Shown piece after piece: positions 1 to 64,000 of a stretch of 64,000 nt of DNA. Source of the stretch: Nipponacmea schrenckii (taxonomy: Eukaryota > Mollusca > Gastropoda > Lottiidae); the NCBI GenBank assembly GCA_030562195.1, contig JAUJPP010000001.1:13260472-13324471 (forward strand), in the 5' to 3' direction. Each line of letters begins with the position of its first letter. Positions within the stretch are counted from its first letter, which is position 1. The position numbers and the translations under genes are program-made. The notes below the pieces were generated by a model, which saw only the letters and a program-made list of their open reading frames with translations, did no database searches and was not told the origin of the DNA.

Positions 1-126
1 ACTGAATGCTGATTCGTATTATTGTATTGCGTTTGTCAACTTGGTGTCTGTTTCAAGTCCACATATTATCTGAATCATTTAATATGTATCAAACAGTATT
101 TCTGAAAAGTATATTATATATTTTAG

Positions 127-446
127 AGACAGATACAGAAAAAATATCAAACGAATTAGAAAGTCAATATCAGGAAGGTTTATCGTTAAAATTAAGCGGT
201 GGAGCAAGGGCTCATAAAGGTCTGGGCTTTCAAGAGGAGAAACCAAGTAGTGAAACCACAGAAAAAGACATAAACAAATGCTCAGAAACTGATGAAAAAC
301 TTGATACTGACAATAAAAAAACATCATTGGATTCCAAAGATTCAAAGGAACCAGAAAAAAGAAAGTTCGAGGAATATTCAAAGTCTGAAAATAATAGTAA
401 GCCCACATTTGATAAGAAAATGAAGTTTGTAAAATCGAGTTCTTGA
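127..446 (+). CDS. C-terminal exon of an unrecognised gene (partial)
   Basis: An open frame runs from a likely splice acceptor (TATATATTTTAG ending at 126) to a TGA at 444-446. The peptide begins near ETDTEKISNELE, carries a short Gly-rich stretch (LKLSGGARAHKGLGFQ) and then becomes a lysine/glutamate/serine-rich, hydrophilic, probably disordered tail ending KFVKSSS. Such tails are common in nuclear or RNA-associated proteins, but no family is recognised. The frame stays open upstream of the acceptor, but that part reads as hydrophobic, low-complexity translation typical of an AT-rich intron, so the exon start is preferred at 127. The rest of the gene lies left of the window. Candidate AATAAA signals follow at 828-833 and 1034-1039. 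Confidence 0.6.
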
Positions 447-1625
447 ATATTCATCAATGGAATGTGTAAATATTTGTTTTACTAGCTGATCACAAGACTA
501 TCCTGTTTGAATATTTAACCTTTAACTGAAAGGACATTGAAGTATCCTCAAATGATATGATGTTCATAAATGCAATTCTTTATCACCTTTGTAGCCATTA
601 TTATTAAGAAATGTTTGCCAGCTAGAGTATGACTAGATATTATAGAATGAATTTTAATTCTGTGTATCATTGATAAGAAAAACTCCTTGAGCTAAGGGTT
701 ATGTTGGTTTATACCTGAAATGAAACAGGAGTTGCATTTTTTAAAATTAATAATGCCACCTTTGATTCATTATAAAAAAAGGGAGCTGTATAGGCAAAAC
801 CCTTTTTACCCAATCATTTCTGTTGAGAATAAAAGATTGTTTATAAAAATTTCTTATTTTATCTTTATACTGTTGATGAATGAGATTGTAAGATAGAGAC
901 CCAGCTTAATCTGATTATGTGGCCTTTTTCCATCAATGATATGACAAAATTGTTATGCATCTTGCATTCTAGGTCATTAATATTCAAGCAATGTAATTAT
1001 TTGTTAAATAACATCCAAGGAATTAAAACATTAAATAAACAACAACAAATTTGTTTGGTTTGATTTTATTAAAGTTAAAAAAATATCACAGTACTGTCAA
1101 TGTATTTTTCAAATATATTGGATGATCCTAGAGCTGTACAGGGAACATGGAAATTATGGATGTTTAAAGTCATTGCTCTTATTCATCCTTTCACATTTCT
1201 TGTCGGCACAATAGATAATGCAATAATTAATTGATCTTGATGAAACTTGGTATATATGATTTGGTTCAAATTTGGTAAAAAAAAATTTTTGACAATTTTT
1301 ATTTAATCTTGACGAAAGTTGGCAACGATGTGCAGATTGATGAGATCATCAAAATTGGTCATAATTCGCTGTATTGTTTTGCAGTTTTTGTTCTTGACTT
1401 AAAGTACATGTCAAAGATTGCTTGAAGACAAAAAAGAGATCTTGTTGAATCTTGGTATGAAAGTATATATCTAAGAGAATTCAGTCAAGTAAGAATTCAT
1501 TATATTTCAATGAACCGTTTTTGATTTATTGCCCTTCCTTTTATTTGTAGCATGCAGAGATCTCTAAACCACAACTGAAAATGCCTTAAATACACATCCA
1601 CTGAAGAGAATCCTTATCAGAAAGA
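447..1625. other. Intergenic / 3' UTR stretch
   Basis: No protein-like frame is seen. The stretch is AT-rich and holds possible poly(A) signals for the plus-strand gene ending at 446 (AATAAA at 828-833 and 1034-1039). TTTATT runs near 1523-1545 would read as AATAAA for the minus-strand gene starting at 1997. The two genes converge here. Confidence 0.5.
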
Positions 1626-1997
1626 CTATAAAATGTTCCACTTTCCAGTCTTACGATAACTTGTTAAACACTTGTGTGCCATTCTACGGATTTTAGTGTC
1701 TGGGTCATGGTTGAACTTTTCTAGTGCGTCTGCTATGTCATATTCTAAATGAGCGGGACTTCCATCACATATTGTATGTAAAACTTGTTGTCTGACATCT
1801 TTATCTTCATCATCCATCATTTCAAACACTCGTTTCCAAAAATCATCATGGTCTTTCTTCACACGACATGGACACATTTCTCTCAAGGCTCTCTTTCTCA
1901 CTTGTGGATGCTGATGTTTGGTTAAATCAATGATAGTTTCAATGGTGGTGGTTTCTTTGCACATTCTTAAGGCAGTTGTATAGGATTCATTAGCCAT
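1626..1997 (-). CDS. Small HEAT-repeat protein, single exon, 123 aa
   Basis: A complete intronless frame starts at an ATG at 1997 (MANESYTTALRMC) and ends at 1626. The protein is alpha-helical with two to three HEAT-like helical pairs: HPQVRKRALREMCPC (about residues 30-44), DKDVRQQVLHTICDG (65-79) and DTKIRRMAHKCLTSYRKTG (99-117). Each shows the D-x-x-V/I-R-x-x-A/V spacing of HEAT repeats. Such repeats are protein-interaction scaffolds; no partner or catalytic role can be read from the sequence. Short stand-alone HEAT proteins of this size are common in bacteria and scattered in eukaryotes, so an origin by transfer is possible but not shown. No intron splits the coding part, although a 5' UTR intron upstream of 1997 cannot be excluded. 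Confidence 0.7.
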   Translation of the reverse strand: MANESYTTALRMCKETTTIETIIDLTKHQHPQVRKRALREMCPCRVKKDHDDFWKRVFEMMDDEDKDVRQQVLHTICDGSPAHLEYDIADALEKFNHDPDTKIRRMAHKCLTSYRKTGKWNIL

Positions 1998-2261
1998 TTT
2001 CTAATTCTCTGTAAATATTCAAAGGTGAAATCAAGAATTAATCTCACAACATCATTATAATCGCATACTAATTCAGATATACAATAAATGGACATCTCTT
2101 GTGCAAATTCCCTGAAAAAAGTTCCTTCATTGAAAAATGAATTGCATTGCTTGTCTTTATGAGCTCAATCAGGTGCAGAAAAGTTGCCTTTTTAAGATTA
2201 GTGGGTATATTCTCTACATAATCTGCCTAACATCTCAACACCAATTAAGATTTTGGATTTA

Positions 2262-2405
2262 AATTCTTTCTTATCAAACTTTAAATGCTCTATAACAATT
2301 CTTTCTTATCAAACTTTTAAATGCTCTTTAACAATTCTTTCTAATCAAACTTTTAAAATCCCTTTAACAATTCTGTCTTATCAAACTTAAAAAGCTCTAT
2401 TACAA
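2262..2405. repeat. Tandem repeat, about 36 bp x 4
   Basis: Four imperfect copies of a unit of about 36 bp, recognised by the recurring phrase TTCTTATCAAACTTTTAAA followed by TGCTCTTTAACAA. Copies differ by point changes and one- or two-base indels, indicating some age. It lies upstream of the HEAT gene start. Confidence 0.75.
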
Positions 2406-3444
2406 TCACTTACCTTTGTATAATAAAAAAAAAAACGGTGAACAATTCCTTAATTAAGTGATTCTGTCAGTCCTTATTCAAGTCTTGCTACACAATATGA
2501 GATTCTATTTCACCTTGCACCAAGTTTATTAAACACTAAGATCTCATATGATAATCATGATTAGTGTGTATACATTCTGAACAGTTGGTTTGCCTTAAAT
2601 ACCAAATAAATTGCACAAGTTTCGCTCAATAGTTTTTCTAGAAAAAACCCTTTTCCTTGAATGGTGCAATATATTCCAATGTAATAATATTATCTCTATT
2701 TTTACTTTCGATATGTCGTATAGGGGTGAAATACCGAGAGTCATTCATTAATTTAGCTTTTTCAATTCAGATTTTTATATTTTTTTTTGTGATTTACGTA
2801 CAAGTAGAATTTCATTTTTTTTTTCCTGCTGATAATTTCGTTAAGTTTACGAAAACGAGCCTTTTGGCAACGTCAAAATTGGCGACGCCTATAATTTATA
2901 AACAGAGCTTGAATAATCGGGACTACTTTGTGAGGGGATAACTCTCTTTTATTTTGCTTTTTTTTAGTTTTCAAAGGAAGAAAGCGTTGCTGTTTTGGGG
3001 CCAAGGAAGAGTTAGAACAGTAGCATACAGAAGTAAAGTGAGATAGTTGGGTTGGCATTGCCACCCGTCCATCCAAAACGAACTTTCCATCCCTCCATTA
3101 GCACTGGTCTTTATTTCTCAGCAGAGAGGAATTATTTTTTGGTTAGAAAAATGTAGACTAAGGCCGTAAGGGAGTAGAGTATTCATATTGCAAACAAAAA
3201 AGGGATTTTACAGACAGGAGAGTTTTCAGTCAACTTTAAACAAATGAACTGCAGTTGAAATTTTATTTTATTATTTTGAGAGAAAAATTCTAATCTCCAT
3301 GTAGGCAGCTCAGTTCTAGTAGGCCTATAATAAGATCCGCAGTTCATATTGATATTCTGAATTTGAAAAGCAGAGATCTGCAATTAAAAATAGCCTAGTG
3401 GTTATTAACATTTTCACAGACATAGAGAATCTCTAACGAGTCTT

Positions 3445-3535
3445 TCTTGATATAAAGAAAAGTGCAAAACTCCGACGCTCTGCCAAGGTTTCTTGCACTT
3501 TTATCAACCAGTGGTGATATTTTTTAATATCAAGA
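3445..3535. repeat. Nested inverted repeat (two-stem hairpin)
   Basis: Outer arms TCTTGATAT (3445-3453) and ATATCAAGA (3527-3535) are perfect complements. Inside them AAAAGTGCAA (3458-3467) pairs with TTGCACTTTT (3493-3502) around a 25-nt loop. It lies about 275 bp upstream of the TIPRL start codon. It could be a small foldback element or a transcribed 5' UTR structure; nothing decides between these. Confidence 0.55.
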
Positions 3536-3809
3536 ATGAAGAGTTGAGATTTTATTTATCACCCTATCGCTGTTAGAACTGACCAATTAGAAAACTGTCC
3601 AGCATTATCTCCTAGTAGATATAGTGCAGTAGATAACGCTTTTTAACATACAAGTGATGTCTAGGCTACTGCAGAATACCTTATTGGGTGATAAAATAAT
3701 GGATCAAATTCAAATACTAATGTTAATCTTTTTATTTTTTGCAGCCCAAAGAGGAGTAAATATTGAATGTTGATATGTTTTGATTTATTGATGGCAATGA
3801 ACTTGTGTA

Positions 3810-6755
3810 ATGGCACAAAACACAATCCCACTGAAGGCACCTGTAACCAAGAAGTTTGAATTTGGACCATGGAAGTTGACATCAACAAAGAGCCATATTT
3901 TAACATCAGAGGGATCAGAAAGGGAAAGGTTGGTTTTCCTTTTATATTGCTAAAGCATAAGGAAATAAATAGATTAATATGATCTGTTACATGATAAATT
4001 AGATAAGCTTAAAAGCTTATGGTTTTGTGAATTTTTTTTTCCTCTCTTTTGTAATAATATCCTTTGTTCTATCTTTTATATTATCTTTATCTAGGTTTGA
4101 AAATGCTTTGGAATTACCTCAGGTTCCTGAAATGGTATTTGCTGAAAATATTTTAAGATTAGAACATTCTGGTGGATTTGGTGTAGAGTTCAATGCATTA
4201 GATGCGTTAAAACAAGTTGAAGCTCACGATGATCCTTTTAAAGTAGCAGCTGCTAAGGTGTGGCAAGAAGCTAGGTAATTGACCATTACTTTGTGATGTT
4301 GACATCATAGGCCTACGCCTAATTTGAGTCCAGAGTCTAAGAACAGTATGAAAAATTTAATAAATGCTTGGAAATGCTATTGATTTGGCTTTATTACTTG
4401 GACTTGTATGAATTAAACTAGAGTTTCTTGAGCTTTCGTCCATATCAAGTTTAGTATAGTAACATTTGAGAAGTTAATATGGTCATAGTTTTTATTCATA
4501 AATCTTTAAGCAGTTTTAGTTGTTCTATAGATCTCTGGTTATTGTTTTACATGTCATTTGAAGACTATTTAAAATCATGCTAATGAAATTGAACATCACA
4601 GCCTACTTATATTAATAGACTTAACATATACTGATATCTATCTTTCAGATCTGATTGTGAACATATTAAAAATGTAGTCAAACCATTTGATTGGACATTT
4701 ACAACAGATTATAAAGGAACCATTTTTGGTGATATAAAGGTATAGTTTCTTTAGTTCTTCAAGCCAAATGGAACCAAATACAAGAGAACATATTTATCAA
4801 TCTATTTATTCTGCTTTATTTTCCCTTCAGGTAGAACGTACAGAAGAAAGAATAGATCTAGAGAAATTAAAAAAGCGAGAAGAAATATTGTTTTATGATG
4901 ATTTTTTGTTATTTGAAGATGAATTATCTGATAATGGCAGCTCTATATTAAATTGTAAAATAGTAAGTTACTTGAAATATAAATCATATCCAAATTTTAC
5001 TGTTAGTTTTATGTGAATGCAATAACAGCTTCCTATAAAGAAGCACAAGATATATGAATATACTATTTGTGATATTTACTAACTCAAGTCAATAAATATC
5101 AGAAAAAGGATCCATATATCTTGTGCTTATTTACCTACGCCTATTTATATATGTTTTATAAATAGTATTCATAGTCTTAGAATGACTTTGCATTGACATC
5201 AAAATAAATTTTTAACTTTAATATTACCACACTTTCCTCTAAATTAATTCATCCAATTCACAATGGGTCAAAAGGACACAACTGTCAAAAGTTGGAGGAC
5301 ACTAGAAGTATAAACAATATTTTATTGAATTATGATAAAGGGTTGCTTAGGAAGTATGGTGTTGTATCAGACCAGTGATATAAAGTTCTATCATTGGAAT
5401 ATTAAGCGCACCTATAGAAACAGAGAAAGTAACGACGGTTTATTTCAGAGTAATAAATAACACTGTGCGATATTTCTCTACAGTGAAAATAAAGCTTTGT
5501 ATTATTTGTAATCAGAATATGGTTACCTGTAATTGCATAGGGTTTTAGATGGAAATTAATGCAAGCTAACACTCACTATGCCTAGAAAGCTATTGTTGTT
5601 ACTGATATATTATTTATATTTACAGCGTGTTATGCCATCCAGCTTCTTTATTTTATTACGTTTATATATGAGAGTAGATGATGTTATTGTTAGAGTTAAT
5701 GATACTAGATTATACTATGAGGTAAGTCATTATGTTGTACATCAATCTCTGCCAGAGTTTTTGTTTGATCTGTCAAGAATTCTGTTTATCTCTGTCAGAT
5801 ATCTAGTGTATCTCCGTCAGAGTTCTGTTTTATCTACGTTAGAGATCGGTGTATCTCTGTAATGCTCTGTGTCCCTGTCAGGTGGTAAACTTTTGCATTC
5901 TTCATCTGGCAATTGGTAATATAGTTGTGGCAAAATATTTAATGCTTTACCTACTGATAGAAAACATTGTTTTGCCTTGCACTGTAGAGCCTCAGATTAT
6001 TGTTCCAACTGAAAAAGCTTTTGCTGTGTCAGCCTCTTCAATCTGCATCATAGAGAAGGAGAAATCAGGTAGAAACTCTGATGATGTTATATCCACTAAG
6101 TTCACAATCAAACCTCTAACATGCAAAGCAATGACTTAAAAAATGAAATGTTAACAGGACTTGTAAAACTGTCAAAATTATAATATATTATATAACGCTA
6201 TTTGTAGAAAGATACTAATTATATAATAAGAGAATACAGTAGTAGAGATGATGAAATTAAAGACCTTAAAGTGAGTAACAACTTTCATTTATTAATTAAG
6301 CCATTTTCTGGAAATGAAAATTTATTTTATGTCTTACTTTGCATCTTCTGATTAGAGTACATGAAGACTTGCAAAGTTATTAAGAGTTTAATGGGGAACT
6401 AAGTCAGATATTAAACTAAAATTAATAACTCTCACAATAGCTGCTTATTATATCTAAGGGTCTTTGTGACATCATCATGTGCTTAGTTTTCAGTACAATT
6501 GCAATAACCACATACATCTGACTTGAAATTGGAATGGTGCAAATTAATGCTGACAGTGTCCGTTATACATATAAAATGTTTTGAAAACTTCTTTACAATC
6601 CCTTTAAGTTGATTGGACACAACACATATATTTCATTTCAGATTCCAATACAAATATTGACAGATATGAATCAAGTTGGACCCAATTTAACATTAAGACA
6701 AGAGAGATGTGACAAGTTAGTGTTCCCAGATAATAAAGACAATAAATCAAGTTGA
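3810..6755 (+). CDS. TIPRL: TIP41-like protein (PP2A-type phosphatase regulator), 7 exons, 264 aa
   Basis: Coding exons are 3810-3928, 4095-4274, 4649-4739, 4831-4962, 5626-5721, 6208-6270 and 6642-6755, all with GT..AG introns and consistent phases (total 795 nt including TGA). The product matches the TIP41/TIPRL family along its whole length: [13 protein letters not shown] (about 17-29), the [15 protein letters not shown] and [12 protein letters not shown] block (about 47-75), [14 protein letters not shown] (about 110-123), [15 protein letters not shown] (about 139-153), [13 protein letters not shown] (about 155-167), [18 protein letters not shown] (175-192), VNDTRLYYE and a final CDKLVFP. 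Family members are about 270 aa, so it is full length. Known members bind the catalytic subunits of PP2A, PP4 and PP6 and act in TOR and DNA-damage signalling in the cytosol. The start is the first ATG in frame after upstream stops; an ATG at 3791 is out of frame. Confidence 0.95.
6480..6606 (+). repeat. Single arm of a dispersed foldback repeat
   Basis: About 110-125 bp here (landmarks TTGCAATAACCACA, TTGGAATGGTGCAAATTAATGCT, CAGTGTCC and TTACAATCCC) match the arms of the inverted repeat at 52,965-53,290. The identity is moderate, so this is an old, diverged copy. It lies in intron 6 of the TIPRL gene. Confidence 0.55.
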
Positions 6756-8674
6756 TATCATGTTTATAACTGTGAACCCATTATTACTCATGTGGACTTT
6801 TGTGGATTTTATTTGTTTGCCACTTTTTAGATATATGTATCATGAATTATGATAAGAACTGCAGCACAGTTATTGATTGTCAAGCATGGTTTCGTGAACT
6901 TCATTTGCTGATGACTTTTAACTAAAAACTGATTTTTCACATTCAGTTAAAATTCAGATTATCATAAATTGTCATTATAAATAACACATTATCAATCTGT
7001 GATATGTTCCAGATAAAACTATTAAGTGTTCACATCTTTACATGGTTAAAATAATAAATAAATTATAAATGACTTTGTTCTTATACTCAATATCTCTTTA
7101 TAGAAAGTCAAATCAACCATCTGGTTTGTCTACAGTTTAATGAAAAAAATTGTAGGAGGCATTTGATTTATCATAAACTTTAATGTCAGGCCATTTTCAA
7201 CATACTCCATTGCACAGTTGACTGATGTAGAACAGTCAGCAATGATATCTGCATGAAAGAATGTTGGTCATGAAATTGACTATCATAACTTGATATTCAA
7301 TTGTAGATGAAGCAAAAGTCATATTTAATTTAGAAAACGACATGGATAGCAGACATTGCATTTAATGGCCAATAAATCTGTTAAGGTATGAATGATTGTT
7401 CAGATAAAGCACTTGAGACCGACCAAAATAAGAAAAAATATTTAAGTTAATTTATTCTATAATGCATAAAAATTTTACAAAGCACTTTCTATTTCAAATG
7501 AATAAATATAAGGTATAAATATAAGTTATAATGATGTAGTTCAATAATACTATATAAAGTTATTCACAATTATTTTACATAATAAAGTTGATCAATAAAT
7601 TATGTTATAACATGTTACTGATGAGTTATATATAAACATTACCTGATGTAAATTCAATCCATCAGTTACAGTTCTAACTTTACCCACAGACTCAGTTAAT
7701 AATATGATAGAATCGTTTGATAAATATTAAAAAGTTATCAAATATTCACACAAATCGTTGAACTATATTATTTCAAATTTGTTAACAATTCATAACAGGC
7801 ATAAAATAATATAATCATATAATTCATGTTTCTGCTACATGACTTGATTTTCAGAATGGAAATTAGTGTGTCATTTGTCTACAATTAAAGATAAAAGCAA
7901 ACTGCTGTAACCAGAAGAAGTAACAATACTGTTACATCCAAGCACAACATGGCATTCTGAAAACTAACACAGATAGAGCTTAATTCAAGCTTACATAAAG
8001 TTAAGTAAAATTAATTTAAGCTTACATAAAGTTAAGTAAAATTTAGATAACAATATGCCTTAAACAAACAACTGTATAAAATATATAAGGATATCTAAAA
8101 TATAGAAGGCTTGATCAATAAAATTAACAACAATACTTTAAAATGAGACAAATAATGATGCTTAATAAACAATTTTTGGCAATGGAGACAACACATTAAT
8201 GAGACAATTGAAAAATAAATATGGAAGCATTCCTTGAGTTCATAACAAAGCAATTTTGACAAACAAGTGAATACTTGAACAAAACAATCACAACAGACTT
8301 TGAGGAAAAACAAAATCTGGAGAATTTAAAAATGCATACAACCATCTAATCAGCAGCGATCTAATCAAAACGTATCAAAAATATAGGTGCATTATTTGAA
8401 AGATAATTCATATTCTGCCACTGTTCATATGTAAACTTGCATCATATCAACCACAAATTTCAGTTTTTTTTAAAAGCTTTTTTATGCACCTGTGTGATGG
8501 TTAATCTAAAATTGAAACAACTAAGATTTAGGTTTTCATTTGACCAATGACAGTATGAATTCTTCAGGGCCCAACACCAAAGACATCTTTTGATTATATA
8601 TAGAGCAAAGATTTGAAAATTTGGCAGAAATTATGAAACCCTTACCTCTAACACAGTCAGTGACAAGTACTTAC
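6756..8674. other. Intergenic region, convergent 3' ends
   Basis: Very AT-rich, with no protein-like frame. It holds the 3' UTRs of the plus-strand TIPRL gene and the minus-strand gene ending at 8675. A 31-bp direct duplication lies at about 7979-8041 (landmark AAGCTTACATAAAGTTAAG twice). Several AATAAA/TTTATT strings could serve as poly(A) signals. Confidence 0.5.
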
Positions 8675-11600
8675 TCAATGAACATTAAGCCATGGTAATT
8701 TTCTCATCTGGCTGCCTTGAGGCCAAGCATATCTAGACTGATACTCAGAGGAGGTAGGGGGAAGAATTTCAGATTTGCCCAGAGTGCGGCCATCAACTAC
8801 AAAATTTGGTCGCGGGTTTATCACAAAATGACTGGTTGGCAAATTGAGATTGGGTGGAATATATTCATCAGAATACAACGTAGTTCCTGGAAAGATGACA
8901 TTGATTCCTGCTCTCTCGGCAGCAGATTTAGTATTGGTCAATGAAGCAGTCAATAGTTGCTGAGACCTCATCTCCTTAGTTCTGGTCTGATCCATGGCAT
9001 TCAGACTGTTGATAGTCTTGATATCATTCATTGTTTGTGTGAGGTATGGTTGTGATGTATCACCCAGGTTCATCATGGAAGTGGCTCTAGGATATAAACT
9101 ATCAATGGTTCTATAGCCTGAAAAGCATAAAAATTACATTGCAATTTTTCACTTAACAATAATGATTGAACTGTTATTTCATTTAACTTCATAAGAATCA
9201 ATGATTTGATCTTTTCTGGTTATATTTAATTGGCAATTAGTAATTGATTTATATTCAACTGTTCACTTCAAATGAATTCAAACTTTTTTCTGAGACAGGC
9301 AAATTTAATTGGCGTTTATGACATCTTCAAAATGTCAAGCTAAAATTAACTTTGTACTATACTTTGACTACAATAATCACCTGTCATGCATTATGGAAGA
9401 TTGTAAATGGAGCAATTTGATTGAATGTATGCTATCAAGTTAATACAAAGATGTATTAATTGCAACCTTTACTTCAAGGGCTCTGATTGCCTGCATTTGC
9501 TGGCAAAATTACTGCATTTGCGATACAAGAATATTGACTATTTCATTTGAAGGATAAGTATGACATTTAACATTTTGAAGATGCATGTGACACTCAAATA
9601 TGTAAAGGGGGTGATCAAACTAGTATTGTTGGTGGCAGCCTATTAGCAAAACATTTCAAACATAAGAATGCAAAATCTTTCATTGGTCAAAAGATCAGAC
9701 CATACCAAATTCTGCAGTTAATAAATGAGAACCCTGCATAATGGGAAATATAATGGCACTATAATTACTGTACATCCTATAAAACCTTTCCAGATTATAA
9801 AAATAAATCAGCTTACCTTTGTTAACTTTCTCTGGTGGTTTGAAATAACCATATTGTATTTGGGAACCCATGGCACCATGTCTTTTAGTACGTAGGTCAG
9901 CTAGTGGAGTACCAATAGCTAAATAAACAAAAACACAGATTTGGGCATAAGTTGCATGTACATCATTAACGTAATTTGTTACCAGCTAGTAAAGTTTGAT
10001 TGTAGTCAATATCTGCAACATATTTTTTCTGCAATCAAATAAACTATGTACAAAGCAGTAAAAGAGCTGAAATTGAACTCTTGTTAGCTAAAGACAATCA
10101 TTATAAGTACAGACTTATATACACTTATTTCTGATTATTTATCAGTCAACAATTAAGGTAAACTTACACTATTTGATTATTATCAGCAACAATAAGGTAA
10201 GACATAACACTATTTTGATTATTATCAGCAACAATAAGTAAGACATAACACTATTTTGATTATTATCAGCAACAATAAGGTAAGACATAACACTATTTTG
10301 ATTATTATCAGCAACAATAAGATAAGACATAACACTATTTTGATTATTATCAGCAACAATAAGATAAGACATAACACTATTTTGATTATTATCAGCAACA
10401 ATAAGATAAGACATAACACTATTTTGATTATTATCAGCAACAATAAGATAAGACATAACACTATTTTGATTATTATCAGCAACAATAAGGTAAGACATAA
10501 CACTATTTTGATTATTATCAGCAACAATAAGATAAGACATAACACTATTTTGATTATTATCAGCAACAATAAGATAAGACATAACACTATTTTGATTGTG
10601 ATCAGCAACAATAAGATAAGACATAACACTATTTTGATTTTTTCAGCAACAATAAGATAAGACATAACACTATTTTGATTGTGATCAGCAACAATAAGAT
10701 AAGACATAACACTATTTTGATTGTGATCAGCAACAATAAGATAAGATATAACACTATTTTGATTGTGATCAGCAACAATAAGATAAGACATAACACTATT
10801 TTGATTGTGATCAGCAACAATAAGATAAGACATACATATTTTAAATCATCAAAATGTGTTATAAGGAGGTATAAAAAGATTTGGGTTTTGTTAATCCCAC
10901 TAAAACTGTAATCTATATCCTGGTTATCATAATCTGCTAAGTACATTAGGTTTAATCCTGTTTACAATTTAGGAACTGTGATCTATTACAACATTCATAC
11001 AAACAATCTGTAATACTGTACAATCCAATAAAACATGTATTAGAAGAAATATGATAAAGTCTTCCCTACATAATTATGTTATCAAAGAGAAGAAATAATA
11101 TACTATATGCACCAATTTCCAACTGTCAATTTAACATAATAGCTTTTAGCACAAAAGTCAAGCTTTATGTCTTCCAAAATAACCAGAAGCGTTAACAAGG
11201 ATGATTTAGATGTAACAGAATCCTTGGTTATTCAGGCCTGTGAATAATTCAGAACCAAAATACAGAGGTCTTCATTATAGGTAGAACATCAGTTGAAATG
11301 AAAGTCTAATAGTATCCGGACTTACAAGTTTTAGCTCTTTCAAGTCTCATTGTTTCTTGAGTTTGAGTACGAGTTGGTTGTGGTACTCTCATTTTATTAT
11401 TTCTATAGTAGGTATATTTATCAGTCACTCCAATATGGTCACTAAACTGATCTATTCTACTGGCAGCGGTTGCAGCAAAAGGATCTATGTTCTGAAACAG
11501 ATGTGAGGAAGGTGAAGGTTAAATCCACATCACAGGTATTTGCAATTACAGTCGAGCTATATGTGTACAATAATTTGGGCTTCAATATGAAAGATAGCCT

Positions 11601-12874
11601 CTGTATTGTGGACATTTAACTTTTTTTATTGCAGCATTCCTGATTGGTGTTTACCAGTAAATAAAATGTACTGAGTTTTATGTTCCATTTTTTTGCACTG
11701 GCACAATGCAGTGTGCAATTAAGAACATTTTGCTAGAACAGGTGCACTAGACTGCTCTTGTCTTTCTTAAAGATCATGGGATTTTTAGCATGCAGGACCT
11801 CAGTTTATATCTATAGATTGAACAATGAAAAGACAACATTGATCTTTGTAAAATATGTTTGTTGTATGTTTCCCTTTGTACCTGTTGAACTTGATTTAAA
11901 TTATTTATAGCCCATTCATGTTTCTCTCTCAATTCATTCTCTTGTTTATCTTTTAATTTCTCCATATTCAGTTGTGATTTTCAAGTCATACAGCATAGCA
12001 CTAGTCTTATCCATTGTTGATACCAAATCTAAAATAATAGATCAAACTAAATGAATTTCAAAATATATGCTATAAGATAAATGGAACTTTCTTCACAAAT
12101 ATTTGAATAAACAGGGTCTATTTTAGTAATAGTAGCCTAGTATGTTGTTCCAAGAGACATTTTGATTAAATTCCCTGCAGTATAATCAAATTTCCTAAAG
12201 ACAATTTTCAATCAACCAGATATAAGTATAAGTTGATATTCAAACCAAATAGAAAAATAGAGTTTGCAAAATTTTCTTCTAAAAGTGGATGGATAGTAGC
12301 CTAAATTAAAGGCTTTCTTAAAAATAGATCTACTAAAATGGTGCTTATACTTAACTTGACACAATTATATGGATAACAATTTCAATTACTTTAATAAATA
12401 ACTTGCGACGTTACTTGCTTGATAAAGATGAAAGTACCTTCGTCGAAACGTCGCAAGTTATTTATTAAAGTAATTGTTATCCATATAATTGTGTCAAGTT
12501 AATTGTTACCCAGTTACTAAATGCCACTAAAAGAAGGTGCTTATACTTGACAAAATCTTTTACAGTACAAAAAAGAAATTTTTGATACCTAGTCATTTAT
12601 TAGTCCATGATTGCACCTGAATAAATATTAATATTCATAAAATCTTACTGTTTCGATGAGCTATCGTTTGTCTTGGGTCGAAATTTTTCTGCCAAGTACG
12701 TGAAGTGGTCAAGATATTATCATCTAAATTTATATGATCCAATCCATTATTTATCTTGGTCAACTCTTTGGCTATTTCCTCCGTACAATAATACTTTCCG
12801 CTCTGTAAAATATCTCTAATATCTGATTTAACAGTGTTGATTTCAGACGTAACGGGATTTCGTGAAGCATACAT
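8675..12874 (-). CDS. Unrecognised ~360-aa protein, 5 exons, exon 2 frame-broken
   Basis: Exons in coding order are 12874-12649, 12028-11882, 11491-11326, 9918-9817 and 9117-8675; all have GT..AG borders and compatible phases. The start is MYASRNPVTSEINTV; the stop is after KLPWLNVH. Exon 1 has a TVKSDIRDIL helix and KYYCTEEIAKELTKIN. Exon 2 is a charged coiled-coil stretch (MEKLKDKQENELREKHEWA). Later exons are rich in Tyr, Pro, Arg and Thr with phrases such as GVTDKYTYYRNNK, MGSQIQYGYFKPP and SSEYQSRYAWP, a style seen in small axonemal and microtubule-inner proteins. A ciliary role is therefore a guess. In exon 2 the frame entered from exon 1 (LVSTMDKTSAMLYDLK) breaks at the A run 11981-11978 and the coiled coil continues in another frame: a one-base indel, from sequencing, an allele or decay. 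A 42-bp minisatellite fills part of the intron between exons 3 and 4. Confidence 0.75.
10155..10834. repeat. 42-bp minisatellite, about 16 copies
   Basis: The unit is 42 bp (landmarks AAGACATAACACTATTTTGA and CAGCAACAATAAG). Two subtypes are arranged in blocks: units with GATTATTATCAGC from about 10,180 to 10,580 and units with GATTGTGATCAGC from about 10,594 to 10,834. One shortened unit near 10,635 carries a T run in place of the variable part. Because 42 is a multiple of three, several frames are open across it on both strands; these are not genes. It lies within an intron of the minus-strand gene at 8675-12874. Confidence 0.95.
12353..12500. mobile_element. Long hairpin (MITE-like foldback), 148 bp
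   Basis: The left arm 12353-12412 and right arm 12447-12500 are complementary over 54 bp with no mismatch seen apart from a six-base extra TCAATT-type repeat in the left arm. The loop is 34 nt. Related flanks (GGTGCTTATACTT at 12340-12352 and again from about 12537) may be the target duplication. No coding capacity. It sits between exons 1 and 2 of the minus-strand gene, so its transcript would form a strong stem in the pre-mRNA. Confidence 0.8.
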
Positions 12875-14339
12875 AATGGCACTTTAGAGATCAATCGACT
12901 AATCTCTTTAGTCTAAAACTAACCGCACAGAACTTTCACCTTTCCTTTATTTTTTAACCGTTAGTTGCCAACAAGGAGAAGCTAGACCATGACAACCGTA
13001 GCCAATGTAAACAAACAGGTGCACGAAAGAGTTATCAATGGGGGATAACTCTAATTTGCCATAAGACAACAACGATTGATTTTAAAGATCAATTTTGAAA
13101 CAGCATACGATTCGTGAAGAAAAATTTGAAATGTTATGAAATCAAGTTTTATATCTCATTTGGGTTAATGAAGACAAGCAATACCATGCTGTGTAGGCTT
13201 ACAATATTGGAACAGAGAATGGGATCGAGAGAGAGATAGATATGGCGTAGGCTACTGTGGAAATGCCCTTTAAAAAATTAGGCAATAGAACGAAAATGAC
13301 AACCAGGGTCCTTGTTGTATAACTAGTCTAAGGTGCATAACAACTTGGTTATTTCACTTCGGTGTTCGGGTTTCGAGTGCTGTCAATAAGAAAAGAAGGG
13401 AAAAATCCTCTGAATTATCCTCAGCATTTTCTTTCCATAAGCTAGGCCTATCTGTTGGATCACTTATTTCAATACCCTTTTTTTAATCTTGAATAATTTT
13501 GGTTCAATATTGAAAATCAATAATTAAAGAATAAATTTACAGAAATAATTATACCCTTTCGTGCAAATATCGCCTCTGACATCACAGTGCAAATATCTGG
13601 TAGTGCATGTGGAAATGTGTATGCCAATATTAGACTGTGCATGTTTTGACCAATTGTAGGTGAATCCACGGTCAAACTTTATTACTGAAAAGTGATACGA
13701 ATAGCTAAAATAAGCTCCTTGCAAATATAATTTATTTAGCTTTAAGATACTTCTTAGAAATATCCCCGATAAAAAAAAAATTAAAATCGTATGTTAATCG
13801 AACATTTTACATGGCAATTCCTGTTCTCAAAAAATTGCAAAAAAGATAAAAAAAATATATTCAGTTCCATATTACATAAATACAGAATTGATTTTGGTTC
13901 CAACAAATTGCATGAACAGCTAATCAGGCATGTTCCATCATTTCCTTATAATTAAGATGTTCGGGGTAACTATAGCAACAAACTTTTTTCCAAAATCTTT
14001 TCTTCAAGAGTGTAGAATTATAATTCTAAGATTTCCAATGCTATCATCTGTCCATTATTGAACGCATGTTGAATCAGACCTTGGGGCAATTCTTAAAAAA
14101 CGAAGTTGACAGAATGAGATAATAAGGTTAGAACTGCAGACTGAAGACCGTTGAACGATGGTTAGACTGATTTGCCTCAGGCATTAAAATGAAATAACAA
14201 AATAAAATGGAGTTTTGTGTCTTGCTTTCCGTTCCTGATTGTGCTATTGGATGGGGTGCCAACATGCAGAGTATAGTGGGAAATATTTGTCCCTGCTGAC
14301 ATTGGCTTTCTTCTATCCAATAAACATTCATAAGACTTT
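12875..14339. other. Upstream region of the minus-strand gene; no gene seen
   Basis: It holds the presumed promoter of the gene starting at 12874. Open frames here are short and low in complexity. The stretch 14,128-14,339 is somewhat richer in GC and may belong to the transposon-like sequence whose 3' part is at 14,340-14,473; its left border cannot be fixed from one full copy. Confidence 0.45.
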
Positions 14340-14473
14340 TGGAAATCGCAAAAAGAGTAGGCTGTCATGGCAAAATTTCCCTCATTGCACACTGCATGGC
14401 GTTGCCCGTCTTCATTAGCCCATCAGGTGCAGAAGAGTAGGACGTAAAACTCCATTCATTTCATTTCATTTTT
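14340..14473 (+). mobile_element. SINE-like retroposon copy (3' part, best copy)
   Basis: This sequence recurs in the window. In this orientation it passes through AAAAAGAGTAGGCTGTCATG, CAAAATTTCCCTCATTGCA, CGTCTTCATTAGCCCATCAG and GAGTAGGACGTAAAACTCC and ends in a CATTT-type repeat tail. Other copies lie on the minus strand at 23,237-23,357 and as short 3' pieces at 15,487-15,538, 44,302-44,339 and 47,259-47,297. The repeated tail at one constant end and loss from the other end are typical of LINE-driven retroposition. No tRNA-like promoter boxes were identified, so the class is inferred. Confidence 0.65.
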
Positions 14474-14599
14474 ACTTTTTGAAAACACAATCAGCGTGGG
14501 TTTATATTTAGACGGAGAGATCCCTCACCCCTTGCTGCACCACTGACCGGGAGAAACCAAACTTGAAGAAGAAAACACAAGGTGGTTGCAGATTCAAAT

Positions 14600-15345
14600 C
14601 CCAGACTTCCATTTAATTGCAAGTTACAAGATTATAGACAATACCATAATAACAAGTTACACGACTCTAGACATAAAAGCAGGTTGTATAACTATTGAAA
14701 ATACAATAATAGTTAGCTCCAGATTATACCCTAATAGCAAGTTACGCGATTTAAATAACGCCATAATAGAAAGTTACACAAATTTAGACAATTCCTTAAT
14801 AGCCAGTTACAAACATTTAGACAATACCTTAATAGCAAGTTACACAACTTTATACAATACCTTAGTAACAAGTTACACAACTTTAGACAATACCTAAGTA
14901 ACAAGTTAGGCTACACAACTTGAGACAATACAAAGTTACAGAATTCCAGACCACGATAGGAGAGGAAGTATGACGAACGGATGTGTGGTTTGGACACTGT
15001 GATAGAAAAAAAGTATGACGAAAGGGTGTGGGTTTAACACGCAATACCATAATAGCAAGTTACACGACTCTGAACAATAACATATTAGCAAGTTACACGA
15101 CTCTAGACAATAACATTATATTACCAAATTAGACGACTCTAGACAATAACATTATATTGACAGGTTACACGACTGTAAACAGTAACATGATCAATAGCAA
15201 GTCACACAAACCAAGACAATACCATAATAGCAAGTTACACGACCCCACATATTTCACTAATAACAAGTTACATGATCCCACACATTACAATAATAACAAG
15301 TTACTCGATCCCAATACCATAATAGCCATTACATGACTCTATACA
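14600..15345. repeat. 33-bp imperfect satellite, interrupted
   Basis: Degenerate units of about 33 bp share AGCAAGTTACACGACT followed by AGACAATACCATAAT. They run from about 14,600 to 14,925, break for about 115 bp of non-repeat sequence that includes two versions of AAGTATGACGAA, and resume to about 15,345. An open frame across the first block (IASYTTLDNTL-like repeats) reflects the multiple-of-three period and is not a gene. Confidence 0.85.
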
Positions 15346-15462
15346 ATAATATTATATAGTTTGACTCTCTTTCAGATGATGTTTGATGTTCCAGAGTTTG
15401 TATTGCTTTGCTTAATTTGCTTTTGCTTACGGATTTGTGATTCTGACAATCTGAAATCACAA

Positions 15463-15562
15463 GAAGACGTCGGACGGAATATCGGAAATGAAATGAATGG
15501 AGTTTTACGTCCTACTCTTCTGCACCTTATGGGCTAATGAAGACGTCGTACGGAATATCGGA
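15463..15562 (-). mobile_element. Truncated SINE copy with 24-bp target duplication
   Basis: A 52-bp piece of the SINE 3' end (15,487-15,538) is flanked by two 24-bp direct repeats, 15,463-15,486 and 15,539-15,562, that differ at one base. The first bases of the target (GAAGACG) also match the SINE sequence itself, so the truncation point may reflect microhomology. Confidence 0.8.
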
Positions 15563-15644
15563 ACTGTGCAGGTAAATTCTATAACTTTGAGCAGATATCC
15601 CTCTCAAATCAATTTCCCATGAATGGATTTTAGGTTAATTGATG

Positions 15645-15748
15645 ATTTCGTTATCAATTGGAGATTTAAATTCGTTATCAATTGGAGATTTAAATTCGTT
15701 ATCAATTAGAGATTTAAATTCTTTATCAATGGGAGATTAAATTCTTTA
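15645..15748. repeat. 25-bp tandem repeat x 4
   Basis: Four near-identical copies of a 25-bp unit (TTCGTTATCAATTGGAGATT plus TAAA), with the last copy diverged. No gene is seen around it. Confidence 0.85.
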
Positions 15749-16333
15749 CTTAATAATACTATAAAGGGATGCGGTGCTGTCTGTCTGTTTAGTCCCAAAA
15801 GCTTTTCGTCAGGTACTATGATCGTTAAGTTTTATATATAAACTTTTGAGTCATCCTTATTTGTAACGAAGGTTTGTCTCTTGAACTTATTTATCTTTAA
15901 CCCTGTGTCAGAATCCATAATCAATCTTTGAACACTAATCGGTTGTTTAGTTCGTTTAACTTGTTAACTATTAATCCGCCAATCACGTTCATTTGTGCAC
16001 TTACGTGTATTCCTTATCACTCATTATTTTGAATTTTGTTTCAAACTGTACCTTATACAGTGTAAAAATTTTATTTATTAATTATTTGTTTACATATTTG
16101 CATATGTTCTGTGTCACCATAATTTATCCCTTTATATGGCATGATAATTCAACCTGTACCAAACGGTCCTGTAAACAAGAAACTCAGTTTTAGCAAATTT
16201 TCGCAACCTTAACAACAATCAACCAAATTTGGTGATCAAACAGTAAAGAAAGGTTTGGGTTTGTCATCTTGATTTTGTGAAGGAAAGGTTATAAATTGAT
16301 AAAAATTGAAATTTCTAGAATATCACTCTTGAT

Positions 16334-16471
16334 TTCTAATAAATTTGTCTTAAAACTACAAAATGTCGTAATAAGTCTATGAAATTTGTACACAATGGGA
16401 AGTAATATTACACACAGGCATTAAAGGAAAGGCGTTGGGCAAATCAACCCTACCGTTTGAAATATGAGTTC
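16334..16471 (+). repeat. 138-bp dispersed repeat, copy 1
   Basis: About 138 bp, more than 90% identical by eye to 18,397-18,534 and in the same orientation. Landmarks are GTCTTAAAACTACAAAAT, TGGGAAGTAATATTACA and GGAAAGGCGTTGGGCAAATC. This copy ends about 10 bp before a TATATATA string and a possible 5' UTR exon. Confidence 0.85.
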
Positions 16472-16480
16472 AGATAGCGG

Positions 16481-16488
16481 TATATATA
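16481..16488 (+). promoter_or_regulatory. Candidate TATA box
   Basis: TATATATA lies directly after the 138-bp repeat and about 170 bp before a good splice donor. The string is common by chance in AT-rich DNA, so it is suggestive only because of the exon-like sequence that follows. Confidence 0.3.
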
Positions 16489-16509
16489 GATGAACTGTTA
16501 TTCGTCTTC

Positions 16510-16655
16510 TTAACTCAGTTGATAACTGCCTGGCGACTAGTATTCACGTGGAGTTAACATTTTACCGTGGAGAAACCGAGTGAGACAGATCCATTTGTCT
16601 TCTCCGAACATTATTATTACACCATTTGCCCATCAATAACAGTCATCTTATAAGG
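16510..16655 (+). other. Candidate 5' UTR exon
   Basis: From about 16,520 to the donor CTTATAAG|GTAAGA (exon end 16,655) the sequence contains no ATG and is richer in GC than its surroundings, as expected of a leader exon. The next well-supported plus-strand exon with an acceptor and a start codon is the signal-peptide exon at 48,772, which would imply an intron of about 32 kb; it could instead lead to the orphan exon at 46,653. The left border is set only by an assumed distance from the TATA string. Confidence 0.3.
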
Positions 16656-18206
16656 TAAGAACAAGATGATATTTCTTCCATTTTTTTCTTCTATCGTTGA
16701 TTTATTATCTTTGTGCTATAGACATTGTTGTAATCGATAGGATCGTGTTTCAAATTGAACTTCTGTGATGTATGTGTTATAACAATGGAACTGGTGCCAT
16801 TGGTAATAATTGCATGAATTGTACGAATGGTTTATTGTATTGGCCTACCTACATATTTTGAAATAGTAACGATGTTTCTCGCATTTAATAAAAACTTTTG
16901 AGTTCGAGAAGTGGGGGATTGTTGTTATAAAACAGAATTTCATTGTTTTTTTTTACAATTATTCAAAATATAATTGTTTGAAAATCATATATATATCAGG
17001 AATATCTTCATAACTTTTGGAAAAAGCCTAATTCCTTTCAGGAAGCATGTTTTATTCCCTCTAAATATGAAGAGATTGCTGTGTTTTTGGAGGGTGCCAG
17101 TTGCATCTTAATATTTCATCTGGAAAACTATAATTGTCTGCCTTCAAAAAATATATATTGATTTGGGATTGCTACATAGAATCTAGACATTGACAAATTG
17201 AATACCCAGTAATAAAATCATGCTGTTAACATCATATATTTCCAATATAGAATCCTCATCAGGACTTGAAATGTCAATGCATATGCATATCTGCTTCTAA
17301 CACAAGCTTCAGATATAAAAAGACAAGTTTTGAAAATGAAGGTTAACTTTCTAGCCAAATAGCAATGTGAAGTCAACAACCTGAATATTCTAGTGAATAA
17401 AAACTCTTAATTGCCAGAGTTCCTAACTGCAACAAAAGTCTGCAAGAACATGTTTCCTTTATGATAAACATCTGAATTGTTATGAAAATAAAGAAAAGAA
17501 TCTGTAATATTTTTCTTTGCTAGTATCTGTTGTTGTCAATCAAATTGCTGGTATTATGACTGACAGGTTAACATAGCAACAATGATGTGTCTGCCATAAT
17601 GCCCACATATTTGACATTTCATAATGATTTATATTTGTGGGGATATACATTATCATTCATATAAATTTGACTTTTTGATATAACATAGTTTATAGCAAAT
17701 ATTTCAATAGTATATGAAGTGTAAATGACTATGGTATATGAAACTATAATATTTGTATCACATTGAAATAACTAAGACGTTTGGTATTTGTATGGTTTAT
17801 TGCAAATATTTCAAATAGTATCCGAGTTATAAAATTAAATGAATTATCAAGGTATATGCAATGAATACTAAATAACAGTATTATTCATATAAGTGTGACG
17901 TTTTGATATTAACATGGTTTATGGCAAATATTTCAAATGGTATATGAGCTGTAAATAACTATGGTATATGAAATGTTTATATAAACTATAATAAAATTCT
18001 TATATCCCAGCGAAATTACTATGACTTGTGGTACTTGTGGCTAGGTTTTTTGCTATTTGGTATTTACACTGTTTCATAAGGAGAGGCATTTGTTTTGTGT
18101 CTGCAAACTGTGGTTAAAGGCCAATTCATATTAACCAGTTATTTTATGTTATGCACATGCAATTTTTTTTACAGCATCAAATCGTGCAGTCACACAAAAA
18201 ACTTAC
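16656..18206. other. Non-coding stretch with degenerate tandem repeats
   Basis: No protein-like exon is seen. Between about 17,640 and 17,990 a degenerate repeat recurs (landmarks ATTCATATAA, GTTTATGGCAAATATTTCAA, TGGTATATGAA) in about three partial copies. It is probably the intron of the plus-strand candidate and downstream sequence of the minus-strand candidate at 18,207-18,378. Confidence 0.5.
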
Positions 18207-18378
18207 TGGCTTTGTCATTGGCTTTCTGTAGAGCTAACAAAGCTAAAAAAAACAGCATCGCATTCAAATAGAAAATGCAGTAGCTGAAGGGGATACTACT
18301 TATTTCCCTATTGTCAAAGGTCCAGACACTTTCTTTAGGAACTGGAGATGAAGTAAGCCAGTTCGTGAAAACCGCCAT
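18207..18378 (-). CDS. Candidate first exon of a small membrane protein (partial)
   Basis: Reading down from an ATG at 18,378 in a good start context (CAAAATGGCG), 57 codons encode MAVFTNWLTSSPVPKESVW and onward to a hydrophobic segment, IPFSYCIFYLNAMLFFLALL (about residues 29-48), then QKANDKA. The frame reaches a perfect donor, CCA|GTAAGT, after 18,207. The segment has the length of one transmembrane helix with a short cytosolic or lumenal N-terminus. The family is not recognised and downstream exons were not found. The 138-bp repeat copy 2 begins 18 bp upstream of this ATG, so part of it may be the leader or promoter. Confidence 0.45.
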
Positions 18379-18396
18379 TTTGAAGGTGAAATGGAG

Positions 18397-18534
18397 TTCT
18401 AATAAATCTGTCTTAAAACTACAAAATTTCGTAATGAGTGTATGAAATTTGTACACGATGGGAAGTAATATTACAGACAGGCATTAAAGGAAAGGCGTTG
18501 GGCAAATCAACCCTACCGTTTGAAATATGAGTTC
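18397..18534 (+). repeat. 138-bp dispersed repeat, copy 2
   Basis: The second copy of the repeat at 16,334-16,471. The two copies end at the same phrase (GAAATATGAGTTC) and begin at the same one (TTCTAATAAAT). This copy abuts the candidate minus-strand first exon. Confidence 0.85.
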
Positions 18535-21500
18535 CTCCAACCTGCATCACGGACAGGGAGAAATTGGAAAAGTGAAGACATTAAATATTTTGCAACACAA
18601 AGTCGGTCAGTGTATGCTGGTCTTAGCTGACAGCAATAGGGAATGTGTTTAAGATAATTGAATTAGGCTTTACATTGATATATTGTTTCTTGAATTGTTC
18701 AGACATCTATATGATTAAATTATGAACTGTAGGTCTATTGTAGAAATAGATTGCTAATTATTATTATAATATCAGACAATATAATAGTGACTTAATGTAG
18801 ACTACAGTCATTAGTTATTGTGTAATTGTGGTAAGTAAAATATCTTGTTGAAACATGATAAGTCATTAATTTAGGGAATAATAAGCCATTAGTGTATTAT
18901 CTGAAGGAGTATTTTTTATTGTCTTAAGTAAATTTCTTACCATTATTCTAAATTAATATAGTCCTTTGTCATAAGTTTGTGATAGCCTTGATCAACAAGA
19001 TGCTTGATAGTCTTGAACAATTTGTTGAATTAATGAGCTATGTTTGTTATTTTTTTGTCTTTATGAGGCCAAACACCAAAGCTAGTATCAGCTTAGTAAA
19101 TTCGGTGCAGAAATAAGTCTTAAAAAAATTCAGATTGATCAAGTGGGTACACAGATGCAAATAGCGTAACGTTTTTCGAAAATGAGAATTTTGCATACAG
19201 CCCTCTATTATATTCAACTGTTATTTCCGATTTCTAGCAGATTTGGCCCATGAAATATGTTTTTCATATTCAGCTTCAGTTCCTTTCAATCAAACAAAAT
19301 TGCTCTAATCTTAAATTGTACATCTTCAGTTCAACTACTGAATGTTTAGGTCAATGAGAGTCTAATAATGACCAACCTCCTGAGCTTTTAAATTGTGTAT
19401 GTACATGACACAATATTTTAATTCTGAAAAGAGATAAAATTGAACGCATTCAACGGGTAAGGAACAGACTTCCTTATTCCTTCAATATTATCAACTAGTC
19501 ACAACTTGTTGAAACCAGTATTTTTCACACCGCATTGACAATGGTAGATAATGAAATTAGGCACCAAACTTTATTGAACATTGTTGAAGATAAATTTCAG
19601 AAGAAAAGTGGTAGTAATATTATGTTATTTGGTCTAATTATCTAGCAGACGGCAAGATGTTGACCAAGCAATTCGATTATTTGCTATATAATATAGTAAT
19701 TTTTATAATGACTGGAATATTGATCAAGTCATAACAGTCAGAAAACATAGACACAAATTAATTTTCTTTTCAAATTTGATGGAATTCTGAAGTCTGCTAA
19801 TAAAACACGAACTGTGGTGTACAATTATAAAACGCTTTTAACTTATTACTTTTCACACTTGTATAGAAAATCTGTGAAAGGCAATGTAGTAATTGTTTAA
19901 TTGATTTTCCTCTACTCTTGTAAAACATTCATGAGGCCCTGCAGGGACCGCTGATCAAACAAATATTTCGCTCTGTTACACAGCCAAACTCAGCTTGTGA
20001 AAATGTTATAGGTGTCAAAATTGATCAACCGAACATTTGCAATTTTAATGATCTTTATTTAGAATTATCTGTATTTTCACACATAATTAATTGAAATTTG
20101 TTAAGAGGATTATTCATCTTTAATCACATCGAAGAATCAATTGACTGAAAGATAAATATGTTACATCAGCATGGAAAAATATTAGGTGTCAAAATTGTGC
20201 TTCTGAAAATTGCATTATTTTGCAATACCTGATTTTTCACACATTATTTTTGTAACTGTATTTTTTGTCCTTAATTTATCTCTGAAGGTTCAATATATTG
20301 CAAGATTTAAAAAGATAGCTTGTCTTAACAGAAAGATGTAAATAAGCTAAACCTATCAGATTTTTTCACTCTTAATTTACTGAAAGATTTAAATTTTATT
20401 TATCTAAAATAATCTGATTTTTCATTCAGAATTTATTGAAAGTTTTCAACATTAAGTAATCAATTTATCTCAACATGTTGGAGTTTTTTTTTAATTTCTC
20501 AGAAATTATCTGATATTTTAAAAAAAAATTTTAACTGGCAGAAAGGTTCAAACTTTTTGTTTTCAATTTATGTGAAAGTATTTGCTTTTCATTTTGAAAT
20601 TACTGAAAATTCCAACCATTTGTTTGCATATTATTTCCAAAAGGAATTTCAGACTTTTTATAAGATATTTCAAAATAAGACCAGTAGCGTACTACTTTAG
20701 GTGCTACATCAAAAAAGCTGTTATGCCATTAGGAATTGATTCTAGATATTTTTGCTTTCTAAATAAGAATGTTCTGAATGCTAAGAATAAAATTTGATCT
20801 TTTCTTAACGCCATTTTCTTGTGCTATACAATTTTGAAATTAACTTTGAATTTCCTTTCATAAAGAATCTTTCCCATGAGCATCATGGCTAATCAAAGAA
20901 TTCCCAAAGAAAAAATTATTCACTATATGGTGCTTAAGAAGTCACAAAAGATTTTCTGGAATTAGTTGAGTAATTCCATGAACAAATTTACTTCGAGTGG
21001 ATTCTTTCTACTGCATACAAAAAAAAAGTGACTTATTTTTCCAATCAGAAATGTCAAATATATTTTTGGTTCATCAGCAGAAATAGGTAAAGAATATTGA
21101 AACCTAATATTCAAATAACTTTATAACTGATGCACACTGATTTGTTCAGTTAGGTTCCTCTATAACCTTTCAACCTTGGGGGTTAAGAGTCACTTTGTGG
21201 GTTCTGCCATAATATTTTTTGACACGTAAAATCTATGTTATTTTATTCAGTAAGACTATATTTTCAACATTAGAAAAAAATTGCAGGGAAAACCTAGGAA
21301 AATATCATGAAATAGTAAGGACTTTTAGGGTGACTGCCTTCTCCAGCACTGAGATTTTTTGAAAGGAGAGGTCAACATGTTAGGTCAAAAGGTTATATTT
21401 TTATGGCAACTTATGAACTTGGGTACAGGAAGCACGGTTACATAATGTGGAAATGGATTGCATTATAGAGTCACTAAGGGCTCTTGACTTAAATGGTAAA

Positions 21501-23236
21501 CGCCATCTCTACCCAATCCAAGAGTGTCTTCAAATTAATCCTTCAGAGAAAAATTGTATCAATTTGTATAAGCATTGAGTAAAATATACAAAACTATAAC
21601 GATTTTCCCTTCCTGTATCTTGTTATAATAACTATTTTAAATTATACAAGAAAACTGTCCTGGAAGAAGTCCAATATAAGTCGGAATATAGGCTGTTAGT
21701 AGGTCAGTTGTTTGAAGAATGCATAACGTGAAACTCTGAGTACCGGTAGCAACATGTTTTTGAGGTTCTGTATAAAAAATTCTTGATGTATTTAGCATGA
21801 TTTTAACACTAAGAACTTTTAATTGTTGTGAACTATTCAAGATATTGTTAAAAGATAGTTTATCTATCTGAGTAAAATATACTTTGTAACATTTGCAAAA
21901 AAACAAATAACAATGTGACTTGTTATTAAAAGATGTACATTCTTAAAATTGTTAAAAAACTAAGCATCTTGCTGAAATAATTACCTGATTTAACATTGTT
22001 AAAGATAGTTTATCTACCCACAGTGAAATATTTGTATATATTATACCATTGAATACAGGTATCATGTTGAGTTTTGTATAGAGTTAAATAGGTAAATAAT
22101 GGCACAATGGATTTATCATTAAGCTCTATTGTATAACACTTGCAGCTTGAAAAGAAATACATTAAGAACATTTTCTGCTTAAAAAAATCAAATTTCTTTC
22201 AAAAAAGTGGGACTGTTGTTCAGACATTTTGACAAATTTTGGACATTTGAAGTATATTACAGTAAATATGATGGAACTCTTAAAAATTTTCTTCTTGCAT
22301 CCTTTAAGACTTTTTTTGATGCACCCGCACATTTGAAATAAACCTTTATGATTTATATTTCTGATCCAAATAAGGCTCATATTGACAGGCAACCTGTACA
22401 GTGTGCAATGTTGCAAGTTTTGCAGGGACAATCTGCTTTCCTGCTATTGAGAGATAATGCAAATCCAGTTGAGAGTCTTAGTTTTTTACTAGATTCTTTA
22501 TCGATGTCAGCCAGCCAGAAACCTATTTTAAAAAATCTTGTCAGATCTGTATTTGTTCAAACCTAAACATCCTCTTCATTTGTGAATCTGACTTCATTGC
22601 TCTCCTGAGATCTCCATCAATACATGCATCCCTGTCATAGGGGTGAGGTGCAAGGGGCCTGGGCCCCAGTGCGTGAAAATTGATCTTTAACAAACTATTT
22701 TCAGTTCAACTGAGATTGATTAATTTGCAGTGACTTTGTAAAAAAAACTATTCAGATGAAAAACGTTAGAAGTCAGTTCTTCGGGCTTCAAATTTTCAAA
22801 TTTCCATTGGTAGGGCCCTGGCTCATTAAACTCTGGTTTCTATGAGCCCGCACAATACCAGCACAAAATCTGAGCCCCCAACTCCAATTAATTTCTGGAG
22901 AAATGGCAAGAGTACAAGACCATGGTAATTCTTGTGAGACTTTAAGACTTTTTATAAATAAATTCAAGATTCAATCCAATAAGATTTTCTTTTTTCAATT
23001 TCTAGAAAGTTTGAAACCTTGATGAAAACAAGAGCTATCAATAAAGTATATAAATAGGTCTGGCATTGCATGTAAAAGAAAATATATATCTAATTCTTCT
23101 TGATAGAAAATCAACCAAAATGACTTCTGTATAAGTCTCATCTGAAGTAGATTGTAAATTCTGTAAGATTGAAATTATTTTTCCTCTAGACATACTTCAT
23201 CATTCCAACACTAAGGGACAAGAGTCTAGAAATTTG
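18535..23236. other. Long non-coding stretch
   Basis: AT-rich, without convincing exons. Between about 20,050 and 20,560 loosely repeated phrases (CTGATTTTTCACAC and similar) suggest an old decayed tandem. A 72-codon frame at 22,348-22,566 (plus) has mixed composition and a run NPVESLSFLLDSLSMSASQK that looks more protein-like than most, but it lacks a clear acceptor and any recognised family; it may be a transposon remnant. GC-rich phrases around 22,640-22,890 (GGGGCCTGGGCCCC) stand out from the background. Confidence 0.45.
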
Positions 23237-23357
23237 GAGTGAAATGAAATGAAAGGTTCATGTCATACTCTTCTGCGCCTAATGGGCTAATGAAGATAGG
23301 AAATCACATACTATGAGGGAAATTTTGCCAATAGCCTACTCTTTTTTTGATTTTCCT
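23237..23357 (-). mobile_element. SINE-like copy, diverged
   Basis: About 120 bp match the reverse complement of 14,340-14,473: GAAATGAAATGAAAGG tail, CATACTCTTCTGCGCC, GGGCTAATGAAGA, GAGGGAAATTTTGCC and GCCTACTCTTTTT. It lacks the segment corresponding to the GGGCAACGCCATGCAG part of the best copy, so it carries an internal deletion. Confidence 0.65.
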
Positions 23358-26300
23358 CTATTGAGGGATCTTAAACATAAACAGCCTGTAGCACATAGGG
23401 CCTTAGTTAATTTTCAAACTGAACTACTGTAGAAATTTGAAGATACTTAAAAGAAAGTGATAGCTACATCACTAACAGGAGAAGACAACATGTTATTTCA
23501 ATCTTTACTAGAGAGATATATTGTCATTTAAATAAATTCAATTCCTTTTAGCCAATATATTAAAGGGATATATACAGGCATCTCAAAATTTGATATAAAA
23601 GTTAAAACCAGTGAATTTATTTCATTTAAAATATGACTTGAATACACATTTTTTTGGGACAAATCTTAAGGCTAAATATTTTGCATGGCAGAGCGATCTT
23701 TGTTAATTAAGATAAGCTGTCTGGTGCTACATTGAGAGAATGCTAGTACAATAGAAAATGGAACTGCCAATGGATTCCTGTCTGAAACATTGCAAACTAG
23801 CTTCTATCTTTTACTGAATCAATTATTCTGCACCACTATTGAATCTGGCATAAGCTTGATGACCTAGAAGGTGTTGGATTTTATCTTAATAAAATCAAAT
23901 GGTTGGGGAAAGAACATTACTTGGTCATCTGATCCTCAGAATGAAATGAAGAATGGTACAAGAAAATGAAATATATAGGATTTTAAAATAACAAAACTTT
24001 TCACTGTTAAAATTGGTTCTACTTGTCCAACTTCAGAACGTGGGCTAAATATAGGTTAATTGTCTGAAGATCGCATAGTGCAGAACTCTTAACAACAGAT
24101 TTCTTTAGATGCTGTTTTTGAATATTTATATATAGAATTTTTTTACAATTATTAGAGTTTGTCTTGTTTGAATGTCCCAAAAAATTAATTCATGAGAATT
24201 TCCAATATGTAATGATCTAGTTGAATCGTTATATTTAACCTTTTAACATTAGTCCTATAATTGCATAATTATATGATCATTGCATGTCACCAATTGAAGC
24301 TGCATAATATTGATGGTTAATGTCATTTGCTTCATTTTATATGTTATTTGCAGTTTATAGGGTAAATAATAGTGTATTTCCTGAAACTCAGTCTTTGAAG
24401 GGTTAATTATTGCCTTTTGCACACACGGATAATACTTTTTGGGATATTCAAGGCAAATTTCTTCCAGTTGAGTTTCTGTAATCATTTATTAAAGGCATGG
24501 CCTGCCATTTCAAGTGTTGATTTGGCTCTTGATTATATGAAAACAGGATTTAGAAGTACCTACTGGAAATGCAATAAAATATCATAATCCCTTCAAATGT
24601 ACCTCAAACTAGGAATTTCACTTTCTGTTTCTATTTATGTCTTTTCTATATATCGGGGGTAGATAAATCTAGATGTTTTGGGATTTGGAGGCTCAAAAAT
24701 TTCCATAATGACTGCGCTTAAATATTCTTTTTCTGAGACTTAAGGACTTTTTGTGAAAGGATAATGAACCTGTCCCATTATCATCTAGTCCCAAGGATTT
24801 CAAAATATTTTTTGACTTTCAGTCCTAGTTTTCATAAAACTATCAACAACAGGTCTAGATGGATAATGTCATGGTTAAAAAATCTTTCAAATTTATACCC
24901 AAATTGAGTTAATGTGTACCACCCCTGTTTGTATTCAGATAGCTATCTGTGATGGTGATTACACTCAGGTTTCAATTTTAATTGGAAAATTTGTTAGATT
25001 TTTAATTTTGCCTTACTATAAGTTTTATCCTCCTAAATTCATTTATCTGAAGTAGGATTCTATAGGAGCAAATGACGACTCTGGGTATTAAAGACATATC
25101 TTGAATAAGTCATCTTCACTCATAATTTAAGTCGATCCACCTGTAAATGGGTATTGATAATCAGATAAGAGGTTTGGCCAATGACCCGTAGGTAAAAAGA
25201 ATCCTTAACTGTGAACCTAAGTTGATATCCTTGTAAAATATAGTTTCTTTTTTTCATGAATATGTTTAAAGATACAAGTTAAAAATTATACTTATCTGCT
25301 TTAGTCTTTGAAACTTTGACATGCAGAAAATACCTATTGGTTTAACAATTTCTTACGTCAGAAAAATAAGATACGCTTTTGTTAAATCTTATTTTCAATT
25401 TATTTTTCAGCAGAGAAAAATATTTTTTCACGTTTATTTGAAATTGTAATTTCTTGTCTGTCAGCCATTAAATTGGTGATAAAACTCACATTTCAGATTT
25501 AATTGAACAATTTGTCAGATAGTTATCACAGATATCACCTTCAGTATAATCCATTACATTCAAAATTCTAAATTAGTTGGAATGCCTCCACCCTCCTTTC
25601 TTAATTAAATCTGATTACAAATCAGTTCCTATTAAAGATAATAATCTGAATTCAATTAAAGACAGTAAATATTTAAGATAATAATCTGAATTTAATTGAA
25701 GATCAGTAAATATTTGAGATAATGATTTATTCAGAGGATTGAGATAATATCATTATATGACTTCCATTTTGAAAAGTGGTACAGACAATTTAACACTTAC
25801 TGACATGGTTGCAATATTGTGACATTTTACCTATGCAGCTGCTACTCAATAAAAGACAGTGATGAGTAAATATAACCATGTCCTTGATATTGGTGATAAT
25901 TTGTAAACAGGTAAAAATGCATGTTTGTTCTATAGAAACTCATGAAAATCTACATCAAATATTGGAAAGCTTTTTAAGATAGGCAAGAAATTTCTTTGCA
26001 CATGGGGTGAATGTTAGACAGGACAGGACAGGAATATGCATATATGAACCCTTTAGAATCAGGTCTCACCAAGAGTGAAATTATATCTGAATTAGAATAG
26101 ATGTTTTGGTATAAAATCTGTCAATGAAGACTTAGATTGTCACAGTGCAAACCTTTTATTGGGTTTGTTTCATGGTCTATCACACACAGACTTATATTTC
26201 AACTAGAAATGACAAGAAAAACTAAATGTGATAAATGGTAGTTGATTTGATCTGGGTTATCTAGTAGCAGAAGTCAGTTTAAGTCAATAAAATGATTGGA

Positions 26301-29300
26301 CTAGTCTTTACAGCCTACTACTCAGATTATACTATTGGATTTCTCTGACTGGTAAAAACTGGTCTGATTGTAGTCTATTTAGGTGAGTGACTTTGAATTT
26401 CTATGGAAAAGATGCAGACACAATGTTTGATCTTGGATCTGTAATGTCAATCTGATGATTGTAAATGAAAAGGATTACAAATAAGTAACACCCCAGCTGA
26501 TTCATGTTCTTATGCAGCATGTAGTAAAAAAGATTTGCTTGTATATTGTGGTTTTGAATTAAGAGATAGGTGTTTTTGACTATTGAGATGTTTAAAGGGA
26601 CAGATTTGGCATCCGTTTGACCAATAGTGTCTTAGTCTCAGAAACTGCATTAATTTAGCCAAGCTAATCAGAATTGTCCAGAATTATCTGAAATCTACAA
26701 CTTGTCTTTTCATGAGATTCTGCCATATATAGAAAAGGCATAGTGCAACTGCGATTTATTACTTTTTCAAATTTTGAGAAGACTATAAATCAACCCCAAA
26801 AGATGGAAGATTTTTTTTCCTAACAATAACCAATTTAGATTTTGCAGGATCAGTCTAGTGTTCTTGTTGATTTATAATTCTCAAAAGTACAAGATAAAAT
26901 CTGTAAAAAAACAAACGTTTTTCAATGTCATATAAATTCTTCTTTTCCTTAAGCTCCCCCAAGACAGCCAATATCTATTAGAAGTCAAAGATTTTTTTTT
27001 ACTCCTAAAATAATGTTTTGATTTTTGTAAGATCAGTTTAGTTATAAGTAATTTATTTGTAATTCTCAAAAGATATTTTGAACAAGTTAAAAAGCTTTCA
27101 AGGAAATGTGTTATTGTGTACACCAAACTGGTTGATTTCCCTAAAGATGGCCATGTTTTAGTTGATGAAACAACAGAAGCACTTAATCTTTCATCTCATT
27201 TTATCACAATCTCCATTATTAAATAGAAGCAGTGCTGCAATTCAAAAAATCTTCAGTGTAAAAATGCAATTACTTCTTTGATTGCTGCTTTAATGTTATC
27301 AGAACAAGTGAACTTTTATTTTTAAAGCATCCTTGCCAAAGAAAATATTGCGTAAATGCATGAGAGAATACTATGAGATAGGTGGTTGTACTTAATTATT
27401 TTTGCTGTTTTCAATACCAGAGAATGACTTGTCCTACATGATTGACTAAATCAACATATATTTTTCACTAAATTACACCAGTCTCCAAATTTTTTTTCTT
27501 GTGATGTATATTCGGCTGTGTACAATCAAATCTGAAAACCAATTTCATTGTTTCAACTCAGACCATATCCCAGATATATAACATGCCCCTCCAAACAATG
27601 AATAGGGCCTGGTGTGCAAGTCTTGTGACATTGAAAAATTAATCATTCGTTACTATTCCAGTCGACCAAGCTATAATCTGGTAGGGATAATTGGGAAAAG
27701 ATCAATGCTTAGAAATTTAGCCAAATCCAACTGATAGAAAGGAACCTTATGAACCTAAGATGTTATTTCAATCTACATGTAATTAAAATTAGATCTAATG
27801 GAACATAAGTTTGGTCTTATTTTAATTAGGAAGGTTGTTTACATTGAAAAAAAATTGGTTGTATAATTTTTTTATTCTTTTGTGTTCTGTCTCCATTAGA
27901 TCATTGTGTTTATTCTTATTTCGATTGCCTTTGATCATCAAGTCAATTCCATTAGTACCAAAAAAAACTGGTGTGTCTGTACTTGAGGCCTATATAACAT
28001 TCTAATAGCATCAAATCACCCTATAACCTTTTCTCTACCCATTTCTCTACACAATTATATCAGCACTTAGAACACATTTTATTTGATTTGATTGGCATGT
28101 CAGGTTAACTTTTCATCACTTTGCTTTTTTGTGCCTCATTTGAAAAATTGAACATGAGAAATTAAGACACATTTTCCACAGGGAAGAAATTATTACACAA
28201 TAATTTGAAGAGTTGAAGTTGAAGAAAATTGACAAGAAGTGAATCACTTGAAGAATTAAGAACATGTACATGTCTACTGCATATAATGAATGTATTACTG
28301 AATATAAGAAGTGTACAAAATTTAGCCTTGTAATGTGTATTCAACAGGTATTTCAGAAGCAGTTCCTTTGAATTTTTTCTTTGGAATTAACCAATGAAAC
28401 CCCCTACTTTTCTGCATCTGAGTAGGCTTCTTAAGGGTTCAGGGAAGACATTTGCCTCCTATGCCACATGGTTTGTACGTACCCCCAACTTCATATCTAA
28501 CAAATTTGCTAATGTGAATTTGATAAATTTAGCTCTTAAATGTGTGTCACAGTGCACCAAAGCAATTGTAATTTCCAAAGAAACATTTAGGGAGAATCCT
28601 CTGATATGCTCAATTAGTGGCTTCTGTCTTTATGAAATTGTCCCCCCAAAGAAGCCTCTCAGATGCTCATTTGATGGCTTCTGCCTGTTAACTGCCTCAT
28701 TTGAAATCTTGACCTTGACAAATAACCTCCAAATTAAGTCAGGCTGTCCCCAATTTGTACCCCCAGAAAGGACATAGCCAGTAGTTTACTCTTGTGCATT
28801 ATCCAGAAAGGAATCTGTTTGTGTATCACACTGCTATTGCTATGAACAGATTCTAACTTTTCTGGACTACTAGATCTAATTTTGCATGAAACTTTTCAGG
28901 TCGACAGTCAACTGATTCCTGAATCAAGCAATTTTTCATATTCTGCATTTGCTTTACTGAAAATTGTTGTTGAAAATCCTTCTGTTGCCAAATTCTGTCA
29001 ATTTCATAGTTGACATGAGCAATTGTAACTAAGCCGACTACCTTATACCCTATAGTAGAGTCAACTTAAAATTGGCTTAGGCAATCAGATCCCAAAAACT
29101 GAATTCCTAGATATTTAAATCAATTTTTGGGGCCAATCCGATTGATCAATTTCTTTAGTTTTCTTTTTTGAAGAAGTTACAGTACCAGTAACATTAAATA
29201 AGAGATTTAAATTATTTAAGTTCTAAGTGAAGGGAAAATGTCGAAGGAATTCTGTAATAGTACTTCTGATAAATAGAGCATGCTTTGGATGGATTCTTTG

Positions 29301-32074
29301 ATGCTATTGACCTATTGGTTTGATCAACAATCATCTTTAAATCTGTCGCATGATTGCAGACAGTTCTTATTTGAATAGAATTTATATTTAGAAGGGTCTT
29401 GTAAGATATATGTCACAGTAAGTAGCTTGTCAGTCTAGGTAGATTTACTTGTTTAGAAATGTCACAGACTAAACAGGACAGTGGCGGTAAGAATATAAAA
29501 CATTGATAAGGCGATAAGGTATTGAAATAATAGCATTAGGTGATCAGATTTTCTTTTAGCAGACGACACTAGTCTCTCCTAATCTCATTATTGATAACTT
29601 TAGCTTCAACCAATGATACTTTCTTTGGCAGTGGTTCTTTACTTTCAACTAATGTGGTTGTGGTCTGATCCCTCAGAATTGTAATTTTAAAGGAAATGCT
29701 TAATTTAAATGAGTGCCGGTATTGCACTATCTTTCATTGAATTTGTCAATATATTTATTTGCTATGTCTTGACTGAAATAACTTCATTTGTGTTAATTTG
29801 GGTTTCTTTCAATTCAAAAATGAAAAAAGCAGACACAAGATTTCTCATAAAATCTAAGTACAATCAAGGCATGGTCTCAGACTTTCATTCTAAAACATGA
29901 GCAACTAGTGATAACTGGAATTTAGAGTATCTGCACACTCAGGTGAACCGAAAACAAACAGGAATCTTCATGTTCTCCCAGACACACCAGTTGTTGGCAG
30001 TCCAAAAATCCAGTTGTCTCCAGATTCTGCCTCATCCTGAGACCTAAGCATATATTGACAACCCTCAACTTTATATTGAACTCTTCCACACATGTATTTT
30101 CGAAATTTTCGACTATTTATAGGATTGGATGAGCTGATCTGTATGATTATGAGGTGTTTTGTTGCCTGTACTTGTATCAAGCATTGTTATTGTCTTCTTA
30201 AGTATCAAAGTTAACAGAAACATGTGTGGTATAAACCCAAGACATGTTACTTTCCACAGAAATAGTCAGTGTTCCTTCACTGTCATTAAGAATGATAATA
30301 ATGGCCGTCTAATAATAGATATAATCTTAGTTAAACCACAGACAAAGACTATAAAGCCACCAATTATATCCACATATATTAAGACTACTTCAGCCCTGCC
30401 AATATACAGTTCATCTACTCAGACTTTTCTAATTATTTGATGAAATTCTCTCCTCAAAATTAATTTGAGAGGTGACTGAACTTGATTAGAACTGACAACC
30501 AATGTGACACAATGTGTATGGTTACTGATAGATCTTGGGAACTTTCAAAGAGTCCATACATACACCTAAAGTAGCTCTTTAAGTCACTAATCTGATATAT
30601 GGATAAGTGTTAATCTTGATAAATTTTTGTTGTGTAAGTGAATCCAAAGTAAAAAGTAAAACAAAAATTCAGAAATGCACTTTAATCAGATTAAGTTGGA
30701 GTTGGAGCCCATGCAAGGAATACAGTTATCAAAGCCCTAGTAGGTTAGGGCCATCTTAACCTTTCAGAACATATACTACATTCAGGTTTGTGATTCCTAT
30801 AGAATCTTTTGATTTTGTTGATTGAGTATATTTTCCCCTAGGTTAGCCTGTGTCAAAATTTGGTTTAAGTTCCACTGCAATATTAGTTGCAAGTATTTCT
30901 CACTCTTTATGGGACTTTATGCCACTCCCTTAGTTTAGTTTGTGATTTGCATTTTTTTCCTAGGGTTTGTCTAAACCTTTGCTTTATCCTTGCTGTCTGA
31001 TCCATATATGATTTTCTACTATAAGTTACGATTCGTTACATTTCATGTGTATTGGTAACTGATCCATTTTTTCCCTGAGACATATTACCCTGGTGGGAAC
31101 TCACTCACTCATTGATTGTCTCATGAATATTTATGAGAAACATTGACAATTCATTCATTATGACATCTTTTATATGCTAACTTATATCCTATCAGTTAGC
31201 CTAATTAGTAATCTAAAAGATATTATAGCAGACGTAGATAAGTCGAATAAAACAACATACGATTGTTAAGGCCCTTCTATTTAATATCATGTAACCAAGT
31301 AGATAGATGAGTGAGGTCATTATTCATCAGATCAAATCGATCATTTTGAGTTCTTCCAGGGGAATAATTCAAGCTTGAAAAAATACTTAGTTACCATAAT
31401 TATGTGTCATAATTTTTGTTGAAATATTATAGGAATAATGTTTACATAAAAACAAAAGGTGATTTATATCCATAGATTTTTCTTAGATATTTTAGTCATT
31501 AGTTTTAGAAGAATTACTATTTTAAACCTCACATACCATCATGTGTATATTTTAGTACTGAAGCAAGTACTCAATCATGACTGAAGAAATTAGTTTCTGA
31601 CAGTTCTAAGACAATAATCTAGACCTACTTATTTCTTAATGACAGATAGCTCTCTACTGTTGATAGTAGAATAGAGTAGCTCTAAACAACATTAATTTCA
31701 ACTGTATTGGTGTTTCATTTAGCAGAATTCAGACATGAAGGCTTTTTAAATTGGCTTGATTTAATTGTTTGAGGTTTAATTTAATCATTACAATGCTTAA
31801 ATAGAAGCCAAAAGTGCCCTAGATGTAGAAAGCTACAGCTTTTGGATCTTAATTTTCAGAGGAAATTTTCAGGCTGTAGAGACACTGACATAGTAACAGT
31901 TCACTATAGTTTCAATACACCATCAATCTCTCTAAATGGAGAAAATTCAGTGTTGATCCAGCTCACTGGCAGCTTGCATTCTTGAAGAACAATATTTGTG
32001 TCAGCTATCATACAAGTTCTCCTGTTGTGTAAACAGATTTATTCTGTTAAATATATATTTGACCATGTGAGACT
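23358..32074. other. Long non-coding stretch
   Basis: No exon could be supported on either strand. Small features: a diverged two-copy duplication of about 42 bp near 25,630-25,715, a diverged duplication of about 185 bp at 26,795-27,071, and a 127-codon frame at 28,394-28,777 whose translation has no splice or family support. If the plus-strand leader exon at 16.5 kb belongs to the midkine-like gene, this is all intron. Confidence 0.45.
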
Positions 32075-32495
32075 ATAAAATCAATTGAAAATCATTTCAT
32101 AATCATTGTCAACAATGAGTTATTGAGATAATTGTGGTTAGTTGTTGACCAAGGATTATATTTGAGGGTTTTGAAAGAATGAGTTTGAGATCATGTCATC
32201 TCTCCTGTTTTAGAAACAAATTCAGTATGTTGCCAATTATCAGATTTCACCTTTAGACAAAATAATGAAACAAAAATTATTTCAAAATCAATGTTACCAA
32301 TGAGTTCTTGAGATAATTGTGGGTAATTGTTTACCGAAGATCATATTTGAAGGGGTGTGGAAGACTGAGTTTGAGTAATGTCAGCTCTCCTGTTTTAGAA
32401 ACAAATTGAGAAATATCAGATTTCACATTTTGACAATAAAATCAATCAAAATTCATTTCAAAATCAATGTAATCAATGAGTTATAGAGAATGATG
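32075..32495. repeat. About 195-bp tandem repeat, 2.3 copies
   Basis: The phrases CAATGAGTTATTGAGATAAT, TCTCCTGTTTTAGAAACAAA and ATCAGATTTCAC recur at a spacing of about 195 bp with moderate divergence. It lies just left of the retroelement insertion. Confidence 0.7.
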
Positions 32496-32762
32496 TCTGG
32501 TTATGTTTTTATTATATAAAAACAACGCTGTTTAAATCTGTATTATATTGATCAGTATTATTGATTAGTGGCTATCAGCTTTATCTAAATTGTTTTTACT
32601 TTCTGCTTTTAGATCTGTTTTATATTACATTAGAATCTGATTAATAAAGGCATCAATCTTGGTTAATATCTACTTCATTTCATATTGCATCTTAGTTAGT
32701 TGCATGTTTGAGTTGGAGAAATACAGTTGGCTAAATAATTGTTTGAATAGATGGTAATACAT

Positions 32763-33244
32763 TTTGAGAACAAAACAGCTAATTGGAGCGAAATTGAGTT
32801 TGATTTGACAAAATCAGTTGAAGAGCAACATCAGGTGTGTGGGAGGATATTTAGTTTCTCATTAGCTATGTCATTACACTTTTAAAATCCAACAAAAGTT
32901 AAGAAGGTTGTCAATTCAAGGGTTTTAAAAACTTTTTTAGTTGGAGCTGTTACCCATATTATTATGATTACATGGTATACTTGGTTGTTCACAAGAAAAT
33001 CTATGATGCATTTAAGTTATGACCACCTGAATGGGCTTTTTTTTTTAAATTGCAGGAGAATTTAACATTGAATACTTAATCTGAAAAATGAACAAGAAAA
33101 ATTATCTGGTTTTGATAATAAGGGTTATTTGAGTAAATGACAATTTTTTTTCATTAATTTTGTAGAGACAAATTGTTTAGCAAAATCCTAGTCAAATGCC
33201 AACCTTCTGCATATGACCTTGACTTTGATCTCAATTCAGGACAA
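32763..33244 (+). repeat. 482-bp direct repeat, left copy
   Basis: Runs from TTTGAGAACAAAACAGC to CTCAATTCAGGACAA and is nearly identical to 36,964-37,446. The only difference noticed is the length of the T/A run near 33,037. Its sequence looks like ordinary AT-rich host DNA. It borders the truncated end of the reverse transcriptase frame. Confidence 0.95.
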
Positions 33245-34271
33245 AATTGAGAAGACCCAAAAGAGATTGGAGCTCACGTAAAGTAATTTTTTTATGGGAT
33301 AGTGTGGAGAAGAGAGCATTACGAACTTTAACTACTTTTTCATCTGGTAGTCTCAACTCCATACTATCAGAATCCACCTCTATTCCGTAAATAGTAAGTT
33401 TCGATGTCGGAAAAACAGTTTTAGAATGTTTTATCGGAATGCCTAAAGAATCACATAACAACAAAAAAGAATTAAGAGATGACAGACACATGGAAGATTC
33501 AGCTGGACCTGCAAAAAAGAAATCATCAATCATATGACTGAGAGAAGCATGAAATTTCGTTTGCATAATCCAATGCAGGGCCGTGCTAAATCTTTCAAAT
33601 GTCTGACAACTCATGCTTAGGCCCATCGGAAGACAGCGATCAGCAAAATACCAATCAATGCCATCCGCAGGAACTGTAAAACCTAATAAACAATAATCAG
33701 TGGGATGAATGGGTAATAATCTGTAAGCATCCTTAATATCAGCTTTAGCAAGAAGTGCACCTTTGCCCTGAGTTTTAACAATCGAGACAACATGATCAAT
33801 TGTTTCATATTGCACAGAAGTGAAAGTTTCTGGTATAAAGGCATTAATAGAAGCGGAATGTGGAAAAGACAAATCGTGAATCAAGCGATAAGAACCAGTT
33901 TCGTGTTTGGGTATTACACCAAGAGGTGAACAATGTAGATTTGGAAATGGAGGTTCACGAAAAGGACCCAGAACACGACCATGGGATAACTCATGATTCA
34001 CTTTTTGCAACAGTATAGCATGATTTTCCACGCACGATCGATGATTTCGAGATAAACAAAAAGTCCGACTTCCTGTATAAGGAATTTTGAAACCCTGAGA
34101 AAATCCATCAAATAAAAAATGTTTTTCAGTTACATTGTATCCTGACAAAAACGCGAATAATCTATTTGCCCTTACTGGGGTTGGAAGCTGACTTAGTTGG
34201 TGCACTAGGCAAACGAAAAGAACTATTAGGGGCAGAATTATCATTAGCAGTTCTAGAAGATGTATTTGCAT
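33231..34271 (-). CDS. Reverse transcriptase, 3'-truncated
   Basis: The frame gives about 346 residues counted from an ATG at 34,271, though the element's real RT entry point may differ because the frame overlaps the end of gag. Visible motifs: SYRLIHDLSFP (about 127-137), AKADIKDAYRLLPIHP with the first catalytic Asp (175-190), DRCLPMGLSMSCQTFE (211-226), HMIDDFFFAG with the Asp pair at 249-250 (246-255), LTIYGIEVDS (292-301) and RELQSLLGLLNF (332-343). All core catalytic residues are present. The last three residues and the stop come from the flanking 482-bp repeat, so the protein is cut before RNase H and cannot support a full cycle alone. Confidence 0.9.
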   Translation of the reverse strand: MQIHLLELLMIILPLIVLFVCLVHQLSQLPTPVRANRLFAFLSGYNVTEKHFLFDGFSQGFKIPYTGSRTFCLSRNHRSCVENHAILLQKVNHELSHGRVLGPFREPPFPNLHCSPLGVIPKHETGSYRLIHDLSFPHSASINAFIPETFTSVQYETIDHVVSIVKTQGKGALLAKADIKDAYRLLPIHPTDYCLLGFTVPADGIDWYFADRCLPMGLSMSCQTFERFSTALHWIMQTKFHASLSHMIDDFFFAGPAESSMCLSSLNSFLLLCDSLGIPIKHSKTVFPTSKLTIYGIEVDSDSMELRLPDEKVVKVRNALFSTLSHKKITLRELQSLLGLLNFVLN

Positions 34272-35371
34272 CCAATGGTGCTTGCCCGGACTTGCCCGGA
34301 CTTGCTGCGTTTAGCGTAACAATTCATCACCGCATGATTATTGAATCCACACCTGGTACACTCATGTGCAAATTTGCACTGAGTAAAGTCGCAACCTTGC
34401 GGAGAATTAAATGCAAAACATTTATTCTTATTTGCATTGCGGTTACGAGAAAATCCACTAGCCGGTTTATTATTAGATTTAGCCAACTTAGCAGATTGAT
34501 ACATGGTGACTGCTTGTAGCCAAATTTCAGGATGCATATGGTGCCAAGGTAATTTTTTGGTTTGACGCAAACGCCTGAATTGTGTATCGTAAAATGTAAA
34601 AGCATTATTCCCATAACCCCGTGACAAATCGGTTATCAAGTTTGCATACACTAACAATTGACTAACGTCCTGTGGAAATTTCATCACATAAATATCCAAA
34701 AAAATATCAAAGGCTTTACGCCACAAGTCTAACGACAATTGTTTAAGTTTGGGGGCAGTTGATATCTTGAATAGTACTGGGTCGTTTTCCGACTCAACAA
34801 CATTAACCGATAACCGATCTGGCACGAAGTCAGGTAACAACTGACTAAAATCAATGAATTTGTGTGACCAAATATCCTGCCGAAGTTTATCTGAAACATG
34901 GCTAGATAATGAAACTCCATTTTCTGGAGAATTAGGAAAATTGAACATAGAGGTAGTACCTAATGGAAAAAGTTCTGATGGATCCAAACTAATCACATTT
35001 TGAGAATTGGAATGTATTGGTAGACCTGAACTGGTGGTAGTGGATGTCAATGGAACAGTAGTGGACAATGGAACAGTACTGGTGGTAGTGGATGTCAATG
35101 AAACATTAAAACTACTTGATGAAGAACCTGATGTAGTAACAGTGACATCTATAGGTATTGGAACGGCTGAAACAGGAACGGCTGAAGGTATTGGAACGGC
35201 TGAAACAGGAACGGCTGACATGGGCATAACTAAACCCTTGTCCTTCATCTTCTGGACTAAAATGTCTGTCAGGCGATCTTCCGCCGTAGTAGGTATAATT
35301 TGACGAGAAGATTCTTCAGAAACCTCATCCTCAATTTCATCTGGACTCGGAGACCGTGTTCTTTTGGACAT
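34253..35371 (-). CDS. Gag-like nucleic-acid-binding protein, frame-shifted C-terminus
   Basis: Starts at the ATG at 35,371 (MSKRTRSPSPDEIEDE) and gives about 372 residues. The first third is acidic, then Ser/Thr/Val/Pro-rich with repeated AVPVSAVPIP. The middle has a helical domain (KLKQLSLDLWRKAFDIFLDI region). The C-terminus has a CCCH finger, C-x8-C-x4-C-x3-H at about 318-336, followed directly by a CCHC knuckle, C-x2-C-x4-H-x4-C at about 338-351, both expected to bind element RNA. A tandem duplication of 10 bp (AAGTCCGGGC type) at about 34,284-34,307 lies just before the current stop and changes frame; the unshifted frame stays open for about 40 more codons and overlaps the RT frame. The start codon is preceded by a splice-acceptor-like TTATTTTCCAG. 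Confidence 0.85.
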   Translation of the reverse strand: MSKRTRSPSPDEIEDEVSEESSRQIIPTTAEDRLTDILVQKMKDKGLVMPMSAVPVSAVPIPSAVPVSAVPIPIDVTVTTSGSSSSSFNVSLTSTTTSTVPLSTTVPLTSTTTSSGLPIHSNSQNVISLDPSELFPLGTTSMFNFPNSPENGVSLSSHVSDKLRQDIWSHKFIDFSQLLPDFVPDRLSVNVVESENDPVLFKISTAPKLKQLSLDLWRKAFDIFLDIYVMKFPQDVSQLLVYANLITDLSRGYGNNAFTFYDTQFRRLRQTKKLPWHHMHPEIWLQAVTMYQSAKLAKSNNKPASGFSRNRNANKNKCFAFNSPQGCDFTQCKFAHECTRCGFNNHAVMNCYAKRSKSGQVRASTIGCKYIF

Positions 35372-35894
35372 TCTGGAAAATAATAAATAAAAAACTTTTC
35401 CATCTACATGTACATAAAAATATAGGGGTAAATCTATATATAGATTACAAACAAAATAATTCCAACAAATTGAGGTCTGTATAAGACTACCAAAACATAC
35501 ATTGGCAACACTCAAGAAATAAGCTCAATAGTCAATAGTAAAGTCCAAGACAAGGCCTACTATACGCCATACAAAGAAAAATCTATTCCCACATTACATA
35601 ACGCTACAAACCACGGAATATGGCTAAAACCGAACTAGAATGTTTAACTACCTGAAGCACTGAAGCAGATATTATGACAATGTCTATATTTACTGACAAA
35701 TGAGAATGAAACAAAACTAAAACAATACGAATTTAACTGGCTTTGAAAATACCGAATTTTGAAGTGCGCATGTCAATGAAACCGGAAAATGTGCTTGTCG
35801 CGACAAATGGGACCAACACCAAATCGGACAACAAATATTACGGTCAACAATAGACCGTCCAAAAGAAAAAAGGAGCGCAACCGAGTGCACACCA

Positions 35895-36683
35895 CTATAG
35901 AAAAATAAAAATAGTACTCCACCCAAGGAATACCCAACAATACATAAATACGAAACGCAAAAAAGCAATCCACCCAGGGATAACCACAAATAAATAAATA
36001 TCAAAACATACCTTTGATAAACAAAACCATCGAATGTGGCGTAGTATGGAATCTCGTACACTTCGTAAAAAACGAGGAATGCCCTCTCGAGGAGACAAAT
36101 GAACACCATCAGAAGATAGAACGTTTATGTGAGGTGAATCTAAACCATATCCCCGATGCCGCCATTGAGAAATGCACGGTTCTAACTCACACAATTGAAA
36201 AATGCGAGAATTCAACTCAATCACTCGGTCATTATAGGTTGGATGAGATACAATATTACGAGGGAATAGTTCGGAGATGATAACACATTTAACACCAGGA
36301 AATGCTAAAACATAATTAGCAAACGCCAAAATATTATTGGCCAACATATGTGGGGTGACAGACATATCACATAAATCGTTTGAACCCAAATGTAAAAACA
36401 CGATATCCATATTTGTAAACCGAAAATCATGTGGACGAAGTAGACGGTTATGTGGGTCAGATCGTACCAAAAGACCTCCATAACCAAACAGTTTTATTGA
36501 ACAAAGACGAGGATCGAGACCCAAGTTGAACAAATCAACATTGGCATTAGCAAAAGAAGATAAACGTTTAATATGGGATGACCCAAAGACGCAAACATTA
36601 ATTGGAGTTTCAACGGGAACAAAGGTTAACCACTTATTTTTTACACTGAAAAGCGGAACCTTACTTCGCGGAGCCACCGCCAT
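35895..36683 (-). CDS. SGNH/GDSL-type hydrolase of the retroelement
   Basis: The first ATG in good context is at 36,683 (MAVAPRSKVPL). SGNH blocks are visible: VCVFGSSH (block I, nucleophile Ser within GSSH, about 29-36), a Gly in LFGYGG (block II, about 65-70), HLGSND (block III, about 94-99) and SSDGVHLSP (block V with the Asp/His pair, about 185-193). Such domains are esterases or acyl hydrolases; in retroelements the substrate is unknown. The hydrolase fold ends near residue 212. A perfect donor (CAAAG|GTATGT after 36,012) lies about 224 codons in, while the unspliced frame runs on to 35,895 through hydrophobic, low-quality translation; the true 3' end is thus probably at the donor. Confidence 0.85.
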   Translation of the reverse strand: MAVAPRSKVPLFSVKNKWLTFVPVETPINVCVFGSSHIKRLSSFANANVDLFNLGLDPRLCSIKLFGYGGLLVRSDPHNRLLRPHDFRFTNMDIVFLHLGSNDLCDMSVTPHMLANNILAFANYVLAFPGVKCVIISELFPRNIVSHPTYNDRVIELNSRIFQLCELEPCISQWRHRGYGLDSPHINVLSSDGVHLSPREGIPRFLRSVRDSILRHIRWFCLSKVCFDIYLFVVIPGWIAFLRFVFMYCWVFLGWSTIFIFL

Positions 36684-36963
36684 TACCAAAAATCATACCG
36701 TTCCAGAATCAAATGCACATAATTACACAACAATCATCAATAGTGAGATGACAAGGCTATTACATAACAAAGAACAGTCAAACAAACAAAACACAGCAAC
36801 ATACACCACCCTAGCACGAAAAAACCAAAACAAATAATTAGTGAAACTAAGAGCATCCTAAAAAGAGTGGCCTGCTGTGCCCTTATCTGGAACGAATGAA
36901 ACCACGTGATTAATCACGCGGGAACATTCGGTCCACAAAATTTATTATTTCCAATAATATTTA

Positions 36964-37446
36964 TTTGAGAACAAAACAGCTAATTGGAGCGAAATTGAGT
37001 TTGATTTGACAAAATCAGTTGAAGAGCAACATCAGGTGTGTGGGAGGATATTTAGTTTCTCATTAGCTATGTCATTACACTTTTAAAATCCAACAAAAGT
37101 TAAGAAGGTTGTCAATTCAAGGGTTTTAAAAACTTTTTTAGTTGGAGCTGTTACCCATATTATTATGATTACATGGTATACTTGGTTGTTCACAAGAAAA
37201 TCTATGATGCATTTAAGTTATGACCACCTGAATGGGCTTTTTTTTTTTTAATTGCAGGAGAATTTAACATTGAATACTTAATCTGAAAAATGAACAAGAA
37301 AAATTATCTGGTTTTGATAATAAGGGTTATTTGAGTAAATGACAATTTTTTTTCATTAATTTTGTAGAGACAAATTGTTTAGCAAAATCCTAGTCAAATG
37401 CCAACCTTCTGCATATGACCTTGACTTTGATCTCAATTCAGGACAA
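36964..37446 (+). repeat. 482-bp direct repeat, right copy
   Basis: The partner of 32,763-33,244. It begins immediately after the AT-rich 5' end of the retroelement and continues to GGACAA, after which the sequence becomes unrelated to the element. Near identity of the copies implies a recent event. Confidence 0.95.
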
Positions 37447-39466
37447 CATGACCAAAAACCACCTCTCCAAACTGAAGAGGGCAAGAAATGAAATACCAAG
37501 TCTAGACATAGATCATAGTTGGAATTTCCTGCAGGAACATTCAGTGCATTGTCAGTATTTATAGAGCAATGGAATAACTCTTGAAGAAACATCTGCTAGA
37601 CAGACCTGAGCAGTTTACTGGAACTATAAATTTTCTGATAGTGGCATGTAATGTTTTGGAACTGACACTTGCAGGAAGCTATTACAGGAATGGAATGTTT
37701 TATTGACACTATTTCTATAGACAAGATAATTGATGACAGCACAATTATTGAAAAGAAAAACAGAAGAACATATAGTTTGTCAATTACTCTGAATGCGTAA
37801 AAGGAAACGAAAATAATAGTAGGAATTGAGGCTAACTGCGGCTATTATGTTTGTTTTTTGCCTAAAATTGACTTGGTGTCTCCAACATGTGATTTCCCAT
37901 TACTCATTCTGACGATACAGCCACTGGAAAAATGAACTGAATAATTCTTAAATGCAACATACTTACCCAAATTCATTATTACAATTTTTGACCTTACTAT
38001 ATAGTACTATTTGCAAGTCATTATGCCAGAATTTTTTTAATCAGACACAGAAAAAACAAAATATTGTCACATGACCATTTGGACACTAAGTGTAATTAAA
38101 ATGAAAAGTTATATACCAGTTACTTGAATTCCATGTACAAAAGTTACATGCAGTAACAGCCACTTTACTGGTCGCCAGGGTATATATTGTACCCGTCAAG
38201 CATACTAAAAGGGTTAAATCCTACTGCGATCTGGAACCAATCATAAAAATAATTCAGTATATTGAATAAATATCAAAAATTGCCCAGACATTCAAAACAT
38301 GAATATTGATCATTAAAGATTTATTCAAATTCAATTTCTGCCTTATCTGACAGCTAAAGAAAAGACAAATATACAATGAAGCTCATATGTTTCTGATAAG
38401 TTTAAGAATACAGACTAGTATTTGACATCAGCATATAAACATTATACATTACATAATGGGGAACACTTGAGAATTGTCTATAAAAATATTCTAGTTAACA
38501 ATCCACAGATGGCATGGTTGTAATTCAGGGCTCTTGATTTGGCTGTGTTTGCCAGCCATGTCTTACATGGCTATAGCTTTTGATTTGGCCAGGGCACATA
38601 GCAAGTAGGTTTTATTCGATACATGTTTTTATATTTTATGAATATCTATTATCACAGTCTCTACTCCAAGGTTTACTTCGTTGTTAAAGAGAACCAATGG
38701 CAGGAGACAGTTATTGTATTATTATATGGTAAGCATGTAACATGTTCTTCTTGCTACTGTGTTATTGCACTTACCCCTTTGTGTGTTCAAATCTACAAAA
38801 CAAATGTAAAAATGGCTTTATACTAGTGAGCTGATTGGCTGGTTTAATAAGCATACCTATGTTAAAGAGATTGACAATGGGAACCAATGTCAGGTTACAG
38901 TTATTATGTTCTGCATTCAACATTTTACAATATCATCTTGATACACATAGTTATTAATTTGCTTAACACATAAAGTACTAAAACGGTAATTCTCTACCAT
39001 ATATATTGATCGATTATATCGTAGAGTACTGACACAACTGAGGTTATTATAGATGATCTATTACATTGTAAACACAAACTAATAAAACTTTCTTCCATTA
39101 TATTTTTGTATTTGCCTAGTAGGTTATATTCTCTTGATTAATGTCCAATTAGTGCTGCCTGGGCTTGTTGTCAGGAACATACAACCAATGTTGATTTATA
39201 TTGCTGATCAGACATGTTTTAACTACCTCAATTTTCCGAGGATAAGGCTTTATAATGACGTTGTCTTTGACAAAATACTTGATTAATATTAGTAAAAATT
39301 TACTGGCAGTCCTTAAACATTCTTACTAAGACGGTGTTACCCTTATCATGAACTTTCAGTAGGTCCTACTATAAGGGCTGATTTGATGATTTTCAAGAGG
39401 AAATCAATAAACAATCTGATTTCCTGAAATTAGTCTTATATTACCTTTCAAAGAGCAGACCATTGC
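37447..39466. other. Non-coding stretch
   Basis: No exon or repeat of note was found. Short frames on both strands give AT-rich, tyrosine/phenylalanine-heavy translations typical of chance. Confidence 0.45.
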
Positions 39467-39770
39467 CATAAATTGTGAAAGTGTAATGAATTTACACAAT
39501 AAATGATATGATCTATATGAAAGTTTTGTAGTTTAGGAAATCAGATTCTGGCCATAGTTTGTGAAAGTGTAATGAATGTATGAAATAAATGATATTAGCT
39601 GTATGAAAGTTTTTGGAAATCAGATGCTGGTCATTATTTGTGAAAGTGTAATGAATGTACACAAATGATATTATCTACATGAAAGTTTTGAAGTTGAGAA
39701 AATCAGATGCTGGCCATAATTTGTGAAAGTGTAATGAATCATTCAATGTACTCAATAAATGATACAAAGT
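39467..39770. repeat. About 80-88-bp tandem repeat, 3.3 copies
   Basis: The phrase TTTGTGAAAGTGTAATGAAT recurs about every 80-88 bp, followed by AATGATAT, ATGAAAGTTTT and AAATCAGATGCTGG. Copies differ by indels. Confidence 0.85.
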
Positions 39771-40283
39771 CTGGGATTTTTTAAACCAATTTTCAGAGTG
39801 GCACTGAGTTTTTATTCAATATGGAACACTTTTTGTTTGACATTCCATTGCATGCTAGCCTTGAGACCCCTACAGTTGGAAATTGAGAATGAGTAGGCCA
39901 TATGAGCTGTTCTAACTAAACTTCAATTCACAATGCCAGGAGCATTACATTTTTTATTGCACTACATGCACCTACAATATTATATAATATCTTGAATAAT
40001 TGATTAGTGCATGTTGTTTATCATGGAAATTTATCAATTTGTTGGGCAAATGTAACTAGATATAGATTGCCTTTTTTCTTTAATTTTTTTGCCTGGTAAA
40101 AAATTATTTTAATATTACTTGACAATAATGAAATGGAATCAGACTGTAATAAGTTAATGAATCATGCTTCAAGAACACATTAACTTTTGACATTTGTGAT
40201 GTCCAAAAGAAACAGAATTTGAATTTCTTTGGAACAATCATGTCAAGCTTTACTCAAGTATTTCTACTTTATGATGCAAATGG

Positions 40284-40494
40284 TATAAAAATTCAATCCA
40301 CTTCTGCTACATTTTGTAACTTCAATAGACAACAACATTCATTAAGTGCATTAACTATCTAGTTTAGAATGAATCGGTTTAATTTTGGTACAATTTTGCA
40401 TGCATTTCATTTTTTCTGTAAATTATAAAAAAATTCAATTCACTTCTGCTACTTTTTCTAACTTCAATAGACTATAACATTCATTAAGTGCATT
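40284..40494. repeat. Diverged direct duplication of about 70 bp, 141-bp spacing
   Basis: 40,284-40,354 and 40,425-40,494 share CACTTCTGCTAC, AACTTCAATAGAC and ACATTCATTAAGTGCATTAA with about 90% identity by eye. Confidence 0.75.
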
Positions 40495-41540
40495 AAATTT
40501 CACTTGGTGGAAAAGAAACATGAAAACTCAATAAAACTCGGTTTTGGTACAGTACATTATCAGATGATATTTTACAGATAAGATCTGTTTGTGTCATCAA
40601 CGCCAATTTTTATCACATCAGCATGCTGTTATATTGGTGTTATGGTGGTGTTAAATTGTGTTTGAGGTGATTTAAGTGTATTGGTGTTATGCGTTTTAGT
40701 TGTAAATGGTTTGGTGCAGCTCCTTTTTCCTGCTGTGTTTGTCAATGTTTTTTTTTTCTCTTAAAAAAAAGAAAAAAAAAAACTGTTAATCCTTTGAACT
40801 CCAAGTGTGAATAAGAATTAAATGTCTTTTAACAAGTAATGAATACCTTTCTCGCGCTGAAATACTTTTTCAGTTATAACCAGATGTTATCCTAAGAGGA
40901 AAATCTACTTCTTCTTTCTGCTTATATCAGTTATCTGCTTCTTTTATCTCTTTATTATTAGGATCACTCTTATCCATTAACAAATGTTACATGTCTTAAT
41001 ATTAAATAAGCATATCACTCTTATGAAAGATATACTAACTTAAACTTAGTAATTGTAATATACTTAGAAGTCCAAATGATGAATATATACTCTTCTATTA
41101 TTATATTATCATATTATATTATTTATGTCCATTCTAAGGTGAAGTATTACTTTAAACTTATTAAACTTGGAATATTAAGCGCCTAAAAGCTTATGAAGTT
41201 TCATATGTAGGCCTATGCTTATTACTTCTACTAAATAATGTCTGTATGCCTGTGATTAGAAGATCAATTTCAATTTGATTATAAGCACACTCTGTTTCAC
41301 AGTGGAGATTGATGAGTTCATAATACAGGAAATGACAAATTTGTAGCATTTAAACTTAAGATTTGTCATTTTGCTGAAGGAGGTCGGTTTGAACTTAAAA
41401 AATACAAATTTTTTATGGTTTCCCTTACAGCTGTTGTTTCATAAAATCTTATGGAAAGAATGCTCCAAATTGTTTTTGTTCTCAGCCATCCTAATTTTAC
41501 TACTGACTGCCATGGAATTTTGGAGAACAACAAGGCAATC

Positions 41541-41605
41541 AGTGGGCAATGAGGGAAATTTTGTTGTCTGGACATTGGCATAGGCCTACTTTTTTGTCTT
41601 TTTTT
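41541..41605 (-). mobile_element. Possible SINE 5'-part fragment
   Basis: GGGCAATGAGGGAAATTTTG and a nearby GGCCTACTTTTTTG match the order of GCAATGAGGGAAATTTTGCC and GCCTACTCTTTTTG in the other SINE copies. The match is short and without the tail, so this call is tentative. Confidence 0.35.
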
Positions 41606-41939
41606 GCCTGATGAAGTGTCTTAACTTTGTGCGGCTTGTTCTCTGGATCTCCCCATATACAAAGATTAGAAGACTCCTTTTAAAATGGCCAGTTTGAAGC
41701 ATTTTGCAAACTTTATGGCAAACTACAAAGCTGCATGGTTGAAATAACATCAGCCTTTCAATGATTGACATTAATATCTTGTCAGTATATGTGAACAATT
41801 CAAGTAGGATATGATTAATTGATAAGTGTGAACTTTGACAAGTGAGGAAATAGCTTCTTGAAACATGTTAAAAAATTACGTAGCAGAGTAACTTTTCTTT
41901 CTCCATTCATAACATTCTGGGAACTAATAAATTACAGTA

Positions 41940-42470
41940 CTGAAAATCTAGCAAAGATAGCAAAGAGAGTGTTTTGTGTGGTACAGGAATTTCAGTTTTG
42001 TCTGGTAAGTTTATGAAGGTTTGAACTTTCATTAGTTACTTATAGAGGTCTAATTTATTACAGTTCTGAGTCTATCCAGAGTCTATTTATTGATCTCTCT
42101 CTAAGATAGGAGAGCTTGTTGTTTTGTTTGGGACATTTTAGTTTTGTCTGGTAAGAAAGTTTTGCCTTTCATTAATAAGTTATAGAGGTTTAAAACTACA
42201 CTACTATGTTGTGAAATTAAGCAAGTTTATCAGGAATCTACTTAGTGATCTCTCTCAAAGAAATAGAGTGTTTTGTGTAGTTTGGGACATTCCAATTTTT
42301 AAAATTTTGCCTTTTATTTAAATAAGTTATAGAAGTCTAACATACACAATAGGCCTACTATGTTGAGAAATCAAGCAAGTCTATGAGTAGTCTATTTAGT
42401 GATCAAGAAAAAGGAGAGTTTTTTTTGTGGTTTGTGCATTCCAATTTTGTCTGGTAAGTTTAAAGTTCTG
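41940..42470. repeat. About 130-bp degenerate tandem repeat, 4 copies
   Basis: Recurring order: AAAGAGAGTGTTTTGTGTGGT, TTCCAATTTTGTCTGGTAAG, TTTGCCTTTCATTAATAAGT, TATAGAGGTCTAA, and TATTTAGTGATCTCTCT. Each unit holds a donor-like CTGGTAAGT, but no protein-like frame. Confidence 0.7.
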
Positions 42471-44204
42471 CCTTTTTTAAAACTTACATGTATTTGATTG
42501 AATATCTACAAAAGTACATTAGTCTATTTTAATAATATGTACTAGTGTCATAGATAGGGATGGTGTGTTGTGTTTAGTTCTATTTGGTGAGTTTTTTGCC
42601 TTTCATAATTTTCATGTATTTCAATATAGAAATTCGTGTCCTCTGTCTCAGAAACGGTATATTTCTTTTAATATTTTGCCTTTAATAATTAATATGTAGG
42701 CTATTTCAATGAAGATCTAGAAAAGGAAACAAGTGTATTTTCCTTTGGTTTCCTCTGTCTCTGAGCATTTAAATTTTTTTTATTAAAACTTTTATTCCTT
42801 AGACTGATTTTTTTTTTATATCCCTTGAAAACCCAGATAAGTGTGTGTGGTTCTGTTATAATTGTTGTTAAATGTTGTATTATTCAGAACATGTATGGCG
42901 AGTTGCAACCTTTATTCCTTTATTGAGAAGGGTTGCTTGTGTATCTGTTTATGTACTTCAACAATATAACATTTTTTTGTAGCTCAATTTATTCAAAAAA
43001 ATTAAGTAAACATTTGTTGAAATTGAATCAGTTTTCGAGTTATTACATCAGTGAGTCAGTTTCATATATTTAAATTAGGCACACGAATGGTTTTGAGATG
43101 CAATTTTTATTGCAGAAATAAGTCTTATGAAGATTTTCACTATTCAGTTGTGATTGTTTTCTTTATGATGATAATCATATTATAATTATGCAATTGATGT
43201 GACAATGTTTACTTGCGGTGTGAAGCCTTGTCTCGCTGTGAGTGCAATTACACAAGAAAAGAAATGTCAAACCAGAAATCGACAAAAAGTCTACAACTAA
43301 ATTTCGTGCAATCGTGCGTGGTTGGTGTTTAAACTGTAGCATTATTCATTTTACTGTTATTATTTACTAGATATTAATTTGATATTTATCTCCATAGAAA
43401 ATTTTTTAAACAGTAATTAAATGGCACTAAAATACATAATTAGAAAAAAAAACAAAAAACAAATTGTAGAAAAAGAAAAATGTAACTTTTGTTCTCATGA
43501 ATTGATGATTGGCAGCAAAGGTCATTTATTATCAGAAAACTTGTCTCCTGGAACATAAAACTTGTATCCCTGAAACTCATTCTTTAAATATGAAAAGAAG
43601 AAAAAAACAACATTCAAAGATAAAGTGAACAGAACTATTTTTCACATGAATTGGTGATTGACAGCAAGGTTGATCTACTATCTGAAATAATGTCAGAATA
43701 GAGAAGAAGTTTGGATATTATATCAATATACAGAAGATTTTAGGCAGAAATTTAAGTAGAATATAATGAAGCAGAAAGGAATATAATCTTACTATGGCCC
43801 TCGAGGGAATTGAATATTGATAAGGATTGAGATGAGTTTGACATCCTTGAACTTTTTAAAATTCTGTTTATGCCATGATTGTTAAAAATGGAGCAGATGT
43901 GAAGATCTTCAAGAGAACCAACTATTTAGGCATTGTGATAGAACTTAAAGTATAAACCAAGCTCTGCATGTTAAAACTATCCTACCTCCTTGGATGGTTA
44001 AATTATTTGAATTAAGTCAAACTGAGTCTTTGTTTATCAGTGGTGTCAAAACTATATGACATAATTCCTCTATAAAGCAATAAATCCATAAACCTAGGCA
44101 ATAATCCATTAAACTAAGTTATTTAAAACACACAAGATCTTGAAGAATCTTTTCAATAATTTACTTATTTTAATGGATATATCTTATTATATTTAAAAAT
44201 GTTG
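42471..44204. other. Non-coding stretch
   Basis: No gene or strong repeat was found. The DNA is AT-rich with short A and T runs (for example near 43,440-43,480). Confidence 0.45.
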
Positions 44205-44470
44205 TAGGAATAGATTACTATTATATTTGAAAGGAAATGTTGGAATAGATTACTATTATATATGAAATTAATGTTGGAATAGATTACTATCGTATCTGAA
44301 ATGAAATGAAATGAATGGAGTTTTACGTCCTACTCTTCCACTATCGTATCTGAAAGGTAATGTTGGAATAGATTACTATTATATCTGAAAGGAAATGTTG
44401 GAGTAGATTACTATTATATATGAAAGGTAATGTTGGAATAGATTACTATCATGTATCTGAAAGGTAATGA
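44205..44470. repeat. 35-bp tandem repeat, about 6 copies
   Basis: Unit landmarks are TGGAATAGATTACTATTATAT and TGAAAGGAAATGT. One unit is split by a 38-bp SINE piece (44,302-44,339), which therefore arrived after the array formed. Confidence 0.9.
44286..44355 (-). mobile_element. 38-bp SINE tail insertion with perfect 16-bp target duplication
   Basis: The insert 44,302-44,339 is the extreme 3' end of the SINE family (reverse strand). It is flanked by perfect direct repeats ACTATCGTATCTGAAA at 44,286-44,301 and 44,340-44,355. Removal of the insert and one repeat leaves a normal 35-bp satellite unit. Confidence 0.9.
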
Positions 44471-45029
44471 TTGGATGAAAAGACCAAAATATAATTCCTA
44501 TGGTTAGAGATTCTTTTTGTAATTTTTGAATTGAGACCATGACCCAACAGAATTAAATGTCAACATTGATGAAGACATAAATTCTGGGTAAGGGTTCATT
44601 TTTGAAACATTATGGTCATGTAATTGAAGCATATTACAAGAAGGAACTACAGCTTTTAAAATCGTATTATCTGATAAAAGATGGAGTCAACACGGAGAGA
44701 TATTGATCCTCCATTGTTCTACTACAGAAACACAATCCTTGGGGACCTCTCAAAATTAAATCTAATGGAAATGGTTTATCTATTCCCAGTTTCCCTGAAG
44801 AATTCTTTTAAATGGTTTATAGAGGTTAGGTGAGACTGAAGTATTCAAAGTAGATATGGAGTCAGACCACAACTCATATATGTATTCCTGGTAGAATTAG
44901 ATCAGTTTAGAGATCGCGAAACTATTGATGTCTAGTAAAACTTGTTAGATAACATTACATAAGAGGGTGGTTCAAATCCAAACTGACAAGTCAAGATCTC
45001 AACACTTAGCAGCCTCCTTACTGGCTATA

Positions 45030-45432
45030 ACTGCGTTTCCACTTAAAATTGTGAAGTAAAGTTAGCTTTAAAGCCAGCTTTATTGCCGAACATGCTGCAT
45101 TTCCACTGCGTTTATCTGGTTCCAGAACCACTTTAGTCTCGATCAAAAATTGGCACATTATTGACAGCTTGTGATGTACAAGACTACCGATGTCGGGTGT
45201 GGGACAGTAAAACTAGTACTTCTCTATTGCCGAAGGAGAAAAATCTGGCTTTTTGTGTTTCCACTTGTTTCAAAATCAGGCTTTAAAGCTAGCATTCATT
45301 TGGCCCCTGATAAATTGCTGAATGTAAATAGAGAGGTTTTCGATTCCTGAACCATATGCTTCGGCATATTATCCAGTGGAAACACAGAAAAGCGAGCTTA
45401 AAGCTGGCTTTTTGGCCAAGTGGAAACAATGT
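45030..45432. mobile_element. Terminal-inverted-repeat element of about 400 bp (DNA-transposon MITE)
   Basis: The ends are inverted: GCGTTTCCACTT at about 45,033 and AAGTGGAAAC at about 45,418. The interior carries several imperfect inverted pieces around TTTAAAGC (GCTTTAAAGCCAGCTTT, GCTTTAAAGCTAGC, AGCTTAAAGCTGGCTTT) and further copies of TTTCCACT/AGTGGAAAC. Subterminal repeats like this fit a hAT-type non-autonomous element, but no clean 8-bp target duplication was found. No coding capacity. Confidence 0.6.
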
Positions 45433-46652
45433 TTATATCTCTAGTGGCTAATGATACAGCTGTTTCCAAACGCTCTCATGTAATGTTTACATTCTTTTAC
45501 ATCTAAAACCATATAACTTTTTGTTCAGGGTGTATAATGGTTTTTTTTTATTTACTCTCACTGTTTAAAGAGTTAATTAAATTTAAATCTTGTTTCTAAT
45601 TACTTTTTCATGAGAAATGTGACAGCTCCTACTTAAGTCTTGAAGTTTTAATATTTCACTATATAGGCTAGATTTGAGTAATAACAGTCCTTGAAAGCTG
45701 GCAAAAACTCATCTATAAATGTGATTGGAGACAAGGTTTGTCTAGTAGTAACTCGTATATGTATTCCTTGTGGAATTATACCAGTTGAAAGAGTAATTAG
45801 CGAAGAGTTATTTGTAGTCCAATGTTGATTGTGTAATTGAGACTAGATCAATAAGACTAATATTGCTCTACCCTGACGATCAAGTCTAACAAACGATTAC
45901 TTTTTAATCCTCAGAATTGAAGATTACAAATTGTTTCTCTTTTTGTTGACCTTTGTCTACTCAATGTATATTTAAGGGAGAGAAACAGAATTGTCAAAAT
46001 AAGATGTTGTGTTGCCAATGGAATAATTTGAGTTGGCTTATGGCTCTTTAATTTAAAGGGGGTTTTGCTGAAATTTGTTTAGCTTAAAGGATTATGGTGC
46101 TATGAATAAATGTTTTACCGGAAGAGGCGTCTGTAACACTTTTCAGAATGAAAATTCAACCTACAGTTTTTCTGTAATTCAACTGTAAACATTAAGATTA
46201 TCATTACATTAAAGCTGTAATAAACTTGTTCTGCTATATGGCAGATATGATGAGGTCGTCAGTAAAAAGATTGTTATGAATCTATCATTTTACTGTCTTT
46301 ATTGAGCAGAAAACTACCATAATAACTCTAACTCCTTTTTTTTCATTCTTATGTTTGTGAGCAAAATTACAGGAAATTGCTCATGAATACATAATTCTTG
46401 ACTGAAAATAATTCACTGAATTTTGTAATATTTGTTTAAGACATTAGAATAATTTTTGTAATTTGTAAAAACTGTGTGGTTTTTGTGGAAGATTGCTTTC
46501 CAAACTAGAAGAAATATTATCAAGTCTACTATTGGATATTTGAAATAAAAAAAATTTGCTCTACTCATCTTTCACAAATTGATGATATAAAACAAAAGTA
46601 ATCTATTTTATGTGATATCTAATGCTGATCAGTCTCTAAAGATTTCCCTCAG

Positions 46653-46868
46653 GTAAGAATCGTATTTAATACATGGGTGAAATTTAATCCGAAGTTTCCG
46701 TTAGAGCCATTGTCCTGTCAAGATGTTCTTTCATTGATTGAAGAGAGTTCAAACTTGTTGATAAATTATCTGGAAAAAGAGGTTGCAGATAAAAATCTAA
46801 TTATCGACCATGTTGAAAAGGAGATGGAAATGGAATCTTCCATGTTAATCTCTGGAGATTGTTCTTGA
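46653..46868 (+). CDS. Orphan terminal exon of an unrecognised gene (candidate)
   Basis: After an acceptor-like TTTCCCTCAG ending at 46,652, an open frame of 71 codons reads VRIVFNTWVKFNPKFPLEPL, then an amphipathic acidic stretch (QDVLSLIEESSNLLINYLEK, EVADKNLIIDHVEKEMEMES) and stops with TGA at 46,866-46,868. The composition is protein-like and rich in E, L, N and K, unlike chance frames nearby. The frame is closed upstream by a TGA at 46,626. The junction CAG|GTAAGA also looks like a donor, so the sequence is ambiguous. No upstream exon was found and no family is recognised. Confidence 0.4.
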   Translation, partial: VRIVFNTWVKFNPKFPLEPLSCQDVLSLIEESSNLLINYLEKEVADKNLIIDHVEKEMEMESSMLISGDCS

Positions 46869-47244
46869 AGAAAACATAAGCACTGTTTTTATCTTCTGAT
46901 CCTAGAGAGTTTTTCCCCCTCTGAAATATCAATATTTTATACAGAAGTTCCTTGATTTATATGTTAAGATTGGTTGACATTGCATACATCTTTTTCAAAG
47001 GTCAAACCTTATTGTATGTAGTATAGTGGATGTGCCAAGGTGCAGAATGTTTTCTCTACAACAGCAAACCTTTCTTCCTGGGTTTTCTCTAGCCAGTCAT
47101 AATATTCATGTGACATGACATTACTGTGCTGGCAGCATTTAACCCATTGCAAACTCAAATGCTTTTCTAGTTTTCATGACCTCAATGAGGAATACAAAAC
47201 TAATAATGTAAAAATCACTTCATGTCTTTGGATTTTGTCTGTTG

Positions 47245-47311
47245 GATCTCTTCGAAATGAAATGATATGAATGGAGTTTTACGTCCTACTCTTCTTAGAC
47301 CTCTTTCAAAT
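47245..47311 (-). mobile_element. 39-bp SINE tail insertion with diverged target duplication
   Basis: The insert (47,259-47,297) is the same terminal piece of the SINE as at 44.3 kb. Flanks GATCTCTTCGAAAT (47,245-47,258) and GACCTCTTTCAAAT (47,298-47,311) agree at 12 of 14 positions, so it is older than the 44.3-kb copy. Confidence 0.75.
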
Positions 47312-48620
47312 TTCAAATCAGCTATATTGGATATCTTAAATATCAATTTCTATATCTGCTCTATATTCTATAATTTACTTGATGAAATTAACATTTGAAA
47401 TGTCAATTTTCATATTGACGTCATTTGTGACATAGTATAGCAAGAATGTCATTTGTTACCTCAATCAACCTATACTTGATATTAAATTTTCTGTTGTGTT
47501 CGGCAATTGATGTGAAACTGCTGACAGTGTTCAAGTCTGCTAGTTAAGGATCAATTATTAATGATTTAAGAGAATGGGTTGAATATTCTGCTCTATTGAA
47601 CTTACCTGCAAACTTTGATGCCAAAGAATCCTGGAATTCTTAATGAGAACTCTGTAGACAATATACAGAATTATATATGTTAGGTATATATTTATATTGT
47701 GTGTTCTCTTTGACAAATTTATGTAAATAAATATTGATTAGAAGATATCATGTAACTCCTAGAGCATTGTTATTTTGTTTTCATCCAAGCACCTTAGAGG
47801 TTTTTCTTTGTCAGCACTCTGACTTAGAACTACTAAAGAAATTTGAGGACAAAAATCTTTTGGGTTCAAACTATACTGAGGAAGTGCGATTAATTTGAAA
47901 TCCAGAGCTACAATGCATCACATAATGTTATTTTGTGCAAAAAATTTCAAATTTCTTATAAGGCGCTTCAATCTAGAAGGAAATGATTTAAAACTATACA
48001 CAAAAAAGGAAAGTCTAACTTGAAAATAAAAAGATTATAAAATTAAGTGTGGATTTCTAACAAAGAATAGAAGTCTTTGATGTTAAACAAGTTTTAAGAG
48101 TATTAAGATCAATTTGAGTCTGTATAGTGGAACATTTAACATAGATTTGATTAGACTTTGATGGAGTTTTCTAGTAAAATCACTTTTTCATCCATCCTTA
48201 TTTAATTAAGCGTAGATTTATTACCATTGATTTTTAACGACTTTGACTTTTTATGTAAGTTTAATGTACTTAAAGTTTGAAATTATTGAATTCTTTAATT
48301 TGTTTTCGGATATAAATAACGAATTTGATGCCAGCATGTTAAAAAAATAGATATTTGTAGAAATTTGATGTCCATAAATGTTAAAGAAGGTTATCATAAA
48401 TTGTTTTTGGAAGATTTTCAGCTGCTGTTTAGACTAATTTTATCAGTTATTAGATTTTAATATCTCTTTTGTCTTTTTGGTATCATAAGCAGTTTGTTTT
48501 TGGCTACTGACATAGGCCTATAAGCGGAAACGAGCATGGATGACACTGCAGGGAATTGCCTCAATCCTAGTCCAATCAGAGAGGAGCAGAAAAAAGTCTT
48601 TTATTTCTGACTTCATCTGA

Positions 48621-48673
48621 TCTTGTCTAGTCTTATATCTTGTCTAGTCTTATATCTTGTCTAGTCTTATATC
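48621..48673. repeat. 17-bp tandem repeat x 3
   Basis: Three perfect copies of TCTTGTCTAGTCTTATA, about 100 bp upstream of the signal-peptide exon acceptor. Confidence 0.95.
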
Positions 48674-48774
48674 CAAATTTTGGAATAATATAGTTCTTTT
48701 TTATTTTCAGACACTTAAAATATTATGTATTTTCATCTTGTATGATATCAGATATTTGATCTTGTTTTCAGACA

Positions 48775-51700
48775 ATGAAGAGTTATATTATTAGTGTTAT
48801 TGTTGTTATAACTGTGATAGGATGTGTATTATCAGAAGATATTTTATCCAGAACAGAACGTGGTGCCAGACGCCAAAACAGACGAGCAGGTTTGTACACA
48901 TTATATCATCACTCTTATTATACCATAAATCTTTCTTTTTATAGAATCAAGAGAGATGAGACTGGTTTTTTGCTGAAGAGAAATTTCTTGTAAATTATTA
49001 TTGTAATTTTTGAAATAACAGTTGCTGATATATAAAAATTTGACAAAATTTTGTGAAAACAGTTATACATGTATAAATGATTTTCGACATTGTTTTAAAT
49101 CTTTTTCATTATTATCAAAAGGAGTATATGCTTGTAACTTTTCTGAAAATGATCCAATTTTCCATATTTTTCACTTTGGTATAAAATAAACAAAATATGC
49201 TATTCAAATCTATGCACACTTCCCCTTTTAATTGGGTTGGATTATCTATCAGTAACTACAAAAACTTTTACCAAATATAAAACACATGGCACATGTTATA
49301 CTAATTTGTTTATATTTGCAGGATGTAAATACAATAAGAATCCTAAAGTCAGTCCATGTGACACTGTGACTAACACCTATAATAAAACCTTTACCCTAAA
49401 GAAAGGTCGGGCAGATTGTAATTCTACTATGATCATATCTAAGCCTTGTAAAGATTCTGCAGGTAATTTTTGCTTATTGGTATTTTTTGCATGAAGGAGT
49501 ATTTCGACTTGATACTTTTTAGGAAAAAATATTGTGACATCCATAATATACACTAGTAACTTGAGGGTCATTATTTAAGCATTTCCCTGTATTTTTGTGT
49601 TGACAATGAACCAAATTACACAAACAACTAGCTTTGAAACACTTTGTTGGCACTTGTTTGTTTGGTGCCGTCTGTTGCAATTCTGTTCTCAATAAAGGAG
49701 TATCTATTTGCCTTTTTTTTGATTGAACGTCTGGTTGATTTCATGACTATGATCCTGAATGAATTAGGGCTTCATATACACTTTGTTTCAAGTAATATAA
49801 CATAATACAGTGAAACCCCCCCCCCCCCCAAACCGCATACTTTATAAACTGGCATCCCCTGTAAACCGGCATATTTGAATTCTCTAATTGGTCTCTCTAA
49901 ACTAGCATCTGATTTCGTATTAATTAACGTTAATCCTTTGATGGCATGAAAGTTGAATTCGACAGGTGCTAATTAATCACTAATCCAATTAATTACGCTT
50001 TAATGTATGACCACTGCAAAGGTAAACCGGCAACCTCTCCAAACTAGCATTTATCACGGGCCCGACAGCCTGCTGGTACAGAGGAGTTTCACTTTATGCA
50101 GTATAGGCCTTAATCTTCAATATGGAACTATATTTTTAGGAGGATGTAAATACAAAAATGATGGTCCATGGTCAGATTGTGATCCTGTCACCAAGATGAA
50201 GACTAAAACTAAAATATTAAAAGATGGCAGTGGACCTAGTTGTCCTAAAACTATGAAAAAAACTAAACCTTGCTCTAATGATAGACGAAAAGGAAGGAAA
50301 AGTAAACGTAAGTGTTTTTGTTAATTGTCCATTGGTTAATTCAGTTTTCTTATTTACAAGCCATCATGACAAATTTGAATACTTTGGTTATCAATCAAAA
50401 AAATTTAAATCTTTTCTACTTGTGGCATTATTTATTTAAATTAGAAAAATTTATGTAGGTATTTGTAGTCAACTTGCTTTCTTCAAATTCTGCACACATA
50501 TTTTTGGTCTACTTATTGCCATAGTCAAAATTCCTGTTCAGATCTGAATGCTTTTCATGGAATATGCTATTTGGTACTCAAATGGCTATGAAGGATATAC
50601 CGTCAATTCTGGAAACTTCCTTTACTTTCAAGCATAGATCCACAAATTCTTTAAGGGAGTAGTTAGTAGGGACTACTGGTACCAAAGTATCAGTTCCCCC
50701 TTTACACTTCCTCAAGATATAGTTTTGAATTGTTTTTATGCTTATCATTGCAGCATGTAAATACACCAAAGGAGATTGGAGCGAATGTGACACTACTACC
50801 AACATGAGAAAAAGAATTCTGACGTTAAAGAAAGGAGATCGTGACGTCTGCGAAAGCAAGAAAACAGTGTTAAAGAAGTGCCGAAAAGGTAACATGGACG
50901 CCACTAACAACTAGAAAACCCTGTTTCATAGCTTCAACTCTTTATACTAACCAATGTAATTTTCTTGCATATTTATCTGTGAGTGTGTATCAGGATTGTG
51001 ATGCATGGCATGACTTCAATATTATCAAAAATCAAATTAGAGCCTTGAGTTCTAATGTGAATGAAAAAATCAAGTAGTAGGCCTATGCCAGGTGGTAAAT
51101 TTAGACAGTACAGTGGCATGAGCATGTGTTTTCAATTTCAAACCTTTGAGAGATCTTGAAATACTTTAAAGGAATTATTGGGTAGCAAAATTTTTGATGT
51201 TGATGATTGAAATCTTTTGGAGTATATTTTCAACTTGAAATATATTAAATATTGTTGCTAAAGCAGAGCTGACTAAACTATTTTCATGCAATGCTTCACT
51301 TCCCTAGTACATTCAAAGGACATGTACTTAATCTTTTGTACTTAGTGTTATGTACTAAATTACTAACTTACTGGAAAACTTGTATGTAACTTACTTACTA
51401 TTTGAACTTATTCTTATCTAACTTCATTACTTTAGAACTTGATCTGATAAATGTATGTCAAGTCACTTTTGAACTTATGCTTACTTACCAAGAGCTTTAA
51501 ATTTGATTTATTACTTCATTACATTTGAACTTACTTACTTTTGAACTTAATTCATGCTTAGTGTGCATCTAAGAAACCTATTCACATTGCATTATTATTA
51601 ATCACATTGTTTGAATATGTCTTTCTACTGTGTATTTAGGAAATATAATTTGTACAAAGAAAATTTGTATTCTCTTATTGTGCCCAAAGCATGTGCTAGA

Positions 51701-54700
51701 TGAATCCTTGCTTTAAGATCACATGGTATTATTATTGCTGTGTTTATACTAACTATTTAATCAGAGCAGGCTTGCAGTTATCCTGTCATCCCCCTACCCA
51801 ACCCTTCTACTAGCCCATTTAACATAATAGAGTACATGTACATTATTGCATTCTGTATAACCGTATGTACCTTCATTAAAAATTCGTCAATGATTGTCTA
51901 GCATCCTTTAATATTCATACACATCTATGTACAAATAAAATGTTAACAAACGCAAACTCTACCTTGGTATCAAGTATGTAATGTCTGTATTACGAAGTAT
52001 CTGTGAAATTCTTTAAAAGTTTAGAAAATGCGAGATTCAAAACAGTACTGATAGTCAAAGAAGGACTTTCTCTTGATAGACAAAATAAAGTTTTGTAATA
52101 TAAATTGAAGAATGACATATAAATGGAAGAATGACATACTCATTCAAAAATGAGTGTGAAAATTGACCATTGTTAAGACAAAATTCAAAAGTGACAATAT
52201 GTTCTTTTGTTTTTATATTAGTCATTGCATGGTCATTTTTAATGTCATTGCTATTTTGAAACTTATATCCCAGATCATAAAATAATTATCTGTAATTTGA
52301 TTTACCAATGAAGGTTGGCAGACAGGAACCTCATTATGTTGTCTACCATCTAAAATCTAATAAAGCTATTTAGTGCATGTTATTATATATTCATATATTA
52401 TTCATTAACTTCTACTAATTGCCCTTTAATAAAGTAATTGTATGAGTAATTGTTTTCTTAATTAAGTAATTACTATATAATACGTAATATGTTTTATTTT
52501 GTCCTACTAAAACCCAAGCTTCCCACTGTGTATGGTGAAATTTCAACAATATAATGTGATATGAACTGCTTTTTCTCATTTCCATACTTTTTGTATTGTC
52601 TATTGTGGATTTTTGTGGCTTCAACTATATTCACGGTGCCAGTTCTTAAATTTTCAGAACATTTTTATTGATGTTTCAATATCTGAAATGTAGTTCATTG
52701 TGGTTTTTTTATAATAAAATTCTTTTAGAAAAAGTCAACCACTAGCTATCCTTAAAGTTTTGCCCCAAAGCATGTAAGAGATTCTTGGTTATGGTAAAAG
52801 CATAATGCATACTATCATATTGCTGAATGTTTAAGCAAGCATTCTCAACAGCACGATATCATAGCATCCAAATCCAGTGTGGGAAGACTGAAGTCTGTTT
52901 CAGACAATACATGTTCCTGACGCATTGTTCTCTAAGATCTATATTATCAAGGATATTATGGTAGCTTAATTCAAAGGTATTGCAAAGAGGTTTTCTAAAT
53001 CTTTTATGTGGGACACTGTTTATCAGGGACACTGATCGCATCGATTTGCATCATTCCAATTTTGAATCAGACGTTTGTGGTTCCTGCAATTCCTATAATT
53101 AATTGGTGGTGCCACTCATCACAAAAGATGCTTGTTTCACATAAGGCCCTTGATTATTAGTGATTTAGTTTTAGTGGAATTGCAGAAACCACAGAAGTTT
53201 TAAAATTGTAATGATGTAAATTGATGCTATCCAGTGTCCCCAGTACACATACTAATTTAGAAAAAACTCTTACAATCCCAATGAAATTCTATCATCTACC
53301 AAACTGTTATTCGAATATTGGGATTGTTTATGAACCATTTATAGCATACCTGCAATTATATTTAAAATAATGACATGAAATAATTTAACAGGCCTGCAAA
53401 ATTTGACATATAATTGTATTTAAAAAAATTATATTTAAGAAATGAATTTTCCAAGTTGGATGACATTAGATATAGTGGAAATTTAAAGATAAAATGAGTT
53501 TATTAATTTCGTGATCCAAGTACATGTAGGTACTGATTTTGAAATGGTCAAATGCATTTAAATATTGATTTGGAAATTAATTTTACCAACTATTAAAGCA
53601 ACTATTTTTATGTTATACCATTCAAACTCTCTGTATTTTCATAACCATATTATAGTAACATGTTATTAAGATGGCTATATATTCTAAAATATTTTTGACC
53701 AACTTGGCTTACAGTTTTCAATTTCTGGGAATTGCAACTTAAGTTGATTCAGTCTATCAAATTGCAGTATTAAAGTTATCTTGAAATACATAGCTTCAAT
53801 CAAAAACCTAGATTTTTTAGGGAATTTTTTCTCAAGAAAATCTTTACACCTTTTCTAGCAAAACGTCCCTGAATATATCTAAAAGTTCAAGCTAAGAAAT
53901 TGTACCTGATAATGAAAATATTGCACACTGCTCCTACTTAGCATTACTGAAATGTAACGGAATTGATTTCATCAAGCTTGTTGAAGCAGTCTCTCCACAT
54001 TATAGAATTGCAAGACTTTGATGTACTAAGTAGCTATCATTTGAATTTTGTGAATTTCTGGAATACCTCATCAGAGGATTATACATTGTTAAAACTAAGA
54101 ATCACTAATTTTCTATAGGCTTAGTTCTAGCTAACATTTTAAAAGATGTCTCATTCAACTGCATTCATGCAAGGATATTTGACATTTGAAGACTTCTAAA
54201 TTTCATATTTCATGCTATTTCCCTAATTGGTTCTCTTACTCAAATCCTGCAGTAGACCTTAATTATTCGATTCATCATCAAACTGATTCTAGAATTTTCT
54301 CAAGAAATTAATTCCACTTGTCTGGAAGGCTTAAACTGTTCCTGCTGAAACCAGATGAACATGTTCAGTATATATAGCCAATGACAACTTGCCAGATATA
54401 TAAACCTTTAAAGTCAATTTGTGGGCAAGAGGAGTGATTATTTTCTAGAACTTTTAAAGGGTGACTCCATTTTTTTAAAAATTTCAATATTTTTTGTTTA
54501 TATGGACTGAAAGACTGAATAATGTTAAAAATGGATGTACAAAATTGGAATGCTGAATCAATTTTTCGTGTTGTGAATATTCATGATTGATTCAAACGAT
54601 AACTTGATTTTCAATTTTGCACCATTGTCAATTCTGCAAATTCCAGACCCATCACTGTTAGGTCTAGTCAATGATTTGTATACAGTGACATGATAAAGTT

Positions 54701-57700
54701 TTCATATGAATTAGGAAGGGTGCAAATAGAACTTATAAGTGGTAGTAGTAAATTACTACTAGTAATGTGGTACACATACTATAGACACCATACAAACCTA
54801 ATGAGACTGATGCCTTTAACAATTTTAGTGTAATCATTTTGGTTTTACTTTAACAATGACGTATTTCATATTATTTACCTCAGATATTCATCATATACCA
54901 TTAGCTGAAATTATTTTAACAGGCTATGTGTGACTGGTTAATCAAGATGAATAGACCCTGATCTTTCATTGGCTATGTCTGCTTCACTAAGATTTTATTT
55001 TTCAGACTTTCCAGTCTAAAATGAAATTAGATTAATCCCTTGATACACCAAATTTCGCTTCCGTTTATCAAATTTATTGATTACTGAGAAATTTTAACCA
55101 GCAAGCCGAGACTTTTTTCAATCTATTTATGAAAGTTTTTTATGAAATTTTACGGAAACACTTAGCTTGAGACATGACTGTAGGAAATAGAGTTTGGTAG
55201 AAATGAATAAAATTAGAGGCAGTATTCTTCTGTTAGCTATTATTGACGTGCTCTGATGTGTGAGAGTGAATTTATTGGCTAGAGTAGAACATTTCCAATA
55301 GTAGAAAAAGTTTCTGCAATTTGACACGTTGATGGAAATTGGTAGGACTATTAGATTACCCATGATTCTTTAGTACTTGTTGATTTCATTGGTATATTGT
55401 ACTATGAACTTCATGTTATAGTACCATCTCATGAAATGTGGTCTTACCAATAATTTGTGGTCATTCATCAGCTATATAGAATGTAAGAAAATTAATAAAA
55501 CTCATACTATTGAATAGTACTTTTAGATGAGGTATTGATGAAGGTGTGATATTCACTAAAAGCTTTTTGTCAGTTGATGAAAAATTACCCTCTGTAGTTC
55601 GTTACTCGGAACTTTATTGAAAGATAAATATTAATCCGATTCTTGGTGGATATTTGCACTTTTAATGAATGAGACAATTTTTGTTTTGTACAATAAAGAA
55701 AATATAAGTAATCCGTTTCATTCAGGCAGTATTCATATAAGTAATCTGTTTCATTCAGGCAGTATTCTCATGTAAAAATATTGTAGGGAAAAGTAGAGGT
55801 GGGGGGGGGGTGTGGGTGTCTGAAGATAATGATCAAGTATCCTGAGAGGGGTAAGAAAAAGAAAAACCCTGTTTTAGTAAGTATAAAATCTACTTAGACT
55901 AGAAAACAAAACAATAGAATTAGGATTAGTTTTTAAACGCAAGTTTATTTTAATACAAGACAATGCTAAAACTTAAAAATTTACTTTGGTACATCCAAGA
56001 AACCTGCAGCAAAGTTAAATATTTGATACACATTAATGTTGCCTATATTTCTATTATGTATAACTTATTGATATAAACAGCTGCAATAATTAGTTTTAAT
56101 CATGTTTCAATTACAATAACTCTTTAAATAATTATAAACTAACAGCTGAATAAAGACACATCATTTATAACTTTACATTAAAAATAATGAAGTGTAACAA
56201 ATGAGAAAAGTCACAATAATAACTGAATCATATCCTGTAGAAAAAAAATGAAGGCATTTTGTTATTTTCCTTCTCTTGATTGGGCCACTGAAGACAGCAA
56301 CTGTATATAAATACATGTACACATATATATTTTCTAGTCTTTATCCTCTGTCACACTAAAGTTACAACAAAATGAATGTGTTGTAGCGAAATCAAGTAAT
56401 CTGAGAAAATTAATGCTCTTCATGTTGTTTGAAACCATTCTTGCCCTGTTTATCTGTGAAACTTTTCTTGAAAGAGGTTGAAAAAAAAAAATAAAGATTT
56501 CTCTTTTTCGTGCACTATAAATGATATTGTTTAAGTATAAGAATTCCAGGAAAAACAAGGAAAAAAATTCTTTTAAGTGTGTTTCCTTTAACTTAGTTAT
56601 TTTGTTGAACAACAAACTGGAAAAGAAAATTAATTTAAGGCAATTGGAGGAGAAAATTAATGGCTTTTCTATGTTCTGTGGAAAAACTTGAATTTGTCTT
56701 TTTCCCAGCATCAAATGATGTACGAAATAGTTTTATAGAATATTAAATGCCTTGGGTAATCAAGTTTCATATTTCGTGTAATTTACTTTCTGTGAAATAG
56801 AATTCTGTAAGATTCCCTCCATACATGAAGAAGCTATTTGAGAGAAAATGTTTAATTTTTGATAACCTAAAGCTTAAGGCTCTTTCAATTTATATAGGCT
56901 ATTCAAGTAGTTATATTCTATATGTTTGGCAATTACAATGGCATAATGTGATGGTTTCTGTAATACAAGTATGGTGTAAATTTGAGTTCAGAATATATAA
57001 ATTTATATAAGGAATGTCAAAATGTATGGAATATGAAAAGATGTTAAATACAGGCTTAGACCTACATCTTAACCATCTTACAAATCCTTTGGAGGTCTTT
57101 CATAATTTTACTTACTTAAAAGGAATCATCTTAGTTTTCAAAAATTGCAGTAAAGTGAAAATAATTAAAATTTCTAGGTGTGCGGAAAATAAGTTATAAT
57201 TACAATGTATAAAAGGAATGCAGTAATCAGTTTGAAAACACACAAAAAGTTGAAATAATATTTAATCTAGTTCATCATTGAGAAACAAAACCCCAGTAAA
57301 CATTGCAAATACTGCATTAATCATTGAAAGAAAAAGTTAACATAAAAAAGCATCAGGAGTAATTGTTGAAAGCAGAACCACATTTATCATGAAGAAATAA
57401 TCAGCAGCAATCATATAGAGAAGACAATCAGTTATCAAGAAGAATGGATGAACAGTTTTCACAAGAAAGGATCAACAATACACATTTAGAGAAGAGCCAC
57501 ATTTATCAAAGGATCAGTAATGATAATAATCATTGAAAGAAGAACTGCAGTTTTCATGAAGAGAGGATCAGCAGTAATCATTCATAAAGAACTACAGTTA
57601 GCATTAAGAAAGCATCAGCAGTAATCATTGAATCATTGAGAGAAGAACCACAATTATCATAGAAAGCATCAGTTATGTAATCATTGAATCATTGAGAGAA

Positions 57701-60700
57701 GAACCACAGTTAGCATTATGAAAGCATCAGCAGTAATCATTGAATCATTGAGAGAAGAACCACAATTATCATAGAAAGTATCAGTTATGTAATCATTGAA
57801 TCATTGAGAGAAGAACCACAGTTAGCATTATGAAAGCATCAGCAGTAATCATTGAATCATTCAGAGAAGAACCACGATTATCATACAAAGCATCAGTTAT
57901 GTATTCATTGAATCATTGATAGAAGAACCACAGTTAGCATTAAGAAAGCATCAGCAGTAATCATTGAATCATTGAGAGAAGAACCACAATTATCATAGAA
58001 AGCATCCGTTATGTAATCATTGAGAGAAGAACCACAGTTATCATGAAGAAAGCAACAGCAGTAATCAAGGAGAGAAGAACTACAGAGGTATCACAGAGAA
58101 AGCAACAGCAGTAATCAAGGAGAGAATAATGAACTGTATTAATCATTGAGAAAAGAACTACAGTTTAGAAGGAAAGACAATGAGAAAAGAACTGAAATAA
58201 TCATTAAAATAAGATCTGATTTAATCATTTGGAAAAGAAATGCAGTTTCATTATATTTTAATCATAAGGAAGGAAGTAATCATGAAGAATTGACTTGAGG
58301 TACTCATGAAGATAGGACTTAAAGTAATCATGGAGGAAAGAACTGAAGTAATCATAAACATATGAAATGATCATGAAGAAAAGACTTGAGTAATCACGAA
58401 GAAATGATATGAAGTAATCACTAAAAAGAGACTTGTACTTATCAAGAAAATATCTTGAAGTATCATTGAAAAAATAATAAAGCAATCAGAATAAACATTG
58501 AGAAAGAATTAAGTAATTAAAAAAAGAAAGTAAACATTGAGATACATGGATTTTAATCACTGTAGAATATAAGACAATCTGCAGTCATATGATATCAAAT
58601 AAAATTGATTAAAATGGCCTACAATAAATCTTCAAATTGTATATTTTTATTGTTCGGCATTTTATTCTTATTTGAACATGAAATATGGGAATAAAATAAC
58701 TCATTAATAGAAATTAATTTCTGATCTTAGACTTAAAAAGTTTGACCTTTGTCTATGAAGGAAGAAATATGGATTATTAAGTCTCTTGGCGTCATGGAAT
58801 CTAGCTTGTTACCGATGTTATGGGCATTTGATATGGTAGAGTAACACATTCAATTATCTGGCCACTATTTATGTACATTATTGATCTGGTAGCATTTCTG
58901 ATTGGTTGTCTAACAGCAGGTCTGTGACTCTTCCTTGATTTTCATTAATCTTTCTAATGCTTTTCACCGTCTAATTTTGAAGGCTAAGGAACAGACTCTG
59001 TTTGTCTATTGTTACTTAAACGTAGTACAATTCATAAGCGCAAAGAAAAACGCTCCGATTTTTAGTTAAAAAACTTTATCTGTAATCCATTTTTTATGTT
59101 CGCGAATCCTGTACAGATCTTAAAATAACAAGAATGATGTCAGATGACAATGATGATGATAGTATTCCTTTAAATTTTACTTCCTTACAATCATCACATA
59201 TATTGGAGTTGGTATGCCAGATACTGCGGATCGCAGTATCAATTTATGTTTGCAGCACAACTTTTGGCTATGAAATCTGAAGCTTGTGTATCTGCAACTG
59301 CAGAAAACAGATACCAATGTATAGAGGTTGCCGGTTTACAGAGGTTAAATTTAGTTAAGCAATAGAGGAAAAATATAGGGACCGTAGAATTGTGCCGATT
59401 TGAACAGGATTCCGGTACACAACTTTTGGCTTTGAAATCTGAAGCTTGTGTATCTACAACTGCAGAAAACATACAAAATTTCCAGGAATTTAAGGTGCCA
59501 ATAACATTTTCTTTGTAGATATTATTTGTATGCGAAATACCTACAAAAGGCAACTTTGATAATGGTTCAACTTCAAATTTCCATTATGAAAGTGAGCTTT
59601 ATCATCTGGTATTTTACAATCTTAGACAACCCTTTTAATAACTGCATTTAAAAATAAAAAATTTGATACTAGACCTAGATTGAGAAATCCTGGGGCCTGA
59701 TTCTTGAGCTTAAATAAGTTTAAATCCAAACTATGTAATTGATACAAAAAACATCTGATTGGACATTCAAACAATATGTAAAATAAATCTTATTGATTGA
59801 CCAATCAGATGATTGCCACACTTAAATCAAACTAGCTTTTTGAGAATAGGGCCCTTTCGCCATGACAAATAAATTCTCATGATTGCTGCAATAATCCTTT
59901 CTTTACTAATAATACTAATAACTTTTGTACTTCACTTTGCATTATCTCAGCTTATCTCATTATCTCTCATGTTAAGGATCTTTTAAGGAAAAATTTAAAG
60001 ATGTAGTTCTTAACTTCGGCACTGCCTATTGAAACTGTATATTTTGACAGTGTATTTGCCAGATTTAACTGAAAATTTGGGAAAATACATTTGGAAACTG
60101 ACAATGCCATCATGGACAAGTAAAGCAAGTAAAGATATTACTTTTTTGAGTCATAAACTTTAACAATTAAGCTATTAAGAAAATTGATTTTACACTAGAG
60201 TTTTTTAATTGAAATTGTCATGTGTTCATGGAAATAATGTATAACTTAGTATGTTTATTGACAGAATGTAAATATGAGAAAGGAAACTGGGGAGCCTGTG
60301 ATTCTACCACTAATAACATGTCCAGAACACTGACTTTAAAGAAAGGAGATCCTGCCAACTGTCAGACCACCAAGACTATCACCAAACCTTGTAGACGATC
60401 TGCATTGAGAGGGTTATGTAAGTCTTATTGTATTAATTGATCTGATGATTTTCTGTCTACTTCAGACACCAAAGGGTATAAAATAGTGGATGAAAAAATA
60501 AGACATGGGAACACTGAGTTCTGGGTTTGATTTTGGCATTAGTTAAACAGTCCCTATTTTCCCCTTTTTAATGGTCATGGATTGATAGCATATGTAATGG
60601 AACATTTACATGTTAAAGGTTAATTGAAATCGAACAAAAGTAGTGTAGTAGTTGAAACCGTGGAGTATAGATAAATTTCATTACATAGCATTACCTATAC

Positions 60701-63700
60701 CCATATCAATATGTGACTTATTTCATATAAAAAAGGATTAATGTATTTTGCAGCTTGCAAGTACTCATTTGGTGATTGGGGAACCTGTAATCCTAGAACC
60801 AACACCATGACAAGAACACTTACTCTCAAAGCTGGAAATGTTAATATTTGTCCCAAATCTAAAACTTTTAGCAGAAAATGCAAAAGCCGTAAGTATATCA
60901 TATTTTACAATTTTACAGCATAATGATAAAATTTCACTGGTGAATTTTGACTTTGTGATCTGAATTCACGGATTGCTGAAAATGTATCTTTTACCAAAAC
61001 CATAAAGCATCAGACTTAGCAAGTGATGTTTCTTTTTGTGTCTTTTTGTCTAGAGGCTTCTTCATCAACATCATCATTTATAATATTTTGTTGAATGTAA
61101 GTTTATAATATTTTGTAGCATGGGATATTAGTTTATGATATGTTATAGGATGTAAGTTTATGATATTTTGTAGGATAGGATGTAAGCTTATGATATTTTG
61201 TAGGATAGGATGAAAGTTAATGATATTTTGTAGGATAGGATGTAAGTTTATGATATTTTGTAGGATACGATGTAAGCTTATGATATTTTGTAGGATAGGA
61301 TGAAAGTTAATGATATTTTGTAGGATAGGATGTAAGTTTATGATATTTTGTAGGATGGGATGTAAGTTTATTATATTTTGTAGGATAGGCTGTAAGTTTA
61401 TGATAATTTGTATGATATGATGTACGTTTAAGATATTTTGTAGGATCCGATGTAAGTTTATGATATTTCATAGGATAGCATGTAAGTTTATGATATTTTG
61501 TAGGATATGATGTAAGTTTATGATATTTTGTAGGATAGGATGTAACTTTATGATATTTTGTAGGATAGGATGTAAGTTTATGATGTATTGTAGGATAGGA
61601 TGTAAGTTTATGATATTTTGTAGGATAGGATGTAAGTTTATGATATTTTGTAGGATAGGATGTAACTTTATGATATTCTGTAGGATAATTTGCAGGATGT
61701 AAGTTTATGATATTTTGTAGGATAGGATGCAAGTTTATGATATTTTGTAGGATAGGATGTAACTTTATGATATTCTGTAGGATATTTTGCAGGATGTAAG
61801 TTTATGATATTTTATAGGATAGTATGTAAGTTTATGATATTTATAGGATGTAACTTTATGATATTCTGTAGGATATTTTGCAGGATGTAAGTTTATGATA
61901 TTTTGTAGGATAGGATGCAAGTTTATGATATTTTGTAGGATGGGATGTAAGTTTATGATATTTTGTAGGATAGGATGTAAGTTTATGATATTTTGTAGGA
62001 TAGGATGTAAGTTTATGATATTTTGTAGGATAGGATGTAAGTTTATGCTATTTTGTAGGATAGGATGTAAGTTTATGATATTTTGTAGGATAGGATGTAA
62101 GTTATGATATTTTGTAGGATAGCATGTAAGTTTATGATATTTTGTATGATATGATGTAAGTTTATGATATTTTATAGGATACGATGTCAGTTTATGATAT
62201 TTTGTAGGATAGGATGTAAGTTTATGATATTTTGTAGGATATGATGTAACTTTATGATATTTTGTAGGATAGTATGTAAGTTTATGATATTTTGTAGGAT
62301 GGGATGCAAGTTTATATTTTGTAGGATACGATGTAAGTTTATGATATTTTGTAAGATAGATGTAAGTTTATGATATTTGTAGGATAGCATGTAAGTTTAT
62401 GATATTTTGTAGGATAGGATGCAAGTTTATGATATTTTGTAGGATACGATGTAAGTTTATGATATTTTGTAGGATACGATGTCAGTTTATAATATTTTAT
62501 AGGATAGGATGTAAGTTTATGATATTTTATAGGATAGGATGTAACTTTATGATATTTTTTAGGATAGGATGTAACTTTATATTTTGTAGGATAGGATGTA
62601 ACTTTATGATATTCTGTAGGCTATTTTGCAGGATGTAACTTTATGATATTTTGTAGGATAGGATGCAAGTTTATGATATTTTGTAGGATAACATGTAAGT
62701 TTATGATATTTTGTAGGATAGGAAGTAAGTTTATGATATCTTGATGGATAACATGTAAGTTTATGATATTTTGTAGGATGTAAGTTTATGAAAGGAGATT
62801 GGTCAGCCTGTGATAAATCAACAAAACTAATGACAAGAGTTGATACACTAGCTAATGGTAACAACGCTTTCTGTGAAAAATCCAGAACAATTACCAAAAA
62901 ATGTGTCAAGAATAAGAAAAGTAAGTAGTTAGTCCTGTTCAAAATATCAAGCTATAAGAACTTTGTCTCATACCTTGACAACTATAGGCAATTTTCTTTT
63001 AAAATTAGTATGTAATTTGATTTGATTGTACACTAGTGAAAAGATCCAATGAAAGGCAAAGATAGCAAGACAGTAACAAATCTCGCATTCATACTCTTTG
63101 AAATTTATTTCAGAATGTAAATATCAGTTAGGAGATTGGAGTGATTGTGTTGATAATTACCGAACTAGAAGTAAAATATTAGTCAAAGGAGATCCTAAAG
63201 TATGTACAGATACCACAGCATTAAAACGTTCTTGTATTCGTAATAATGGTCAAGGTTTGTATTAGTTTTTTTGATTCAAGAGTTTGGTTTCAGAACTGTT
63301 CTGTATTTGATGTAGGATTAGGTGTGGTGTATTTTGTGAATCAAGGGATTGTTAAGAGGTGTATCAAGGCCACTGATAGCATAAATTTGAACCATTCGTA
63401 TTTTCAATTGGTCAAATCTCGAATTATGCATGTAGCACATATTAAGTCCTTTGCATTTAGTGACATCCATCATATCTAAGATATTGTTAGAAAAGCTCTT
63501 TTCTATCCCTTTATCGCCTTTTTTTCAAAACTTGTCATAGAATCAGAAATTTAATGGGTTTCTCCTTGAATAGTTATCTCCCATTAATTGATAAGAAAAT
63601 GGAAATATACATTCATGCATGAGAGATTAGCTTAAGAGTATGAAACTATATAATAGTCTGTCAAGGGCTATGATTTGCTGTATTCACTGGCTTACATTCC

Positions 63701-63964
63701 AATCCAATCTATGCACTCTGTTATACAAGAAAGGTACATGTACCTCTTGCAGTCAAGGTATTAGGTAATAGTTGAGATCTATAAGTAATACATATTTAAT
63801 AATAAGATTTTGAACTTTTCATTATTTCAGAAAGATGTTTTTTCGGCCCATGGGGAGAATTTGGTTCCTGTATGAATGGAGTGATGACTAAAAATCGTAA
63901 AGTTTTACAAGGTGGAACTGCTTGTGAAAGAAAAGCTGTTATAACTAAAGGCTGCAGCAGTTGA
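48775..63964 (+). CDS. Secreted protein with eight tandem midkine/pleiotrophin C-type domains, 9 exons, 421 aa
   Basis: Coding exons: 48775-48889, 49322-49462, 50140-50307, 50754-50888, 60265-60417, 60754-60888, 62777-62920, 63114-63254, 63831-63964. All introns are GT..AG and phase 1; total 1266 nt. Exon 1 gives a signal peptide (hydrophobic residues 4-19, likely cleavage near VLS|ED) and a basic linker RTERGARRQNRR. Exons 2-9 each encode one domain of 44-56 residues, at about 39-85, 86-141, 142-186, 187-237, 238-282, 283-330, 331-377 and 378-421. Each has four Cys in the pattern CKY-x-(K)GDW-xxC(D)xxTxxxxRxxTLKKG-xxxxC-xxxxxxxKxC, which matches the heparin-binding C-terminal domain of midkine and pleiotrophin. 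Domain 1 lacks the Trp; domain 2 has a basic tail (RRKGRKSKR). Expected to be extracellular and to bind glycosaminoglycans. The acceptor of exon 3 is a TAG/GAG tandem. The 5' UTR begins at 48,772 or earlier. Confidence 0.9.
49808..50094. mobile_element. Pogo/Tigger-like MITE, 287 bp
   Basis: Terminal inverted repeats CAGTGAAAC (49,808) and GTTTCACTT (ending 50,094) are bounded by TA on both sides (49,806-49,807 and 50,095-50,096), the target duplication of the Tc1/mariner-pogo superfamily. The interior has phrases such as AAACCGGCAACCTCT typical of such elements. A run of 15 C (49,816-49,830) sits just inside the left end. The element ends 45 bp before the acceptor of exon 3 of the midkine-like gene. 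Confidence 0.75.
50889..52964. other. First part of the 9.4-kb intron 4 of the midkine-like gene
   Basis: No further domain exon (a TGTAAATA-type start followed by a W..C pattern) was seen. Between about 51,300 and 51,560 ACTTACTT/TTGAACTTA phrases recur loosely. Confidence 0.5.
52965..53290. mobile_element. Foldback (inverted-repeat) element of about 325 bp
   Basis: Left arm about 52,965-53,097 and right arm about 53,170-53,290 are diverged inverted copies. Pairs include TTTGCATCATTCCAATTTTG with the right-arm AAAATTGTAATGATGTAAA, GGGACACTG with CAGTGTCCCC, and GGAACCACAAACG-type with GAAACCACAG. The spacer is about 70 bp. A single diverged arm is found at 6,480-6,606. Confidence 0.65.
53291..57319. 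other. Middle of intron 4, non-coding
   Basis: No exon was found. A 37-bp duplication lies at 55,707-55,769 (TAAGTAATCCGTTTCATTC / TAAGTAATCTGTTTCATTC), and a run of 10 G at 55,801-55,810. Confidence 0.5.
57320..58120. repeat. Higher-order satellite: 112-bp unit made of two ~56-bp halves
   Basis: Units carry AATCATTGAATCATTGAGAG and AGAAGAACCACA. The two halves alternate, one with CAGTTAGCATTA and GCATCAGCAGTAATC, the other with CAATTATCATAGAAAGC and CAGTTATGTAATC, so the full period is 112 bp (for example 57,641 to 57,753). The regular part is about 57,600-58,010; outside it the repeat decays and merges into a purine-rich tract reaching about 58,500. Confidence 0.85.
58121..60264. other. 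End of intron 4, non-coding
   Basis: Contains a purine-rich repeat remnant to about 58,500, a 21-nt hairpin at 59,220-59,240 (arms GATACTGCG and CGCAGTATC), and a 54-bp direct duplication at 59,256-59,471. No exon was found. Confidence 0.5.
59256..59471. repeat. 54-bp direct duplication flanking a pogo-like fragment
   Basis: 59,256-59,309 and 59,418-59,471 differ at two positions. The 108 bp between them include GAGGTTGCCGGTTTACAGAG, which matches in reverse the interior of the pogo-like MITE at 49.8-50.1 kb. The duplication is far longer than the TA target site of that family, so it is a rearrangement or an internal part of a larger element. Confidence 0.7.
61075..62776 (+). repeat. 30-bp satellite derived from a splice acceptor, about 55-60 units
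   Basis: The unit is GATAGGATGTAAGTTTATGA followed by TATTTTGTAG, 30 bp. The array fills nearly the whole intron before exon 7 of the midkine-like gene, and its last TAG is that exon's acceptor. Each unit contains an acceptor-like TATTTTGTAG and, 8 nt later, a donor-like GTAAGT. Variant subunits with TTTTGCAG and TGTAACTTTATGATATTCTG recur together at about 61,667, 61,759, 61,848 and 62,596, indicating a local higher-order unit. Long open frames on both strands (for example repeated GCKFMIFCRI) result from the period of 30. Confidence 0.95.
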
Positions 63965-64000
63965 TTTGCTTGTATTATTTTAAATTTTGTGGTTATGATG

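Follow-up and report, generated by a model that had tools for sequence, protein, structure and literature searches.

The window analysed here, a 64,000-nt stretch of DNA from the gastropod Nipponacmea schrenckii, carries a growth-factor-like gene whose nine exons join into a single open frame of 421 amino acids. The predicted product matches the PF01091 profile in seven stretches at 259.2 bits, against a curated cut-off of 25.3, and by this profile match the gene is a member of the PTN/MK family, with its heparin-binding domains. The first 23 proteins found in a protein search share 38-51% identity with the 421-aa product, and the named ones among them come from what we take to be bivalves and gastropods. 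The boundary between intron 6 and exon 7 of this gene is the site of a tandem array, laid out as follows.

48775-63965, plus strand: PTN/MK-domain gene, 9 exons, 421 aa
60754-60888, plus strand: exon 6 of the PTN/MK gene, with donor GTAAGTAT
60889-62776, plus strand: intron 6, 1888 nt (205 nt without the units at 61077-62759)
61077-62784, plus strand: array of 57 junction-derived units, from TRF and a unit-by-unit parse
61077-61101, plus strand: left-most unit, 25-bp direct-junction form, with 3 differences from the true junction
61132-61156, plus strand: third unit, 25-bp direct-junction form
61667-61703, plus strand: 37-bp unit, with a CAG acceptor immediately before GATGTAAG (others at 61764, 61855 and 62603)
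62760-62784, plus strand: last unit, the true acceptor, made of 17 intron bases and the first 8 bases of the exon
62777-62920, plus strand: exon 7, encoding the domain CKFMKGDWSAC...

That exon 7 is used, and that its acceptor is GATATTTTGTAG/GATGTAAGTTTATGAAAGG (a slash marks a splice junction or its equivalent), is judged from the reading frame and from homology. A perfect GTAAGT, formed by the Cys-Lys codons, lies three bases past this acceptor (AG/GAT/GTAAGT, within 62777-62791), an arrangement that resembles recursive splice sites. The acceptor of exon 3, TTTTTAG/GAGGATG (50133-50142), is followed by a second AG three bases on, and the frame is kept whichever of the two is used.

The first-pass annotation had placed a tandem array directly before exon 7, and both methods bear this out: TRF reports 55.9 copies with a period of 30 and 86% matches at 61095-62779, and the parse resolves 57 units that run across the acceptor itself. 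Most units (44) are 30 bp long; the remainder comprise four of 37 bp, three of 25, three of 29, two of 27 and one of 24. Over 25 bp the true junction reads TTTATGATATTTTGTAG/GATGTAAG, and the exon bases at 62785-62791 (TTTATGA) extend the match, being the same as the start of other units. The common 30-bp unit reads GTAG-GATAG-GATGTAAG, with five extra bases, GATAG, between the acceptor and the copy of the exon. The earlier statement that the unit contains exactly the exon 7 junction therefore holds for 8 of the 57 units (the three 25-mers, which are units 1, 3 and 57, the single 24-mer and the four 37-mers) and fails for the common 30-bp form. The acceptor is TAG at the true site, whereas the four 37-bp units have CAG.

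Array units lie about 5% from the nearest unit form; the true junction shows 0 differences from its own form, and the unit that precedes it shows 5. The two left-most units start with TTTATAA, which is almost the same as the TTTATGA of the exon. Both ends of the array are short; if four short direct units were placed at random among the 57, this would occur with a probability of 0.004, a value computed post hoc. Because short forms stand at both ends, the array suggests that the 25-bp junction is the older form and that the 30-bp form spread between the array ends. Edge units may also be more divergent, but the signal is weak (P = 0.066 for five units on each side and 0.017 for the first three units). 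The array gave no sign of higher-order repeats: the distance between adjacent units was 4.23 versus 4.38 (s.d. 0.15) in shuffles, with the lowest value, 3.61, at lag 3, and no block of three or more units is repeated exactly, runs of the consensus aside. By eye, a triplet made of a GTAAC-unit, a 37-mer and a GCAAG-unit occurs three times.

In our interpretation, tandem duplication of the boundary between intron 6 and exon 7 gave rise to a minisatellite that spans this junction, and most splicing goes to the last acceptor; we assign this reading a probability of about 0.84. The anatomy of the array, its locus, the direction of copying and the consequences for the reading frame are the parts of this reading that the analysis shows.

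The array sets a long series of possible splice sites before exon 7. Between 61001 and 62777 there are 95 YAG sites, 50 of which, the true site included, pass a simple pyrimidine filter, with 45 failing. A set of 55-60 decoy acceptors had been proposed; 48 sites inside the array pass the filter, and 22 upstream decoys match the true acceptor base for base over -20..+3, another 15 being one base off. Because the letters are identical, scoring -20..+3 alone cannot separate those 22 from the true acceptor. The proposed 55-60 perfect GTAAGT decoy donors were an overestimate, as the array holds 34 (24 of them in the form GATGTAAGT), and the suggestion that a long exon lies behind the last acceptor alone does not hold to the letter, as pseudo-exons of 30n+8 nt can be delimited by decoy acceptors and donors.

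When exon 6 is joined in silico to any of the 49 filtered upstream decoys, a premature stop follows in every case, 32 of them having it as early as the first full codon, and with the pyrimidine filter removed all 94 YAG sites other than the true one also lead to a stop. These stops arise mainly because of the GATAG insert, as the frame past the acceptor reads GA/TAG. Pairing a decoy acceptor with a decoy GTAAG donor yields 295 pseudo-exons of 3-300 nt, of which 76 are a multiple of three in length and 2 are open. By these predicted frames, the decoys look like dead ends for the protein more than a source of variety, which speaks against useful micro-exons. The parse gives 12 substitutions in the four AG and GT columns versus 69 in the other 26; the splice-site columns thus vary about as often as the others, a pattern that fits drift.

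The possibility that RNA structure hides the decoys was considered and rejected: a stretch of five units is more stably folded than shuffles of its whole sequence (z = -3.37), yet in 103 of 300 cases five tandem copies of a shuffled unit match or exceed it. Upstream of the array, at 61028-61054, lies a pyrimidine-rich stretch ending in CTAG that is itself acceptor-like. Splicing to it leads to a stop 13 codons on, and exon 7 may have relied on this stretch as an acceptor until the array expanded.

The same decoys invite a functional alternative, namely that a share of transcripts is spliced to them, stopped and destroyed, such that array length sets the output of the gene. We regard such an acceptor sink as very unlikely. 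It can draw on the 22 perfect matches to the true acceptor, on the immediate stops past 32 of the 49 filtered decoys and on a junction VNTR in ABCA7 that affects splicing (PMC5954066), but the drift-like variation of the AG and GT columns runs counter to it, the amphioxus papers discussed below report undisturbed splicing in their excerpted text (PMC3087553, PMC3902484), and the excerpted ABCA7 text describes length as without effect on decay (PMC5954066). A more specific version, in which the 30-bp form spread since its GATAG stop destroys mis-spliced RNA at once, making the array a length-tunable sink, strikes us as a long shot.

The codons TGT AAG TTT ATG occur in exon 7 alone among the gene's eight domain exons, in agreement with the claim that TTT and ATG are specific to it. 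The accompanying claim of a shared start for the other exons was too broad: five of the seven other domain exons carry TGTAAATA, the exceptions being exon 6 with TGCAAGTA and exon 9 with TGTTTTTT.

Homologous proteins point to the age of the TTT codon. At position 3 of the counterpart of the exon 7 domain, 21 of 22 proteins have Phe and one has Trp; most other non-terminal domains of these proteins have Tyr there. To tag the corresponding domain, a loose text pattern was used (R.D, ahead of the last two domains), and by it one protein (P0012) has a second tagged domain. The count covers P0001-P0023 of 41 proteins, minus P0004, which is without the domain, and with P0024-P0041 left out. It includes five rows without an organism name (P0007, P0009, P0010, P0014 and P0016) and some that are not independent: a single gene yields both isoforms P0018 and P0023, and P0014 has sequence in common with P0021. 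The 17 rows with a name are presumably all from molluscs. Outside the count, a scallop protein (P0027) and all other tagged rows, other phyla included, have Tyr, and none of the octopus rows among the 41 proteins holds a tagged domain. Because Phe stands at position 3 in 21 of the 22 rows, the TTT codon is likely to predate the array, and the array to have taken it from the exon. The codon that follows is Met, the copied ATG, in none of the 22 corresponding domains, and its change in this lineage would therefore have come either ahead of the array or through exchange with it. That copying ran from the edge of exon 7 into the array is well supported.

This evidence also bears on a reading in which an unrelated minisatellite of intron 6 spread rightward, overwrote the first bases of the exon and supplied the present acceptor. 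The non-conserved ATG, together with the TAG at the true acceptor where the four 37-bp units keep CAG, makes some exchange from array to exon possible. Overwriting would, however, require an unrelated repeat to supply TGT AAG TTT in frame right past the acceptor, and these codons encode the CKF that is conserved through its Phe in nearly all counted rows. We judge it very unlikely.

Searches of the genome and the window locate the copies at this one place. A 90-nt array consensus gave at least 24 matches in the 399-Mb genome, all inside a single 1.7-kb stretch. A 23-nt junction pattern allowed up to 3 mismatches gave at least 13 sites, of which 8 lie in the array region and 5 are scattered, each at 3 mismatches. 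Because a reversed-pattern control likewise gave 13 sites, this second scan indicates only the absence of strong copies elsewhere; all counts from the genome DNA searches are lower bounds. Within the window, the true-acceptor 23-mer has 52 matching stretches on both strands at up to 3 mismatches, with none added at 4; 51 of these lie upstream in the array region and the remaining one is the true site. Chance is excluded as the source of this clustering. A dispersed genomic satellite that ends at exon 7 by coincidence, which the first-pass annotation had named as the finding that would overturn its proposal, can be set aside as having a negligible probability, as the same unit was not found at many unrelated loci and array matches in the 399-Mb search, counted as lower bounds, are confined to this locus. 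The proposal that the 5' edge of exon 7 seeded the array thus finds good support in the single locus, the conserved Phe and the direct-junction 25-mers at the array ends.

Under our preferred reading, tandem duplication of the junction, we infer a slippage route, an order of unit forms, the choice of acceptor and the decay of mis-spliced RNA as follows. The ancestral intron 6 would have been about 205 nt long and would have ended in ...TTTAT(A/G)ATATTTTG(C/T)AG/GATGTAAG-TTTATGA. The array-free length of 205 nt is close to that of one neighbour only, intron 7 (193 nt), the other six introns measuring 336-9376 nt. The near-repeat TTTATRA, 25 bp apart across the acceptor, would have allowed slippage that duplicated the 25-bp junction; an early copy would then have acquired GATAG, giving the 30-bp unit, which probably expanded through unequal exchange. 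The right-most unit, serving as acceptor and first codons, would stay under selection, and copies further to the left would drift as intron. Exon definition would favour the last acceptor, since exon 7 follows it and carries a donor of its own 144 nt further along, and exon 6 is probably spliced to it in this way and not through the letters of the acceptor. RNA with a premature stop decays, and occasional use of a decoy would probably end in that fate.

Other repeats in the window deserve mention. A 42-bp array at 10121-10842 (17 copies, 96% matches) has units that hold TTATTATCAG and in some cases also AAGGTAAGA, giving an alternation of acceptor-like with donor-like motifs along it. Apart from the exon 7 array, four repeat stretches of the window were inspected by eye, and neither in them nor in this 42-bp array could an exon edge be recognised. 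Intron 4 of the PTN/MK gene contains a degenerate repeat region (57527-58435) with 24-bp and 56/112-bp periods. On the minus strand, 33231-36689 holds long open reading frames, one reverse-transcriptase-like and one with a GSSHIKRL/HLGSNDL stretch, which together resemble a DIRS/Ngaro-type retroelement.

Amphioxus mirages, minisatellite-like duplications of intron/exon boundaries with repeated AG and GT signals, offer the closest comparison (PMC3087553, PMC3902484). The lancelet cases are Adh3, the globins BflGb6 and BflGb9, TnC and PGBD5, with Adh and TnC included by citation, and Adh3 units measure 10-72 bp (PMC3087553, PMC3902484). In BflGb6, the 3' end of the intron and the 5' part of exon 2 are repeated (6 or 3 units by haplotype, 150-160 bp), RT-PCR suggested undisturbed splicing, and junction duplication was proposed as a source of new introns (PMC3087553). 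Edge units of mirages escape homogenisation (PMC3087553, PMC3902484). As in mirages, the tandem unit described here crosses the exon/intron boundary, derives from the local junction and repeats its AG and GT signals (48 filtered acceptors in the array and 34 GTAAGT). Unlike the lancelet cases, it forms 57 units of 24-37 bp in a molluscan gene, and its 5-bp insert sets a stop past most decoys.

Human genes provide further parallels. CBS 844ins68 duplicates the intron 7/exon 8 junction, with the distal copy strongly preferred (the source writes "donor", but acceptor is meant), and the CBS VNTR c.1444_1467+7(16_21) consists, by its name, of 31-bp units that join exon bases to 7 intron bases (PMC2630376). 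The former is a single duplication and the latter is donor-side with 16-21 copies, whereas the array here is acceptor-side with 57 units. The ABCA7 intron 18 VNTR is built of 25-bp units, each opening with the two bases of the exon 18 donor; retention of one unit with a frameshift has been seen, and length polymorphism and a disease link are known (PMC5954066). That repeat, too, is donor-side, and its unit begins at the splice site. Among the matches listed in a literature search of partial coverage, none was a molluscan junction-spanning array, and a Conus gene-structure paper mentions, in its excerpted text, simple repeats only (PMC3862624).

The array is therefore a junction-spanning minisatellite of the mirage kind, a kind already known; what is unusual is its acceptor-side copy number, the stop past most decoys and the phylum. 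Junction-spanning minisatellites thereby appear to extend beyond the lancelet and human examples found. The locus also amounts to a natural experiment on how a 3' splice site is chosen, with 22 identical acceptors in a row before one exon: as these are the same over -20..+3, only exon context, distance or branch-point position can decide which site is used. Finally, the 25-, 30- and 37-bp unit forms make up a dated-looking series from which the growth of the array can be read.
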